From the NCBI GenBank assembly GCA_024642335.1, contig JAHEBH010000001.1:62001-126000 (forward strand): a DNA stretch of 64,000 bases, in the 5' to 3' direction. Of the stretch, positions 1 through 64,000 are shown in pieces. The notes below the pieces were generated by a model. It was given only the letters and a program-made list of their open reading frames with translations. It was not told the DNA's origin and did not search any database. The DNA is from Erythrobacter sp. (GTDB taxonomy: Bacteria > Pseudomonadota > Alphaproteobacteria > Sphingomonadales > Sphingomonadaceae). The first letter of the stretch is position 1; the number at the start of each line of letters is the position of its first letter. A program made the position numbers and the translations under genes.

Positions 1-1302
1 GAAACATTGCCAGATGTCGGCGGCATTGAGCTCGCGTCCCAGATCATCGGCCATGGATTGCACGTGGCGCGAAAAGTCCGCCTGCAGCTTCTTGGGCAGT
101 TTCAGGCCCTGGTCCTGCTCGAGAACCCAGGCAAAGCCGCCTTTTCCGCTCTGCGAATTGACGCGGATCACCGCCTCGTAACTGCGGCCCAGATCGGCGG
201 GGTCGATCGGCAAGTAAGGCACGCGCCACAGCTCGTCATTGCGCTGTTCCTGCGCTTCGAAGCCCTTCTTGATCGCATCCTGGTGGCTGCCCGAAAAAGC
301 GGTGAACACCAGTTCGCCGCCATAGGGATGGCGCGGATGGACGGGCAGCTGGTTGCAATATTCGACGGTTTCAATGACCTTGTCGATATCGCTGAAATCA
401 AGGCCCGGATCGACGCCCTGCGTGTACATGTTCATGGCCACGGTCACGAGGCAGCAATTGCCGGTGCGCTCGCCATTGCCGAACAGGCAGCCTTCCACGC
501 GGTCTGCTCCTGCCATCATGCCCAGTTCGGCCGCCGCGACACCCGTACCCCGGTCGTTGTGCGTGTGCAGGCTGATCGCGGCCTTCTCGCGGCCAGGCAG
601 ATTGCGACAGAAATACTCGATCTGGTCGGCATAGATATTGGGCGTTGCCGCCTCCACCGTTGCCGGCAGGTTGAGGATGATAGGGTTCTCGACGCTAGGC
701 TGGAGAACCTCCATCACCGCCTCGCAAACCTCCAGGCTGAAATCGAGCTCGGCGGTGGAGAAAGTCTCAGGCGAATATTCGAACTGCCATCTGGTGTTCG
801 GACGCTTTGCCGCCTCGTCACGCAGCAGCTTGGCGCCATTCACGGCAATCTGCTTCACATCCGCCTTGTCCATGCGGAACACGATCTCGCGCCATGCGGG
901 GCTGACAGCATTGTAGAGGTGGACGATCGCGGAATGCGCACCTTCGAGGCTTTCGAAACTGCGCTTGATCAGGTCTTCGCGCGATTGGGTCAGGACCTGC
1001 ACTACAACATCCCCGGGGATGCGCCCGGACCGGACGAGGTTGCTGATGAAGTCGAATTCGGTCTGCCCCGCGCTGGGAAAGCCGACTTCGATCTCCTTCA
1101 CGCCCACTTCCACCAGCAGGTCGAAGAAACGGGTCTTCTTTACACCGTCCATTGGATCGATGATCGACTGGTTGCCATCGCGCAAATCGGTGGAGAGCCA
1201 GCGGGGCGGGGCGGTAATGGTGCGCGTCGGCCATTGCCGGTCGGGCAAATCGACCTGCGGGAATGGCTGGTATTTTCGGCTCGGTTCTTTGAGCATTGGC
1301 AT
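1..1302 (-). CDS. leuA: 2-isopropylmalate synthase, 3' end cut by window edge
   Basis: Minus-strand reading from ATG at 1302: [47 protein letters not shown]..., typical LeuA; open to the window edge, so absent from the ORF track. Confidence 0.95.
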
Positions 1303-1375
1303 GGCTATAAGCCCTTATCGCTTGTGCGCGGCGCGGCAAGAGGCGCGCTGCATTTTCTTCTGAGGTCTTGAAGTT

Positions 1376-1429
1376 CCCTTAGGCGGGATGCCCATGCGTC
1401 ACGCGCAGGGCGGGGTGCACGCCTAAGGG
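1376..1429 (-). promoter_or_regulatory. putative leuA attenuator/leader hairpin
   Basis: Perfect 10-bp inverted repeat cccttaggcg (1376-1385) / cgcctaaggg (1420-1429); arm 1424-1430 can also pair with gccctta at 1311-1317, which covers the leuA SD. Confidence 0.5.
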
Positions 1430-1482
1430 CGTGTAAGTCGAAGCAGCGATAGGAGCTCACGACGGTTCATGGTCATCAGCAT
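1423..1482 (-). CDS. putative leucine leader peptide MLMTMNRRELLSLLRLTRP
   Basis: 19-aa ORF with 6 Leu codons, upstream of leuA; its stop codon lies in an inverted-repeat arm. Confidence 0.55.
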   Translation of the reverse strand: MLMTMNRRELLSLLRLTRP

Positions 1483-1578
1483 ATGCGCATAAGCTTACCA
1501 AATGTCTAGGCCCACAAACGCAGGAAGCGCGCGACCGCACGGCCGCGCGCTTCCAGAGCGAGTAAGGATTCGGGGATC

Positions 1579-2226
1579 CTATTGCTTTTCGAATGCCACG
1601 GTAATGTAGAGGTCTACATTATCGGCAATGCCGAACGGCACGCCAAAGCCCATGTTCCATTCGGAGCGGGTGATGGTGGTGGTTCCGTGGAAACCCAGCG
1701 TTTCCTTCCGGCTCATCATGTTGGTGCCCATGCCGGCCAGTTCGGCCTGGATGATCACTTCCTTGGTCACGCCGTTGAAGGTCAGGTCACCCGTTATATG
1801 GGCGGTCCTTTCTCCGGTTGAGTGGATCGAGGTGGACACGAAATGCGCAGCGGCCGGATTGGGGCCGAAGAAGTCGGGTGCGCCGCCGTCCTGGCCCGGG
1901 CGCAGCAAATGGTCACGCAGGCCAGCACTGGGGACCATCACCGATGCCAGCGGAATGGTTGCTTCCAGCGACGAGTTGGGAAGGTTGTCCTTATCGAGGT
2001 TCAAGGTCGCGTCAACGTCGCCAAGCAGGCCGTAATAGTCGTTGAAACCGAGGTGATTGACCCCGAATGCCACCATCGAGTGCGAAGCATCGGTCTTGTA
2101 GGTGCCGGAGCTTGCCGCGCCGGGATCGAGCGCTGGTGCAGGCGGGCCGCCCTGGGCGTGAAGTGCGCCAACTGACAAGGTGGCGATGCCGGCCGCAGTG
2201 GCGACGGCGAGAATGGTTTTGCGCAT
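1579..2226 (-). CDS. YceI family secreted protein
   Basis: Signal peptide; GTYKTDASHSMVAFGVNHLGFNDYYG... HITGDLTFNGVTKEV. Confidence 0.9.
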   Translation of the reverse strand: MRKTILAVATAAGIATLSVGALHAQGGPPAPALDPGAASSGTYKTDASHSMVAFGVNHLGFNDYYGLLGDVDATLNLDKDNLPNSSLEATIPLASVMVPSAGLRDHLLRPGQDGGAPDFFGPNPAAAHFVSTSIHSTGERTAHITGDLTFNGVTKEVIIQAELAGMGTNMMSRKETLGFHGTTTITRSEWNMGFGVPFGIADNVDLYITVAFEKQ

Positions 2227-2380
2227 ATTAGGGATCCTCCAGGTGGAATTGTCTGCTGCTCAATCTGGCAATGCCGCCTGCCAATGTCCACCGGGAAAGG
2301 TCGCGCGAAATGCCCATTGGGGCATGTTTTGTGTCGCGAATTGTCGCAGGCCGCCCGGGTTGGCGGCCTGCGAAAAGAAC

Positions 2381-3490
<1,110 letters not shown>

Positions 3491-3514
3491 CTACGAAAAA
3501 TTCCTATTTTCTGT

Positions 3515-4033
3515 TCAAGCTGCTTCCGGCCCGCGCATCATTCCGACGATGCCGGTGCGGCCGACTTCGACCAGTCCAAGCTCACGCATCAGGGCGATGA
3601 AGCTGTCGATCTTGTCCGGCGGGCCGGTTATCTCGAAGATGAAGCTCCCGGTGGTGGTATCGACCGGGCGAGCGCGGAAGATATCCGCCAGCCGCAAGGC
3701 CTCGACCCGCTTTTCGCCCGTGCCGGACACCTTCACCAGCGCCAACTCGCGCTCCACATGCGGGCCGGCCTGCGTCAGGTCCACCACGCGGTGAACCGGA
3801 ACGAGCCGGTCGAGCTGCGCCTCGATCTGGTCGATCACGGTGGGCGGACCACCGGTGACGATGGTGATGCGGCTGACCGAGTGGTTTTCCGAAATATCGG
3901 CAACCGTCAGGCTGTCGATATTGTAACCGCGCGCGGTGAACAGGCCGGTGATCTTGGCCAGAATCCCCGGCTCGTTATCAACGACGATGGTCAGCACATG
4001 CCGTTCGGATTCACGATGCTGTATCTTCATCAC
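3515..4033 (-). CDS. ilvN: acetolactate synthase small subunit
   Basis: ACT-domain protein ...[35 protein letters not shown]. Confidence 0.95.
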
Positions 4034-5778
4034 ACCAGTGCCTTCGCTTCATCTTCCATGGTTCCGGCGACCTGATCGCCGTAGAGCAGCATTTCGGTAT
4101 GCGCTGCGCCGCTGGGGATCATCGGGAAGCAATTGGCTTCCTTCGACACCTGGCAATCGACCATCACCGGCCCGTCATGCTCGATCATTGCCATGATGCC
4201 TGCGTCGAGATCCGCTTCATCACTGATGCGAATACCCTTCCAGCCATAGGCTTCGGCGAGTTTCACGAAATCGGGCAGGCTGTCCGAATAGGAATTCGAG
4301 TAGCGGCTTTCATAGGTCAGTTCCTGCCACTGGCGGACCATGCCCATGTATTCGTTGTTGAGGATGAACACTTTCACCGGCAGGCGGAACTGGCTGGCGG
4401 TGCCGAGTTCCTGGATATTCATCTGGATCGATGCCTCGCCGGCAATGTCGATCACCAGGTCATCAGGATTGCCCATTTGCGCGCCGATGGCGGCGGGCAG
4501 GCCGTAACCCATCGTGCCGAGCCCGCCCGAGGTGAGCCAGCGATTGGGCGCGGTGAAGCCGAAATATTGCGCAGCCCACATCTGGTGCTGGCCCACTTCG
4601 GTGGTGATGATGGGGTTACGATCCCTGGTCAGTGCGAACAGGCGTTCGACGGCCAGTTGCGGCATGATCGTATCGCCTCGGGCAGGGTAGGCAAGGCTTT
4701 CGCGCGCCTTCCAGCCAGCGATACGGGCTTTCCATTCGCCCAGATCGGCGGCGGGGCGCTTGCCCCAAGCTTCGATCAGTTGCTCCAGCACGGTGGCGCA
4801 ATCGCCAACAACGCCGAGATCGACCGGAACCACCTTGTTGATGCTGGCACGATCGATATCGATGTGGATCTTCTTCGAACCTGGTGAGAAGGCATCGAGA
4901 CGGCCCGTAACACGGTCATCGAAACGCGCGCCGATGTTCACCATCACGTCACACTGGTTCATCGCCAGATTGGCTTCATAGGTGCCGTGCATGCCCAGCA
5001 TCCCCAGCCAATCGGGATGATCGGAGGGGAATGCACCCAGGCCCATGAGCGTGGATGTGACGGGCGCGCCAGTGAGTTCCTGTAGCTTGCGCAGCAATTC
5101 GGTCGCCTTGGGGCCAGAATTGATCACGCCGCCGCCAGTATAGAAGATGGGCGCCCTTGCGTTGGCGATCATCTCGATGGCCTGGGCAATCTCGTCAGCG
5201 GCTGCAACGGTACGCGGCTTGTAGCGCAACGGGCGCTGCGCCTGTCCGTCCTGCAGCATTGCCGTGGCAACCTGAACATTCTTGGGAATGTCGATCACGA
5301 CCGGGCCAGGACGACCGGTGGTGGCGATCTCGAATGCTTCCTCGATCGTCGCCTGCAGTTCGGCAGGGTCCTTCACCAGATAGTTGTGCTTGGTGCAGTG
5401 CCGGGTGAGGCCAACGGTATCGGCTTCCTGGAAGGCGTCGGTGCCGATCAGGTTGGTGGCAACCTGCCCGGTGATGACAACGAGCGGGATGGAATCGAGA
5501 AAGGCATCGGCAATGCCGGTGATGGCATTGGTCGCACCAGGACCCGAGGTGACAAGCACCACGCCGGGCTTGCCTGTCGACCGGGCATAGCCCTCCGCCG
5601 CATGGGCTGCGCCAGCTTCATGCCGCACAAGGATGTGGCGGATGCGGTCGTCCGAAAACAGCTCGTCATAGATGGGAAGCACCGCACCGCCGGGATAGCC
5701 GAAGACGTGTTCGACACCCAGTCTCACCAGTGTTTCGCACAATATCGCAGCGCCGCTGCGTTCCTCACTCACATTCAT
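4030..5778 (-). CDS. ilvB: acetolactate synthase large subunit
   Basis: ThDP enzyme; [38 protein letters not shown]; overlaps ilvN by 4 nt. Confidence 0.96.
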
Positions 5779-5815
5779 TCTCCCGGAATTGGCCGGATCG
5801 GTCTTGGAAATGACT

Positions 5816-5843
5816 GGCCCGACACGATTGCTCGTGCCGGGCC
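5816..5843 (-). promoter_or_regulatory. strong hairpin in the ilvB 5' UTR
   Basis: ggcccgacacga-ttgc-tcgtgccgggcc, 12-bp stem (one G-U), 4-nt loop, between a TTGACA -35-like box (5901-5906, minus) and ilvB; no U-tract follows. Confidence 0.4.
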
Positions 5844-5909
5844 TTTCCTCTCCCAAGGAATTTCACTACTGGGCGCCCTGCTATGAGACAGGAAATGTCT
5901 TGTCAACCC

Positions 5910-6857
5910 CTATAATGAGAATAATGTTTCAAACTGTGATCTAATTGAGCAATTTTCTGGCTCCAATCGTGGCCAATCTTGCGGGGGCTGGTGCCGAAGC
6001 CAGGTGTATTGCCGCTTGGCGTAGTTCCGTGTCGCTTGCTGGGCAGAGGAAATTGCTTGCCCGCGCGTGATTTCGCCTCGCAAAAGAGCCGCAATCTCGG
6101 GAACGCCAATAGCGCGCATTACCGGAAGGTCGGGCGAGAGGTTGCGCGCGAGGAGGAGTTCGACCTCTTCCACTGCCCCGTGTTCGAGCATGGTCGCGAA
6201 GCGCCTGTCACACCGTTCATAGAGACGCTCACGCTCCGGTAGCAGGACCAGCGGGGCGAGGGTGATGTCATCGGCAATTCCGCCTTCGAGGCGGGCCTGC
6301 CAATGTGAGAGCGGTTTGCCTGTCGATCGCACCACTTCCAACGCACGCGCGATCCTTTGCGTGTCGCCCGGTGCCAATTGTTCGGCACGTCCCGGGTCTT
6401 CGGCCTGCAAGGCAGCATAGGCTTGCTCGACGGGAAGGGCGCGGACCTCTTCGCGGATGGCCGGATCGATTTCGGGTATCGGCGCGATGCCTTCCAGCAA
6501 GGTGCGGATGTAGAGGCCCGTCCCGCCGACAAGGATGGGGATTGCACCAGCGGCATGCGCTTCTGCAATCTCGTGCCTGGCCGCTGTTGCCCAATCGGCG
6601 GCAGAGCATGCCTGCGCACCGTCCCAGGATCCGAACAGGCAATGCGGCACGCCGCGCAATTCTTCCTCGGTCGGGCGCGCACTTAACACGGTGAGATCGG
6701 CGTAGACCTGTGCGCTGTCGGCATTGATTACGACAGCACTCTTGCCCGCCTCCTGCAGCTCCAATGCCAGCCTGACAGCGAGATCGCTCTTGCCGCTGGC
6801 GGTTGGCCCTGCGATGAGCGCCACCGGATTCGCCCCAGGAGTTGTTCCCTTGCTCAT
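5910..6857 (-). CDS. miaA: tRNA dimethylallyltransferase
   Basis: [31 protein letters not shown]... [12 protein letters not shown]. Confidence 0.95.
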
Positions 6858-7731
6858 TGCCCGCCTGATAGCAGACCCATCGGATCTGGAAACACGCCTC
6901 GATGCAGCGAGCGCTGCGCTGGCTGATGCGGGCCTGCCGTTGGCCGATGCGCATTTGCTCGATGCCAGCTCAGATGTGCTGCAGCTGGAGCTGCCCGGTG
7001 ATGACATGGCTGTGCTGCGCAAGGTGATCGATGCGCATTTCACGCCCAGCGATGCAATCATAGCGCGCGATGAAATTCGCGTTCCGCAGCTCTTCGTCTC
7101 AGATATGGATTCGACCATGATCGGGCAGGAGTGCATCGATGAGCTGGCCGATTTCGCCAACCTGAAGCCTCAAATCGCCGCAATTACTGAGCGTGCCATG
7201 CAGGGCGAACTCGATTTCGAAAGTGCTCTGCGCGAACGGGTCATGCTGTTGCGGAACCTATCCGAGGGCGCGATCTTTGAATGTCTCGACACGCGTATCA
7301 AGCCGATGGCAGGTGCAAAGACCCTGGTCGAGACGCTCAAGAGCAAGGGCTGTCGGACCGTTCTGGTCACGGGCGGCTTCCACCATTTTGCCGATCCCAT
7401 CGCCGCGCAACTTGGCTTTGAGCGTGTTGTCGGCAACCGTCTGGAGGTCACTAATGGTGCCCTCACCGGCGGTCTTGTTGGGGGGATTACCGACAGCGGC
7501 GTGAAGAAGACAGTTCTTCTGGAAGAGGCGGATGAACTGGGCGAGGGCATCGTAACCCTCGCAACCGGAGATGGCGCAAACGATATCCCGATGCTGCAGG
7601 AGGCGACTTACGGGGTGGCCTATCATGCCAAGCCCAAGGCTCGCGACGCGGCCAATGGCTGGATCGACCGCGGCGACCTGACGGTGCTGCTGAAGCTGTT
7701 CGGAATTCCAGAGACTGAGTGGGTTTCCTAG
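6850..7731 (+). CDS. serB: phosphoserine phosphatase
   Basis: [25 protein letters not shown] motif; best start is TTG at 6850. Confidence 0.92.
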
Positions 7732-8318
7732 CCCGGATTCTTCAACCTGCTCGATTTGCGCCAGGCAGCAATGCGCAAAAGCAGGGCAAGGATGGCAATG
7801 GCGGTATAGATTCCGGCAATCGGAAAATGTTCCGGCTCGGTGACCTTGCCGATGTAGGTTGCGGCAAAGATCAGCCACAGGATGTGGATGCCCAAGCTGT
7901 GCAAACGTTTCCAGTTCTTGCCGAGGGTGCGGTAGCCCCACTGATTGGAAGTCAGCGCCATCGCATAGATCACCACATACACCAGGAATCCCGGCAGAAG
8001 GCCGGATATTGGGGGCCACTCGGGGAGCGAATTGAGGAAGTTGAGCAAGGCAATCAGGTGGACGCTGTGCGTAGTCGCGAATGACAAGCCCCAATATTTG
8101 CGGCTCCTCAACAGTTTGCGGGTGAACTCGCCGGGCCATAGCTTTGCCAGCGAGGACGCCGAATAAGTTACAATCAAGAACGGGAAACCGACCTGGGCTG
8201 TGAACCGGGAGGCCATCCGCCAGGCTTCGGTCGCATCGGTCGACGCCTGCAAGCCTGCCATGGTTGCAACCATCGCTACGATCGCGGCCAACGCAATTGG
8301 CCAATATTTCGGCATCAA
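7728..8318 (-). CDS. ferric reductase-like/MsrQ-like transmembrane protein
   Basis: Multi-TM with TTHSVHLIALLNFL and KRLHSLGIHILWLIF haem-ligand-like His. Confidence 0.6.
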   Translation of the reverse strand: MMPKYWPIALAAIVAMVATMAGLQASTDATEAWRMASRFTAQVGFPFLIVTYSASSLAKLWPGEFTRKLLRSRKYWGLSFATTHSVHLIALLNFLNSLPEWPPISGLLPGFLVYVVIYAMALTSNQWGYRTLGKNWKRLHSLGIHILWLIFAATYIGKVTEPEHFPIAGIYTAIAILALLLRIAAWRKSSRLKNPG

Positions 8319-8360
8319 GTTTCCTCCCCAAACCCTCAGTTTGGAAGGATTATCACTGTC

Positions 8361-10595
8361 TTAACCTTCCATCCAGTCCCGGAAGAACGACAGGTTTGCC
8401 TCACGCAGGTCTGGCAGGGAAACGCCAAACAGGTTGTCACCCTTGACGGTCCCGATGCGGCGGACGCCGCTGGAAGCAGTGTCTTCGTCGCGCGTACCCT
8501 TGGCGAGTTGTTGCTGGAAGGCTTCCACGTCTGAGACTGTAACGAGATAGTACCCTTGATCCTCGCCGAACCACCAGCGAGTTGGGGCATATTCGCCGGG
8601 CGTTTCCACCTCTGCACCCAGATTGCCGGCCAGTGCCATTTCAGCGAGTGCCACGGCCATGCCGCCGTCGGAGACGTCGTGAACGGAATTAACAAGCCCG
8701 GCCTCGATAAGTTCACGGATAAATTCGCCCGAGTTCTTCTCGAGCGTCAGGTCGACGGGCGGGGCATTGCCTTCCTCGCGCCCGTGGATTTCGCGCAGCC
8801 ACAGCGACTGGCCCAGATGGCCGCGCGTATGGTCGGGGGTCGCCCAGGGTTCGGAGCCGATCAGGTAGATGGCATCGCCTTCCGCCTTGAACGCGGTGGT
8901 GGCCATCTTGTCGTAATCAGCAAGGATGCCAACGCCGCCGATCGCCGGGGTGGGCAGAATTGCGGAACCGCCACCGGTTGCCTTGCTCTCATTATAAAGG
9001 CTGACATTGCCCGACACGATCGGGAAATCGAGCACGCGGCAGGCATTGCCCATGCCTTCGAGGCAATGGACGAACTGGCTCATGATCTCGGGGCGCTGCG
9101 GATTGGCGAAATTGAGGCAGTTGGTCACCGCCAACGGCTTGCCGCCGACTGCACAAATGTTGCGATAAGCCTCTGCAATTGCCTGCTTTCCGCCTTCATA
9201 GGGATTGGCATAGCAATAGCGCGGCGTGCAATCGGTGCTGATTGCCAGAGCCTTCTTCGTACCATGTACGCGGACCACCGCCGCATCGCCGCCCGTCTGG
9301 AGCGTATCGGCCATCACCTGGCTGTCATACTGCTCGTAGATCCACTTGCGGCTTGCCAGATCGGGGCAGGCCATCAGCTTGAGCAAATCTGCGCCGATAT
9401 CCTTGCTTTCCGGAACATCGGTGAGGGGCTTGATCCCGGCCCACGCCTTGTATTCGTCCTGGCTGATATGGGGCCGGTCATATTCGGGCGCATCAGCTGC
9501 AAGCGGACCGAGCGGTATATCGCAAACGACCTCGCCATTGAACTCGAGGATCATGTGCCTGGTGTCGGTCACTTCGCCGATCACCGCGAAATCAAGCTCC
9601 CACTTCCTGAAAATAGCCGCAGCCATCTCTTCCTTGCCGGGCTTCAGGACCATGAGCATGCGCTCCTGGCTTTCGCTCAGCATCATCTCGTAAGGCGTCA
9701 TGCCTTCCTCGCGGCAGGGCACCTTGTTCATGTCGAGGCGGATGCCCGTCTCGCCATTGGTGGCCATTTCAACGCTGGAGGAGGTGAGGCCAGCCGCGCC
9801 CATGTCCTGGATCGCGACGATGGCATCGGTGGCCATAAGCTCCAGACAGGCCTCGATCAGCAGCTTTTCCGTGAAGGGATCGCCCACTTGCACGGTGGGG
9901 CGCTTGGCATCGGCATCTTCGCCGAAATCCGCGCTGGCCATCGTGGCGCCATGAATGCCGTCACGCCCGGTCTTGGAGCCGACATAGACGATCGGATTGC
10001 CGACACCCGTTGCCGCCGAATAGAATATCTTGTCCGTATCGGCGATACCCACGGTCATGGCGTTGACGAGGATGTTTCCGTCATAGGCCTTGTGGAAATT
10101 GGTCTCGCCGCCAACGGTCGGCACGCCCACGCAATTGCCATATCCGCCGATGCCCGCGACCACGCCCTGCACAAGGTGCTTCATCTTCGGGTGGTCAGGG
10201 CGGCCAAAACGCAGCGCATTCATGTTTGCCACCGGACGCGCGCCCATGGTGAAGACGTCGCGCAAGATACCGCCGACGCCCGTCGCAGCGCCCTGATAGG
10301 GCTCGATATAGCTGGGGTGGTTGTGGCTCTCCATCTTGAAGATACAGGCCTGCCCGTCGCCGATATCGATGACGCCGGCGTTCTCGCCCGGGCCGCAGAT
10401 CACCCAGGGCGCCTCTGTCGGAAGCTTCTTCAGGTGCAGGCGTGATGACTTGTAGGAGCAGTGCTCGGACCACATGACCGAGAAAATGCCCAGCTCGACC
10501 AGATTGGGCTCGCGGCCCAACGCGTGCAGCACACGCTCGTATTCTTCGGGACTGAGGCCGTGCGCCTCTACGACATCAGGAGTAATTTCGGACAT
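8361..10595 (-). CDS. purL: phosphoribosylformylglycinamidine synthase subunit PurL
   Basis: [52 protein letters not shown]. Confidence 0.97.
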
Positions 10596-10679
10596 GACAG
10601 CGCCCTTAGCGGGCAACAATCAGAGTCGCTAGCCCCACTGTGCTTGACCGCGCGCGATGTCCCCGCCAAACCGTGCGAC

Positions 10680-10928
10680 ATGGACCAAGAGGCCTCCAAA
10701 CTGGACGAAATGACCTTCGAGGATGCACTGCGCGCGCTCGAAGACGTGGTGCGCAGGCTCGAAAGCGGTGAAGTGCCGCTCGACGAATCGATTTCGCTCT
10801 ATGAACGCGGCGAAGCCTTGCGCCGCCATTGCCAGGCACGGCTCGATGCAGCACAGGCACGGATCGAGAAGATCGTCGCCGGACCGGACGGCAAACCTGC
10901 CGGCACCACGCCTTTCGACGCCGGGTAA
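10680..10928 (+). CDS. xseB: exodeoxyribonuclease VII small subunit
   Basis: LDEMTFEDALRALEDVVRRLESGEVPLDESISLYERGEALRRHCQARLDAAQARIEKI. Confidence 0.93.
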   Translation: MDQEASKLDEMTFEDALRALEDVVRRLESGEVPLDESISLYERGEALRRHCQARLDAAQARIEKIVAGPDGKPAGTTPFDAG

Positions 10929-10934
10929 GCAGCG

Positions 10935-11840
10935 ATGGGACTGGTCCTTGCCGACGATCTGCTGGGCCGCGGCCTCCACCGCATACAGCGTGAGGTGGAT
11001 GCGGCATTCGATGCAATCCTTCCCGTTCCCGAAGATGCGCGTGCGCCGCTGGTGGAGGCGATGCGCTATGCCACCATCGGTGGCGGCAAGCGGGTGAGGC
11101 CGTTCCTTGTGGTAACCGTGGCGGAAATGTATGGCGCCTCGCGCCAGGCGGCCGTGCGGGCAGGCTGTGCGATAGAGGCGATTCATGCCTATTCGCTGAT
11201 TCACGACGATCTGCCCTGCATGGACGATGACGATCTGAGGCATGGCAAGCCCACGCTGCACAAGGCCTTCGACGAGGCGATTGCCGTGCTGGCCGGGGAT
11301 TCGCTCCACGCCCTGGCGTTCGAGCTGCTGACCAGCCAGGAACTGAGCCCGGACCCCTTTATCCGCTCGGAACTCGTCGCCACGCTTGCAACGGCCAGCG
11401 GACACATGGGCATGGCAGGTGGGCAGATGATGGACATGGCCGCCGAGAAGGAAGATTTCGACCTCCATTCAGTCACCAGATTGCAGCAGCTCAAGACAGG
11501 TGCCCTGCTTACCGCGGCCGTGGAAATGGGCGCCGTCCTTGGCAAGGTACCCGAAGAGGCGCGCGGCCATTTACGCAATTATGCGCGCGATATAGGCCTG
11601 GCCTTCCAGATTGCCGACGATCTGCTCGATTGCGAGGGGGATGAGGAAAAGGCGGGCAAGGCCCTGCGCAAGGATGCAGAGCAGGGCAAAGCCACTTTTG
11701 TTTCGTTGATGGGTGCCGCCAAGGCTCGCGAACAGGCGCGGGCATTGTCAGAACAGGCGATCGGCCACCTCGCGCAGCATGGCGATGAGGCGAACCTCTT
11801 GCGCCGCCTGGCCAGCTTTATTGTCGAGAGGGAAATGTGA
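10935..11840 (+). CDS. ispA: farnesyl/geranyl diphosphate synthase
   Basis: Polyprenyl synthase DDLPCMDDDDLRHGKPT and DDLLD motifs; follows xseB. Confidence 0.93.
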   Translation: MGLVLADDLLGRGLHRIQREVDAAFDAILPVPEDARAPLVEAMRYATIGGGKRVRPFLVVTVAEMYGASRQAAVRAGCAIEAIHAYSLIHDDLPCMDDDDLRHGKPTLHKAFDEAIAVLAGDSLHALAFELLTSQELSPDPFIRSELVATLATASGHMGMAGGQMMDMAAEKEDFDLHSVTRLQQLKTGALLTAAVEMGAVLGKVPEEARGHLRNYARDIGLAFQIADDLLDCEGDEEKAGKALRKDAEQGKATFVSLMGAAKAREQARALSEQAIGHLAQHGDEANLLRRLASFIVEREM

Positions 11841-12352
11841 TGACCGAGCGCATCGGCCTCTATCCCGGAACCTTCGATCCCTTCACGCTGGGCCATGCCG
11901 ATATCATGCGGCGCGGTGCGAAAATGGTGGACCGGCTGGTTGTGGGCGTAACTACCAACCCCAGCAAGGATCCTCTTTTCACGCCCGCAGAACGCATGGA
12001 AATGGTCGCCAGCGAAGCCAGGCGGCTCGGGATCGACAATGTCGAGATCAAGGGCTTCAACGCCCTCCTGATGGATGTGGCCGAACGCGAAGGGGCCAGT
12101 ATGATCATTCGCGGCCTGCGCGCCGTGGCCGATTTCGAATACGAGTATCAGATGGCGGGCATGAACCAGCAGCTTAACGCCGGGATCGAGACTGTCTTCC
12201 TCATGGCAGACATTTCGCTTCAGCCGATTGCCTCGAAACTGGTGAAGGAAATTGCTTTTTATGGCGGGGACATCTCGCGCTTTGTCAGCCCACAGATCTG
12301 CGAGCTGGTCGCCGCCAGGGTCGATCAGATCGGTCGCAAGGGTGATAAATGA
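11837..12352 (+). CDS. coaD: pantetheine-phosphate adenylyltransferase
   Basis: RIGLYPGTFDPFTLGHADIMRRGAKMVD; start GTG 11837 or ATG 11840. Confidence 0.95.
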   Translation: MMTERIGLYPGTFDPFTLGHADIMRRGAKMVDRLVVGVTTNPSKDPLFTPAERMEMVASEARRLGIDNVEIKGFNALLMDVAEREGASMIIRGLRAVADFEYEYQMAGMNQQLNAGIETVFLMADISLQPIASKLVKEIAFYGGDISRFVSPQICELVAARVDQIGRKGDK

Positions 12353-12447
12353 GCCTGTGGGCGGCGCATTCCATGTTCATTGAACTGTCAGCAGCAACCC
12401 CCTAGGGCTTGAGCCAGATTTTCATGCGGGACCATTCGATTCAGATC

Positions 12448-13128
12448 ATGCAAAAAATTCTTGTCCGTCTTCTTGCCGTCCTGGCCGGGGCTACGATCGC
12501 CTTTTCCGCAGCCGCGCAGGAAGCAGAGGAGGCTGCGCCGCAGGCTCCGCGCCGTATTCCCATTGCCGCCAATTTCAACGTGAATGAGGACCTGGAGAAT
12601 ATCCTGCTGCTCGACCTGTCGAACGGATCGCGCGTCACCATCCGCCTCGTCCCCGAATGGGGGCCGAGCCATGTCGAACGGATCAAGACGCTGACGCGCT
12701 CCGGCTTTTATGACGGCGTAATCTTTCACCGCGTGATCGACGGTTTCATGGCGCAGACGGGTGATCCCACCGGCACTGGGCAGGGCGGATCGACGCTTCC
12801 CGACCTGACCGAGGAATTCAACGGTTTCCCGCATGTGCGCGGTTCGGTCTCCATGGCGCGCGCGCAGGACGAGAACAGCGCAAACAGCCAGTTTTTCATC
12901 ATCTTCTACCCCCGTTTTGCGCTGGACCGGAACTACACCAATTTCGGCCGCGTGATCGCCGGCATGGATGGTGTGGACGCCATCGAACGCGGCGAGCCAC
13001 CGGAAAACCCCACCCGCATCCTGCAAGCCAGCATCGCTGCCGATGGCAAGTCGCAGATGATGCCCGATGCGCCGGTTGAAGAGCAGGAATTCTCCGTCGA
13101 TATGCTCAATAACTCCAGCAGCGATTAA
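12448..13128 (+). CDS. peptidylprolyl isomerase, cyclophilin type, exported
   Basis: Signal peptide [14 protein letters not shown]..; [28 protein letters not shown]. Confidence 0.93.
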
Positions 13129-13172
13129 CCGGGGCATTTGAGCTGCGCCATATTGCGGCTAAAGGCGCGCCC

Positions 13173-14210
13173 ATGCGCGTTGACCTTTTCGATTTCGAAC
13201 TTCCGCCAGAACGGATTGCCTTGCGTCCAGTGCGGCCACGCGATGCTGCGCGCATGCTGGTGGTGCGCGGCGAAGGTGCATTCGAGGATCGGGGCGTGCG
13301 CGATTTGCCGCAATTGCTGCGCGCGGGCGACGTGCTGGTATTCAACGATACCCGCGTGATTCCCGCACAGCTGGAAGGGCGGCGCGGAAAAGCGCGCATC
13401 GGCGTCACCCTGCACAAGCGTGTCGACCTGAGGCGCTGGCAGGCCTTCATCCGCAACGCCAAAAGGGTGAAGGAGGGCGATCTCCTCGAATTTGCTGCCG
13501 ATGTGACCGCCATTGCCGCGCAGCGCCACGATGACGGCAGCTTCACGCTGGCATTCGCGGGCGATGAGCCTGTCGAGGTGCTGCTGGAGCGGGCAGGGCG
13601 CATGCCCCTGCCGCCCTATATCGCCGGCAAGCGCGAGACGGACGAAGCCGACCGGCAGGATTACCAGACGATCTTCGCGCGCGAGGAAGGGGCCGTGGCG
13701 GCGCCCACGGCCTCCCTCCATTTTACGCCCGAATTGCTGCAGGCGATCGATGAAGCTGGGATCCTCCGCAAGACGCTGACCCTCCATGTCGGCGCGGGCA
13801 CATTCCTGCCGGTGAAGGTCGAGGACACCAAAGATCACCGCATGCATGCAGAGTTCGGCAGGATCGATGCGGAGACCGCCGAAGCACTCAACAAAGCGCG
13901 CGCAGCGGGCGGGCGGATCATAGCTGCAGGCACCACCGCGCTTCGCCTGCTGGAGAGCGCTGCGGACGAGGATGGAACGATCAGACCCTTCGAAGGTGAT
14001 ACCTCGATCTTCATAACGCCCGGATACCGCTTCAAGGCAGTGGACGGATTGATGACCAACTTCCACCTGCCAAAGTCCACGTTGTTCATGCTGGTGTGCG
14101 CGCTGATGGGCCGCGAGCGCATGCAGGCGGCCTATGCACATGCGATCGAGCATGGGTACAGGTTCTATAGTTACGGTGATTCGTCGCTACTTTTGCCAGG
14201 CGAGGAATAA
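13173..14210 (+). CDS. queA: S-adenosylmethionine:tRNA ribosyltransferase-isomerase
   Basis: [31 protein letters not shown]... [24 protein letters not shown]. Confidence 0.96.
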
Positions 14211-14250
14211 GTTCACTTGTAAAACCGGTTGTCGAGGCCATCATCATCAG

Positions 14251-15213
14251 ATGGTCACTCAAATCACCGATCCGATTCTGGACATTCGCGGTCTGCTAAA
14301 GACTTATGCCAATGGTCCCACCGCTCTTGCCGGTGTGGACCTGCAAATCCGCAAGGGCGAAATCTTTGCCCTGCTTGGGCCCAACGGCGCCGGCAAGACG
14401 ACGTTGATCGGCGCCGTCTGCGGGCTGGTGAACCCGTCCGGAGGCACGATCGAGGCGTTCGGGCTGGATATCCGCAAACACTGGCGAGAGGTGCGGCAGC
14501 GTATCGGGCTGGTGCCGCAGGAACTCAGCTTTGACATGTTCGACAAGGTGATCCGGCAGGTGCGCTATTCTCGCGGCATGTTCGGCTGCGCGCCGGATGA
14601 GGGAAAGATCGAGGAAGTGCTCAAGGCACTCTCGCTATGGGACAAGCGCGACGAACCGATCCGCAAGCTTTCCGGCGGCATGAAGCGCCGCGTGATGATT
14701 GCCAAGGCGCTGAGCCATGAACCGGACCTGCTGTTCCTTGATGAGCCGACGGCGGGCGTGGACGTGGAATTGCGGCGCGACATGTGGAAACAGATCGGCG
14801 CGCTGCGCGAGCGGGGTACCACCATCATTCTCACCACCCATTACATCGAGGAAGCCGAGGAAATGGCTGACCGTGTGGGCGTGATCAACAAGGGGCAGAT
14901 CCTGCTGACCGATGACAAGACCGCAATCATGGCAAAGCTGGGCCGCACCGAAGCGGTGTTCGAACTGGCTGAGCCCATGACCGAGCTTCCCGCCGCGCTG
15001 GCCACTTATCCGGTGGCGCTGGAGGATGCGGGGCGCAAGCTCGTCTATCGCGGGGGTGACGGCACCGGGAAGGGCAAACGGGAGGTAGCCGAACTTGCAC
15101 AGGACCTGACGCGCAACGGGATCGGCTATACCGGCCTCGACGCGCATGAATCCTCGCTTGAGGACATTTTCGTCGGCCTTGTGAAACAGGGCGAGAAGGA
15201 GATGGCAGCATGA
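14251..15213 (+). CDS. ABC transporter ATP-binding protein
   Basis: Walker A GPNGAGKTT, LSGGMKRRV signature, DEPTAGVD. Confidence 0.95.
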   Translation: MVTQITDPILDIRGLLKTYANGPTALAGVDLQIRKGEIFALLGPNGAGKTTLIGAVCGLVNPSGGTIEAFGLDIRKHWREVRQRIGLVPQELSFDMFDKVIRQVRYSRGMFGCAPDEGKIEEVLKALSLWDKRDEPIRKLSGGMKRRVMIAKALSHEPDLLFLDEPTAGVDVELRRDMWKQIGALRERGTTIILTTHYIEEAEEMADRVGVINKGQILLTDDKTAIMAKLGRTEAVFELAEPMTELPAALATYPVALEDAGRKLVYRGGDGTGKGKREVAELAQDLTRNGIGYTGLDAHESSLEDIFVGLVKQGEKEMAA

Positions 15214-15977
15214 ACATGCGCGGCGCCATCGCCATCCTCAAGAACGAGTTGATGCGCTTCTTCCGGACAGTTTTCGGATCGATCCTGTCTCCGGTCCTGA
15301 CGACTTCTCTATACATCGTGGTATTCGGCGCAGCGATTGGCGGGCGTATGGACCCCTCGCAATTCGGCGGAACATCCTACGGCGCATTCATCGTGCCGGG
15401 CCTGATCATGCTGACCCTGCTTTCGGAGAGTACCTCCAACGCCAGTTTCGGAATCTACATGCCCAAGTTCACCGGCGGAATTTACGAGCTGCTTTCTGCA
15501 CCGGTTGGCGTTGCTGAAACGATCATCGGCTTTGTCGGTGCAGCGGCCATGAAATCCCTGATCATCGCGGCGATCATCCTTGTGACCGCGCGGGTATTCG
15601 TCGATTATTCGATTGCGCATCCGGTGCTGGCCGTGGGCTATATTGTGCTGGTGGCCGCCTCCTTCGCGCTGTTCGGCTTCATCCTGGGCTTGTGGGCTGA
15701 TGGATTCGAGAAGCTGCAGATCGTCCCCATGCTGATCCTGATGCCGCTGACATTCCTTGGCGGCACGTTCTACTCGGTCCAGATGCTGGCGGAGCCGTGG
15801 AGCACCGTGGCGCAGTTCAATCCGATCTTCTACCTGATCAACGGCCTGCGCTGGACCTTCACCGGATCGTCCGACGTTCCCATCGGCCTGGCCTTCGGAT
15901 TCACTCTGGCATTTCTCGTCCTGTGTGTCGGAGTCATCGCATGGATTTTCAAGACAGGCTGGCGATTGCGCGAATGA
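15210..15977 (+). CDS. ABC-2 type transporter permease
   Basis: 6-TM ABC-2 permease; overlaps the ATPase stop by 4 nt. Confidence 0.92.
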   Translation: MNMRGAIAILKNELMRFFRTVFGSILSPVLTTSLYIVVFGAAIGGRMDPSQFGGTSYGAFIVPGLIMLTLLSESTSNASFGIYMPKFTGGIYELLSAPVGVAETIIGFVGAAAMKSLIIAAIILVTARVFVDYSIAHPVLAVGYIVLVAASFALFGFILGLWADGFEKLQIVPMLILMPLTFLGGTFYSVQMLAEPWSTVAQFNPIFYLINGLRWTFTGSSDVPIGLAFGFTLAFLVLCVGVIAWIFKTGWRLRE

Positions 15978-15995
15978 CGCGCTAGCTGGGCGGGC

Positions 15996-16940
15996 ATGAG
16001 GATTTCCTATCTGATTTGCCCGCTTGCGATGCTCGCTGCTGCCCCTGCGCATGCAGAACTGCCCGAACCGGTACGGGCCATGATCGAGGCCGCGATTGCG
16101 ACAGGCGATACCGATACCGTCAGCGCAGTCGTAGAGGTGGCCCGCACAACCAATCCCGACGATACGGCAGAAATTGATGCGCTGCTGGACGCGTACATGA
16201 ACGAACAGGCTGCGCTCGCGGCCGCCGAGGAACAGGCGGAGGTGACGGCGATCCGCGAGGCTGGATTGCTCGACAACTGGAGTGGGCGAGGGGAGATCGG
16301 TGCCTTCCAGTCATCCGGCAACACCGACAGTATGGGTTTGACCGCGCAAGTAGCGCTCGCACGCGAAGGTATCGCCTGGAAGCACAATCTCAGGTTCGCC
16401 GCGGATTATCGGCGCAACAACGGGGCAACGGACCGTGAGCAGTTCACCGCTGCCTATGAGCCGCATTACAAGATCAGCGACCGCCTGTTCGTCTATGGCC
16501 TTGCGCAATTCGAGCGTGACCGTCTCCAGGGCTATACCGGTCGTTATGCCGTGTCGGGCGGCCTGGGTTATCGCGTGATAGATGGTGAGAGCCTTCGCCT
16601 TGCGATCAAGGCCGGTCCGGCGTGGCGGGTCTCGGAGCTCGTAAACGGGTTTTCCGAAAGCAGCATTGCCGCGCTTGCGGGACTCGATTTCGACTGGACT
16701 GTTACCGATCGTATCAAGCTCACGCAGGATGCCAATGCTGTTGCCGATGCGGGCGGCAGTGCATTTGCCATTATCGATTCCAACAATACCAGCATCAATC
16801 TGGTCACCGGACTGGAAGGCAAAATCAATGATCGCCTGACCACGCGCCTGTCCTATACGGTGGAATATGACAGCAAACCGCCCGCCGGCTCCGTTTCCAC
16901 CGATACGCTCACACGGTTCACGTTCGTCTATGGCTTCTGA
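15996..16940 (+). CDS. DUF481-type outer-membrane beta-barrel protein
   Basis: Signal peptide; [31 protein letters not shown]...[16 protein letters not shown]; ends [11 protein letters not shown]. Confidence 0.8.
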
Positions 16941-18063
16941 CAAGCCTCGCTTTGCCTTCACGGTAAAGGCCAGGGATGGCCGTGCGCGCATGGGCGAGAT
17001 CGCCATGAAGCGCGGGACGATCCGCACGCCGGCGTTCATGCCGGTGGGAACTGCCGCCACGGTCAAGGCGATGAAACCGGAGAGTGTGCGAGCCACAGGC
17101 GCGGACATCATCCTTGGTAACACATACCACCTGATGCTGCGCCCCGGCGCTGAACGGGTTGCCAAGCTGGGCGGGCTGCACAAGTTCATGAACTGGCAAC
17201 GCCCGATCCTGACCGATAGCGGCGGCTACCAGGTGATGAGCCTGTCCGAATTGCGCAAGCTCACCGAGGAGGGTGTCGAGTTCAAGAGCCACATCGATGG
17301 TTCGCGGCACATGCTCACCCCCGAACGCAGCATGGAAATCCAGCGCATGCTCGGCTCGGATATCGTGATGGCCTTCGATGAATGTCCGCGCGCCGACCGC
17401 CCGCGGGACGAGATCGCCGCCAGCATGGAGCTTTCCATGCGCTGGGCGCAGAGGAGCCGCGAAGGCTTCGACAGCGATGGCGAGCATGCTGCCCGCTCTG
17501 CGCTGTTCGGCATCCAGCAGGGCTGCCTGGACGAGGGCCTGCGGCTACAATCGGCACAAGCCCTGCGCGAGATCGGTTTCGATGGCTACGCCATCGGCGG
17601 GCTGGCAGTGGGCGAGGGACAGGAGGCGATGTTCGCCACGCTCGACTTCGCGCCCGGCATGTTGCCCGAAGATGCTCCGCGCTACCTGATGGGGGTGGGC
17701 AAGCCCGACGACCTTGTCGGTGCGGTCGAGCGCGGGGTGGACATGTTCGATTGCGTGCTACCGACAAGATCGGGACGCAACGGGCAGGCCTTCACATGGA
17801 ACGGCCCGCTTAACCTGCGCAATGCCCGCCATGCCGAGGATACCGGCCCGCTGGACGAGCGCTGCCATTGCCCGACCTGCGCCAGCTATAGCCGCGCCTA
17901 TTTGCACCACTTGCAGAAGTCCGGCGAAATCCTGGGCGCAATGCTGGTGACCGAGCACAACCTCAGCTTTTACCAGCAACTGATGCAGGCCATGCGCGAT
18001 GCGATTGCCGAAGCACGGTTTGCGGCGTTTGCCAGTGAATTTCGGCGGGATTACCTGGGGTAG
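16930..18063 (+). CDS. tgt: tRNA-guanine transglycosylase
   Basis: [55 protein letters not shown]. Confidence 0.97.
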
Positions 18064-18145
18064 CGGGTAGGCTCGGCAAACGGCGGCTCGCGATCCATTC
18101 GCAAGCATGGGCGACTTTGCGCTGGAACCCGTATATAACCGGGTC

Positions 18146-20395
18146 ATGAGCGCGCACTCCGAACATGGGGGGACAGGTCATCCGGACACCGGCTGTCACC
18201 ACGGCCATCATCACGGCGGACACGACGATGCACCGCAGGATGGACGGTACGACCTCGTTCCATCGGGCTACGCAGGTGCCGTTTATACCTGCCCGATGCA
18301 TCCGCAGGTGCGCCAAACGGCCGCTGGTTCGTGCCCGATATGCGGCATGGCGCTCGAACTCGAATCCCCTGCCCAGGCGGAGGTAGGCCCCAATCCCGAG
18401 CTGGTCGATTTCACCCGCCGTTTCTGGATCGGTGCAGTGCTGACTTTGCCCGTTATGCTTATGGCTATGGGCCCGATGATCGGCCTTGGTGCAATCCGCG
18501 ATGCGCTTGGGCAGGGAAGGGCGCAATGGTTCGAACTGATGCTGGCAACCCCGGTGGTGCTGTGGTGTGGCTGGCCTTTCCTCGAACGGGGCTGGAAGTC
18601 GTTCCTTTCGTGGAACCTCAACATGTTCTCGCTCATCGCAATGGGTGTCATGGCCGCCTGGCTGTTCAGCGTTACTGCCGTTGTGGCACCGGAAATCTTC
18701 CCGCCCGGGTTTCGCGACATGCACGGAAATGTCCCGGTCTATTTCGAGGCTGCGGCGGTCATCGTCGTCCTCGTTCTTCTCGGCCAGGTCTTGGAGCTGC
18801 GCGCGCGCGAAGGAACCGGCAAGGCGATCCGCGCATTGCTCGATCTCGCTGCCAAGACTGCACGGGTTATTCGCAAGGACGGGAGCGAGGAGGAGATCCC
18901 GCTCGAACATATCCATGTCGGGGACCGCTTGCGCGTGCGCCCGGGTGAAAAGGTGCCTGTCGATGGTGAAGTGATCGAAGGCCATTCGTCGGTCGATGAA
19001 AGCATGATCACGGGCGAACCTGTTCCGGTCGAAAAGGCCAAGGGCGATCGGGTGACCGGCGCGACGATCAATGGCACGGGCAGCCTGGTGATCGAGGCGC
19101 AGCGCGTTGGTGCGGACACCATGCTGAGCCAGATCGTCGAAATGGTTGCCAAGGCCCAGCGTTCCCGTGCACCGATCCAGAAATATGCCGACAAGGTGGC
19201 AGGCTGGTTCGTCCCGGTCGTGATTGGCATCGCCGTGCTCGCCTTCATCGCCTGGGCGCTGGTCGGCCCGTCTCCCTCGCTTTCCTATGCATTGATCGCA
19301 GCGGTTTCAGTCCTGATCATCGCCTGTCCCTGCGCGTTGGGGCTGGCCACCCCGATGTCGATCATGACCGCGACCGGGCGCGGTGCGCAATCGGGTGTGC
19401 TGATCAAGAATGCCGAAGCGCTCGAACGTTTCGAGACCATAGATACACTTATCGTCGACAAGACCGGCACTTTGACCGAAGGCAAGCCCCGCCTCATGGC
19501 AGTGTTGCCAGAAAGAAGCTTTGCCGAAGATGAACTGTTGCGCCTTGCCGCGACGCTTGAACGCGGGTCAGAACACCCACTGGCAGAAGCCATCGTCAAT
19601 GGCGCCGATGAACGCGGTGTTGGGCTGGGGAATGCCGAAAACTTCGAAGCGGTCACCGGTAAAGGCGTGACGGGTGAAATCGATGGTAGAAAGGTGGCTC
19701 TCGGTAATGCGGCCCTGATGGATGATCTTGGGCTCAATGCTGCCGGACTGGCCGACACTGCCAATGCGCGCCGCGATGAGGGCGAGACGGTAATGTTTGT
19801 CGCGGTCGACGGTGTGTTGGCAGGCATGGTCAGCGTTGCTGATCCGGTCAAGCAGACCACGCCTGGCGCCTTGAAGGAACTCCACAGACTGGGATTCCGG
19901 ATCATCATGGCGACTGGCGACAATGAGCGGACTGCCAAGGCAGTCGCAGCCAGGCTCGGCATCGACGAGATCAGGGCGGATGTCCTGCCCGAGGACAAGG
20001 CGCGCATCATCCGCGAGTTGCAGCAAGAGGGCCGCAAGGTTGCCATGGCGGGAGACGGCGTCAACGACGCTCCCGCTCTCGCCCAAGCCGATGTCGGAAT
20101 TGCCATGGGAACGGGCGCAGATGTCGCCATCGAGAGCGCAGGGTTGACGCTGGTCAGGGGCAATCTCGACGGTATCGTCCGTGCTCGAAGACTGACCCAT
20201 GCAGCAATGCGCAATATTCGCCAGAACCTGTTCTTCGCACTCGTCTACAATGCCCTTGGCGTGCCGATTGCGGCAGGAGTTCTCTATCCCGTCATGGGCA
20301 TATTGATCAGCCCGATGTTTGCGGCCTTCGCCATGAGCGCCTCTTCGATCTCGGTCGTGTCCAATTCGCTACGCCTGCGCGCAATCAACATCTGA
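18146..20395 (+). CDS. heavy-metal (Cu-type) P1B ATPase
   Basis: His-rich N-terminus, [25 protein letters not shown] domain, [20 protein letters not shown]. Confidence 0.93.
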
Positions 20396-20410
20396 CGCAC
20401 TTCACCAATT

Positions 20411-20446
20411 GCAAAAAAAGGGGCGGCCCCGCAGGACCGCCCTTTC
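20411..20446 (-). terminator. rho-independent terminator of rpsD
   Basis: Minus: agaaagggcggtcctgcggggccgccccttttttt, GC-rich stem plus U-run. Confidence 0.8.
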
Positions 20447-20467
20447 TGAATTCCGTATTGAACCGGA

Positions 20468-21082
20468 TTAACGCGAGTAGAACTCGACCACAAGGTTCGG
20501 TTCCATGGTCACGGGGTAGGGAACCTCGTCCAGCGTGGGAACGCGGGCATAGGTAACCTTGTCGGTGCCATCGGGAACAACATACTCGGGAATGTCACGC
20601 TCGGCCAGGCTCTGCGCCTCGATGACCAGCGCCATTTCCTTGGCCTTGTCACCCAGCGAGATCACGTCATCGACATTGATGCGGCGGCTGGCGATGTTGC
20701 ACTTCACACCGTTCACGCGGATGTGGCCGTGTGAAACGATCTGACGCGCGGAGAACACGGTCGGTGCGAATTTGGCGCGATAGACGATCATGTCCAGGCG
20801 GCGTTCGAGCAGGCCGATCAGGTTCTGGCCGGTATCACCCTTCATGGCAGCCGCGTCCTTGTAGGTACGCTTGAACTGCTTTTCGGTCACGTCGCCGTAA
20901 TAGCCCTTCAGCTTCTGCTTGGCGCGCAGCTGCAGGCCGAAGTCAGAGATCTTGCTCTTGCGGCGCTGGCCGTGCTGGCCGGGGCCATAGGAACGCTTGT
21001 TGACCGGGGAACCCGGGCGACCCCAGATGTTTTCGCCCATCCGGCGGTCGAGCTTATGCTTGGCGCTGGTGCGCTTCGTCAT
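20468..21082 (-). CDS. rpsD: 30S ribosomal protein S4
   Basis: [49 protein letters not shown]. Confidence 0.97.
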
Positions 21083-21281
21083 GGTCTTCTCCAATTTGCG
21101 TCGCCATCCCAATGATGGCGCTCGAACCCGGCATCGCACCGCCCTGGCATTTTCCAGGACGCGGCCACCGCTTCACCGGGGTGCGGGGCCAATCGAAAGA
21201 CTGCCTAAAAATAGTCAGACGAAGTGAAGGCGCGCGTTTACTTGCTCACCTTCGAAAGTCAAGCCGTTGCGAAGGGTAAGA

Positions 21282-21611
21282 TCAGCACCCGCCTCCGAAT
21301 GAGCACGCCTGGTTCTTGTTGGCGTTGCGCATCACCTGGTCCTGGCCGCGCCGGGTTTCCTGGGCGAGGCGATTCCATTCCGCTCGCGTCATGCAAACAC
21401 GCGTGACCCGGGTACGTGAACCGAGCACCGGCTCGGTGCGGCAGGTCACTTCCTGCAGGCGGGCTTCCTCTTCGCTCAATTCCACCTGTTGCTCTGCCTG
21501 GCTGTTGGGTTGCTGCTGTGCCTGCTCCTGCGCCGTTTCGCGATCCTGCGCAAAAACGGCCGTGCCAAGGGTAATTGCTGCTGCGCATGCGAAAAACTTA
21601 ATGGATTTCAT
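21282..21611 (-). CDS. small secreted protein, paralog 1
   Basis: MKSIKFFACAAAITLGTAVFAQ...VTCRTEPVLGSRTRVTRVCMTRAEWN...CSFGGGC. Confidence 0.7.
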   Translation of the reverse strand: MKSIKFFACAAAITLGTAVFAQDRETAQEQAQQQPNSQAEQQVELSEEEARLQEVTCRTEPVLGSRTRVTRVCMTRAEWNRLAQETRRGQDQVMRNANKNQACSFGGGC

Positions 21612-21645
21612 AATGTTCTCCCAAGAACTTGAAGCGGAAATGCCC

Positions 21646-21975
21646 CTAGCAACCGCCGAATTGGTCGCCTCTGCACTCGACACCACCCGAGGCTGTACGT
21701 GTCATCTTATTGACTTCATCACGGGTCCGCGCCTGGATATCGTTCCACTCGTTGCGGGTCAGGCAGGTGCGTGTGCGGCGGGTAAGAGAGCCGGTAACGC
21801 GTTCAGTCCGGCAGACGACTTCGTTGCCGTAGTCATCCTCTTCGTCCTGCGCCTGTTGCTCACCCTCCTGCGAGGCCTGCGGCTCGGCAGGTTGCTGCTG
21901 GTCCGCATCCTGCGCAAGCGCTGCGGTGCCAAGGGCGATTGCTGCGACACAAGCCAGGAATTTGATGGATTTCAT
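21646..21975 (-). CDS. small secreted protein, paralog 2
   Basis: MKSIKFLACVAAIALGTAALAQ...VVCRTERVTGSLTRRTRTCLTRNEWN...CRGDQFGGC. Confidence 0.7.
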   Translation of the reverse strand: MKSIKFLACVAAIALGTAALAQDADQQQPAEPQASQEGEQQAQDEEDDYGNEVVCRTERVTGSLTRRTRTCLTRNEWNDIQARTRDEVNKMTRTASGGVECRGDQFGGC

Positions 21976-22033
21976 GATCTTCTCCCAAGAAAGCGGGGAG
22001 GGGATTATCACGAAACGGCAGCGAGCATAGTAA

Positions 22034-22756
22034 TCATTTGTCGCATTTTTGCAGGGTGCTCAGCACTCCCCGCAGGGTTCTCACCTCCTGAGAATTCCAG
22101 CCCGGCCGCGTCAGGACAGACCGCAGTGTCCGCTTGGTCGCCTCCATGCGGTCTTCGGGAAAGAAATATCCCTTGGGCTCGAGCATTCCCTCCAGATGTC
22201 CGATCAGGCCGTCAAGCTCCTCCTGGCGGGCGGGCGGGGGAATGGCCTCGATCGTCGGCATCGCGAGCTCGCAGTGCTTGGAATACTCATAAGCGCAAAG
22301 GATTACCGCCTGCGCCAGGTTGAGAGAGCCGAATTCGGGGTTTATCGGTACGGTCAGGATCTTGCGGGCCAGCGCCACATCCTCCGACTCCAGACCCGAT
22401 GCCTCGCGCCCGAACATGATGGCGCTGCGGCCGGGCTGGACGGCGATTTCCCGCGCCGCCTGTTCCGGCGTGACGACTTCCTTTGTCATGCCACGCTTCC
22501 TGACGGTGGAGGCATAGACATGGGTACAATCGGCAAGGGCTTCGGCGGCCGTGTCAAAGACTTCGGCCCTGTCCAGCACCACATCAGCACCGGCAGCGGC
22601 AGGACCTGCGGAGGGATTGGGCCATCCGTCGCGAGGTGCAACGATGCGCATCTCGGTGAGGCCGAAATTGAGCATGGCCCGCGCCGCCTTGCCGATATTC
22701 TCGCCCAATTGCGGGCGCACGAGCACGATTACTGGGGGCCTAGTCTGCGCCGACAT
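22034..22756 (-). CDS. trmJ: tRNA/rRNA methyltransferase, SpoU/TrmJ family
   Basis: [58 protein letters not shown]. Confidence 0.85.
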
Positions 22757-23201
22757 CGCGGACCTGGCTGGCGAAATCCTCGAAATCCTTGGCTTCGCTG
22801 AAATCGCGATAGACCGATGCGAAGCGGATATAGGCCACGGAATCGATCTGACGCAGCCCGTCCATCACCATTTCGCCGATCCGCTCGGAAGGGACTTCGC
22901 TTTCGCCGGCTGTTTCAACCTGCCGCTGGATGCCGGAGACGAGCTGGTCGATCCGTTCCTGCTCAACGCCGCGCTTGCGGCAGGCGAGGGAGACGCTCTG
23001 CTCGATCTTCAGGCGGTCGAAGGTCTCGCGCTTGCCGCCATTCTTGATCACGGAGACATCGCGCAATTGCACGCGCTCGAATGTGGTGAAGCGTGCTCCG
23101 CAACTTTCGCACTGCCGACGGCGGCGGATGGAGGTGTTGTCCTCCGTCGGCCGGGAATCCTTTACCTGGCTCTCTTCATGGGCACAGAAGGGGCAGCGCA
23201 T
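22740..23201 (-). CDS. nrdR: transcriptional repressor NrdR
   Basis: [45 protein letters not shown]. Confidence 0.97.
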
Positions 23202-23218
23202 GGGGTGTCAGCAGGTTC

Positions 23219-23440
23219 TCAAGGACGAACGCGCTTGTAGATCATGAAAGCGGCGCCCGCAGCGAGGCCGATGGGCCAGGTGACAACCGGCAGGAGGCCG
23301 CCAGCAAGGGCGCCAAGGGCAGCGCCGGTCAGTACCGGCCTGGTTGAAGGGTGCGCCAAGCCTTCGCGCCCCATCTCCTTGATTTCTTGAACGGCATCGA
23401 CGAGAATCTTGTTGTCGATCGGGTCTTTCTGGTCGTTCAT
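23219..23440 (-). CDS. small hypothetical membrane protein
   Basis: 73 aa, Gly/Ala-rich TM segment; between glyA and nrdR. Confidence 0.6.
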   Translation of the reverse strand: MNDQKDPIDNKILVDAVQEIKEMGREGLAHPSTRPVLTGAALGALAGGLLPVVTWPIGLAAGAAFMIYKRVRP

Positions 23441-23445
23441 TCTAG

Positions 23446-24753
23446 TTACCTCCCGGGATAGACTGGGAATGCCTCGCACAATTCGGAAACCTGGCGGCGG
23501 ACGCGCTCTTCGACCTGAGCGTCGCCTTCCGCGCCGTTGCGGCTCAAGCCATCAACCACTTCGGCGATCAGCTGTCCCACCTTGCGGAACTCGGCGGGAC
23601 CAAAGCCGCGCGTGGTGCCTGCCGGTGTGCCCAGGCGGACACCTGAAGTGACGAAGGGCGAGGCGGGGTCGAAAGGAATGGCGTTCTTGTTGCAAGTAAG
23701 GAAGGCGCGATCGAGGCCTTTTTCTGCCGCCTTGCCGCTCACGCTTTTTGGCGTCAGGTCGACCAGCATCAGGTGGTTGTCCGTACCGCCCGACACGATG
23801 TTGAGCCCGCTTTCCTCAAGGCTCGATGCCAGTGCCTTGGCGTTCTCCACGATGGAGGCGGCATAGGTCTTGAACTCGGGGCGCAGCGCCTCGCCAAAGG
23901 CCACCGCCTTGGCGGCGATGATATGCACCAGCGGGCCGCCCTGCATGCCGGGAAAAACCGCCATGTTGAGCGGCTTTGTCAGCGCCTCGTCGTTCCACAG
24001 GATCACACCCGAACGCGGGCCGCGCAGGCTCTTGTGCGTGGTGGTGGTCACGATATGGGCATGGGGGAAGGGGTGCGGATGAACGCCGCCAGCAACCAGC
24101 CCCGAGAAATGCGACATGTCTGCCAGCAAGTAGGCACCGACTTCGTCCGCAATTTCGCGGAAAGCCTTGAAGTCCCAGTGGCGCGGATAGGCCGTGGCGC
24201 CGGAAATGATCAGCTTGGGCTTGTGCTCCAACGCCAGCTTGCGGACCTGGTCCATGTCGATGCGGCTGTCTTCGCGGCGCACCCCATAGGGCACGGCATT
24301 GAACCACTTGCCGCTCATGTTGACAGGCGATCCGTGGGTCAGGTGACCGCCGCTGGCCAGGTCAAGGCCCATGAAGGTATCGCCGGGATTGAGCAGGGCG
24401 AGGAACACCGCCTGGTTCATCTGCGAGCCCGAATTGGGCTGCACATTGGCGAAATTGCAGCCGAACAGTTTCTTGGCGCGTTCGATGGCGAGCGTTTCAA
24501 CTTCGTCGGCATAATCGCAGCCGCCGTAATAACGCTTGCCCGGATAGCCTTCGGCATATTTGTTGGTGAAGACGCTGCCCGTTGCCTCAAGCACGGCGGG
24601 GCTGGCGATGTTCTCGCTCGCGATCAGTTCGATCCGGTCCCGCTGGCGACCCAGCTCGCGGCCGATAATGGCGCAAACTTCCGGGTCGGCTTCGGCCAGA
24701 GTGTCCTGCCAGAAGCGGTTCAGTGGTTGGGACTGTTGGGTGATCGTGCTCAT
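23446..24753 (-). CDS. glyA: serine hydroxymethyltransferase
   Basis: [42 protein letters not shown]. Confidence 0.97.
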
Positions 24754-25202
24754 ACTTGCATTTCCACAGGGGGATTGGTCAGTTTGCCGATGCGGCGCGC
24801 GTGGCGATCACCACTGCCGGTTTCGGTCTCTATGAAAGCTTTCAGGCAGGCCTTGGCCATTTCAAGCCCGATGATGCGCTCACCCAGGGCAAGGATATTG
24901 GCGTCATTGTGATCGCGTGCCAGCTGTGCCGAGAAGGGCTCCGTTACAACCGCGCAGCGAATGGCCGGATGGCGATTGGCGGCAATCGAAATGCCGATAC
25001 CGGTGCCGCACAAGGCAACACCGCGCTCTGCCTTGCCCGCAGCCACATATTCGGCAAGGGCATAGCCATAATCCGGATAATCGACGGATTCCCTGCTGTC
25101 GGCACCAAGATCGGTGACCTCATGCCCGGACTCCCGGAGCCAGTCAGCAAGGGCTGCTTTCATGTCGATCGCGGCATGATCGGAGGCGATTGCTATCTTC
25201 AT
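24750..25202 (-). CDS. rpiB: ribose 5-phosphate isomerase B
   Basis: [22 protein letters not shown]...[15 protein letters not shown]. Confidence 0.95.
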
Positions 25203-25323
25203 GCCTGCGCACATAGTGACTGCACGCCGTGGATGCTACCGCAAAAGGGCGTTCTCCCCGTCGAATTACTTCGGCGGGGTCAAGATGGACAATCAACGCT
25301 GGCGGTGTGCTTCCAGGCCGGCT

Positions 25324-27195
25324 TCACTCGAGGCCGTAGACGAGCAGCATATTGCCCGGAATCTTGTCCAGGAACGCATATCCCGAACTGATCAGCAGCA
25401 TGCCATTGTGAAGGATCGGTGCGGCACCGCCGCTCATCGATCCACCGTGGCCCAACGCGCCGTTGACGCTCTCGTAGGCGCGGTCGGTATCGATATCCCA
25501 CAATATGTCTCCGGTTGCCGCGTCCAGAATGCGGAAATGGGCATCGACACTGCCTGCCAGAACCAGATCGGGTGTGACGGTGATGGCAGCCGAATAACCC
25601 GGCTCGCACAGCGCCTTGCCGTTGCAGACATCGGTTGCCGGGCTGCTCCAGAGAACATCGCCCGTTGCCACGTCCAGCGCGTATATTCCTGGACGACCCG
25701 GTGAGCCATAATCCGCGCCATTATTGGCATCGTTGACCGGCACGAACAGCCGCCCGCCTTCGGCCGCGATTCCGAAATGGATGCCGCCCAGTTCCCCGCC
25801 ACGGCCCACGCGGGTTTGCCAGACCACCTCGCCGGTATCGGGGTCCAGCGCGTGGGCCACGCCCGATTTCTGCCCAGCCAGAAGGTAGGTCCGTCCGTCG
25901 CTACCCTCAGCGAGAATTGTCGCCGCGCCAAAATCCGCATCCGGCCCGGCATCCTCGGGACAGTTGGGGCCACTCGCGCCGCCCCAACAAGCCACGTTCC
26001 AGCTGTCATTTTCCTCCAGCTGCCGGCTCCAGCGGATGGCCCCGCTGGCCATGTCGAGCGCAACGATGGCGCTGCTATGCGGTGAGGAAGGCTGGGAATA
26101 GTTGTTGCCGGTGGCGAGATAGAGCAGCCCGCGTTCACGATCGGCCAACGGTGATGCCCAGACGGGAACGCCCGACGGGCCTCGCTGCAAAGTTCCCTGT
26201 GAATTGGTGCCCTGCGGTTGCGGCTCGTCCACCAGCCAGCTGCGCCAACGTTCCTCCCCCGTGCGTGCATCGAGCGCCAGCAGTGATCCGCGGAATGTGC
26301 AACATTCATATCCGGGGAAGGCCGCGCTTCCTTCTTCGCTCGAGGATATGGGTACGAACAGAGTGTCGCCCGACAGGGTGGCGGGGCCGGTCAGCAAGGT
26401 TGCCGGATGGTCGTAGACCCGGCGGGTCCAAACCTCCTCGCCAGTAGCGGCGTCGATGGCGTAAGTGTTGCCCAGATTATCGCCGAAATAGGCCAGCGGG
26501 CGGGCATCGCTGTCACCCGCTTCCCACGGGCTGACGGTCACGCCTGAACGGATGCCCGATTTCGCGCGATAGGCCCACCGCGCGCAGCCGCTTTCTGCGT
26601 CCAGCGCGTAGACCGTGCCGTTTGTACCACCCAGATAGATCGCACCCCCGGCGATTGCGGGTTGGGCGCGTGTCTCGATCGCATCGGGCACGGCAAAAGC
26701 CCAACGCAGGGTAAGCCGGGGAAGTTCAGCAGCTGTTAGGCCTGCCTTGTCGGCAGGTACGGAGTGGCTGTTGGACGCATCAAGGCCCCAACCATGAAAC
26801 GCGGGCGGACGGTTGCGGTCGAAAGTGGATGACCCCGGCGCGCACATCAGCACCGGAATGGCAGGAGCAGTGCTGCCGAGTGCACGTCCGGATACGGCCT
26901 GCGCAACTGCAGCCCGTTGAGCGTCAGAGAGGCTGGCAGCCTGCTGCTGCATGCGCCCGTCGACCAGTGCTCGCAAAACCACCTCCGGCGAAAGGGTGGA
27001 AAGCGCCGCGCGGCTTGGAGCGTGCGATCCGGCGTTTTCATGGCAGGCAGCGCAGTTTTGCCCGTAAATTGCTTCGCCTTGTGCAAGCCAGTCTGCGCCC
27101 GATGCGCCGGTTGTCTGCTGCGCAGACACAGGAGAGGCCGAAAGAAGCATGGCCGCGCAGGCGCCCAGGACAACCCAAATCTTGCGCATTTCCAT
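25324..27195 (-). CDS. quinohaemoprotein dehydrogenase, PVADH-like
   Basis: N-terminal c-haem motif CAACH followed by WAFAVPDA.../LLYLATGNNYSQP/WQTRVG PQQ propeller repeats; start uncertain (27189-27234). Confidence 0.82.
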   Translation of the reverse strand: MEMRKIWVVLGACAAMLLSASPVSAQQTTGASGADWLAQGEAIYGQNCAACHENAGSHAPSRAALSTLSPEVVLRALVDGRMQQQAASLSDAQRAAVAQAVSGRALGSTAPAIPVLMCAPGSSTFDRNRPPAFHGWGLDASNSHSVPADKAGLTAAELPRLTLRWAFAVPDAIETRAQPAIAGGAIYLGGTNGTVYALDAESGCARWAYRAKSGIRSGVTVSPWEAGDSDARPLAYFGDNLGNTYAIDAATGEEVWTRRVYDHPATLLTGPATLSGDTLFVPISSSEEGSAAFPGYECCTFRGSLLALDARTGEERWRSWLVDEPQPQGTNSQGTLQRGPSGVPVWASPLADRERGLLYLATGNNYSQPSSPHSSAIVALDMASGAIRWSRQLEENDSWNVACWGGASGPNCPEDAGPDADFGAATILAEGSDGRTYLLAGQKSGVAHALDPDTGEVVWQTRVGRGGELGGIHFGIAAEGGRLFVPVNDANNGADYGSPGRPGIYALDVATGDVLWSSPATDVCNGKALCEPGYSAAITVTPDLVLAGSVDAHFRILDAATGDILWDIDTDRAYESVNGALGHGGSMSGGAAPILHNGMLLISSGYAFLDKIPGNMLLVYGLE

Positions 27196-27287
27196 CAGGC
27201 CTCCAAGAATGCTCATACTGCTTTCATTCCCCAAAATTCGCCGGAAAACTTCTTGTTTCCGGCATTGGCACCTGTAGCCTCGCGGCC

Positions 27288-27722
27288 ATGACAGAAGCCG
27301 ACTACCACCGCTACATCGCTGCCTTCAACTCGCGGGATTACGATGCGCTCGAGACGTTCTTTGCCGACGACTTCGTGCTGGAGAATGCCGGATTTGCCGT
27401 GCGCGGCAAGCCCGCCTTTCGTGCCTTCTACGCCTTTTTCCACGAATTCTGCCGTGAGGAGGTGGAGCTCAGGGAGTTCTTTCCGGGCCATGGTGAGGGA
27501 AGGAGCGGCTTCGTCACCAATGTCGTGATCCACTTCACCGGGCTGAAGGAGCTGTCCCAGAAGGAACTCGATGCGCGCGGATACCCGGGGATGACCCCCG
27601 TTCCGGTGGGCGTGAGCGTGTCGGTGGAGTTCTACATCCACTACATCCTTGGAGACGACGGATTGATACGGCACATCAAGGGTGCGGTGTGGGTGCCGGA
27701 AGCACCCACAAGCCGGCCCTAG
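27288..27722 (+). CDS. SnoaL/NTF2-like protein
   Basis: MTEADYHRYIAAFNSRDYDALETFFADDFVLENAGFAVRGKPAFRAFYAFF. Confidence 0.75.
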   Translation: MTEADYHRYIAAFNSRDYDALETFFADDFVLENAGFAVRGKPAFRAFYAFFHEFCREEVELREFFPGHGEGRSGFVTNVVIHFTGLKELSQKELDARGYPGMTPVPVGVSVSVEFYIHYILGDDGLIRHIKGAVWVPEAPTSRP

Positions 27723-28615
27723 TAGATCCGCGGCACCCGTTCTTCCGAAGGCCATCCGCGAGACCTGCCGATGGGCAGGAAATCGAAGAAGGCATTGACC
27801 GCATGGATCGAGCCGCCCCAGATCTTGAAGGCTTCGAAAGTCACCAGCACGTTGCCCGGGCCGTATGAGTCCGTGTAGCCGAAGTTCATCCACAGCAGCA
27901 CGGTGCCGTTCTCCTCATCGACAGCGACAACGCTTGGGATGAGGCCGGGGTGGACCATGATGCGCTGTTCATACAGGCCGCAGACTGCGCCGAAGCAGCC
28001 CTGGCCAGCGGTGATGACGCCGTTCTCCACGCGATAGACTTCGGGTGAAAAGGGCGTGTTGGAGTCAGTGAAATTGCCGACGCGCAGGCCTTCGGCATAG
28101 CTCAAGGCGATATCGATCATGTCCTCTCGCGACATGCGCATTCCATCGGGAACGGGCGTGTCCATGCCGCGAACCGGTTCACCCAGAACGGCGGGCTGAA
28201 AGGGTGAATCGGGCGTGATGCGCGCAACGATCGTCTCGATGTTGCTGATCTTGCCACCATCAACGTGAAGCGCGACCGACATCAGCACGGGAGTATCGCC
28301 TTCCATGAAATGGATGTGTGCCGCGGCAACCTGGCGCGCAGTGTCGAGATAGTCGTGACGGAAGCTTTCCTGTCCGGTGATTGTCTTCCACGCGCCTTCG
28401 CCCATCGGCACGGCGCGGCCGCCCTCGGTGTATTCGGCATTGTCGGCAAGCGGGAGCAGGCCCTGGTCATGCGCCAGCACAGCCTCGGCATATTGCGTGA
28501 CGAGATTGCCCAGACAGGCGCGGTTACAATCCTGTGCAGCGGCCTGTGACGGACTGACTGCGAGTGAAAGCAATACCAGCAAGCTTCCCGCAAAGGCCTT
28601 GATGCGAAACATCAT
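27719..28615 (-). CDS. exported hypothetical protein (DUF8021-like)
   Basis: Signal peptide; CNRACLGNLVTQYAEAVLAHDQGLLPLADNAEYTEGG. Confidence 0.6.
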   Translation of the reverse strand: MMFRIKAFAGSLLVLLSLAVSPSQAAAQDCNRACLGNLVTQYAEAVLAHDQGLLPLADNAEYTEGGRAVPMGEGAWKTITGQESFRHDYLDTARQVAAAHIHFMEGDTPVLMSVALHVDGGKISNIETIVARITPDSPFQPAVLGEPVRGMDTPVPDGMRMSREDMIDIALSYAEGLRVGNFTDSNTPFSPEVYRVENGVITAGQGCFGAVCGLYEQRIMVHPGLIPSVVAVDEENGTVLLWMNFGYTDSYGPGNVLVTFEAFKIWGGSIHAVNAFFDFLPIGRSRGWPSEERVPRIY

Positions 28616-28710
28616 ATTCTACTCCCTCCCATCATCTTCTCATTCTTTGCATAGCGCAGCGCGCACCGATTTCCGATAGCTGGCGGCGCAAATACCTGCC
28701 TGCAAATCTC

Positions 28711-29967
28711 CTAGGCAGGTTGTGCCCGGGCAACCAGCTTCGGGGCCGTTTCCCTGAGGCCCAGTGTAACGAGGCACAGCAGGACGCAGACAACGGCAAG
28801 GAACCAGGGCAGTATCGACAGGCCGAATTCGTCTGCAAACATGCCGATAACTATCGGCATTGCGCCTGCGCCCAGCATTTCCCCCACGGCAGCGTTGAAT
28901 CCCATCGCGGTCGCCTTGAGATGAGCAGGGGCGGACTCGCCGGGGACGACCACCATGATGAGGATGCCTGTCCCCATTGCGCCAGTTCCCGCAAGGATCG
29001 TACCGGCAAAGACCAAAGGCAGCGCTCCATCGCTTAGGGCAAGCAGCAGCACGCCAGCTGCACCGATCGCATATCCAGCGATGATCGCCGCCTTGCGCCC
29101 GACACGGTCCGACAACATGGGGAAGAGAAAACCGGTGCCAATGCCCACAGCTGCCTGAGAGGTCAGGATAACCCCCATCATCTCGTTGCTGAGGCCCAGG
29201 ACATTGACGAGATAGAGCGGCATGAATCCGAGGAATCCCGCAAAGAAGGTCATGTTGAGCGTGGCAATGGACATGGTGAAGCGGATGTTGCGGAGTTTGA
29301 GCAGGGGGCCGACGCTCCCCTTGGGCCTATCCGCCTTCGCAATGCTTTGCGGAGGATTGCGAACGAACATCCAGATCAGGCTCGCCATGATCAGGCCGGG
29401 GATGCCCGCGATCCAGAAGGCCTCACGCCAGCCATAAAGCGCGCCTATCCCTACGATGATGATTGGCCCGAGCATGGGGATGGCGTTGATCCCGACGGTC
29501 GAAAGCACGCCGATGGCCAGGCCGCGCCGCTCGGGCGAGACTTCGGAGCTGACAATATGCGTGCTGAGCGGCGGCAGTCCGCCTTCAGCGAGGCCCATCA
29601 GCGCCCTTGCGGCGAGCAGGGTCAGGAATCCGAGCGCAAGGCCGGAACTGATTGATGAGAGCGAGAAGATCACCGTCGCCACGATCAGCAGCATCTTGCT
29701 CTTGCCGGTGATATCGGCGAGCCGGTTGAGCCCGAAGCTCGACAGCGCCCATGTCGCTGCCAGCACGCCGGTGATCATGCCGATCTGCGTATTGCTGAGC
29801 CCGAATTCGGGCTGGATCATCGGCGCGAGCAGGTTGAAGGCGTTCCGGTCAAGGAAGACGATCCCCATGTTCACGCCCAGCAGGCCGACCAGCAATGTCT
29901 GATAGCGCGGACTGGCGAGTCCGGCCTTGTCCGTGGCCGCTTGTGAAGCGTCTCCCACTGAATTCAT
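28711..29967 (-). CDS. MFS transporter
   Basis: 12-TM protein; NMGIVFLDRNAFNLLAPMIQPEFGLSNTQIGMITGVLAATWALSSFGLNRLADITGKSK. Confidence 0.9.
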   Translation of the reverse strand: MNSVGDASQAATDKAGLASPRYQTLLVGLLGVNMGIVFLDRNAFNLLAPMIQPEFGLSNTQIGMITGVLAATWALSSFGLNRLADITGKSKMLLIVATVIFSLSSISSGLALGFLTLLAARALMGLAEGGLPPLSTHIVSSEVSPERRGLAIGVLSTVGINAIPMLGPIIIVGIGALYGWREAFWIAGIPGLIMASLIWMFVRNPPQSIAKADRPKGSVGPLLKLRNIRFTMSIATLNMTFFAGFLGFMPLYLVNVLGLSNEMMGVILTSQAAVGIGTGFLFPMLSDRVGRKAAIIAGYAIGAAGVLLLALSDGALPLVFAGTILAGTGAMGTGILIMVVVPGESAPAHLKATAMGFNAAVGEMLGAGAMPIVIGMFADEFGLSILPWFLAVVCVLLCLVTLGLRETAPKLVARAQPA

Positions 29968-30122
29968 GGCCCTCATCCCCCCGCCATGCGCCGCGAGGAT
30001 ACGCGGCAAGGCATGTATATCAGGGGATTGGCATGGAGCACGGAATTTTTGTGCCGCCTGCCATACATCACACTTCGGCCCGGGCGAGGCTCTTCTATTG
30101 GCAAGTCACCACGTCTAACAAA

Positions 30123-30695
30123 TCAGGAGTTTCCAGGCTTGGATTCCCGGCGGGACAGCAATTCCATCAACTCCTCACGCAATTCGCCCTGGAGCTGTGG
30201 AACCTTGGCCATATATTCGTTGATATAGGACTGGTTGGCGGCAGCGAACGCCGGATGGGCAGTTGTGGCGGAGGACTTGGCGAGAAATCCATATCCTTGA
30301 GGTGAAGACACGAAGGCGTGGAAGGCCTGCAATTCATCGAGCGAGTATATGTCCGCGTAAGCCAGTGCGAGCCCATCCATGATGGGTCCCATATGACTTG
30401 CCAGTGTGTCCATCCCGATATCGATAGCACGCTGTTGGAAGCGCTGGACCAGCGACTGGATTTCCGCATCCTCTGCCAGCTGCGGTTGGGCAACGTTCAA
30501 CTGGGAAATCAGTTGCTGCATTACACCGCCGAAAAGTTCCATGCGCGATTCTTGGGGAAAACCTCTTTCGACGATCTCGCGGGCGAGTTGGTGACGTTGT
30601 TCGACGGCCTCATCGGCTACTTGCTGGGCATAAACTGTTGTTGGAACGGAAAGGCACAACAGCGGCACCGCCAGGACGCAGGCAATTGACTTCAT
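30123..30695 (-). CDS. DUF2059-like exported protein
   Basis: MKSIACVLAVPLLCLSVPTTVYAQ...DELQAFHAFVSSPQGYGFLAKS. Confidence 0.65.
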   Translation of the reverse strand: MKSIACVLAVPLLCLSVPTTVYAQQVADEAVEQRHQLAREIVERGFPQESRMELFGGVMQQLISQLNVAQPQLAEDAEIQSLVQRFQQRAIDIGMDTLASHMGPIMDGLALAYADIYSLDELQAFHAFVSSPQGYGFLAKSSATTAHPAFAAANQSYINEYMAKVPQLQGELREELMELLSRRESKPGNS

Positions 30696-30847
30696 TGATA
30701 ATCCCCCAAGATCAAATTCAGCCGGATCTTTCTCGCAGCCTTTCACAAAGCCGACAAGTTACAATGCTCCCGTTGGGATGAGACCCGCCTCGGTGGTGCC
30801 AGAAAGCTCCGTTATCCCTTCGTGAGTCGACGGGACAGGAGGTTCTC

Positions 30848-32887
<2,040 letters not shown>

Positions 32888-32894
32888 AGAATCT

Positions 32895-34781
32895 CTAATC
32901 CGTTTCCTGTTCACCACCGGCGCGCTTGGCGCCAGCAGGAGAATGTCCGTCTATCGCCGCCGAAGCGGCACGTTTGCGTGCCATTTGCCCGAGTCGCGAC
33001 TCGATTTCCAGCTTTCGTTTGCGCAAGCGTTGCTGCTCGGCAAAAGCGCCTTCAGGATCGTTCTCGAAACGGGCAGTGGCTGCTGCGATTGCCGCCTCCA
33101 ATTCCGGCCTTTCGACCAAGAGGGAAATCGCCTCGGCCAGATCCTCCCTCGCGTCGCCCGGATCGGAACCTTCCATCAGGAAGGAGAAACGGGTTTTATC
33201 CGGCGGCGGCGGCAGGATGCCTGCAGCAGATATGGGCGAAATTGCGCCGGGTTCAAGTCCCTGCGCCACCTCAAGCAGATAATCCACAACCGGAGCGGCC
33301 TCGGGGATTGCGGCGGAGAGGCGCAGCAGCTTCTCCGCATGCTGGTCTATCTGGTCGGGAAAGCGCCCCAGTCCGGCGAGCACCGCCTGCGCCAGCATGT
33401 CGCGAAAAGTGCCGCTGGTCGCGCGGCGCAATCGCTCGGTCATTTGTGGGGTATGCGCGGTCCGCGCGGGAGTTGCAGGTCTTCCGGCTTGCCATTGCCC
33501 GCGCTGGAACTCTCTCTTGGGAAAGGCGAAACCGGAGTATCGATCAAGCAGGTCACGGCGATAGAGAGAACGGATATCCTGGTTCTCGATCGCATCGACA
33601 TGCGCCAGCAGGCGTTCCTTCAGGCCCGCCTTGTCCTCGGGCGAGGAAAGGGGCAGGGCATCGCGCTCATGCTCCCAGATCAGGTCGAGCATGGGTTTGG
33701 GATTGGCGAGCAGCTTCTCCATCGCCTGCGCGCCCTGCTGGCGGACGAGGTCATCGGGATCGAGGCCGGACGGGAGCTGCACGATCTGCAGTGACTTTCC
33801 CGGACGCAACATGGGCAGCGCGCGGCCTATTGCCTTCATCGCGGCGCGCTGGCCCGCCGCATCGCCATCAAAACACAGCACCGGCTTGTCCACCATACGC
33901 CAAAGCAGCTCTATCTGGTTTTCGGTCAGCGCCGTGCCCATGGGCGCGGCAACATCTTCGAAACCCGCCGCCGCCAGCGCGATCACATCCATGTAGCCTT
34001 CGACCACCACGATGCGGTCCGTCTTGCGACTGGCAGGCCCGGCGCGGTGGATGTTGTAGAGAGTGCGCCCCTTGTCGAACAGCGGCGTATCGGGCGAGTT
34101 GAGATATTTCGCCGCACCATCGCGGTCCTGAAGGATGCGCCCGCCGAATGCGATCACCCTTTCGCGCGCGTCCTGGATGGGAAGCATCAGCCGGCCGCGG
34201 AAGCGGTCGTAGGTCGGCTTGTCATCGACCGCGATCAGCAGGCCGGCCTCGACCAGCATGCTTTCATCGAACTGTGAAAGAGCGCTCTTGAGCGCCGTGC
34301 GCTGGTCAGGCGCATAGCCGAAGCCGAAGCGTTCGATCGTGCGCTGGTTGAAGCCACGCTTTTCGAGGTAGGCCCGCGCATCCGCACCTGCGGGCGAAGC
34401 GAGATTGGCGACGAACCAGTTCTGCGCCGCCAGCATCACATCGTGCAATCCGGCGCGCTGTTCGGCGCGTTCGGCCTCACGCGGATCGGGGCGGGGGACC
34501 TCCATTCCCGCTTCCGCCGCCAGTTCCTTCACCGCGTCCATGAAGGACAGGCCGCGCTGGTCGGTCATCCAGCTGATGATATCGCCATGCGCCTGGCAGC
34601 CGAAGCAATGGTAGAAGCCCTTCTGGTCATTGACCGTGAAGCTGGGCGTCTTCTCGTTATGAAACGGGCAACAGGCCTTCCATTCGCGCCCAGCGCGCTG
34701 GAGCTTGGTCGTCCGCATGATCACGCTGGAGAGCGTGACGCGGGACCTCAATTCGTCCAGCCATTGGGGTGAAAGTGACAT
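32895..34781 (-). CDS. dnaG: DNA primase
   Basis: [31 protein letters not shown] zinc finger; [17 protein letters not shown]. Confidence 0.97.
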
Positions 34782-34858
34782 AGGGATGCCAGCCTACACA
34801 TGCAGGCGATTCGCGGCGAGGCCGGCTCATCGCTTTTCGGGACAAGCCTGTGGGTGGA

Positions 34859-35311
34859 TCAGCTCAAAGCAGCCTTCACCATACCGCTGGCCTTGGACAT
34901 GTCGAGCAGCGCGCCGTGGCGACTTTTCAGTTCTGCCATCACCTTGCCCATGTCCTTTATGCCTTCAGCGCCAATATCGGCTTTCACCGCGGCGATGGCG
35001 GCGGTCATTTCTTCCTCGGACATCTGCTGCGGCAGGAATTCCTCGATCACGGCAAGCTCGCCCTGTTCCTGTTCGGCCAGTTCGGTGCGGCCCCCCTGCT
35101 GGTACATCTCGATCGATTCGCGGCGTTGCTTGGCCATTTTCTGGAGCACGTCGATCACCAGATCATCGTCATTCTCGGGAGCCTTGCCGGTGCGCAGTTC
35201 GATGTCGCGGTCCTTGATCTTGGCCCCGATCAGACGCAGCGCGGCGGTGCGCGGCTTGTCGCCCGCCTTCATGGCGGCGATGGTTTCACTCTTGATGGTG
35301 TCGCGGAGCAT
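34859..35311 (-). CDS. GatB/YqeY domain protein
   Basis: MLRDTIKSETIAAMKAGDKPRTAALRLIGAKIKDRDIELRTG. Confidence 0.92.
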   Translation of the reverse strand: MLRDTIKSETIAAMKAGDKPRTAALRLIGAKIKDRDIELRTGKAPENDDDLVIDVLQKMAKQRRESIEMYQQGGRTELAEQEQGELAVIEEFLPQQMSEEEMTAAIAAVKADIGAEGIKDMGKVMAELKSRHGALLDMSKASGMVKAALS

Positions 35312-35467
35312 TGTGCTGACTTTCCTGTGGATGTTTTGCCGCTGCGATAGGGAAACGCTGGCTTGAGTCAAATAATGTGGGTTTCGCGCCTTGACGCGGG
35401 GGCAGGGCATGTCTAGCCGCCAGCACTTAGCAACATCGCCGGTCTAACTTTCCACGGGAGCCAAAAA

Positions 35468-36649
35468 ATGGCCTTTTCCGCCTCTTCGTCTGCGCAACCA
35501 AAAGACGCGACGGGGGTATTGGTTCTGGCCGACGGTACGGTGGTCTGGGGCAAGGGTTTTGGCGCGACCGGCAGCCAGGTGGGCGAGGTGTGCTTCAACA
35601 CTTCGATGACCGGTTACCAGGAGGTGATGACCGATCCCTCCTACGCGGCGCAGATCGTCACCTTCACCTTCCCGCATATCGGCAATGTCGGCACCAATGC
35701 AGAGGATGTGGAGAGCGCGGTGGAAAGCGCAGTCGGCTGCATCGTGCGCGAGGAAGTGACGCACAGCTCCAACTTCCGTGCGGAGCAGGAATTCGTCGAT
35801 TGGATGAAGGCGCATGACAAGATCGGCCTTTCGGGTATCGACACCCGCGCGCTGACCCGCCGCATTCGCAAGACGGGCGCACCCAATGCGGTGATCGCGC
35901 ATGATCCCACCGGTAAGTTCGATATCGATGCGCTGCTGCAGCGCGCGCAGGAATGGCCGGGGCTGGAAGGCATGGACCTCGCCCAGGTGGTCACGCGTGA
36001 CCAGCGCGAGGACTGGACCGGTGGCTATTGGCAATTGGGGCATGGTTATGGCTCCTCAGATGGGCAAGACCGCCCCCACGTCGTCGCCATCGATTACGGC
36101 GCGAAGGACAATATCTTCCGCAACCTCGTGCGGGCAGGGGCCAAGGTCACCGTCGTTCCCGCCAAGACCCCGCTCGAGGAAATCCTCGCGCTGAATCCTG
36201 CTGGCGTGTTCCTTTCCAACGGTCCCGGCGATCCGGCGGCGACGGGCGAATATGCCGTGCCGGTGATCAAGGGCCTGCTCGATCGCGACATGCCGATGTT
36301 CGGCATTTGCCTTGGCCACCAGATGCTCGCGCTGGCGGCGGGGGCCAAGACGGTGAAGATGTTCCAGGGCCACCGCGGCGCCAACCACCCCGTCCAGCGT
36401 GTCGGCGGCGTGTGGGACGAGACCGAGGGCCTGGTCGAGATCACCAGCATGAACCACGGCTTCGCGGTCGATGCGGCCACGCTGCCCGACAATGTGGTCG
36501 AAACGCACAAATCGCTCTTCGACGGCAGCAATTGCGGCATTTCGATCAGCGGCAAGAAGGCTTTCGGTGTGCAATACCACCCCGAAGCCAGCCCCGGCCC
36601 GCAGGACAGCTTCTACCTGTTCGAGAAGTTCGTGGGGATGTTGGGGTGA
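35468..36649 (+). CDS. carA: carbamoyl-phosphate synthase small subunit
   Basis: VCFNTSMTGYQEVMTDPSYAAQIVTFTFPHIGNVG; GICLGHQMLALA. Confidence 0.97.
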   Translation: MAFSASSSAQPKDATGVLVLADGTVVWGKGFGATGSQVGEVCFNTSMTGYQEVMTDPSYAAQIVTFTFPHIGNVGTNAEDVESAVESAVGCIVREEVTHSSNFRAEQEFVDWMKAHDKIGLSGIDTRALTRRIRKTGAPNAVIAHDPTGKFDIDALLQRAQEWPGLEGMDLAQVVTRDQREDWTGGYWQLGHGYGSSDGQDRPHVVAIDYGAKDNIFRNLVRAGAKVTVVPAKTPLEEILALNPAGVFLSNGPGDPAATGEYAVPVIKGLLDRDMPMFGICLGHQMLALAAGAKTVKMFQGHRGANHPVQRVGGVWDETEGLVEITSMNHGFAVDAATLPDNVVETHKSLFDGSNCGISISGKKAFGVQYHPEASPGPQDSFYLFEKFVGMLG

Positions 36650-37092
36650 GGCGTCAGCGTCTCATCTGGTTTGCATTGGGAGCATTGACGTCAGGCGCAT
36701 TTAGCGTGGCTGCTACGCTTCTGGTCAGCGAGGAATCGCCTTCTGACCAGACGGTCTCAACGCTTGTACTACGGGAACCTGGTGGTTGGAGTTGGGAAAA
36801 CGACGAAACGCACACTTCAATCGCTTATGCGGAGGAAACAGCGCCACAAGGCGCACCGGTAGCTGGAGAAATCGCAAGCGAATGTGGTGTTCAATTCTTC
36901 TGGATCGAGAACCCGGCTGCTGAAGACGCTGACTATACGAACGTCGAGATTCCGTTGGTAGGACAGAATTTCGGGGCGTTGGAGTGCATATTCGCAAGAA
37001 CTGAGGAGTCGGAAGTAGAATCTTGGTTTTCGACCCGTTCAGTCCCGCAAAACAGCGAAGAGATTTCATTCTTCTACGGGGAGGATCGATGA
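36646..37092 (+). CDS. hypothetical protein with N-terminal signal/TM segment
   Basis: GTG start overlapping the carA stop (GTGA); VRRQRLIWFALGALTSGAFSVAATLLVSEESPSDQ...; stop overlaps the relic carB ATG (ATGA). Confidence 0.6.
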   Translation: MRRQRLIWFALGALTSGAFSVAATLLVSEESPSDQTVSTLVLREPGGWSWENDETHTSIAYAEETAPQGAPVAGEIASECGVQFFWIENPAAEDADYTNVEIPLVGQNFGALECIFARTEESEVESWFSTRSVPQNSEEISFFYGEDR

Positions 37093-37124
37093 GGCCCAAA
37101 CGTACTGACATCTCCTCGGTCCTC
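37089..37124 (+). pseudogene. relic/duplicate of carB 5' end
   Basis: atg agg ccc aaa cgt act gac atc tcc tcg gtc ctc = MRPKRTDISSVL, matching the carB start [12 protein letters not shown] at 37661; preceded by SD ggggagg. Confidence 0.75.
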
Positions 37125-37130
37125 GCGAAC

Positions 37131-37163
37131 ACCCTTCCCCTTGGGGAAGGGTTGGGGATGGGG
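37131..37163 (+). repeat. REP-like palindromic unit A
   Basis: acccttcccc-tt-ggggaagggt perfect 10-bp stem followed by tggggatgggg. Confidence 0.8.
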
Positions 37164-37203
37164 GTTCGGCGGTGATGGCCGGGTGCTTCATGGCGGGTGT
37201 TGT

Positions 37204-37240
37204 ACACCCATCCCCCGGCCCCTTCCCTTCAGGGAAGGGG
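37204..37240 (-). repeat. REP-like palindromic unit B
   Basis: acccatcccccgg then ccccttccct-tc-agggaagggg perfect 10-bp stem; opposite orientation to A. Confidence 0.8.
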
Positions 37241-37243
37241 GGG

Positions 37244-37627
37244 TTATTGGTTGCGGGCGAGGGTGATTTCTTCGGCGATGCGCGTCAGAACGCCATCCGT
37301 GTTTGCCAGCACATCGTAGTTCCAGAAGCGGATGACACGGTAGCCGTGGGCTTCGATGATTTCGGTTCGAACAGCGTCGGCGGAATTGTCCGCATGCTGC
37401 CCGCCGTCCAGTTCGATAGCGAGGCGCAAGCTGCGGCAAGCAAAGTCCGCAATAAAGTCGCCGATCGGGTGTTGCCGGGTGAACTTTGCGCCGCACAACT
37501 GACTCGCGCGCAGGTGCGACCACAGCCGCTTTTCCGCGTCAGTCGGATTGCCCCGCAACTCGCGCGCGAGGCTGGTCAATCGCTTTCCTGCCAATGCCGT
37601 AAACCCATCCCCAACCCCTTCCCTCAA
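37244..37627 (-). CDS. DUF559 (Vsr-like) endonuclease-domain protein
   Basis: ARELRGNPTDAEKRLWSHLRASQLCGAKFTRQHPIGDFIADFACRSLRLAIELDGGQHAD...GYRVIRFWNYDVLANTDGVL; no ATG, start may be TTG 37627, 37594 or 37579. Confidence 0.85.
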   Translation of the reverse strand: MREGVGDGFTALAGKRLTSLARELRGNPTDAEKRLWSHLRASQLCGAKFTRQHPIGDFIADFACRSLRLAIELDGGQHADNSADAVRTEIIEAHGYRVIRFWNYDVLANTDGVLTRIAEEITLARNQ

Positions 37628-37634
37628 GGGAAGG
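37601..37634 (-). repeat. REP-like palindromic unit C
   Basis: acccatccccaa then ccccttccct-ca-agggaagggg perfect 10-bp stem; inverted relative to A. Confidence 0.8.
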
Positions 37635-37660
37635 GGCTTTCAGTAGCGAAGTTGAGCTAG

Positions 37661-40600
37661 ATGCCCAAGCGTACAGACATTCAATCCATTCTCGTAATCG
37701 GCGCCGGTCCGATCATCATCGGCCAGGCGTGCGAGTTCGACTATTCGGGCACGCAGGCGATCAAGGCGCTGAAGGAGGATGGCTACCGCGTCATCCTGGT
37801 GAACAGCAATCCGGCCACGATCATGACCGATCCGGAATTCGCCGACGCGACCTATGTCGAGCCGATCACGCCCGATATTGTCGCCAAGATCATCGAGAAG
37901 GAACGCCCCGATGCGCTGCTGCCCACCATGGGCGGGCAGACCGCGCTCAACTGCGCGCTCAAGCTGGAGGAGATGGGCGTCCTCGAGAAGTTCGGCGTGG
38001 AGATGATCGGCGCCAAGGCCGATGCCATCGACAAGGCCGAAAACCGCCAGCGCTTCCGCGCGGCAATGGACAAGATCGGGCTGGAAAGCGCGCGCAGCGG
38101 CGTGGCGCATACGGTGGATGAAGCTTTTGCCGTGCTCGAACGAACCGGGCTGCCTGCCATCATCCGTCCCAGCTTCACGCTTGGCGGCACCGGCGGCGGC
38201 GTCGCCTATAACAAGTCCGAATTCGAAGCCATCGTCCGCACCGGCCTCGACGCCAGCCCCACCACCGAGGTGCTGATCGAGGAAAGCCTGCTGGGCTGGA
38301 AGGAGTACGAGATGGAGGTCGTGCGCGACAAGCACGACAATGCCATCATCATCTGCTCGATCGAGAATGTCGATCCGATGGGCGTGCATACGGGCGATTC
38401 CATCACCGTCGCCCCCGCACTGACGCTGACCGACAAGGAATACCAGATCATGCGCACCGCCAGCATCAATGTGCTGCGCGAAATCGGCGTGGAAACAGGC
38501 GGTTCGAACGTACAGTTCGCAGTCAATCCCAGGGATGGCCGCCTGATCGTGATCGAGATGAACCCGCGCGTGTCGCGGTCCTCGGCGCTCGCCTCAAAGG
38601 CCACCGGCTTCCCCATCGCCAAGGTCGCCGCCAAGCTGGCCGTGGGCTACACGCTGGACGAGATCACCAATGAGATTACCGGCGCAACCCCGGCTTCGTT
38701 CGAGCCGACCATCGATTACGTGGTCACCAAGATCCCGCGCTTCGCGTTCGAGAAGTTCAAGGGCGCCAAGGTCGAGCTGTCCACCGCGATGAAATCGGTG
38801 GGCGAGGTCATGGCCATCGGGCGGAACATCAAGGAATCGATGCAGAAGGCGCTGCGCGGCCTCGAAACAGGCCTCGACGGCTTCAACCGCGTGGTCGAGC
38901 TGGAAGGCAAGGGCAGGGACGAGATCACCGCGGCGCTCTCACGCGCAACGCCCGATCGCCTGCTGATGATTGCGCAGGCCTTCCGCGAAGGCTTCACCAT
39001 GGAAGAAATCCAGGCGATCACCCATTTCGACCCGTGGTTCCTGCGCCAGATCGAAGAGATCATCGCCGAGGAAAAGCGCATCTCTGACGAAGGCCTGCCG
39101 GGCGATGCCGCGGGCATGCGCCGCCTCAAGGCGATGGGTTTCTCCGACAAGCGCCTCGCCACGCTGGCCGTGCGCTCGGTGCATGTCGCAGGCGGGCTGG
39201 GCGAAACGCAAGCCAAGCGTTCGGGCCTGCTGCACGATGCGCTGCGCGCGATGGCCGGCGCCACATCCGAACAGGAAGTGCGCGAATTGCGCCACAGGCT
39301 GGGCGTCTTCCCCGTATACAAGCGTATCGACAGCTGCGCCGCCGAGTTCGAGGCGATCACGCCATACATGTATTCGACCTATGAGGCGCCGACCTTCGGC
39401 ACGCCAGAGGATGAGGCTGACCCGTCAGACCGCAAGAAGGTGGTCATCCTCGGTGGTGGTCCCAACCGCATCGGGCAGGGTATCGAATTCGATTATTGCT
39501 GCGTCCACGCCTGTTTCGCGCTGGCCGAGGCGGGTTTCGAGACCATCATGATTAACTGCAACCCGGAGACGGTTTCGACCGACTATGACACTTCCGATCG
39601 CCTCTACTTCGAGCCGCTGACCGAGGAGGACGTGCTGGAAATCCTGCGCGTCGAAATGTCGAAGGGCGAATTGCTGGGCGTGATCGTGCAGTTTGGTGGC
39701 CAGACGCCGCTCAAACTGGCCAATGCGCTGGAAGAGAACGGCATTCCCATCCTCGGCACCTCGCCCGATGCGATCGACCTTGCCGAAGATCGTGAACGTT
39801 TCGCCAAACTGGTCAACCAGCTGGAACTTAAGCAGCCCGCCAACGGCATCGCCCGCAGCCGTGACGAGGCCGCCGCCGTGGCTGCGCGCATCGGCTATCC
39901 TGTTTTGCTGCGTCCATCCTATGTCCTGGGTGGCCGCGCCATGGAGATCGTCGACAGCGAGGCGCAGCTCGATAACTATATCGCCACCGCGGTGAACGTA
40001 TCCGGCGACAGTCCCGTGCTGGTTGACCAGTATTTGCGCGATGCCATCGAATGCGATGTCGACGTGCTGTGCGATGGCGAGGAAGTGCGCGTCGCGGGCG
40101 TGATGCAGCATATCGAGGAAGCCGGGGTCCATTCGGGCGACAGCGCCTGTACCCTGCCGCCCTACAGCCTGCCCGCCGAGATCATTGCCGAGATGGAACG
40201 CCAGGGCGAGGCACTGGCCAAGGCTCTGGGCGTGCTGGGACTGATGAACGTGCAATTCGCGGTAAAAGATGGCGAGGTCTACCTGATCGAGGTGAACCCG
40301 CGCGCCAGCCGCACCGTGCCATTCGTGGCCAAGGCCATTGGCCAGCCGGTCGCCAAGATCGCCAGCAGGATCATGGCTGGCGAGAAACTGGCCGATTTCC
40401 CGCCCTTCAAGCGAGAATTCGATTACATGGCGGTGAAGGAAGCCGTCTTCCCCTTCGCCCGCTTCCCCGGTTCGGATCCCGTCCTCTCACCGGAAATGAA
40501 GTCCACCGGCGAAGTCATGGGTATCGACCGGGAATTTCCCTATGCCTACATCAAGTCGCAGATCGGCAGCGGCACCAATTTGCCCGAAGGCGGCACGCTG

Positions 40601-40984
40601 TTCGTCTCGGTCAAGGACAGTGACAAGCCGCAGGTGCTGGAGGCCGTGAAGCAGCTGATCGACCATGGCTTCAAGGTCGTCGCGACGGGGGGCACGGAAC
40701 GGTACCTGAGCGACGCCGGACTGCCAGTCGAACGCGTCAACAAGGTGGCCGAAGGGCGCCCGCATATCGTCGACAAGATCGTGGACGGGGAGATTGCGCT
40801 GATCTTCAACACCACGGAAGGCTGGCAGAGCCACAAGGACAGCCAATCCATCCGTGCATCGGCCATCACCCAGAAGGTTCCTTACTATACCACGGCCGCC
40901 GCTTCGGCCGCCGCTGCAAAGGCGATTATCACCGTAAAGGCGGCCGATCTTGAAGTTCGTTCATTACAGGACTATTATAGCTGA
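37661..40984 (+). CDS. carB: carbamoyl-phosphate synthase large subunit
   Basis: [33 protein letters not shown]... Confidence 0.98.
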
Positions 40985-41084
40985 CGAACGAATAAGCTTT
41001 CCCGACAATTGAACGCCTTCCCAAAGCCTACCTTCGGGCGGGCAGGGCTTCTTTGACGGGATTTGAGGGAAAGACAGGGAAGAC

Positions 41085-41552
41085 ATGGAAAAATTTCCCA
41101 TGCTGGCGGAAGGCTATGAAAAGCTGACCGCGGATCTGAAGACCTTGAGGGCAGAGCGGCCGCGCATCGTCGACGCGATCGAGGAAGCGCGCGCGCACGG
41201 CGATCTTTCGGAAAACGCGGAATATCACGCGGCGAAGGAACGCCAGGGCCATGTCGAGGCACAGATCGCCGAGCTGGAAGACAAGGTCACACGCGCCCAG
41301 ATCATCGACCCCACCACGCTTTCGGGCGACCGGATCGTATTCGGAGCCACCGTCACCGTGCTGGACGAGGACGACAAGCCCTTCCGCTACCAGATCGTGG
41401 GCCAGGCGGAGAGCGATGCCAAGAACGGCCGCATCTCCTACGATTCCCCGCTCGGCCGCGCCCTGATCGGCAAATCGGTAGGCGAGGAAGTGGAAGTAAC
41501 CGTGCCTTCGGGTGACAGGTTCTACCTCGTCGAGAAGGTCGAATTCATCTGA
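41085..41552 (+). CDS. greA: transcription elongation factor GreA
   Basis: [21 protein letters not shown]...[20 protein letters not shown]. Confidence 0.97.
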
Positions 41553-41658
41553 TCGCAACCGGCATCCTCGGCACATGTCGAGGCTTTTATGCTCGACAGT
41601 TTCAGACGCTGAATTAGAACCGTCCCGCCAAGCCTCTTAGGCCGGCAGGGGGGAAACT

Positions 41659-43203
41659 ATGCGCGACCAGAATAGCTCGGACCGAGCTGGACATCTAATA
41701 GGGCATCCGATTGGCAGTGTTAGTCGGCGCACCTTCATCGGCGCGACTGGTGGCATGGCCGCCGCCACCGTGATGCCAGGCTGTACGACTTCGCAAGCAG
41801 ACCGAAGTGAGCTTTACTACCAGTCGATATCCCAGGTGGCTGCGCTGCTCCGGTCTGGTGAACTCTCTCCGGTTGAACTTACGCGTATCATGCTGGAGCG
41901 GATCGATGCGATCGACGGCAAGCTCAAGGCCTTTGCCACGATCACACCGGAATTGGCCTTGGCCGCCGCGCGCAAGGCGGAGGACGAAATCCGGTCAGGA
42001 ATCTATCGGGGAATCCTGCACGGCATTCCTGTCGCCTATAAGGACCTGTTCTACACGAAGGGCGTGAGGACGATGGGCGGCCTGGCCATCAATCGAGACT
42101 TCGTTCCCGACTATGATGCCACAGTCGTTGCGCGCCTGGCAGACGCTGGCGTGGTTCCGTTGGGTAAGTTGAACATGACTGAAGGAGCATTTGTCACCTA
42201 TGCTCCTGGCTTCGATATACCGATCAACCCTTGGAACGAGAGCTACTGGACGGGAGTTTCGTCCAGTGGATCTGGCGTGGCGGTTGCTGCGGGCTTGTGT
42301 TTCGCGGCACTTGGTAGCGACACGGCAGGGTCGATCCGCTGGCCGGCGATGGCAAACGGCGTTGTCGGCCTGAAACCGACATATGGCAGGGTCAGCCGTT
42401 ATGGCGTCATGACAATGAGTGAATCGCTGGACCATGTCGGCCCGTTTGCGCGTTCGGTCGAAGACGCTGCTGCGATGTTGCAAGCAATTGCCGGACAGGA
42501 TGAAAATGATTCAACGGCCTTAGCTCTACCATCAACTGACTTCTCGGATGCAGTCTCAGGGGATATCCGTGGGATGAAGATCGGGTTCGACCCAAATTAT
42601 GGAATAGATGAGTTCGGTTCGGGTTTGGCAGAGGCGATTTTGGTTGCAGTTGCGCAGATGGAAGCACTGGGTGCGGAAATAGTTGAGGTCAACCTTGGTG
42701 CGAACCATGAACTGATCGAAGAGACGCTGGATGCGCTTGGACGCGAAGTATACCAGTCACATGCACAGAGTTTCCCCTCACGAGCCAACGAATACGGCGA
42801 AATGTTTGCCGGTTTCCTCGCAGGAGCCCAGTCAATCTCTGACGAGACTTATGCGAAGGGAGTGGAGCAGCGTCGCATGCTCAATCTGGCATTTGAGGGC
42901 GAACTCGCGAAGGCAGATGTTGTTGTGGCCCCGACCGGAGTATCGTTCCCGGTGACGCAGGATCAATTGCGTGGAGCCGCCCCGGTAGTTGGTGATTATC
43001 TCTCTCAAACGCCTCTTTGGGCCACCGTGCCTGCGAATTTCGCCGGTACGCCGTCGCTCACACTTCCATGCGGCATGTCGCCAGAAGGCATTCCATATGG
43101 TATGCAATTGCTAGGGCAGCGGGTATCGGAAGCCTCGTTGATTAAGGCTGGCCATGCCTATGAAACCAGCACCGATTGGCACAGGCTGCATCCAGCAATC
43201 TAA
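41659..43203 (+). CDS. amidase with Tat-type signal
   Basis: [11 protein letters not shown] Tat-like motif; amidase-signature segment [30 protein letters not shown]. Confidence 0.88.
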
Positions 43204-43431
43204 TCAAGCCCCCGGCAATTCCGGCTCGAGCAGCTTGTGCAGGTGGACGATGACATATTTCATCTCCGCATCGTCTACCGTGCGCTGGGCCCAGCCGCGC
43301 CATGCTTCTTCAGCGGCGGCATAAGAGGGATAGAAGCCGACCACATGAATGTCCTTCAGGTCCTGGAATTCGGTGCCCTGCGGGTCCACGACCTTGCCGC
43401 CCATGACCATGTGAAGGAGCTGTTTATCCAT
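43204..43431 (-). CDS. DUF4170-type small protein
   Basis: LLHMVMGGKVVDPQGTEFQDLKDIHVVGFYPSYAAAEEAWRGWAQRTVDDAEMKYVIVHLH. Confidence 0.75.
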   Translation of the reverse strand: MDKQLLHMVMGGKVVDPQGTEFQDLKDIHVVGFYPSYAAAEEAWRGWAQRTVDDAEMKYVIVHLHKLLEPELPGA

Positions 43432-43516
43432 AACTGGACCTTTCCGGAAAATCTGCGGTGCGTTGCGGCGTTCTTAGGCGAATCGCCGTGTGCTGCAAGT
43501 GCGAAGGAGGCGAGTC

Positions 43517-44023
43517 TCAGTCTTTGCGCATGGAGCGGGCAAGAGTCTTGCCCAGATTGCGTGCGGTGATCCGCGCCGTATCGCTGGCGTTGTCGAGCTT
43601 GTAGGCTGCATCGCGCTTCACCTTGCGCGCTTTGTCGCCCAGTGCATCGTTGACGTCTTCCAGTCTGTCGACGCCGGTCTGCCGGATGTCGGCGGTCGAT
43701 TCCATCAGGTGCTCGGCGAAAGAGCTGACGGCTTCACTGCCCAGCGTCGCCAACCCAATGGCCTTCTTTCCCGCATAGCGGCCGGCCTTGCGGGTGGGAG
43801 AGTTCTTGAACAGGGCGCTGATGAGCACGCCCAGTGCAATGCCGCCTGCCACCGTGGCAACGGGATGCTTGCGGGCGAAGGCGGTGAATTCATCCTTTAC
43901 AGCCACGGCCTGTTCACCGATCTGCTCGAGTAGTGACGGCTCGCGCCTGGCATCATTGCGCGTCTGCGCAGCGGAAATACGCTCCTTGATGGCCTGGCGT
44001 TTTGCTTCTGTCGTGTCACTCAT
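43517..44023 (-). CDS. hypothetical membrane-associated protein of YqjD/E-like cluster
   Basis: MSDTTEAKRQAIKERISAAQ... HPVATVAGGIALGVLISALFK. Confidence 0.65.
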   Translation of the reverse strand: MSDTTEAKRQAIKERISAAQTRNDARREPSLLEQIGEQAVAVKDEFTAFARKHPVATVAGGIALGVLISALFKNSPTRKAGRYAGKKAIGLATLGSEAVSSFAEHLMESTADIRQTGVDRLEDVNDALGDKARKVKRDAAYKLDNASDTARITARNLGKTLARSMRKD

Positions 44024-44405
44024 CGCTTGCTCCGGTGGCATCGTCTGATGCCGTTGCTTCTGTTTCCTCCATTTCGGAACTGGCTTCCGCTTCCGCAAGA
44101 GCCTCTTCCGCTTCGGCGAAAAAACCTTCGACCGCATCCATGATCGGCTTGCGGAACAGCAATGCGGCCATTCCGGCGAGACCCAGCGCCACGGCACCGC
44201 CAAGTTTGCCCTTGCTGTCGCCTGCCATGTCCAGTGCGCCATCTCCGAGCGTGCGGGCGAGGTCCTTCCCGCCCTCCAGCAGGCGCGCGGCGAGGCCCTG
44301 ATCGCCTTCCTCGCCCTTGATGATGGCGATATCGGTCTCGACATTGGCGCGCGCCGCATCACGCATGGCGCGATCTTCGGCAAGGCGTTGTTTGAGCGGT
44401 GACAC
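44016..44405 (-). CDS. hypothetical Ala/Glu-rich protein with one TM
   Basis: MSPLKQRLAEDRAMRDAARANVETDIAIIKGEEG...; overlaps the next gene. Confidence 0.6.
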   Translation of the reverse strand: MSPLKQRLAEDRAMRDAARANVETDIAIIKGEEGDQGLAARLLEGGKDLARTLGDGALDMAGDSKGKLGGAVALGLAGMAALLFRKPIMDAVEGFFAEAEEALAEAEASSEMEETEATASDDATGASDE

Positions 44406-44408
44406 CGG

Positions 44409-44822
44409 TCAGCTGCCCTCATCCGCATCGTCGTGGATGGCGGCCAACATGTCTCTCCAGGCGTTTCTCGCAATCCGCAGCAACAGGAGGACGGCCAGCA
44501 GCATGGCTCCGGCGACAACCGCTGTTGCGCCCCAGGCGGTCAGGTGCGGGGTAAGGGCAATGATCAGTCCGACGGCAAGCACTATCACGGCAAAGCTGGC
44601 CACAAGCACAGCCGCGAGTCCCATGCCGATGGCCCGCTTGATGCAGGCACCGACAAAGCCAGCGCGTGTCTTCTGATATGTCAGTTCCGCGTCAAAATAG
44701 GTGCGCGCGTCATGAACTAGGTCCTCTATGTCATCGACCAGCGAACGCTGCGCTCCGGGCGCATCTTCAGCGCCCGAAGGATCAGGCCGGGTGCCGGGCG
44801 TTTCCTCCCGCTCCAGGCTCAA
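44409..44822 (-). CDS. phage-holin-III/YqjE-like membrane protein
   Basis: VDDIEDLVHDARTYFDAELTYQKTRAGFVG + two TM helices. Confidence 0.7.
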   Translation of the reverse strand: MSLEREETPGTRPDPSGAEDAPGAQRSLVDDIEDLVHDARTYFDAELTYQKTRAGFVGACIKRAIGMGLAAVLVASFAVIVLAVGLIIALTPHLTAWGATAVVAGAMLLAVLLLLRIARNAWRDMLAAIHDDADEGS

Positions 44823-44828
44823 GACAGT

Positions 44829-45332
44829 CTACCTGCGGAACAGGCGTGAAAGCATGAAGCCGACAAGAGCCGCAATACCAAGCGACTTGCCGGGATTGTT
44901 GCGGACATATTCGCGCGCACCTTCACCAAGTTCCTCCACGCTCTTTTCCTGAAGCGTGTTAGCAGTGTTCTGCATGGAACGCGACGCGCTGCGGGCGTAA
45001 TCGCCATATTTCTGCCCGAACTTTTCATCTATCGAGGATGCATTCTCATCCACCACGCGGCTGAGATTGCCCAATGCCTCACCGGCCTTGTTCTTGCCGG
45101 TCGTTGCCAATTCACCGGCCTTGACCTTTGCGTCGCCTGCCCAGTCTTCACCGACGGCACGGGCATCACCGGCATAGGTGGAAGCCCTTTCACGTGCCTC
45201 GGTGGTGAGCGCGGCGGCACCAGCCTTCGCCTCGTCAAGCGCGGCGTTGAAGCGTGATTTCGCTTCAGCGGTGTTGGAAGGCGCATCGGCCTTTGCCTTG
45301 GTGGTTTGTGATTTGGTGGTCTTGCCAGCCAT
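44829..45332 (-). CDS. DUF883/YqjD-ElaB-like protein
   Basis: Lys/Ala-rich helix, C-terminal REYVRNNPGKSLGIAALVGFMLSRLFRR. Confidence 0.7.
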   Translation of the reverse strand: MAGKTTKSQTTKAKADAPSNTAEAKSRFNAALDEAKAGAAALTTEARERASTYAGDARAVGEDWAGDAKVKAGELATTGKNKAGEALGNLSRVVDENASSIDEKFGQKYGDYARSASRSMQNTANTLQEKSVEELGEGAREYVRNNPGKSLGIAALVGFMLSRLFRR

Positions 45333-45415
45333 GGTTCTACCCTTTTCCTTGCCTTTGCGAGGATTATCCCCGCGGATTCCGGGCCAGCGTGCAATGCTGG
45401 ACCCGATAATATTCC

Positions 45416-45440
45416 AACGCGGCTTGCGCCGGCATCTTCC
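45416..45440 (-). promoter_or_regulatory. possible EcfG-type (general stress) promoter
   Basis: Minus: GGAAG-N16-CGTT, one mismatch to the alphaproteobacterial GGAAC-N16/17-CGTT consensus. Confidence 0.35.
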
Positions 45441-45467
45441 CCGGCATAGGAGGCCGCATACACCTGA

Positions 45468-46805
<1,338 letters not shown>

Positions 46806-46869
46806 GGCGGCGAAATACTCCTAGCGACTCATCGCGTCCGGCCTCGAGAGCACTGATCGGCCCTCGGTT

Positions 46870-47358
46870 TCAGCCGGGTGGTAAATCGCTGTTGAAGATG
46901 TCCGCCGCAGCTTTCCATTCGCCGTCGATCTTCCGCCAGACGACAACGTATTTGCCGGTGTCGGTCTGGGTGCTTCCGTCGGGTGCGACTGCCAGTGCAT
47001 AGGTCCCACGATCGAGGGCCATGTCGCCCGAGGCTGCCACGACGATTTGCTCCGGAACGATCGTCAGATCGAAGCCGGGCGTTGCCAGCAGCGATGTCCA
47101 AGTTTGCTGGATCGCCTCAGGTCCTATGCCAATAGCGGCGTTGGGCGGCATCACCGCGCCGTCTGCAGTGTACAGCGCTGCAATGCCCGCGGCATCATTG
47201 GCTTTCATGAGCTGGTGCCAACGGTCGACCTGCCCGCGGATTGCCTGCTCCTCGGCGCTGGTGTCGACAGTGGCGACTTCGGTAGCAGGCTGCTCGCTTG
47301 CCTGGCATGCAGGAACCAGCATAGCGATTGCGGAAAGTAACAAGAGCGAACTTTTCAT
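46870..47358 (-). CDS. SnoaL/DUF4440-like exported protein
   Basis: MKSSLLLLSAIAMLVPACQASEQ...QVDRWHQLMKANDAAGIAALYTADGAVMPPNA. Confidence 0.75.
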   Translation of the reverse strand: MKSSLLLLSAIAMLVPACQASEQPATEVATVDTSAEEQAIRGQVDRWHQLMKANDAAGIAALYTADGAVMPPNAAIGIGPEAIQQTWTSLLATPGFDLTIVPEQIVVAASGDMALDRGTYALAVAPDGSTQTDTGKYVVVWRKIDGEWKAAADIFNSDLPPG

Positions 47359-47607
47359 AAGCACCTCCTTCGCTGAGTCAGCACATACCACCTGCAGCGG
47401 ATTTCATACAAGTTGGAAGATTTAAGAACCCCGCTTACGCGCGACACAATAATTCCTACACAAAGTGACCAATCTGCTGTGATTAGGGTGAAATTTCTTG
47501 CTAAGCCCAAAGCGATTCAGCGCGCGCGCAGTGGCCGTCCCCGTCCCTTCTGAAGCGCGTGCAAACCCGTCGCAAGGTCGTTGCAGATGGAACTCCGGGA
47601 AGCGGCC

Positions 47608-48564
47608 TCAGTTGCTCGCTTCAGTCAAGCTCGCCACCTGATCGTCGCTCAATTTCAGCGTCGCGCCTTCGATGAGCGGCGGCAATTGCTCGAGCGAGCG
47701 AGCGCTGGCGATCGGAGCGGCAATGCCGGGTTGGACATTGAGCCAGGCGAGCGCGATTGCGGGCAGGCTGGCACCGGTTTCCGCGGCCACCTTGTCCATG
47801 GCAGCGAGGACCGGCGGACCGACTTCGGCATAGTCCTTCACGCGTTGGGTGCGGTTACCCTTCTCGAAATCCTCTGGCTTGCGGTATTTGCCGGTGAGGT
47901 AGCCCGACGCGAGGCCGAAGAAGGGAAGCATGGCAATTCCGCGCGAGGTACAGAGCTGCTGCAATTCCGGGCCATAGGCTTTGCGAGAAACAAGATTATA
48001 TTCGTTCTGCAAAGCGGTGAAAGGCTCGGCTCCGGTGGCGTCGGCCGCTGCGAGCGCGGCAGACAGCCGCTCGGCAGTGAAGTTGGAAGCACCAAGCGAG
48101 CGAACCTTGCCGGCTTTCACTGTCGCGTCGAAAGCCGCAACGATTGCGCCAATCTCCAGTTCCTCGAAATCGCGATGGGCGTAATAGAGATCGAGATAAT
48201 CGGTCTGGAGGCGGTCAAGCGAAGCCCCAAGCGACTTCATGATCTCATCAGGCTGATAGAGATCAGGATCGCCAGCGGAGCCGGGTGCAAGTGGCTTCCT
48301 GGTGCTGAGCATTCCGGTCTTGGTGTGGATGCGCATTTCGCCACGAACACCGCGCGCGGCCATCCATTCTCCGATCACAGTCTCGGATTCGCCCCCTTTG
48401 TGTCCAGGGATCCACGCGGAATATACGTCTGCCGTATCGATCATGCGGCCGCCAGCTTCGTAAAAGGCATCGAGCACGGCGAAGGCCTCGTCGCCCTTGA
48501 CCGTCCAGCCAAACACATTGCCGCCGAGGACTAGAGGAATGCCTGCTATTGCTGGATGGCTCAT
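47608..48564 (-). CDS. aldo/keto reductase
   Basis: [39 protein letters not shown]. Confidence 0.93.
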
Positions 48565-48983
48565 GCGAACTTCTCCTGAATCGCGAGCAGGGCCATCGCG
48601 GCTTCGGCGGCGCCTGCCCCCTTGTTGCCCTGCGCTGGGTCGGCTCGATAGAACGCCTGTGCTTCATTCTCTGTGGTGAGGATGCCGTTGCCGATGGCTA
48701 TGCCGTCCATCGTCAGCGCCATAATGCCGCGCGCGCTTTCTCCGGCGACGATTTCGAAGTGGTAGGTCTCGCCGCGGATCACCACGCCCAGCGCGACAAA
48801 GCCTTCAAAGCGCCCGCTCTCTGCAGCGGTGGCGATGGCGCCCGGAACTTCCAGTGCGCCGGGAACGGTGAGTACGTCCACCTCATGTCCGGCAGCTTCC
48901 AGCGCCCCTTTCGCACCGGCGATCAGCATATCGTTGAGGTGGGCGTAGAAGCGGGCTTCGACGATCAGGAAACGGGCCATCAA
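48561..48983 (-). CDS. ribH: 6,7-dimethyl-8-ribityllumazine synthase
   Basis: [47 protein letters not shown]. Confidence 0.94.
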
Positions 48984-50290
48984 TTCTGTCCTTCGCAGGT
49001 AATCGGCCGCTCGCCGACGATGGAGAGGCCATAGCCCTCCAGGCCAACAAGCGAATGCCTGGTATTGGTGAGCAGTACCATGTCGCGCACGCCAAGTTCA
49101 GCGAGGATCTGTGCACCAACGCCGTAATCGCGCTGTTCGGGCGGGTCGTCGTCTGCGGGGCCAGCGGAGGCGGGGCCCTTCTTCTGCATCAGGATAGCGC
49201 GTGAGGCATAGTCGGGCAGGGGGCGATTGATCAGCACGACAACGCCCGCACCTTCCTTTCCAATGGTGCGCATCGCACCTTCCAGAAGGCCGTTGCGGCT
49301 GGTCGCCTGGGCAAAGATATCGTCGAACAGAGACATCGCGTGCATGCGCACCAGCGTCGGCCTGGCAGGATCGATATGGCCTTTGACCAGCGCCATGGTC
49401 TCACCCTTGGTGGCCTTGTTCCAGAAACTGATCGCGCGCCAGTCTCCGCCCCAATGGCTCTCGAAACGCGTTTCCTCGCGTTGTTCGACGAGATGGTCGT
49501 GCTGGCGGCGATAGGCGATCAGATCGCGGATAGTCCCGATCTTGAGGCCGTGCTTGCGGCCGAACCGGATCAGGTCTTCAAGGCGGGCCATCGACCCGTC
49601 CTCGTTCATGATTTCGCAGATCACGCCTGCGGGGTTGAGCCCGGCAAGCCGTGAGATGTCCACTGCTGCTTCGGTGTGGCCTGCACGGACAAGCACACCG
49701 CCCTCGCGGGCCACCAGCGGGAAGACATGCCCCGGGGTCACGATGTCGTCCGCACCCTTGGATGCATCGGTGGCGACGGAGATGGTGCGCGCGCGGTCTG
49801 CCGCACTGATGCCGGTGGTAACGCCCTCGCGCGCTTCGATCGCCACGGTAAAGGCTGTCTCATGGCGGGTGCGGTTCTTCTGGCTCATCAAATCGAGGCC
49901 AAGCGCTTCGACCCGTGCCTTGGTGAGCGCAAGGCAGATCAGTCCGCGACCATGCATGGCCATGAAATTGATCGCATCTGGTGTCGCCATTTGAGCGGGG
50001 ACGATCAGGTCACCCTCATTCTCCCGGTCCTCGTCATCGACGAGGATGAACATGCGGCCATTGCGCGCCTCATCGATGATCTGTTCGATCCCTACAAGCA
50101 CTGGTGTGTCGTCATTTTCGGTGAGGAAACGCTCCAGCTTGCCCAATGTCTCGGTAGTAGGGTTCCAGCTCGCCTCGGTGCAATCACGCAATGTGTTCAC
50201 ATGCAGGCCCGCAGCTCGCGCCAGCCCAGCGCGGGTCATCTTGCCCTCGTCGATGAATTCGCGAACGCGATTTTTGGTTTCTTCGAACAT
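48980..50290 (-). CDS. ribB: HTH - DHBP synthase - degenerate GTP cyclohydrolase II fusion (RibBX-like)
   Basis: N-terminal [63 protein letters not shown]-terminal domain lacks the GCHII Zn cysteines. Confidence 0.88.
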
Positions 50291-50303
50291 GGATATCCGC
50301 ATA

Positions 50304-50321
50304 ATCACATTTAAATGTGAT
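50304..50321. promoter_or_regulatory. 18-bp perfect palindrome, putative operator
   Basis: atcacatttaaatgtgat, between ribB and the divergent flavin reductase gene. Confidence 0.65.
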
Positions 50322-50408
50322 AACAAGCATAGAAATCACACCGGATTGTTCCCATGTTCCGACTTGCACCTTTCACATCGGCACCGCATTGGGAGCATTG
50401 GAGAATTG

Positions 50409-50918
50409 GTGACCGATTCAGTGCAGGAAAAATCCGAACTTCTTGATGTCTTCCGCAATGCCATGCGGCATGTGTCGGCGACAGTCTATGCGGTGACAAC
50501 CAGCCATCGTGGGCAGCGCTATGGAATATTGGCCACTGCCGTAAACTCGGTGAGTTTCGACCCGCCCTCGCTGCTCGCCTGCATCAATCGGGATGCCTCT
50601 GTGCACGATCCTCTCGTGCAAGAGGGGAAGTTTTGCGTGAATGTACTCGCCCAAGCCAATCGCGATGTCGCCGAGCATTTCATGATCCCGACCGCGCCCG
50701 ATCGCTTTTCGGTCGGGAACTGGATGGATGTCGCGGGCGCCCCCGTTCTGGAAAGTGCGCAATCGAGTTTCGTATGCCGCTTGGCCGCAATCCACCAGTT
50801 CGGCACGCACAGCATCGTGATCGGTGAACTGCTGGAGGCCCGGCATCGCATGGATGCGGCACCGCTCACCTATTTCGACCGCGGCTATCTCGATATTGCC
50901 GGCGCGACAGAGCATTAG
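50409..50918 (+). CDS. flavin reductase-like (FMN-binding) protein
   Basis: FRNAMRHVSATVYAVTTSHRGQRYGILATAVNSVSFDPPSLLACINRDASVHDPL; GTG start. Confidence 0.9.
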   Translation: MTDSVQEKSELLDVFRNAMRHVSATVYAVTTSHRGQRYGILATAVNSVSFDPPSLLACINRDASVHDPLVQEGKFCVNVLAQANRDVAEHFMIPTAPDRFSVGNWMDVAGAPVLESAQSSFVCRLAAIHQFGTHSIVIGELLEARHRMDAAPLTYFDRGYLDIAGATEH

Positions 50919-50950
50919 GCCATGATTGAAACAGGGGTTATGATTTGAAC

Positions 50951-51949
50951 ATGCGATACCTCGTCACCGGTGCGGCGGGCTTTATTGGCGCAGCAGTTTC
51001 CGATGCCCTCATGGTGCGCGGGGACGAGGTTATCGGCATCGATAACCTCAACGACTATTATCCGGTTTCTCTAAAGATGGCGCGCCGCGACCGCTTGGCG
51101 CACCTTCATCCGGCGCGCTTCACCTTTGAACGGGTTGATTTTGCGGACCATCGCGCTTTGGCCGCGGCATTGGATGGTCAGCACTTCGACCGCATCGTCC
51201 ATCTCGGCGCGCAGCCCGGTGTGCGCTATTCGCTGGAGAACCCGCGCGCCTATATCGAGGCCAATGTGATGGGCCACCTCAACCTGCTCGAACTGGCGAG
51301 GGACAGGCAGATCGATCACATGGTCTATGCCAGCTCCAGCTCGGTCTATGGCAACGCGTCGAAAGTGCCCTTCTCGGTGGACGACCGGGTGGACCATCCC
51401 GTCTCGCTCTACGCCGCCACCAAGAAGTCCGACGAGCTGATGAGCGAGACCTACGCCCATCTCTACAATATCCCGCAAACAGGACTGCGCTTCTTCACCG
51501 TCTATGGCCCGTGGGGCCGCCCCGACATGATGGTGTGGAACTTCACCGCCAGGATCCTGGCGGGAGAGCCGATCCCCGTGTTCAACGAGGGCGAGGTCTG
51601 GCGCGACTACACCTTTATAGACGACATCGTGTCGGGCGTTGTCGCCTCGCTGGACCATCCTCCGGCCAATGACGGTTCGGCCAAGCCCGGCGGGAGCACC
51701 AAAGCACACACCATCTACAACATCGGCAACCATCGCTGTGAAAAGCTGCTCGACGTGATCCGCGTGCTCGAAGATGCATGCGGTAGGAAAGCGGAAATGC
51801 AGATGCTGCCAATGCAACCCGGCGACGTGTTGCGCACCTTTGCCGATATCGACGCAATCCAGCGCGACCTGGGTTATCAGCCGACAACGTCGGTCGACGT
51901 CGGCATTCCCCGCTTTGTCGAATGGTACCGCAAGTATCACACGCTATGA
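50951..51949 (+). CDS. NAD-dependent epimerase, UDP-glucuronate 4-epimerase-like
   Basis: MRYLVTGAAGFIGAAVSDALMVRGDEVIGIDNLNDYYPVSLKMARRDRL. Confidence 0.9.
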   Translation: MRYLVTGAAGFIGAAVSDALMVRGDEVIGIDNLNDYYPVSLKMARRDRLAHLHPARFTFERVDFADHRALAAALDGQHFDRIVHLGAQPGVRYSLENPRAYIEANVMGHLNLLELARDRQIDHMVYASSSSVYGNASKVPFSVDDRVDHPVSLYAATKKSDELMSETYAHLYNIPQTGLRFFTVYGPWGRPDMMVWNFTARILAGEPIPVFNEGEVWRDYTFIDDIVSGVVASLDHPPANDGSAKPGGSTKAHTIYNIGNHRCEKLLDVIRVLEDACGRKAEMQMLPMQPGDVLRTFADIDAIQRDLGYQPTTSVDVGIPRFVEWYRKYHTL

Positions 51950-53104
51950 TGCGCGCGGCGCCAGCACCTGCGGGCCGATTTCGCCGGTGCTGGTGAGGCC
52001 CAGCATACCCATTGTACGGCGGGTCTCGTCCTGCAGCATGTCGAGCGCGCGCGCGACACCGCGTTCACCAGCCACGCCAAGTCCGTAGAGCGTAGCACGG
52101 CCAAGCATCACGCCGTCCGCACCCAGGGCGAGTGCCTTCACCACGTCGCTCCCGCGCCTGACGCCGCTGTCGAACAGCACGCTCATCCTCCCGCCTACAC
52201 GATCAACAATGGCGGGCAGGGCATCGATCGCCGCAATCGAATGATCGAGCGACCTGGCGCCGTGATTGGATACAAGCACCCCGTCAGCCCCGATATTCAA
52301 TGCCATCTCCGCATCATCGGGGTGCAACATGCCTTTCAGCACCAGTCTGCCTGGCCATTTGGCGCGCAAGAGTTTGATCGCTTCCCAGTCCAGGTCGCTC
52401 TGCTTGAACAAGGTACCGGGTTTGGAACCCTTCATGATGCTGCTCTTGAGGTAAGGAGGCAGATTGCCTTGGCCCGGCATGGCTCCTCCCAATGCATAAC
52501 GCCCCATGACACCCAGCAGCCATCGGGGGTGCATCATGACATCGAGCATGTTGTTCTTGTTGAGCGCGAAGGGCATCCCATAGCCATTGCGGAAGAGATA
52601 TTCGCGATTGGGCATCACCGGCAGGTCGAGCGTCACGAACAATGTCTCGCAACCGACGGCACGAGCACGCTCAAGCACGGTATAGGACAGCGGCTTGTCT
52701 TCCCACATATAGAGCTGGAACCACAGCGTACCGCCTGCCTTGGCAATCTCCTCCACATCCATCGTGCTGGCGCTGGAAATGGTGAAGGGGATGCCCGCCT
52801 TCGCGGCAGCACGCGCCAGATGCACATCGCCGCGATGCCAGATCAAGCCTGCCGCTCCCGTCGGAGCGATGGCGAAGGGTGCGGAGCTTGAGGCACCCAG
52901 AATGTCATGGCGGGTGTCGATATTCTCGACATTGCGGGCCACTCTGGGAATGAAGGCGAGGGCATCAAGAGCAGCGCGATTGCGCGCCATGCCAGTTTCA
53001 TCCTCGACCCCGCGCTCGAGATATTCCCACACGCCCCGTGGAAGCCGCCTGCGTGCCTTTGCGCGCAGGTCGGCGATATTCCAGCAGCCGAGTTCGTCGG
53101 CCAT
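51944..53104 (-). CDS. alpha-hydroxy-acid oxidising enzyme (FMN-dependent)
   Basis: ISSASTMDVEEIAKAGGTLWFQLYMW; GADGVLVSNHGARSLDHSIAAIDALP. Confidence 0.93.
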   Translation of the reverse strand: MADELGCWNIADLRAKARRRLPRGVWEYLERGVEDETGMARNRAALDALAFIPRVARNVENIDTRHDILGASSSAPFAIAPTGAAGLIWHRGDVHLARAAAKAGIPFTISSASTMDVEEIAKAGGTLWFQLYMWEDKPLSYTVLERARAVGCETLFVTLDLPVMPNREYLFRNGYGMPFALNKNNMLDVMMHPRWLLGVMGRYALGGAMPGQGNLPPYLKSSIMKGSKPGTLFKQSDLDWEAIKLLRAKWPGRLVLKGMLHPDDAEMALNIGADGVLVSNHGARSLDHSIAAIDALPAIVDRVGGRMSVLFDSGVRRGSDVVKALALGADGVMLGRATLYGLGVAGERGVARALDMLQDETRRTMGMLGLTSTGEIGPQVLAPRAS

Positions 53105-53109
53105 GCGGT

Positions 53110-53841
53110 TTATCCGCGGCCGAGGAAGGGCAGCTTGTTCTGCACCATCAGCGCTTCGTAGAAATTGATGTAATCGGGCATGTCGCACATGTGGATGATG
53201 ATGCCTGCCGCCTCTTCCGGCGTGGCCGCGAAATTGTCCGGCAATTTCACCGAACCCGGCATGATCTCGGTGGCGACGATACCCGGATGGAAAATCGACA
53301 CGGCGATATTGTCATCACGACCATCCAGCGCCAGCGCATGGGTAAGGCCCGAAAGGCCGAACTTGCTGGCGGTGTAGGACGGGCACTCATTGCGCGGCAC
53401 CTTGGCTGAAATCGACCCGACGTTGACGATGCGTCCGTGCCCGCCCTTCTTGAAGATCGGCCATGCGTGCTTGGAGCACAGGAAGGCGCTGGTAAGGTTG
53501 GTGCCGATCACCTTGTTCCAGTGGTCGAGCGAAGTCTCGTGAACGGGCGTGTTCTCGGCGATTCCGGCGTTATTGATCAGCACATCCACCGTGCCAAAAC
53601 GGGCGACCGCTTCGGCAAACAGGTTCGCCACCGCATGCTCGTCAGTCACATCGGTCGCCACGGCCAGCGCTTCGCCGCCCATGCCCTCGATCTTTGCGAC
53701 CAGCGATGTCAGGCGCTCGACGCGGCGGGCAGCCAGAACCACCTTCGCGCCCTTTTCGACAAAGCCCAGCGCGCAAGCCTCACCAATGCCCGAACTCGCC
53801 CCGGTAACAACGGCGACACGATCTTCAAGGATACTCACCAC
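53110..53841 (-). CDS. SDR family oxidoreductase
   Basis: VTGASSGIGEA, NNAG, YTASKFGLSGLT; GTG start. Confidence 0.93.
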   Translation of the reverse strand: MVSILEDRVAVVTGASSGIGEACALGFVEKGAKVVLAARRVERLTSLVAKIEGMGGEALAVATDVTDEHAVANLFAEAVARFGTVDVLINNAGIAENTPVHETSLDHWNKVIGTNLTSAFLCSKHAWPIFKKGGHGRIVNVGSISAKVPRNECPSYTASKFGLSGLTHALALDGRDDNIAVSIFHPGIVATEIMPGSVKLPDNFAATPEEAAGIIIHMCDMPDYINFYEALMVQNKLPFLGRG

Positions 53842-54117
53842 ATTCTCTCCCTAGCTTGGTGCACCTCGCCATCCCTGCGCAGAGACGCGGCAAAAGGCAA
53901 CGGAATGTAACACAGAAGCGCGGTGTTTTGTCTGTGACCTTCCGGCGGAAAGCCAGCGATTGCGCGGTTTTTGAGCGCATATTCGAGGAAAGAGTGTGAC
54001 CTTTGGTGAACGGGCATGTGGAGGCGCACTTTCGCTTTGCTTTGCGCATGGACTAGACCGAGCGAGACTGTGTAGGAAAGTGGCGGATCGTTCATGAACG
54101 AGCGGGAGGTTTAGGCG

Positions 54118-54339
54118 ATGGCAAGAGGAAACCTCAAAGGCCCTCTGGGTCCGTTGATGCTTGCACTATTGTTGGGGGTGGCAGCCTTCATGCTCTACGC
54201 CGTCAACAACCCCGAAATGGCCGTTTGGTTCGACCGCCCCGAAGGTTTCTATGACAACACCTTCGAAAAGGTTGGCATGGCGCTGCTGTTCGCCATTGCC
54301 GTGTCTGCGTTGGTCGCGGCTATATCCCGCAAACCGTAG
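54118..54339 (+). CDS. small two-TM hypothetical protein
   Basis: MARGNLKGPLGPLMLALLLGVAAFMLYAVNNPEMAVWFDRP... Confidence 0.6.
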   Translation: MARGNLKGPLGPLMLALLLGVAAFMLYAVNNPEMAVWFDRPEGFYDNTFEKVGMALLFAIAVSALVAAISRKP

Positions 54340-54682
54340 GCGCAGATAAAATGGGTCCAGCCTGGGGCAGGGAACCATCAGCCTGCTGGTGAACCGGCGC
54401 GGGGCCTCGTTCTCCGATATGGGGCACGGATAGCTCAACAAATAGCGCGTTGGCCGACATCCCCCAAATCCTCATGCGCCAACTCCATCTGGATGAACTT
54501 CGGCGGCCTGCGCAGGCAATCATTTCGGTTTGCCAATAGTTCTCCCGCCGCTCAGGGGTCCCCGAAAAACAACAATTTGCAGGCCGATTTGCCAGCAAGG
54601 AACCCGAACGGCGGCATGGCCTTTTGGACATCTTGAGCCATGAGAGGCCGTCGGCGATGCTGTACTGAAGGAGACTTCACCA

Positions 54683-54784
54683 ATGTCGATATGTTTTAAG
54701 TCCAAGCGCTTAACGCTTGCCGCTGCTTTTGCGATCATCGCCCATCTAGCAATGGTATCAGTTTCGAACTTTGTGGCAGTTTAG
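54683..54784 (+). CDS. 33-aa putative membrane/signal small protein
   Basis: gaaggag SD then MSICFKSKRLTLAAAFAIIAHLAMVSVSNFVAV; just upstream of the SOUL gene; below ORF-track cutoff. Confidence 0.4.
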   Translation: MSICFKSKRLTLAAAFAIIAHLAMVSVSNFVAV

Positions 54785-54788
54785 GGGA

Positions 54789-55418
54789 ATGAAAATCTAC
54801 TGGATCATACTGGCAGCGGTTGGGGCTGTCTTTCTTGGAGCGGTTATCTGGAGTGCGGTGGCAAGCAATGTCGAAACACCGGACTATGAAGTGCTCAGCA
54901 AGAGCGGGGATATCGAGATCCGCCATTATGTTCCAACGATTGTCGCTCAAGTCACTGTTGAGGGAGATCGCGCCGAAGCGATCAATCGCGGCTTTGGGAT
55001 CATCGCGGCCTACATTTTCGGCTCCAATCTGACTTCGGATGAGGTTGCGATGACTGCGCCAGTCACCCAGCAATCGAGTGAAAATATCGCCATGACCGCG
55101 CCGGTCATTCAGCAATCCGAGGGCGCGGCGTGGAACGTGCGTTTTGTAATGCCAGCAGAGTACTCAATGGAGACTCTGCCAAAGCCGGCCAACCCGGAAG
55201 TGAAGCTGATTGAGGTGCCCGCAAAACGTTTTGCGGCCATTCGTTTTTCGGGATTCGCCGGTCAGAATTCGCTCGACCAGCACACGGCGCAACTGCAGGG
55301 CCATATCGCAGAGCAGGGTCTTGTTGCTCTGCGCGCACCTGAATATGCCTTTTACAATGCCCCTTGGACACTTCCTTTCATGCGACGAAATGAAGTCATG
55401 ATTGAACTAGAAACGTAG
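54789..55418 (+). CDS. SOUL haem-binding family protein
   Basis: VETPDYEVLSKSGDIEIRHYVPTIVAQVTVEGDRAEAINRGFGIIAAYIFG...IAMTAPV. Confidence 0.92.
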   Translation: MKIYWIILAAVGAVFLGAVIWSAVASNVETPDYEVLSKSGDIEIRHYVPTIVAQVTVEGDRAEAINRGFGIIAAYIFGSNLTSDEVAMTAPVTQQSSENIAMTAPVIQQSEGAAWNVRFVMPAEYSMETLPKPANPEVKLIEVPAKRFAAIRFSGFAGQNSLDQHTAQLQGHIAEQGLVALRAPEYAFYNAPWTLPFMRRNEVMIELET

Positions 55419-55639
55419 CTGGCAGCCTGAAGGAGCGACCAGCCAGATTGGTCCGATAAAGATGGCTCAACTGGAAGGTCACGCACCTGAACCTGCGAGC
55501 TGCACGGCAGCTTTCCGCCCGATATCAGACATTCGCAATCGCCCTGCAGGCGCCGTCAAGGAATGTGTTGAGAGGCAATCGCCAAGCATACTCACGCCAA
55601 CGCATCGGATGAGCAAGTTGTTCGATTGTAGTGGGGGAA

Positions 55640-55715
<76 letters not shown>

Positions 55716-55803
55716 ATTCCGGTCATTCCGGGGGCCCGGTGAAGCGCTCTGCGAATCACGGGGAGGCGCCCATATAGCGGATGTTTCGGCGGTGAAAAGG
55801 GGT

Positions 55804-56922
55804 TCAGTTGCTCGCCGCGCCGGATTGCTTGTTCCAGCGGTCCACCATCATCAGCGTGCCGATGCAGATCATGTTGGTCATCATCGATGATCCGCCGTGG
55901 CTCACGAAGGGCAGGGGGATGCCGACAACCGGGGCAAGGCCCATGACCATCATCAGATTGATCGCGACATAGAAGAAGATGGTGGCCGTGATGCCTCCGG
56001 CCAGAAGGCGGGAGAACCGGTCGGTCGCATCGAGGGCGACATTGGTTCCCCAGCGCAGGACGATGCCGAAGACCAGCAGCACGAAGATGCCGCCGACCAG
56101 CCCCCATTCCTCGGCCATGGTGGCAAAGACAAAGTCCGTATGCGGTTCGGGGAGATAATCCAGATGGCTCTGCGATCCCTGGCCGAAACCCTTGCCGTCG
56201 ATTCCTCCCGAGCCGATGGCGATTTTCGACTGGGTGATGTGGTAGCCTGCGCCCAGCGGATCGCTTTCGGGATCGAGGAAGGTCGTTACACGGCGTTGCT
56301 GGTAGTCCTTGAGCGCGAAGAAATAGGCGAGCGGAACCATCACCAGCGCAGCGATGCCGCCACCGGCAAACCAGCTTGCCGGAAGCCCTGCCAGGAACAG
56401 CACGACCGCTCCGCCAAAAACGATCGCCAGCGCGGTTCCCAGGTCGGGCTGGAGCAGCACCATTGCCATGGGCAGCACCATCAGAGCTCCTGGAGGAACA
56501 AGCGCGCGCCAGCTGCCGATCATCCCCACAGGCAGAGTGTGGAAATAGCTTGCGAGCACCAGCACGATGGCAGGCTTCATCAATTCCGATGGCTGCAACC
56601 GCAGGAAGCCGAACTCCAGCCAACGCTGGCTGCCCCCGCCGATCTGCCCGATGATTTCCACGCCCAGCAGGAGGACAAGGACCACGCCATAGGCCGGATA
56701 AGCACCCCACAGGACAAGGTGGCGGGGGATGCGGGACATGACCAACGCCAATGTCAAAAACACGCCAAAGCGGATCAGGTGCGAAGTGGCATATGTATCG
56801 AAATCCCCGCCGGCTGCCGAATGCAGGACAGCTGCTCCGAACAGCACCAGCGCAAACAGAGGCAGCAGCATCCCCCACGGGATCTGGGCAAGAGGTGCGG
56901 GCAAGGTCACCGCGCGCTTCAC
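55804..56922 (-). CDS. rodA: rod shape-determining protein RodA
   Basis: SEDS family; GLAPVVGIPLPFVSHGGSSMM. Confidence 0.95.
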   Translation of the reverse strand: MKRAVTLPAPLAQIPWGMLLPLFALVLFGAAVLHSAAGGDFDTYATSHLIRFGVFLTLALVMSRIPRHLVLWGAYPAYGVVLVLLLGVEIIGQIGGGSQRWLEFGFLRLQPSELMKPAIVLVLASYFHTLPVGMIGSWRALVPPGALMVLPMAMVLLQPDLGTALAIVFGGAVVLFLAGLPASWFAGGGIAALVMVPLAYFFALKDYQQRRVTTFLDPESDPLGAGYHITQSKIAIGSGGIDGKGFGQGSQSHLDYLPEPHTDFVFATMAEEWGLVGGIFVLLVFGIVLRWGTNVALDATDRFSRLLAGGITATIFFYVAINLMMVMGLAPVVGIPLPFVSHGGSSMMTNMICIGTLMMVDRWNKQSGAASN

Positions 56923-58922
56923 GTCTGCACCTCTTCGCTGCGCGGGACGATGGCGTCGGTAATCGCCCGTTCGGGCCCGGTCGACGCAGCTCTCGCTTCC
57001 GCGTCGACCTCTGCCGCAAGGCGCACCGAATCGGGCGGGGGAGGCAGGTCAACGCCCGCCGCCGTAGCATAGGCGGCATAGCGGGCGCTGAGCCGCTGTT
57101 GCGCCGTGCCGCCCCACTGCGTTTCCAGTTGATGCAAAGCATCAAGGCCCTTCTGGGGATCGAACAGGAAAGTCATCACGTCGCGTGCGATCGGATAGGC
57201 CGAGCCGGAACCCCCGCCGTGCTCGATCACGACCGCGCCGGCATAGCGGGGACTGTCAACCGGAGCGAAGAATACAAATAGTCCGTGGTCGCGATACTTC
57301 CACGGCCCCGACCTGCCATCGGATATGCTGAGCGAGACGACCTGCGCAGTACCGGTCTTGCCGGCCAGCTCGATCCCTTCCAGCGGCAGGCGTGCGCGCC
57401 GAGCCGTACCGGGGCCGTTGACGACATCGCTCATGCCCTGGCGGATAAAGCCGATCTGTTCAGGATTGAAATTCATCGATGCGAACGGCGGATGGCCGTC
57501 CTGCTTGATCAGGCGCGGCTGCACGATCTGCCCAGTCGCCAAGCGGGCGGACATGACGGCCAGCTGCAGGGGACTGGCGAGATAATACCCCTGGCCGATC
57601 GCGGCGTTCACCGTATCGTAGTTCTGCCATTCCCTGCCGTATTTGCGCATCTTCCACGCCGCATCGGGGACTGTGCCAAAGAACTGGCTGGCAACGGGCA
57701 GATCGAATTCCTGCCCCATGCCGACCGTACGCGCGAAAGCGGCAACGGCATCGAAACCGACCCGCTGGGCAAAGTGATAGAAATAGGTGTCGCAGCTCTG
57801 ATGGATGGCCCTGTTCATGTTGGTGACGCCATGCGTCGAATGGCAACGGAAAAAGCGGTTTCCGACCCTCAACCCGCCCGCACACACCACGGTTTCCTCG
57901 GGATCGATTCCCGCCTTGAGAAATGCCATCGCATGCATGGGCTTGACGGTCGATCCCGGCGGGTAAAGCCCCTTCAGCACCTTGTTGCGCAAGGGGACGC
58001 GCTCGTCATCGCTCAGCATGGCATATTCGACACGGCCGATGCCGGCAGAAAAGCTGTTGGGATCGAAGCTGGGCATTGATGCCATGCACAGCAGGTCGCC
58101 CGATTGGCAGTCCATCACCACCACGGAGCCGGATTCAAGCCCGATGCGCCGTGCCGCATAATCCTGCAATGGGCCATCGATGGTGAGGGTGACCGCGTCA
58201 CCTTGTACATCCTCGCGCGTTTCGAGGTCGCGGATGATCTTGCCCGATGCCGTCGCTTCCACCCGGCGCGCACCGGGCTCCCCGCGCAATTGTTGTTCGA
58301 ACTGCTTTTCCAGCCCGTCCTTGCCCATTTTGAAGCCCGGTGTCACCAGCAGCGGAACCGGCTCCAGCTCATATTCCTCGCGGCTGGCCGTGCCTACATA
58401 ACCGATCAGGTGGCCTACGGATGGTCCGGTCGGGTAGTATCGCGAGTAGCCTCTCTGCGGGACAACGCCCGGTAGCTCGGGCAGACGGACGCTGACGGCA
58501 GCAAACTCTTCATAATCGACCCCGCTGGCCACCTGGACCGCACTGAAGCCGGCGGCCCCGTTCAGCTTGTCCTGAAGGTCCTGCTTTTCGGCCTCGGAAA
58601 AACTGAGTAGGTCGCCCAGCATGCCCACGGTGCGTTCGACGCCTTCGACCCTGTCGGGGATGATATCGATCCGGAATTCCGCGCGGTTGGAGGCAAGGGG
58701 TGAGCCGTTGCGATCGAGTATCCAGCCCCTGCGCGGCGGGATGAGAGACAGGTTGACGCGGTTGCTTTCGGCTTCGGTACGATAGCGTTCATTTTCAGCG
58801 ACCGCGATATAGCCCATCCGGGCCGCCAGCAGCAGGCCGATCCCCCCTTGAACCGCGCCTACGATGAAAATGCGGCGATTGAAACGATCATGAAGTGCAT
58901 TGGAATTGGGCGACTTCTCCAT
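56919..58922 (-). CDS. mrdA: penicillin-binding protein 2
   Basis: GSTVKPMHAMAFLKAG SxxK, KTGTAQ; precedes rodA. Confidence 0.95.
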   Translation of the reverse strand: MEKSPNSNALHDRFNRRIFIVGAVQGGIGLLLAARMGYIAVAENERYRTEAESNRVNLSLIPPRRGWILDRNGSPLASNRAEFRIDIIPDRVEGVERTVGMLGDLLSFSEAEKQDLQDKLNGAAGFSAVQVASGVDYEEFAAVSVRLPELPGVVPQRGYSRYYPTGPSVGHLIGYVGTASREEYELEPVPLLVTPGFKMGKDGLEKQFEQQLRGEPGARRVEATASGKIIRDLETREDVQGDAVTLTIDGPLQDYAARRIGLESGSVVVMDCQSGDLLCMASMPSFDPNSFSAGIGRVEYAMLSDDERVPLRNKVLKGLYPPGSTVKPMHAMAFLKAGIDPEETVVCAGGLRVGNRFFRCHSTHGVTNMNRAIHQSCDTYFYHFAQRVGFDAVAAFARTVGMGQEFDLPVASQFFGTVPDAAWKMRKYGREWQNYDTVNAAIGQGYYLASPLQLAVMSARLATGQIVQPRLIKQDGHPPFASMNFNPEQIGFIRQGMSDVVNGPGTARRARLPLEGIELAGKTGTAQVVSLSISDGRSGPWKYRDHGLFVFFAPVDSPRYAGAVVIEHGGGSGSAYPIARDVMTFLFDPQKGLDALHQLETQWGGTAQQRLSARYAAYATAAGVDLPPPPDSVRLAAEVDAEARAASTGPERAITDAIVPRSEEVQT

Positions 58923-58925
58923 GCT

Positions 58926-59480
58926 TCACCTGATGCGCCTGACACGCAGCAAACGCAATCGGTCGAGCAAGGAAACGAGACTGACGACAAGTGGGAACAG
59001 CATGATCGACAGCAGGATTTGCGGAAGGCTGAAACCTGCCCGCATCAAGCCGAGATCGGCACCTGCGAGAAGGGCCGAAGCCAGCAGGAAGATGGTCAGG
59101 AACAGGCTTGCCACCAGCCAGTTCTGCCAGAAACCACGCCACGGAAAACGCAATTCCAGCAAGTCATAGGCAATCAGGGCAAGCGAATAGAGCAGTATTC
59201 CGCTGCCGAAGGGCTGACCGGAAAATAGATCATCGAACAACCCGAGCGGAAACCCTGCCCAGAGGGGGAGCAAACCCGGGCGCAGGCTGCGCCAGGCCAT
59301 CATCACAAGGAAACCGAGCGGCGGAATGACCGGAACTGCAGCGATGATCGGAAGCATCGGCGACATCGACCCCAGCAGGATGGTGAACCACGGAAGACCA
59401 TTGGCCAGAAGCGGCGAGTGGTCCCTGTTGATTGTCTTGCCAAACGCATCGCGGCGAATGTTGGGGTTGGCGAGTTCCAT
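58926..59480 (-). CDS. mreD: rod shape-determining protein MreD
   Basis: Multi-TM, LPLWAGFPLGLFDDLFSGQPFGSGILLYSL; between mreC and mrdA. Confidence 0.85.
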   Translation of the reverse strand: MELANPNIRRDAFGKTINRDHSPLLANGLPWFTILLGSMSPMLPIIAAVPVIPPLGFLVMMAWRSLRPGLLPLWAGFPLGLFDDLFSGQPFGSGILLYSLALIAYDLLELRFPWRGFWQNWLVASLFLTIFLLASALLAGADLGLMRAGFSLPQILLSIMLFPLVVSLVSLLDRLRLLRVRRIR

Positions 59481-60373
59481 CACTCTGTCACGCCTTCAGA
59501 CGCCGCCAGTTCGGTCGCCCGATCGATCAATTCCCGCTGCCAGATGGGCTCCACGATGACCACGTCGGTCGCAGCAGGGTTGCTGAGCAATTGGGCGATA
59601 GCGCCGTCCTCGGTGATCTGCGTGACCGTAGCAACTGCAACACCGGGGCGGAACATGCCTCCTGCACCGGAAGTTACGAAGACATCGCCAACTTCCAGTG
59701 GATTGATGCCCAGGTTGATCAACCGGATACGCAGCGAACCATCTGCCCGACCTTCGGCGAAGGCCACGACATCGTCGGTCGCCCGGCGCACGGGTACCAT
59801 GCTCTCCGGATCGGTCAGGAGTATCACCCGCGCGGTTCTATTCCCGACCTCCAGCACGCGCCCGACCAGGCCCATGGGGGAGGTGACCGGCATGCCGTTG
59901 GTCACACCATCCGAAGAGCCGGCCGAGAGATAGGCAAACCTGCGCGTGCTGGATGATGTCGAGCCGATAAGGCGGGCGATGGCGACCGGCTGCACCTCAC
60001 CCACAGTCAGGTTGAGAATTCCCTTGAGCCGCGCATTTTCCTGGCGCAGCGCCTCGGCCTCCACCAATCGCACGCGGGCGATGGCGATCTCGCGCTCAAG
60101 CTCCGCATTCTTGCTGCCGGCAGCGTAATAACCGGCAATCGATTCCAGTACATTGCGGCCCTGTGTGCGCCCGAGCGCACCTGCTTCACCTGCGGGAGAG
60201 GCAAGATCGCTGGCCATGGAACGCAGGCCCTGGAACGTCGCCGGACTGAAGAGGGAGATGGCAAGAAGGACCGCACCGATCAGGGCTCCGCTACCCGCAA
60301 CAACATAGCCAGCAAACAGCCCGAGCTGTGCCCGCTTGTTGGAACCCGATCTGTGTGCATCCGGCGGTGCCAT
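59480..60373 (-). CDS. mreC: rod shape-determining protein MreC
   Basis: MreC-like; NARLKGILNLTVGEVQPVAIARLIGSTSSSTRRFAYLSAGSSDGVTNGMPV. Confidence 0.93.
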   Translation of the reverse strand: MAPPDAHRSGSNKRAQLGLFAGYVVAGSGALIGAVLLAISLFSPATFQGLRSMASDLASPAGEAGALGRTQGRNVLESIAGYYAAGSKNAELEREIAIARVRLVEAEALRQENARLKGILNLTVGEVQPVAIARLIGSTSSSTRRFAYLSAGSSDGVTNGMPVTSPMGLVGRVLEVGNRTARVILLTDPESMVPVRRATDDVVAFAEGRADGSLRIRLINLGINPLEVGDVFVTSGAGGMFRPGVAVATVTQITEDGAIAQLLSNPAATDVVIVEPIWQRELIDRATELAASEGVTE

Positions 60374-60406
60374 AACCGCCTCATCCTCCCTGTCTTTGCT
60401 CCATCA

Positions 60407-61510
<1,104 letters not shown>

Positions 61511-61636
61511 TTATGTGCTGGAAGAGCTGCTGTGTAGCGCGAAGCTGCATGAAAGGCCAAAATTATTGTGTCGAAAAGCACAAGGTTTTGCACCGCTCGC
61601 CTCGAATTTTTCGCAGGTGATCGCTAGTCTGGCAAA

Positions 61637-63442
61637 ATGCCGCAAATTCGACGCCTGCCAGAGACGCTTATCAACCGCATTGCAGCGGGCGAAGTGGTCG
61701 AGCGGCCGGCATCCGCATTGAAGGAACTGATCGAGAATTCGATCGATGCCGGTGCCACGCGCATTGCAGTTTCGCTTGTCGATGGTGGCCTCGGCCGGAT
61801 CGAGGTGACCGATGACGGCTGCGGCATGTCGCCGGAGGAGATGGAACTGGCGCTGGAGCGGCATGCGACCTCCAAGCTGCCGGACGACGCCATCGAACTG
61901 GTAGCCACGCTGGGCTTTCGCGGCGAAGCGCTGCCGAGCATTGCCAGCGTGGCGCGGCTAACGCTTGAAAGCCGCCAGCGAGGAGAGGCGCAGGGTTGGC
62001 GCAGGGTGATCGACCATGGCCAATTGGCCGAGGAAGTACCCGCCGCACTCCCGCCAGGAACACGTGTTCGCATGGAGCAGCTCTTCGCGAAGGTTCCCGC
62101 GCGGCGGAAGTTCCTGCGCACTTCTCGAAGCGAGTATGCGGCCTGCCTCGATGTGGTCAGGCGGCTGGCGATGGCGCGGCCGGATATCGGATTCAGCCTC
62201 GAACATGGTGAGCGCAAGATCCTCTCGCTGCAGGCCGGACAGGGGATTGAAGAACGCGTGGCCCAGATCGTCGCCCGCGAACTGGCGGACAACGCAGTGT
62301 CGATCGACCAGGAGCGCGGCGAGCTGCGGCTGACCGGCATCGCCGGGCTGCCCACATACAATCGCGGCGTGGCGGACCACCAGTACCTCTTCGTCAACGG
62401 CAGACCGGTGAAGGACCGGTTGCTGGCGGGTGCCGTTCGCGGTGCCTATGCCGACATGCTGGCGCGCGATCGCCATGCAGTGTTGGCCCTATTCCTCTCG
62501 ATCCCGCACGAAGATGTCGATGTGAACGTCCACCCGGCGAAGACAGAAGTGCGCTTCCGCGATGCCGCTGGTGTGCGCGGGTTTATTGTTTCGGCCCTGC
62601 GCGCATCGCTGGCAACGGGCGACAGGCGCAGCGCGCAGGCCCCCGATAGCGGCGCAATGGGCAGGTGGCAGGCGGAACCCGTCGGTCGAGAAGATGCGCG
62701 CGAAACAATGCGCTCGATCTTCACCGGAAGGGACTGGAGCGCACCTGCTGCACGTGTCCAGTCACCGGTCTCGCCGTGGCGCAACGATGGCAGCGGTGTC
62801 TCGGCACTTCCGCATGGGCGTGCTGAACCGGCCGAAGCAATTTCCGCAGACGCGCTGCAGTATCCGCTCGGGATTGCTCGCGGGCAGGTCGCCAACACCT
62901 ATATCGTCGCCGAGGCCGAAGATGGCCTGGTGATCGTGGACCAGCATGCCGCGCATGAGCGGATCGTGCTCGAGCGACTGCGCACGGCAGGGGCAGGGGA
63001 CAAGGTGGCGGCGAGCCAGGCATTGCTGATGCCCGATGTCGTCGAACTGGACGAACCTGCCTGCGACCGGCTGGAGGAACAGATCGACCACTTTGCATCG
63101 CTGGGGCTGGTGATCGAACGCTTCGGCCCCAACGCCATGCTCGTCCGTGCGCTTCCCGCTTCGCTGAAGGGCGGCGATCCCGAAGCCCTGCTGACCGACC
63201 TTGCAGACGACCTTGCCAAGCATGGCGACAGCCTGCTGCTGGGCGAGAAGATCGAACATGTTCTCGCCACCATGGCCTGCCACGGCTCGGTGCGGGCAGG
63301 GCGGGCGCTCAACGTCGCCGAAATGAATGCCCTGCTGCGCGAAATGGAGGCGACGCCGCGATCGGGCCAGTGCAACCACGGCCGGCCGACATGGGTGAAA
63401 CTGTCCATGGAAGACGTCGAGAAACTGTTCGGCAGGCATTGA
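61637..63442 (+). CDS. mutL: DNA mismatch repair protein MutL
   Basis: MPQIRRLPETLINRIAAGEVVERPASALKELIENSIDAGAT... TLGFRGEALPSIASV. Confidence 0.97.
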   Translation: MPQIRRLPETLINRIAAGEVVERPASALKELIENSIDAGATRIAVSLVDGGLGRIEVTDDGCGMSPEEMELALERHATSKLPDDAIELVATLGFRGEALPSIASVARLTLESRQRGEAQGWRRVIDHGQLAEEVPAALPPGTRVRMEQLFAKVPARRKFLRTSRSEYAACLDVVRRLAMARPDIGFSLEHGERKILSLQAGQGIEERVAQIVARELADNAVSIDQERGELRLTGIAGLPTYNRGVADHQYLFVNGRPVKDRLLAGAVRGAYADMLARDRHAVLALFLSIPHEDVDVNVHPAKTEVRFRDAAGVRGFIVSALRASLATGDRRSAQAPDSGAMGRWQAEPVGREDARETMRSIFTGRDWSAPAARVQSPVSPWRNDGSGVSALPHGRAEPAEAISADALQYPLGIARGQVANTYIVAEAEDGLVIVDQHAAHERIVLERLRTAGAGDKVAASQALLMPDVVELDEPACDRLEEQIDHFASLGLVIERFGPNAMLVRALPASLKGGDPEALLTDLADDLAKHGDSLLLGEKIEHVLATMACHGSVRAGRALNVAEMNALLREMEATPRSGQCNHGRPTWVKLSMEDVEKLFGRH

Positions 63443-63448
63443 CGCGCA

Positions 63449-64000
63449 GTGCCATCTGCATCTCCGAATCCGCTCCTGTACCTTTCGCGCCGCCAGCTGT
63501 TGGCCGGATCAGCCAGCCTGCTTGCCTGTTCCTGTACGCATGCGCCGCGCGCGCCATCCGAAACCGAAATCATCGCGAGAACCGCCGCGCAGGAGTGGGC
63601 AGCGCGGCCTGACATCGTGTCCTATGAAATCCCCGGTGTCAGCGCGCCGCATTATGCCGAAGCCTGTACCGCGCTGGCTGTAGCGCGTCTTGCAAGGGCG
63701 TTGAATGACCCCTCTCTGCTCGATCTGGTTCGGCAGCGCTGGCGGCAGGCGTCAACGATGCCGAACACGCTCAACCACGTGGACGCGAACCTGATCGGCA
63801 TCTGGGCGATGGCAACCGGTGAGGCCGAGAACATGGCCTTAGGAATCTCGATGGCCGATGCCCAATGGGAATCGGTTGGCGAAGACGGTTTGACCACGCA
63901 GGCCCGCTACTGGATCGACGATGTCTACATGATTGGTGCGCTGCAAACCGAAGCTTATCGCTTGGCGGGAGAGGTGCGCTTCATCGATCGAGCTGCGCTC
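63449..64000 (+). CDS. GH88/GH105-like unsaturated glycosyl hydrolase, truncated by window end
   Basis: GTG-start frame VPSASPNPLLYLSRRQLLAGSASLLACSC...; GLTTQARYWIDDVYMIGALQTEAYRLAGE; open at the window end. Confidence 0.7.
   Translation, partial: MPSASPNPLLYLSRRQLLAGSASLLACSCTHAPRAPSETEIIARTAAQEWAARPDIVSYEIPGVSAPHYAEACTALAVARLARALNDPSLLDLVRQRWRQASTMPNTLNHVDANLIGIWAMATGEAENMALGISMADAQWESVGEDGLTTQARYWIDDVYMIGALQTEAYRLAGEVRFIDRAAL

Follow-up and report, generated by a model that had tools for sequence, protein, structure and literature searches.

What does a short nuclease gene do between inverted palindromes, and do gene and palindromes together form a mobile unit? The locus that raises this question lies between carA and carB in an Erythrobacter genome, within a window of 64,000 nucleotides (the whole stretch of DNA that was analysed), and consists of a DUF559 gene and three units built from a pyrimidine tail, a linker and a palindrome (Table 1). 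A motif scan of the window finds exactly three such units, all inside 506 bp (37131-37636), and they are not a product of chance because the scan finds none elsewhere in the 64 kb. The geometry described in the original prediction is largely borne out: the proposed terminal inverted repeats of about 30 bp correspond to 28 nt of units A and C that are 82% complementary, with 425 nt between the arms, the stem is 10 bp long in all three units, a third unit is present inside the module, and the DUF559 stop codon is 3 nt away from it. The claim that gene and repeats are physically fused holds for the longest frame, whose start codon lies inside unit C, and fails if a TTG at codon 12 is used, which gives a protein of 116 aa that still includes the full domain. 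Read directly, the palindrome of unit A is ACCCTTCCCC-TT-GGGGAAGGGT (37131-37152), followed by the tail TGGGGATGGGGG, and on the minus strand it is read as CCCCCATCCCC-AA-CCCTTCCCC...; unit C reads CCCATCCCC-AA-CCCCTTCCCT-CA-AGGGAAGGGG. The tails of the inverted units A and C point inward, and unit B, oriented as C, adjoins the stop codon, so that A and B form an inverted doublet resembling two gene-less doublets of the same genome (L313, L314). Between the units no ORF other than DUF559 fits, and no HUH tyrosine transposase gene (IS200/IS605-like) is found there. A search for an Rfam identity of the module returned sub-threshold matches only (sX13, a miRNA).

Table 1. Coordinates of the module and of the adjoining carB remnant in the window.
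Feature	Positions	Strand	Description
Stranded native carB start remnant	37090-37125	plus	MRPKRTDISSVL; left of the element, outside it
Unit A	37131-37165	minus	10-bp-stem palindrome and pyrimidine tail, gene-facing; TTA/AA-type linker
Unit B	37207-37241	plus	CCCATCCCCC-GG-CCCCTTCCCTTCAGGGAAGGGG; CGG-type linker
DUF559 (PF04480) Vsr-fold nuclease gene	37244-37627	minus	127 aa from TTG 37627; Pfam E = 8e-38
Unit C	37604-37636	plus	CCCATCCCC-AA-CCCCTTCCCTCAAGGGAAGGGG; opposite in orientation to unit A; the longest DUF559 frame starts inside it

The repeats had been taken for an unnamed REP-type family; instead, they fit the known grammar of the BoxC/PIT/TM intrastrand-triplex motifs. REPs are defined with a GTAG tag at the foot of the stem (PMC3733652), and no GTAG tag is present in units A-C when the sequence is read directly. 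Known since the 1990s and recorded in more than 260 genomes, the BoxC/PIT/TM motifs have been tied to genomic instability, and triplex formation has been shown in vitro for an E. coli sequence (Holder et al., 2015; PMC4666352). The units described here share with them the tail-linker-palindrome grammar, the C/T-rich composition, the intergenic position, the inverted doublets of two linker types and the wide distribution. They differ in that the known motifs were previously without a linked gene or enzyme, with explicit mention that no mobility gene was found near them, including in E. coli (PMC4666352), whereas the present units flank DUF559 genes. The third strand is perfect in units A, B and C (tail-side score 1.0; allowed triads only), and all three are predicted purine-motif intrastrand triplexes that can be drawn from stem and tail. 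More generally, the tail covaries with the stem as a third strand, with 23% perfect matches against 5.5% when tails are swapped between units, on a scale whose ceiling is about 50% because both sides of each palindrome were scored.

Repeat and gene are associated at the scale of whole genomes, as anticipated in the original prediction. The exact TM pattern occurs in 46 of 249 genomes of the phylum (no matches for the reversed control), and a strong DUF559 match accompanies it in 33 of these 46, against 30 of the 203 other genomes (odds ratio 14.6; Fisher p = 8e-14, which is optimistic because the genomes are related). Genomes with both motif and DUF559 are found in 24 of the 31 motif-positive genera, though 13 of the 46 repeat-positive genomes have no strong DUF559 match. 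Four genomes (G286, G203, G344, G306) carry 24-126 TM motifs and no strong DUF559 match; the gene may have been lost in them, the genome may be incomplete, or another enzyme may be used.

The protein itself appears intact and under constraint. It matches PF04480 with 129 bits (curated cut-off 20.6) over profile positions 2-108 of 109, and the Vsr-like D...E.DG..H core is intact, present as IADF...IELDGGQH. Residues including R51, D61, D74, G75 and H78 are invariant across 58 sequences, and the core is kept in 200 of 214 near-full DUF559 domains with internal stops in none, in a survey of open frames that under-counts broken copies. Values of dN/dS between 0.13 and 0.28 among genus relatives indicate purifying selection on the protein. 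The N-terminal EGVGDG that the original prediction mentions for related bacteria is indeed found in relatives, as LREGVGDG (L250, L252-L254). An AlphaFold model of the window protein (pLDDT 87, pTM 0.81) is matched best by 3HRL, a DUF559 protein, and then by the catalytic domain of the homing endonuclease I-Bth0305I (PDB 3R3P; E 1e-4, probability 1.00; TM-score 0.60 by query and 0.76 by target), followed by 5hmC-specific enzymes such as AbaSI and PvuRts1I and, weakly, by Vsr. The predicted fold is thus like that of the Vsr-type homing endonuclease I-Bth0305I, the nearest enzyme of known function. I-Bth0305I is phage-encoded; the DUF559 genes described here are, by difference, chromosomal, single-domain and placed between palindromes. 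An anti-phage defence gene is not indicated, as the matches to PADLOC models were weak and partial (E about 5e-4), confined to the nuclease domains of larger proteins, and a phage origin of DUF559 was also set aside, with distant matches in three phage records.

The arrangement extends far beyond this locus. DUF559 matches were collected from the family, from the phylum and from a set of about 85,000 species represented by one genome each; at 183 loci, the two flanks of the domain (200 bp before it, and 200 bp after it as reverse complement) were aligned with each other. An arm score of at least 14 is reached by 72% of the 183 loci; among controls from the same DNA the figure is 0.64% for random positions (n = 3597) and 0.8% for short ORFs (n = 498). 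A score of at least 25 is seen at 47% of the loci and at no control, so that the expected enrichment of DUF559 genes next to repeats is clear. The elements are compact (median 462 bp). Arms made of a C/T-rich palindrome and a pyrimidine tail are found in Sphingomonadaceae, Rhizobiales, Xanthomonadales, Nitrospirae, Legionellaceae, Prevotella and Deinococcus, and matching arms thereby span Alpha- and Gammaproteobacteria, Nitrospirae, Bacteroidota (Prevotella) and Deinococcus. The tail is mostly the part turned towards the gene; Prevotella, Deinococcus and a few others show the reverse, with the palindrome on the gene side. Clear paired arms are absent from 28% of the 183 loci, including E. coli ycjD, which has units on one side only, and they were not found at Klebsiella and Pseudomonas plasmid copies of DUF559 (L292-L294). 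At the 3HRL locus of Neisseria gonorrhoeae (L282), near-identical TM-like units, CTCTCCCTGTGGGA.AGAG.TAGAGAGAGGGCAACAAGC, stand on both sides of the gene as direct repeats. The ycjD gene has its TM unit on the 3' side and is a degenerate case beside a BoxC-type unit; in 3367 of 5426 genomes, a single place matches at least 80% of the ycjD query. In an eef-operon strain the ycjD-side TM unit is absent from this locus; at sapF-fabI, ycjD and the eef operon stand in for one another as blocks and do not make a simple empty and filled pair, and a clean strain-level insertion in E. coli was rejected on that ground.

Many units occur without the gene. The window's genome holds 28 palindromes of a second subtype (no matches for the reversed control pattern), mostly as gene-less doublets 67-105 bp apart and also around two further DUF559 genes. 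One such doublet (L305) shares its ends with a DUF559 element (L309), with 38 of 38 nt identical on one side and, along the 37 nt compared at the opposite end, a few differences. The exact tail and arm CCCATCCCCAACCCCTTCCC has three copies in the 2.66-Mb genome, namely unit C and two gene-less doublets. Each of five simple doublets (L302, L305, L306, L313, L314) combines one TTA/TTG-type with one CCG-type linker; outside the window's genome, the regular expression yields too few units for this pairing (as in A and B) to be compared. The same pairing rule has been reported for five E. coli pairs (PMC4666352). A second doublet class in the window's genome (L303, L304, L307, L308, L311, L312) carries an additional hairpin, GCGAGACTTGG...CCTAGTCGCAGCGGGGTGGG, in the stretch that separates its palindromes. 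In Sinorhizobium, each arm of two elements (L295, L296) is itself an inverted doublet of about 112 bp, and related copies are found on most Sinorhizobium megaplasmids and scattered over many replicons of Sinorhizobium and Rhizobium. Intergenic double palindromes of roughly 110 bp in rhizobia are known as RIME elements, which have no known gene, and the Sinorhizobium arm doublets presumably belong to this family.

It could be supposed that the gene is a passive passenger, with other machinery (RAYT, IS or replication slippage) spreading the units and DUF559 inserting into them or being trapped between them. The many gene-less doublets and the motif-positive genomes without a strong DUF559 match would agree with this, and ISs are known to target REPs (ISPpu9). 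The relation between gene and repeat makes it unlikely. Of 62 loci in 12 genomes that each carry several DUF559 genes, 48 have a left arm whose best match is the right arm of the same locus, with paralogs only 35-70% identical. Within a genome, each gene usually comes with a repeat type of its own that is alike on its two sides; trapping into a shared pool of repeats would not give that. The repeat type also covaries with the protein, as had been asked of the DUF559 phylogeny: across 150 elements, repeat likeness rises with protein identity (Mantel 0.140; permutation maximum 0.131), and alike repeats are seen in 3-4% of pairs at 40-50% protein identity, 27% at 60-65% and 68% at 70-80%, the upper bins partly reflecting vertical inheritance of orthologs. 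In the reverse direction, all eight motif pairs 300-900 bp apart, among the matches listed, enclose DUF559 and no other gene; seven are inverted, and one has both motifs on the same strand, around a broken DUF559 gene. The earlier E. coli work, with no mobility gene near the motifs, also argues against another carrier (PMC4666352).

Empty sites, looked for as a mark of mobility, exist in the window's own neighbourhood and at two other loci. In the genus, a related element occupies the carA-carB interval of five genomes (L250, L252-L254, L259) and is absent from two (L249, L251), where the flanks align directly. The site of an element with 101-bp arms from another genus (L091) was located in all 61 genomes, 34 of them with a single junction-spanning match and others with gene-less doublets or unrelated inserts. 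Two Deinococcus species carry the element antisense at different positions of the same hpa operon, and each is empty at the position occupied in the other. In Sinorhizobium, where a strain-level empty site was sought, four records hold most of the locus and the gene is present in all four. This patchy presence at the same site among relatives, together with several divergent copies per genome and no fixed neighbour, makes it very improbable that DUF559 is a resident Vsr-like mismatch-repair or housekeeping endonuclease and that the palindromes are terminators or regulatory hairpins, the more so as the tail-plus-palindrome grammar goes beyond a terminator and is matched on both sides. Such a role is nevertheless suggested by the weak structural match to Vsr and by VsrA of Caulobacter crescentus (CCNA_02930), a DUF559 nuclease active in vivo that drives a DNA-damage response in cells without cytosine methylase; it was studied for mismatch repair and the SOS response, and the text consulted reports no repeat link (PMC12907096).

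The left flank of the module holds a trace of its arrival. A genus-type copy of the carB start (about 36 nt) lies upstream of unit A and matches the carB start of a sister genome (L232) at 94% identity across 35 nt, and the active carB start is unlike that of relatives. The remnant marks the insertion event, and it fits an acquisition anchored by carB homology with the other side closed without homology. It is not evidence for nuclease action, because a similar remnant occurs at L248, where the insert has no DUF559. A long co-conversion tract in carB was rejected, as only the first ~100 bp are unusual and the remainder is without a donor switch (mosaic test). The carA-carB interval (36650-37661 in the window; L232-L260, L114, L048, L297) is a recurrent insertion neighbourhood in the family, with a different small insert in nearly every genome, and so is the gatB/yqeY-dnaG interval adjoining carA. 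Upstream of several carA-carB inserts a short remnant of an older carB start has stayed behind, as though the insert had been acquired through homologous recombination on one side, within carB. At L218 and L227 a truncated second glyS start precedes the real one by about 120 bp, in the downstream flank of the DUF559 element, in the same pattern as at carB. These stranded starts (carB in the window, L114 and L048; glyS at L218 and L227) and the I-Bth0305I-like fold could point to a stand-alone nuclease homing into conserved neighbour genes, with the units giving only homology or insulation. That reading is improbable, given the remnant beside the insert that lacks DUF559, the many unrelated genes that elements adjoin and the gene-less doublets with the same ends.

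The module is best explained as a compact (about 460 bp) single-gene mobile element whose nuclease would act on its cognate unit and spread that unit by break-and-copy, to which we assign a probability of roughly 0.7. The DUF559 nuclease would most likely recognise the cognate unit as a DNA hairpin or triplex, or else an element-free target, and introduce a nick or break; host recombination may then copy the element, or a gene-less doublet of its two ends, into the broken site. One nuclease gene could in this way maintain itself and a population of non-autonomous doublets, staying at low copy while the doublets multiply, much like RAYT transposases and their REPINs. The comparisons show the architecture and how general it is, the association and specificity of gene and repeat, the gene-less derivatives, the empty sites and the selection on the protein, whereas unit recognition, cleavage and copying are inferred from these patterns; a homing-fold nuclease acting on a structured repeat, combined with recombination, is the simplest reading of them. 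Cut-and-paste transposition is unlikely because there is no transposase domain, no target duplication and no near-identical autonomous copy. A DDE insertion sequence or MITE was rejected in the same terms: no transposase is present, and target-site duplication is not above chance in 126 elements; comparison of elements also reveals no exact ends. Within single genomes, no near-identical autonomous copies were seen that would point to a recent jump of the gene itself.

The closest parallel is with the RAYT/REP/REPIN systems (REPtrons), which likewise have one nuclease gene between palindromes, many gene-less cognate inverted doublets, diverse repeats matched to the gene and no target duplication seen. 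RAYTs, in contrast, are HUH tyrosine transposases with GTAG-tagged REPs, while the enzyme here is a Vsr-fold nuclease of the PD-(D/E)XK type, and its triplex-type units lack the GTAG tag. No earlier report of a DUF559-repeat link was found in the open-access literature searched, although a subscription paper or preprint may exist. Altogether, the data suggest that a DUF559 enzyme spreads BoxC-type repeats of hitherto unexplained origin. A wider view, held tentatively and at somewhat less than even odds, is that a pan-bacterial class of mobile elements exists in which a Vsr-fold nuclease of about 115 aa would recognise a triplex or hairpin and propagate itself and its doublets by break-and-copy, with BoxC, PIT/TM, the rhizobial mosaic elements and related C/T-rich palindromes forming one DUF559-driven superfamily. 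The link between BoxC/PIT/TM motifs and an intact nuclease family, represented in E. coli K-12 by ycjD, makes the origin of these repeats directly testable in an ordinary laboratory strain. If true, it would add a non-HUH enzyme to the world of REP-type repeats and would suggest a role for many DUF559 genes that are annotated only as 'endonuclease domain-containing protein'.
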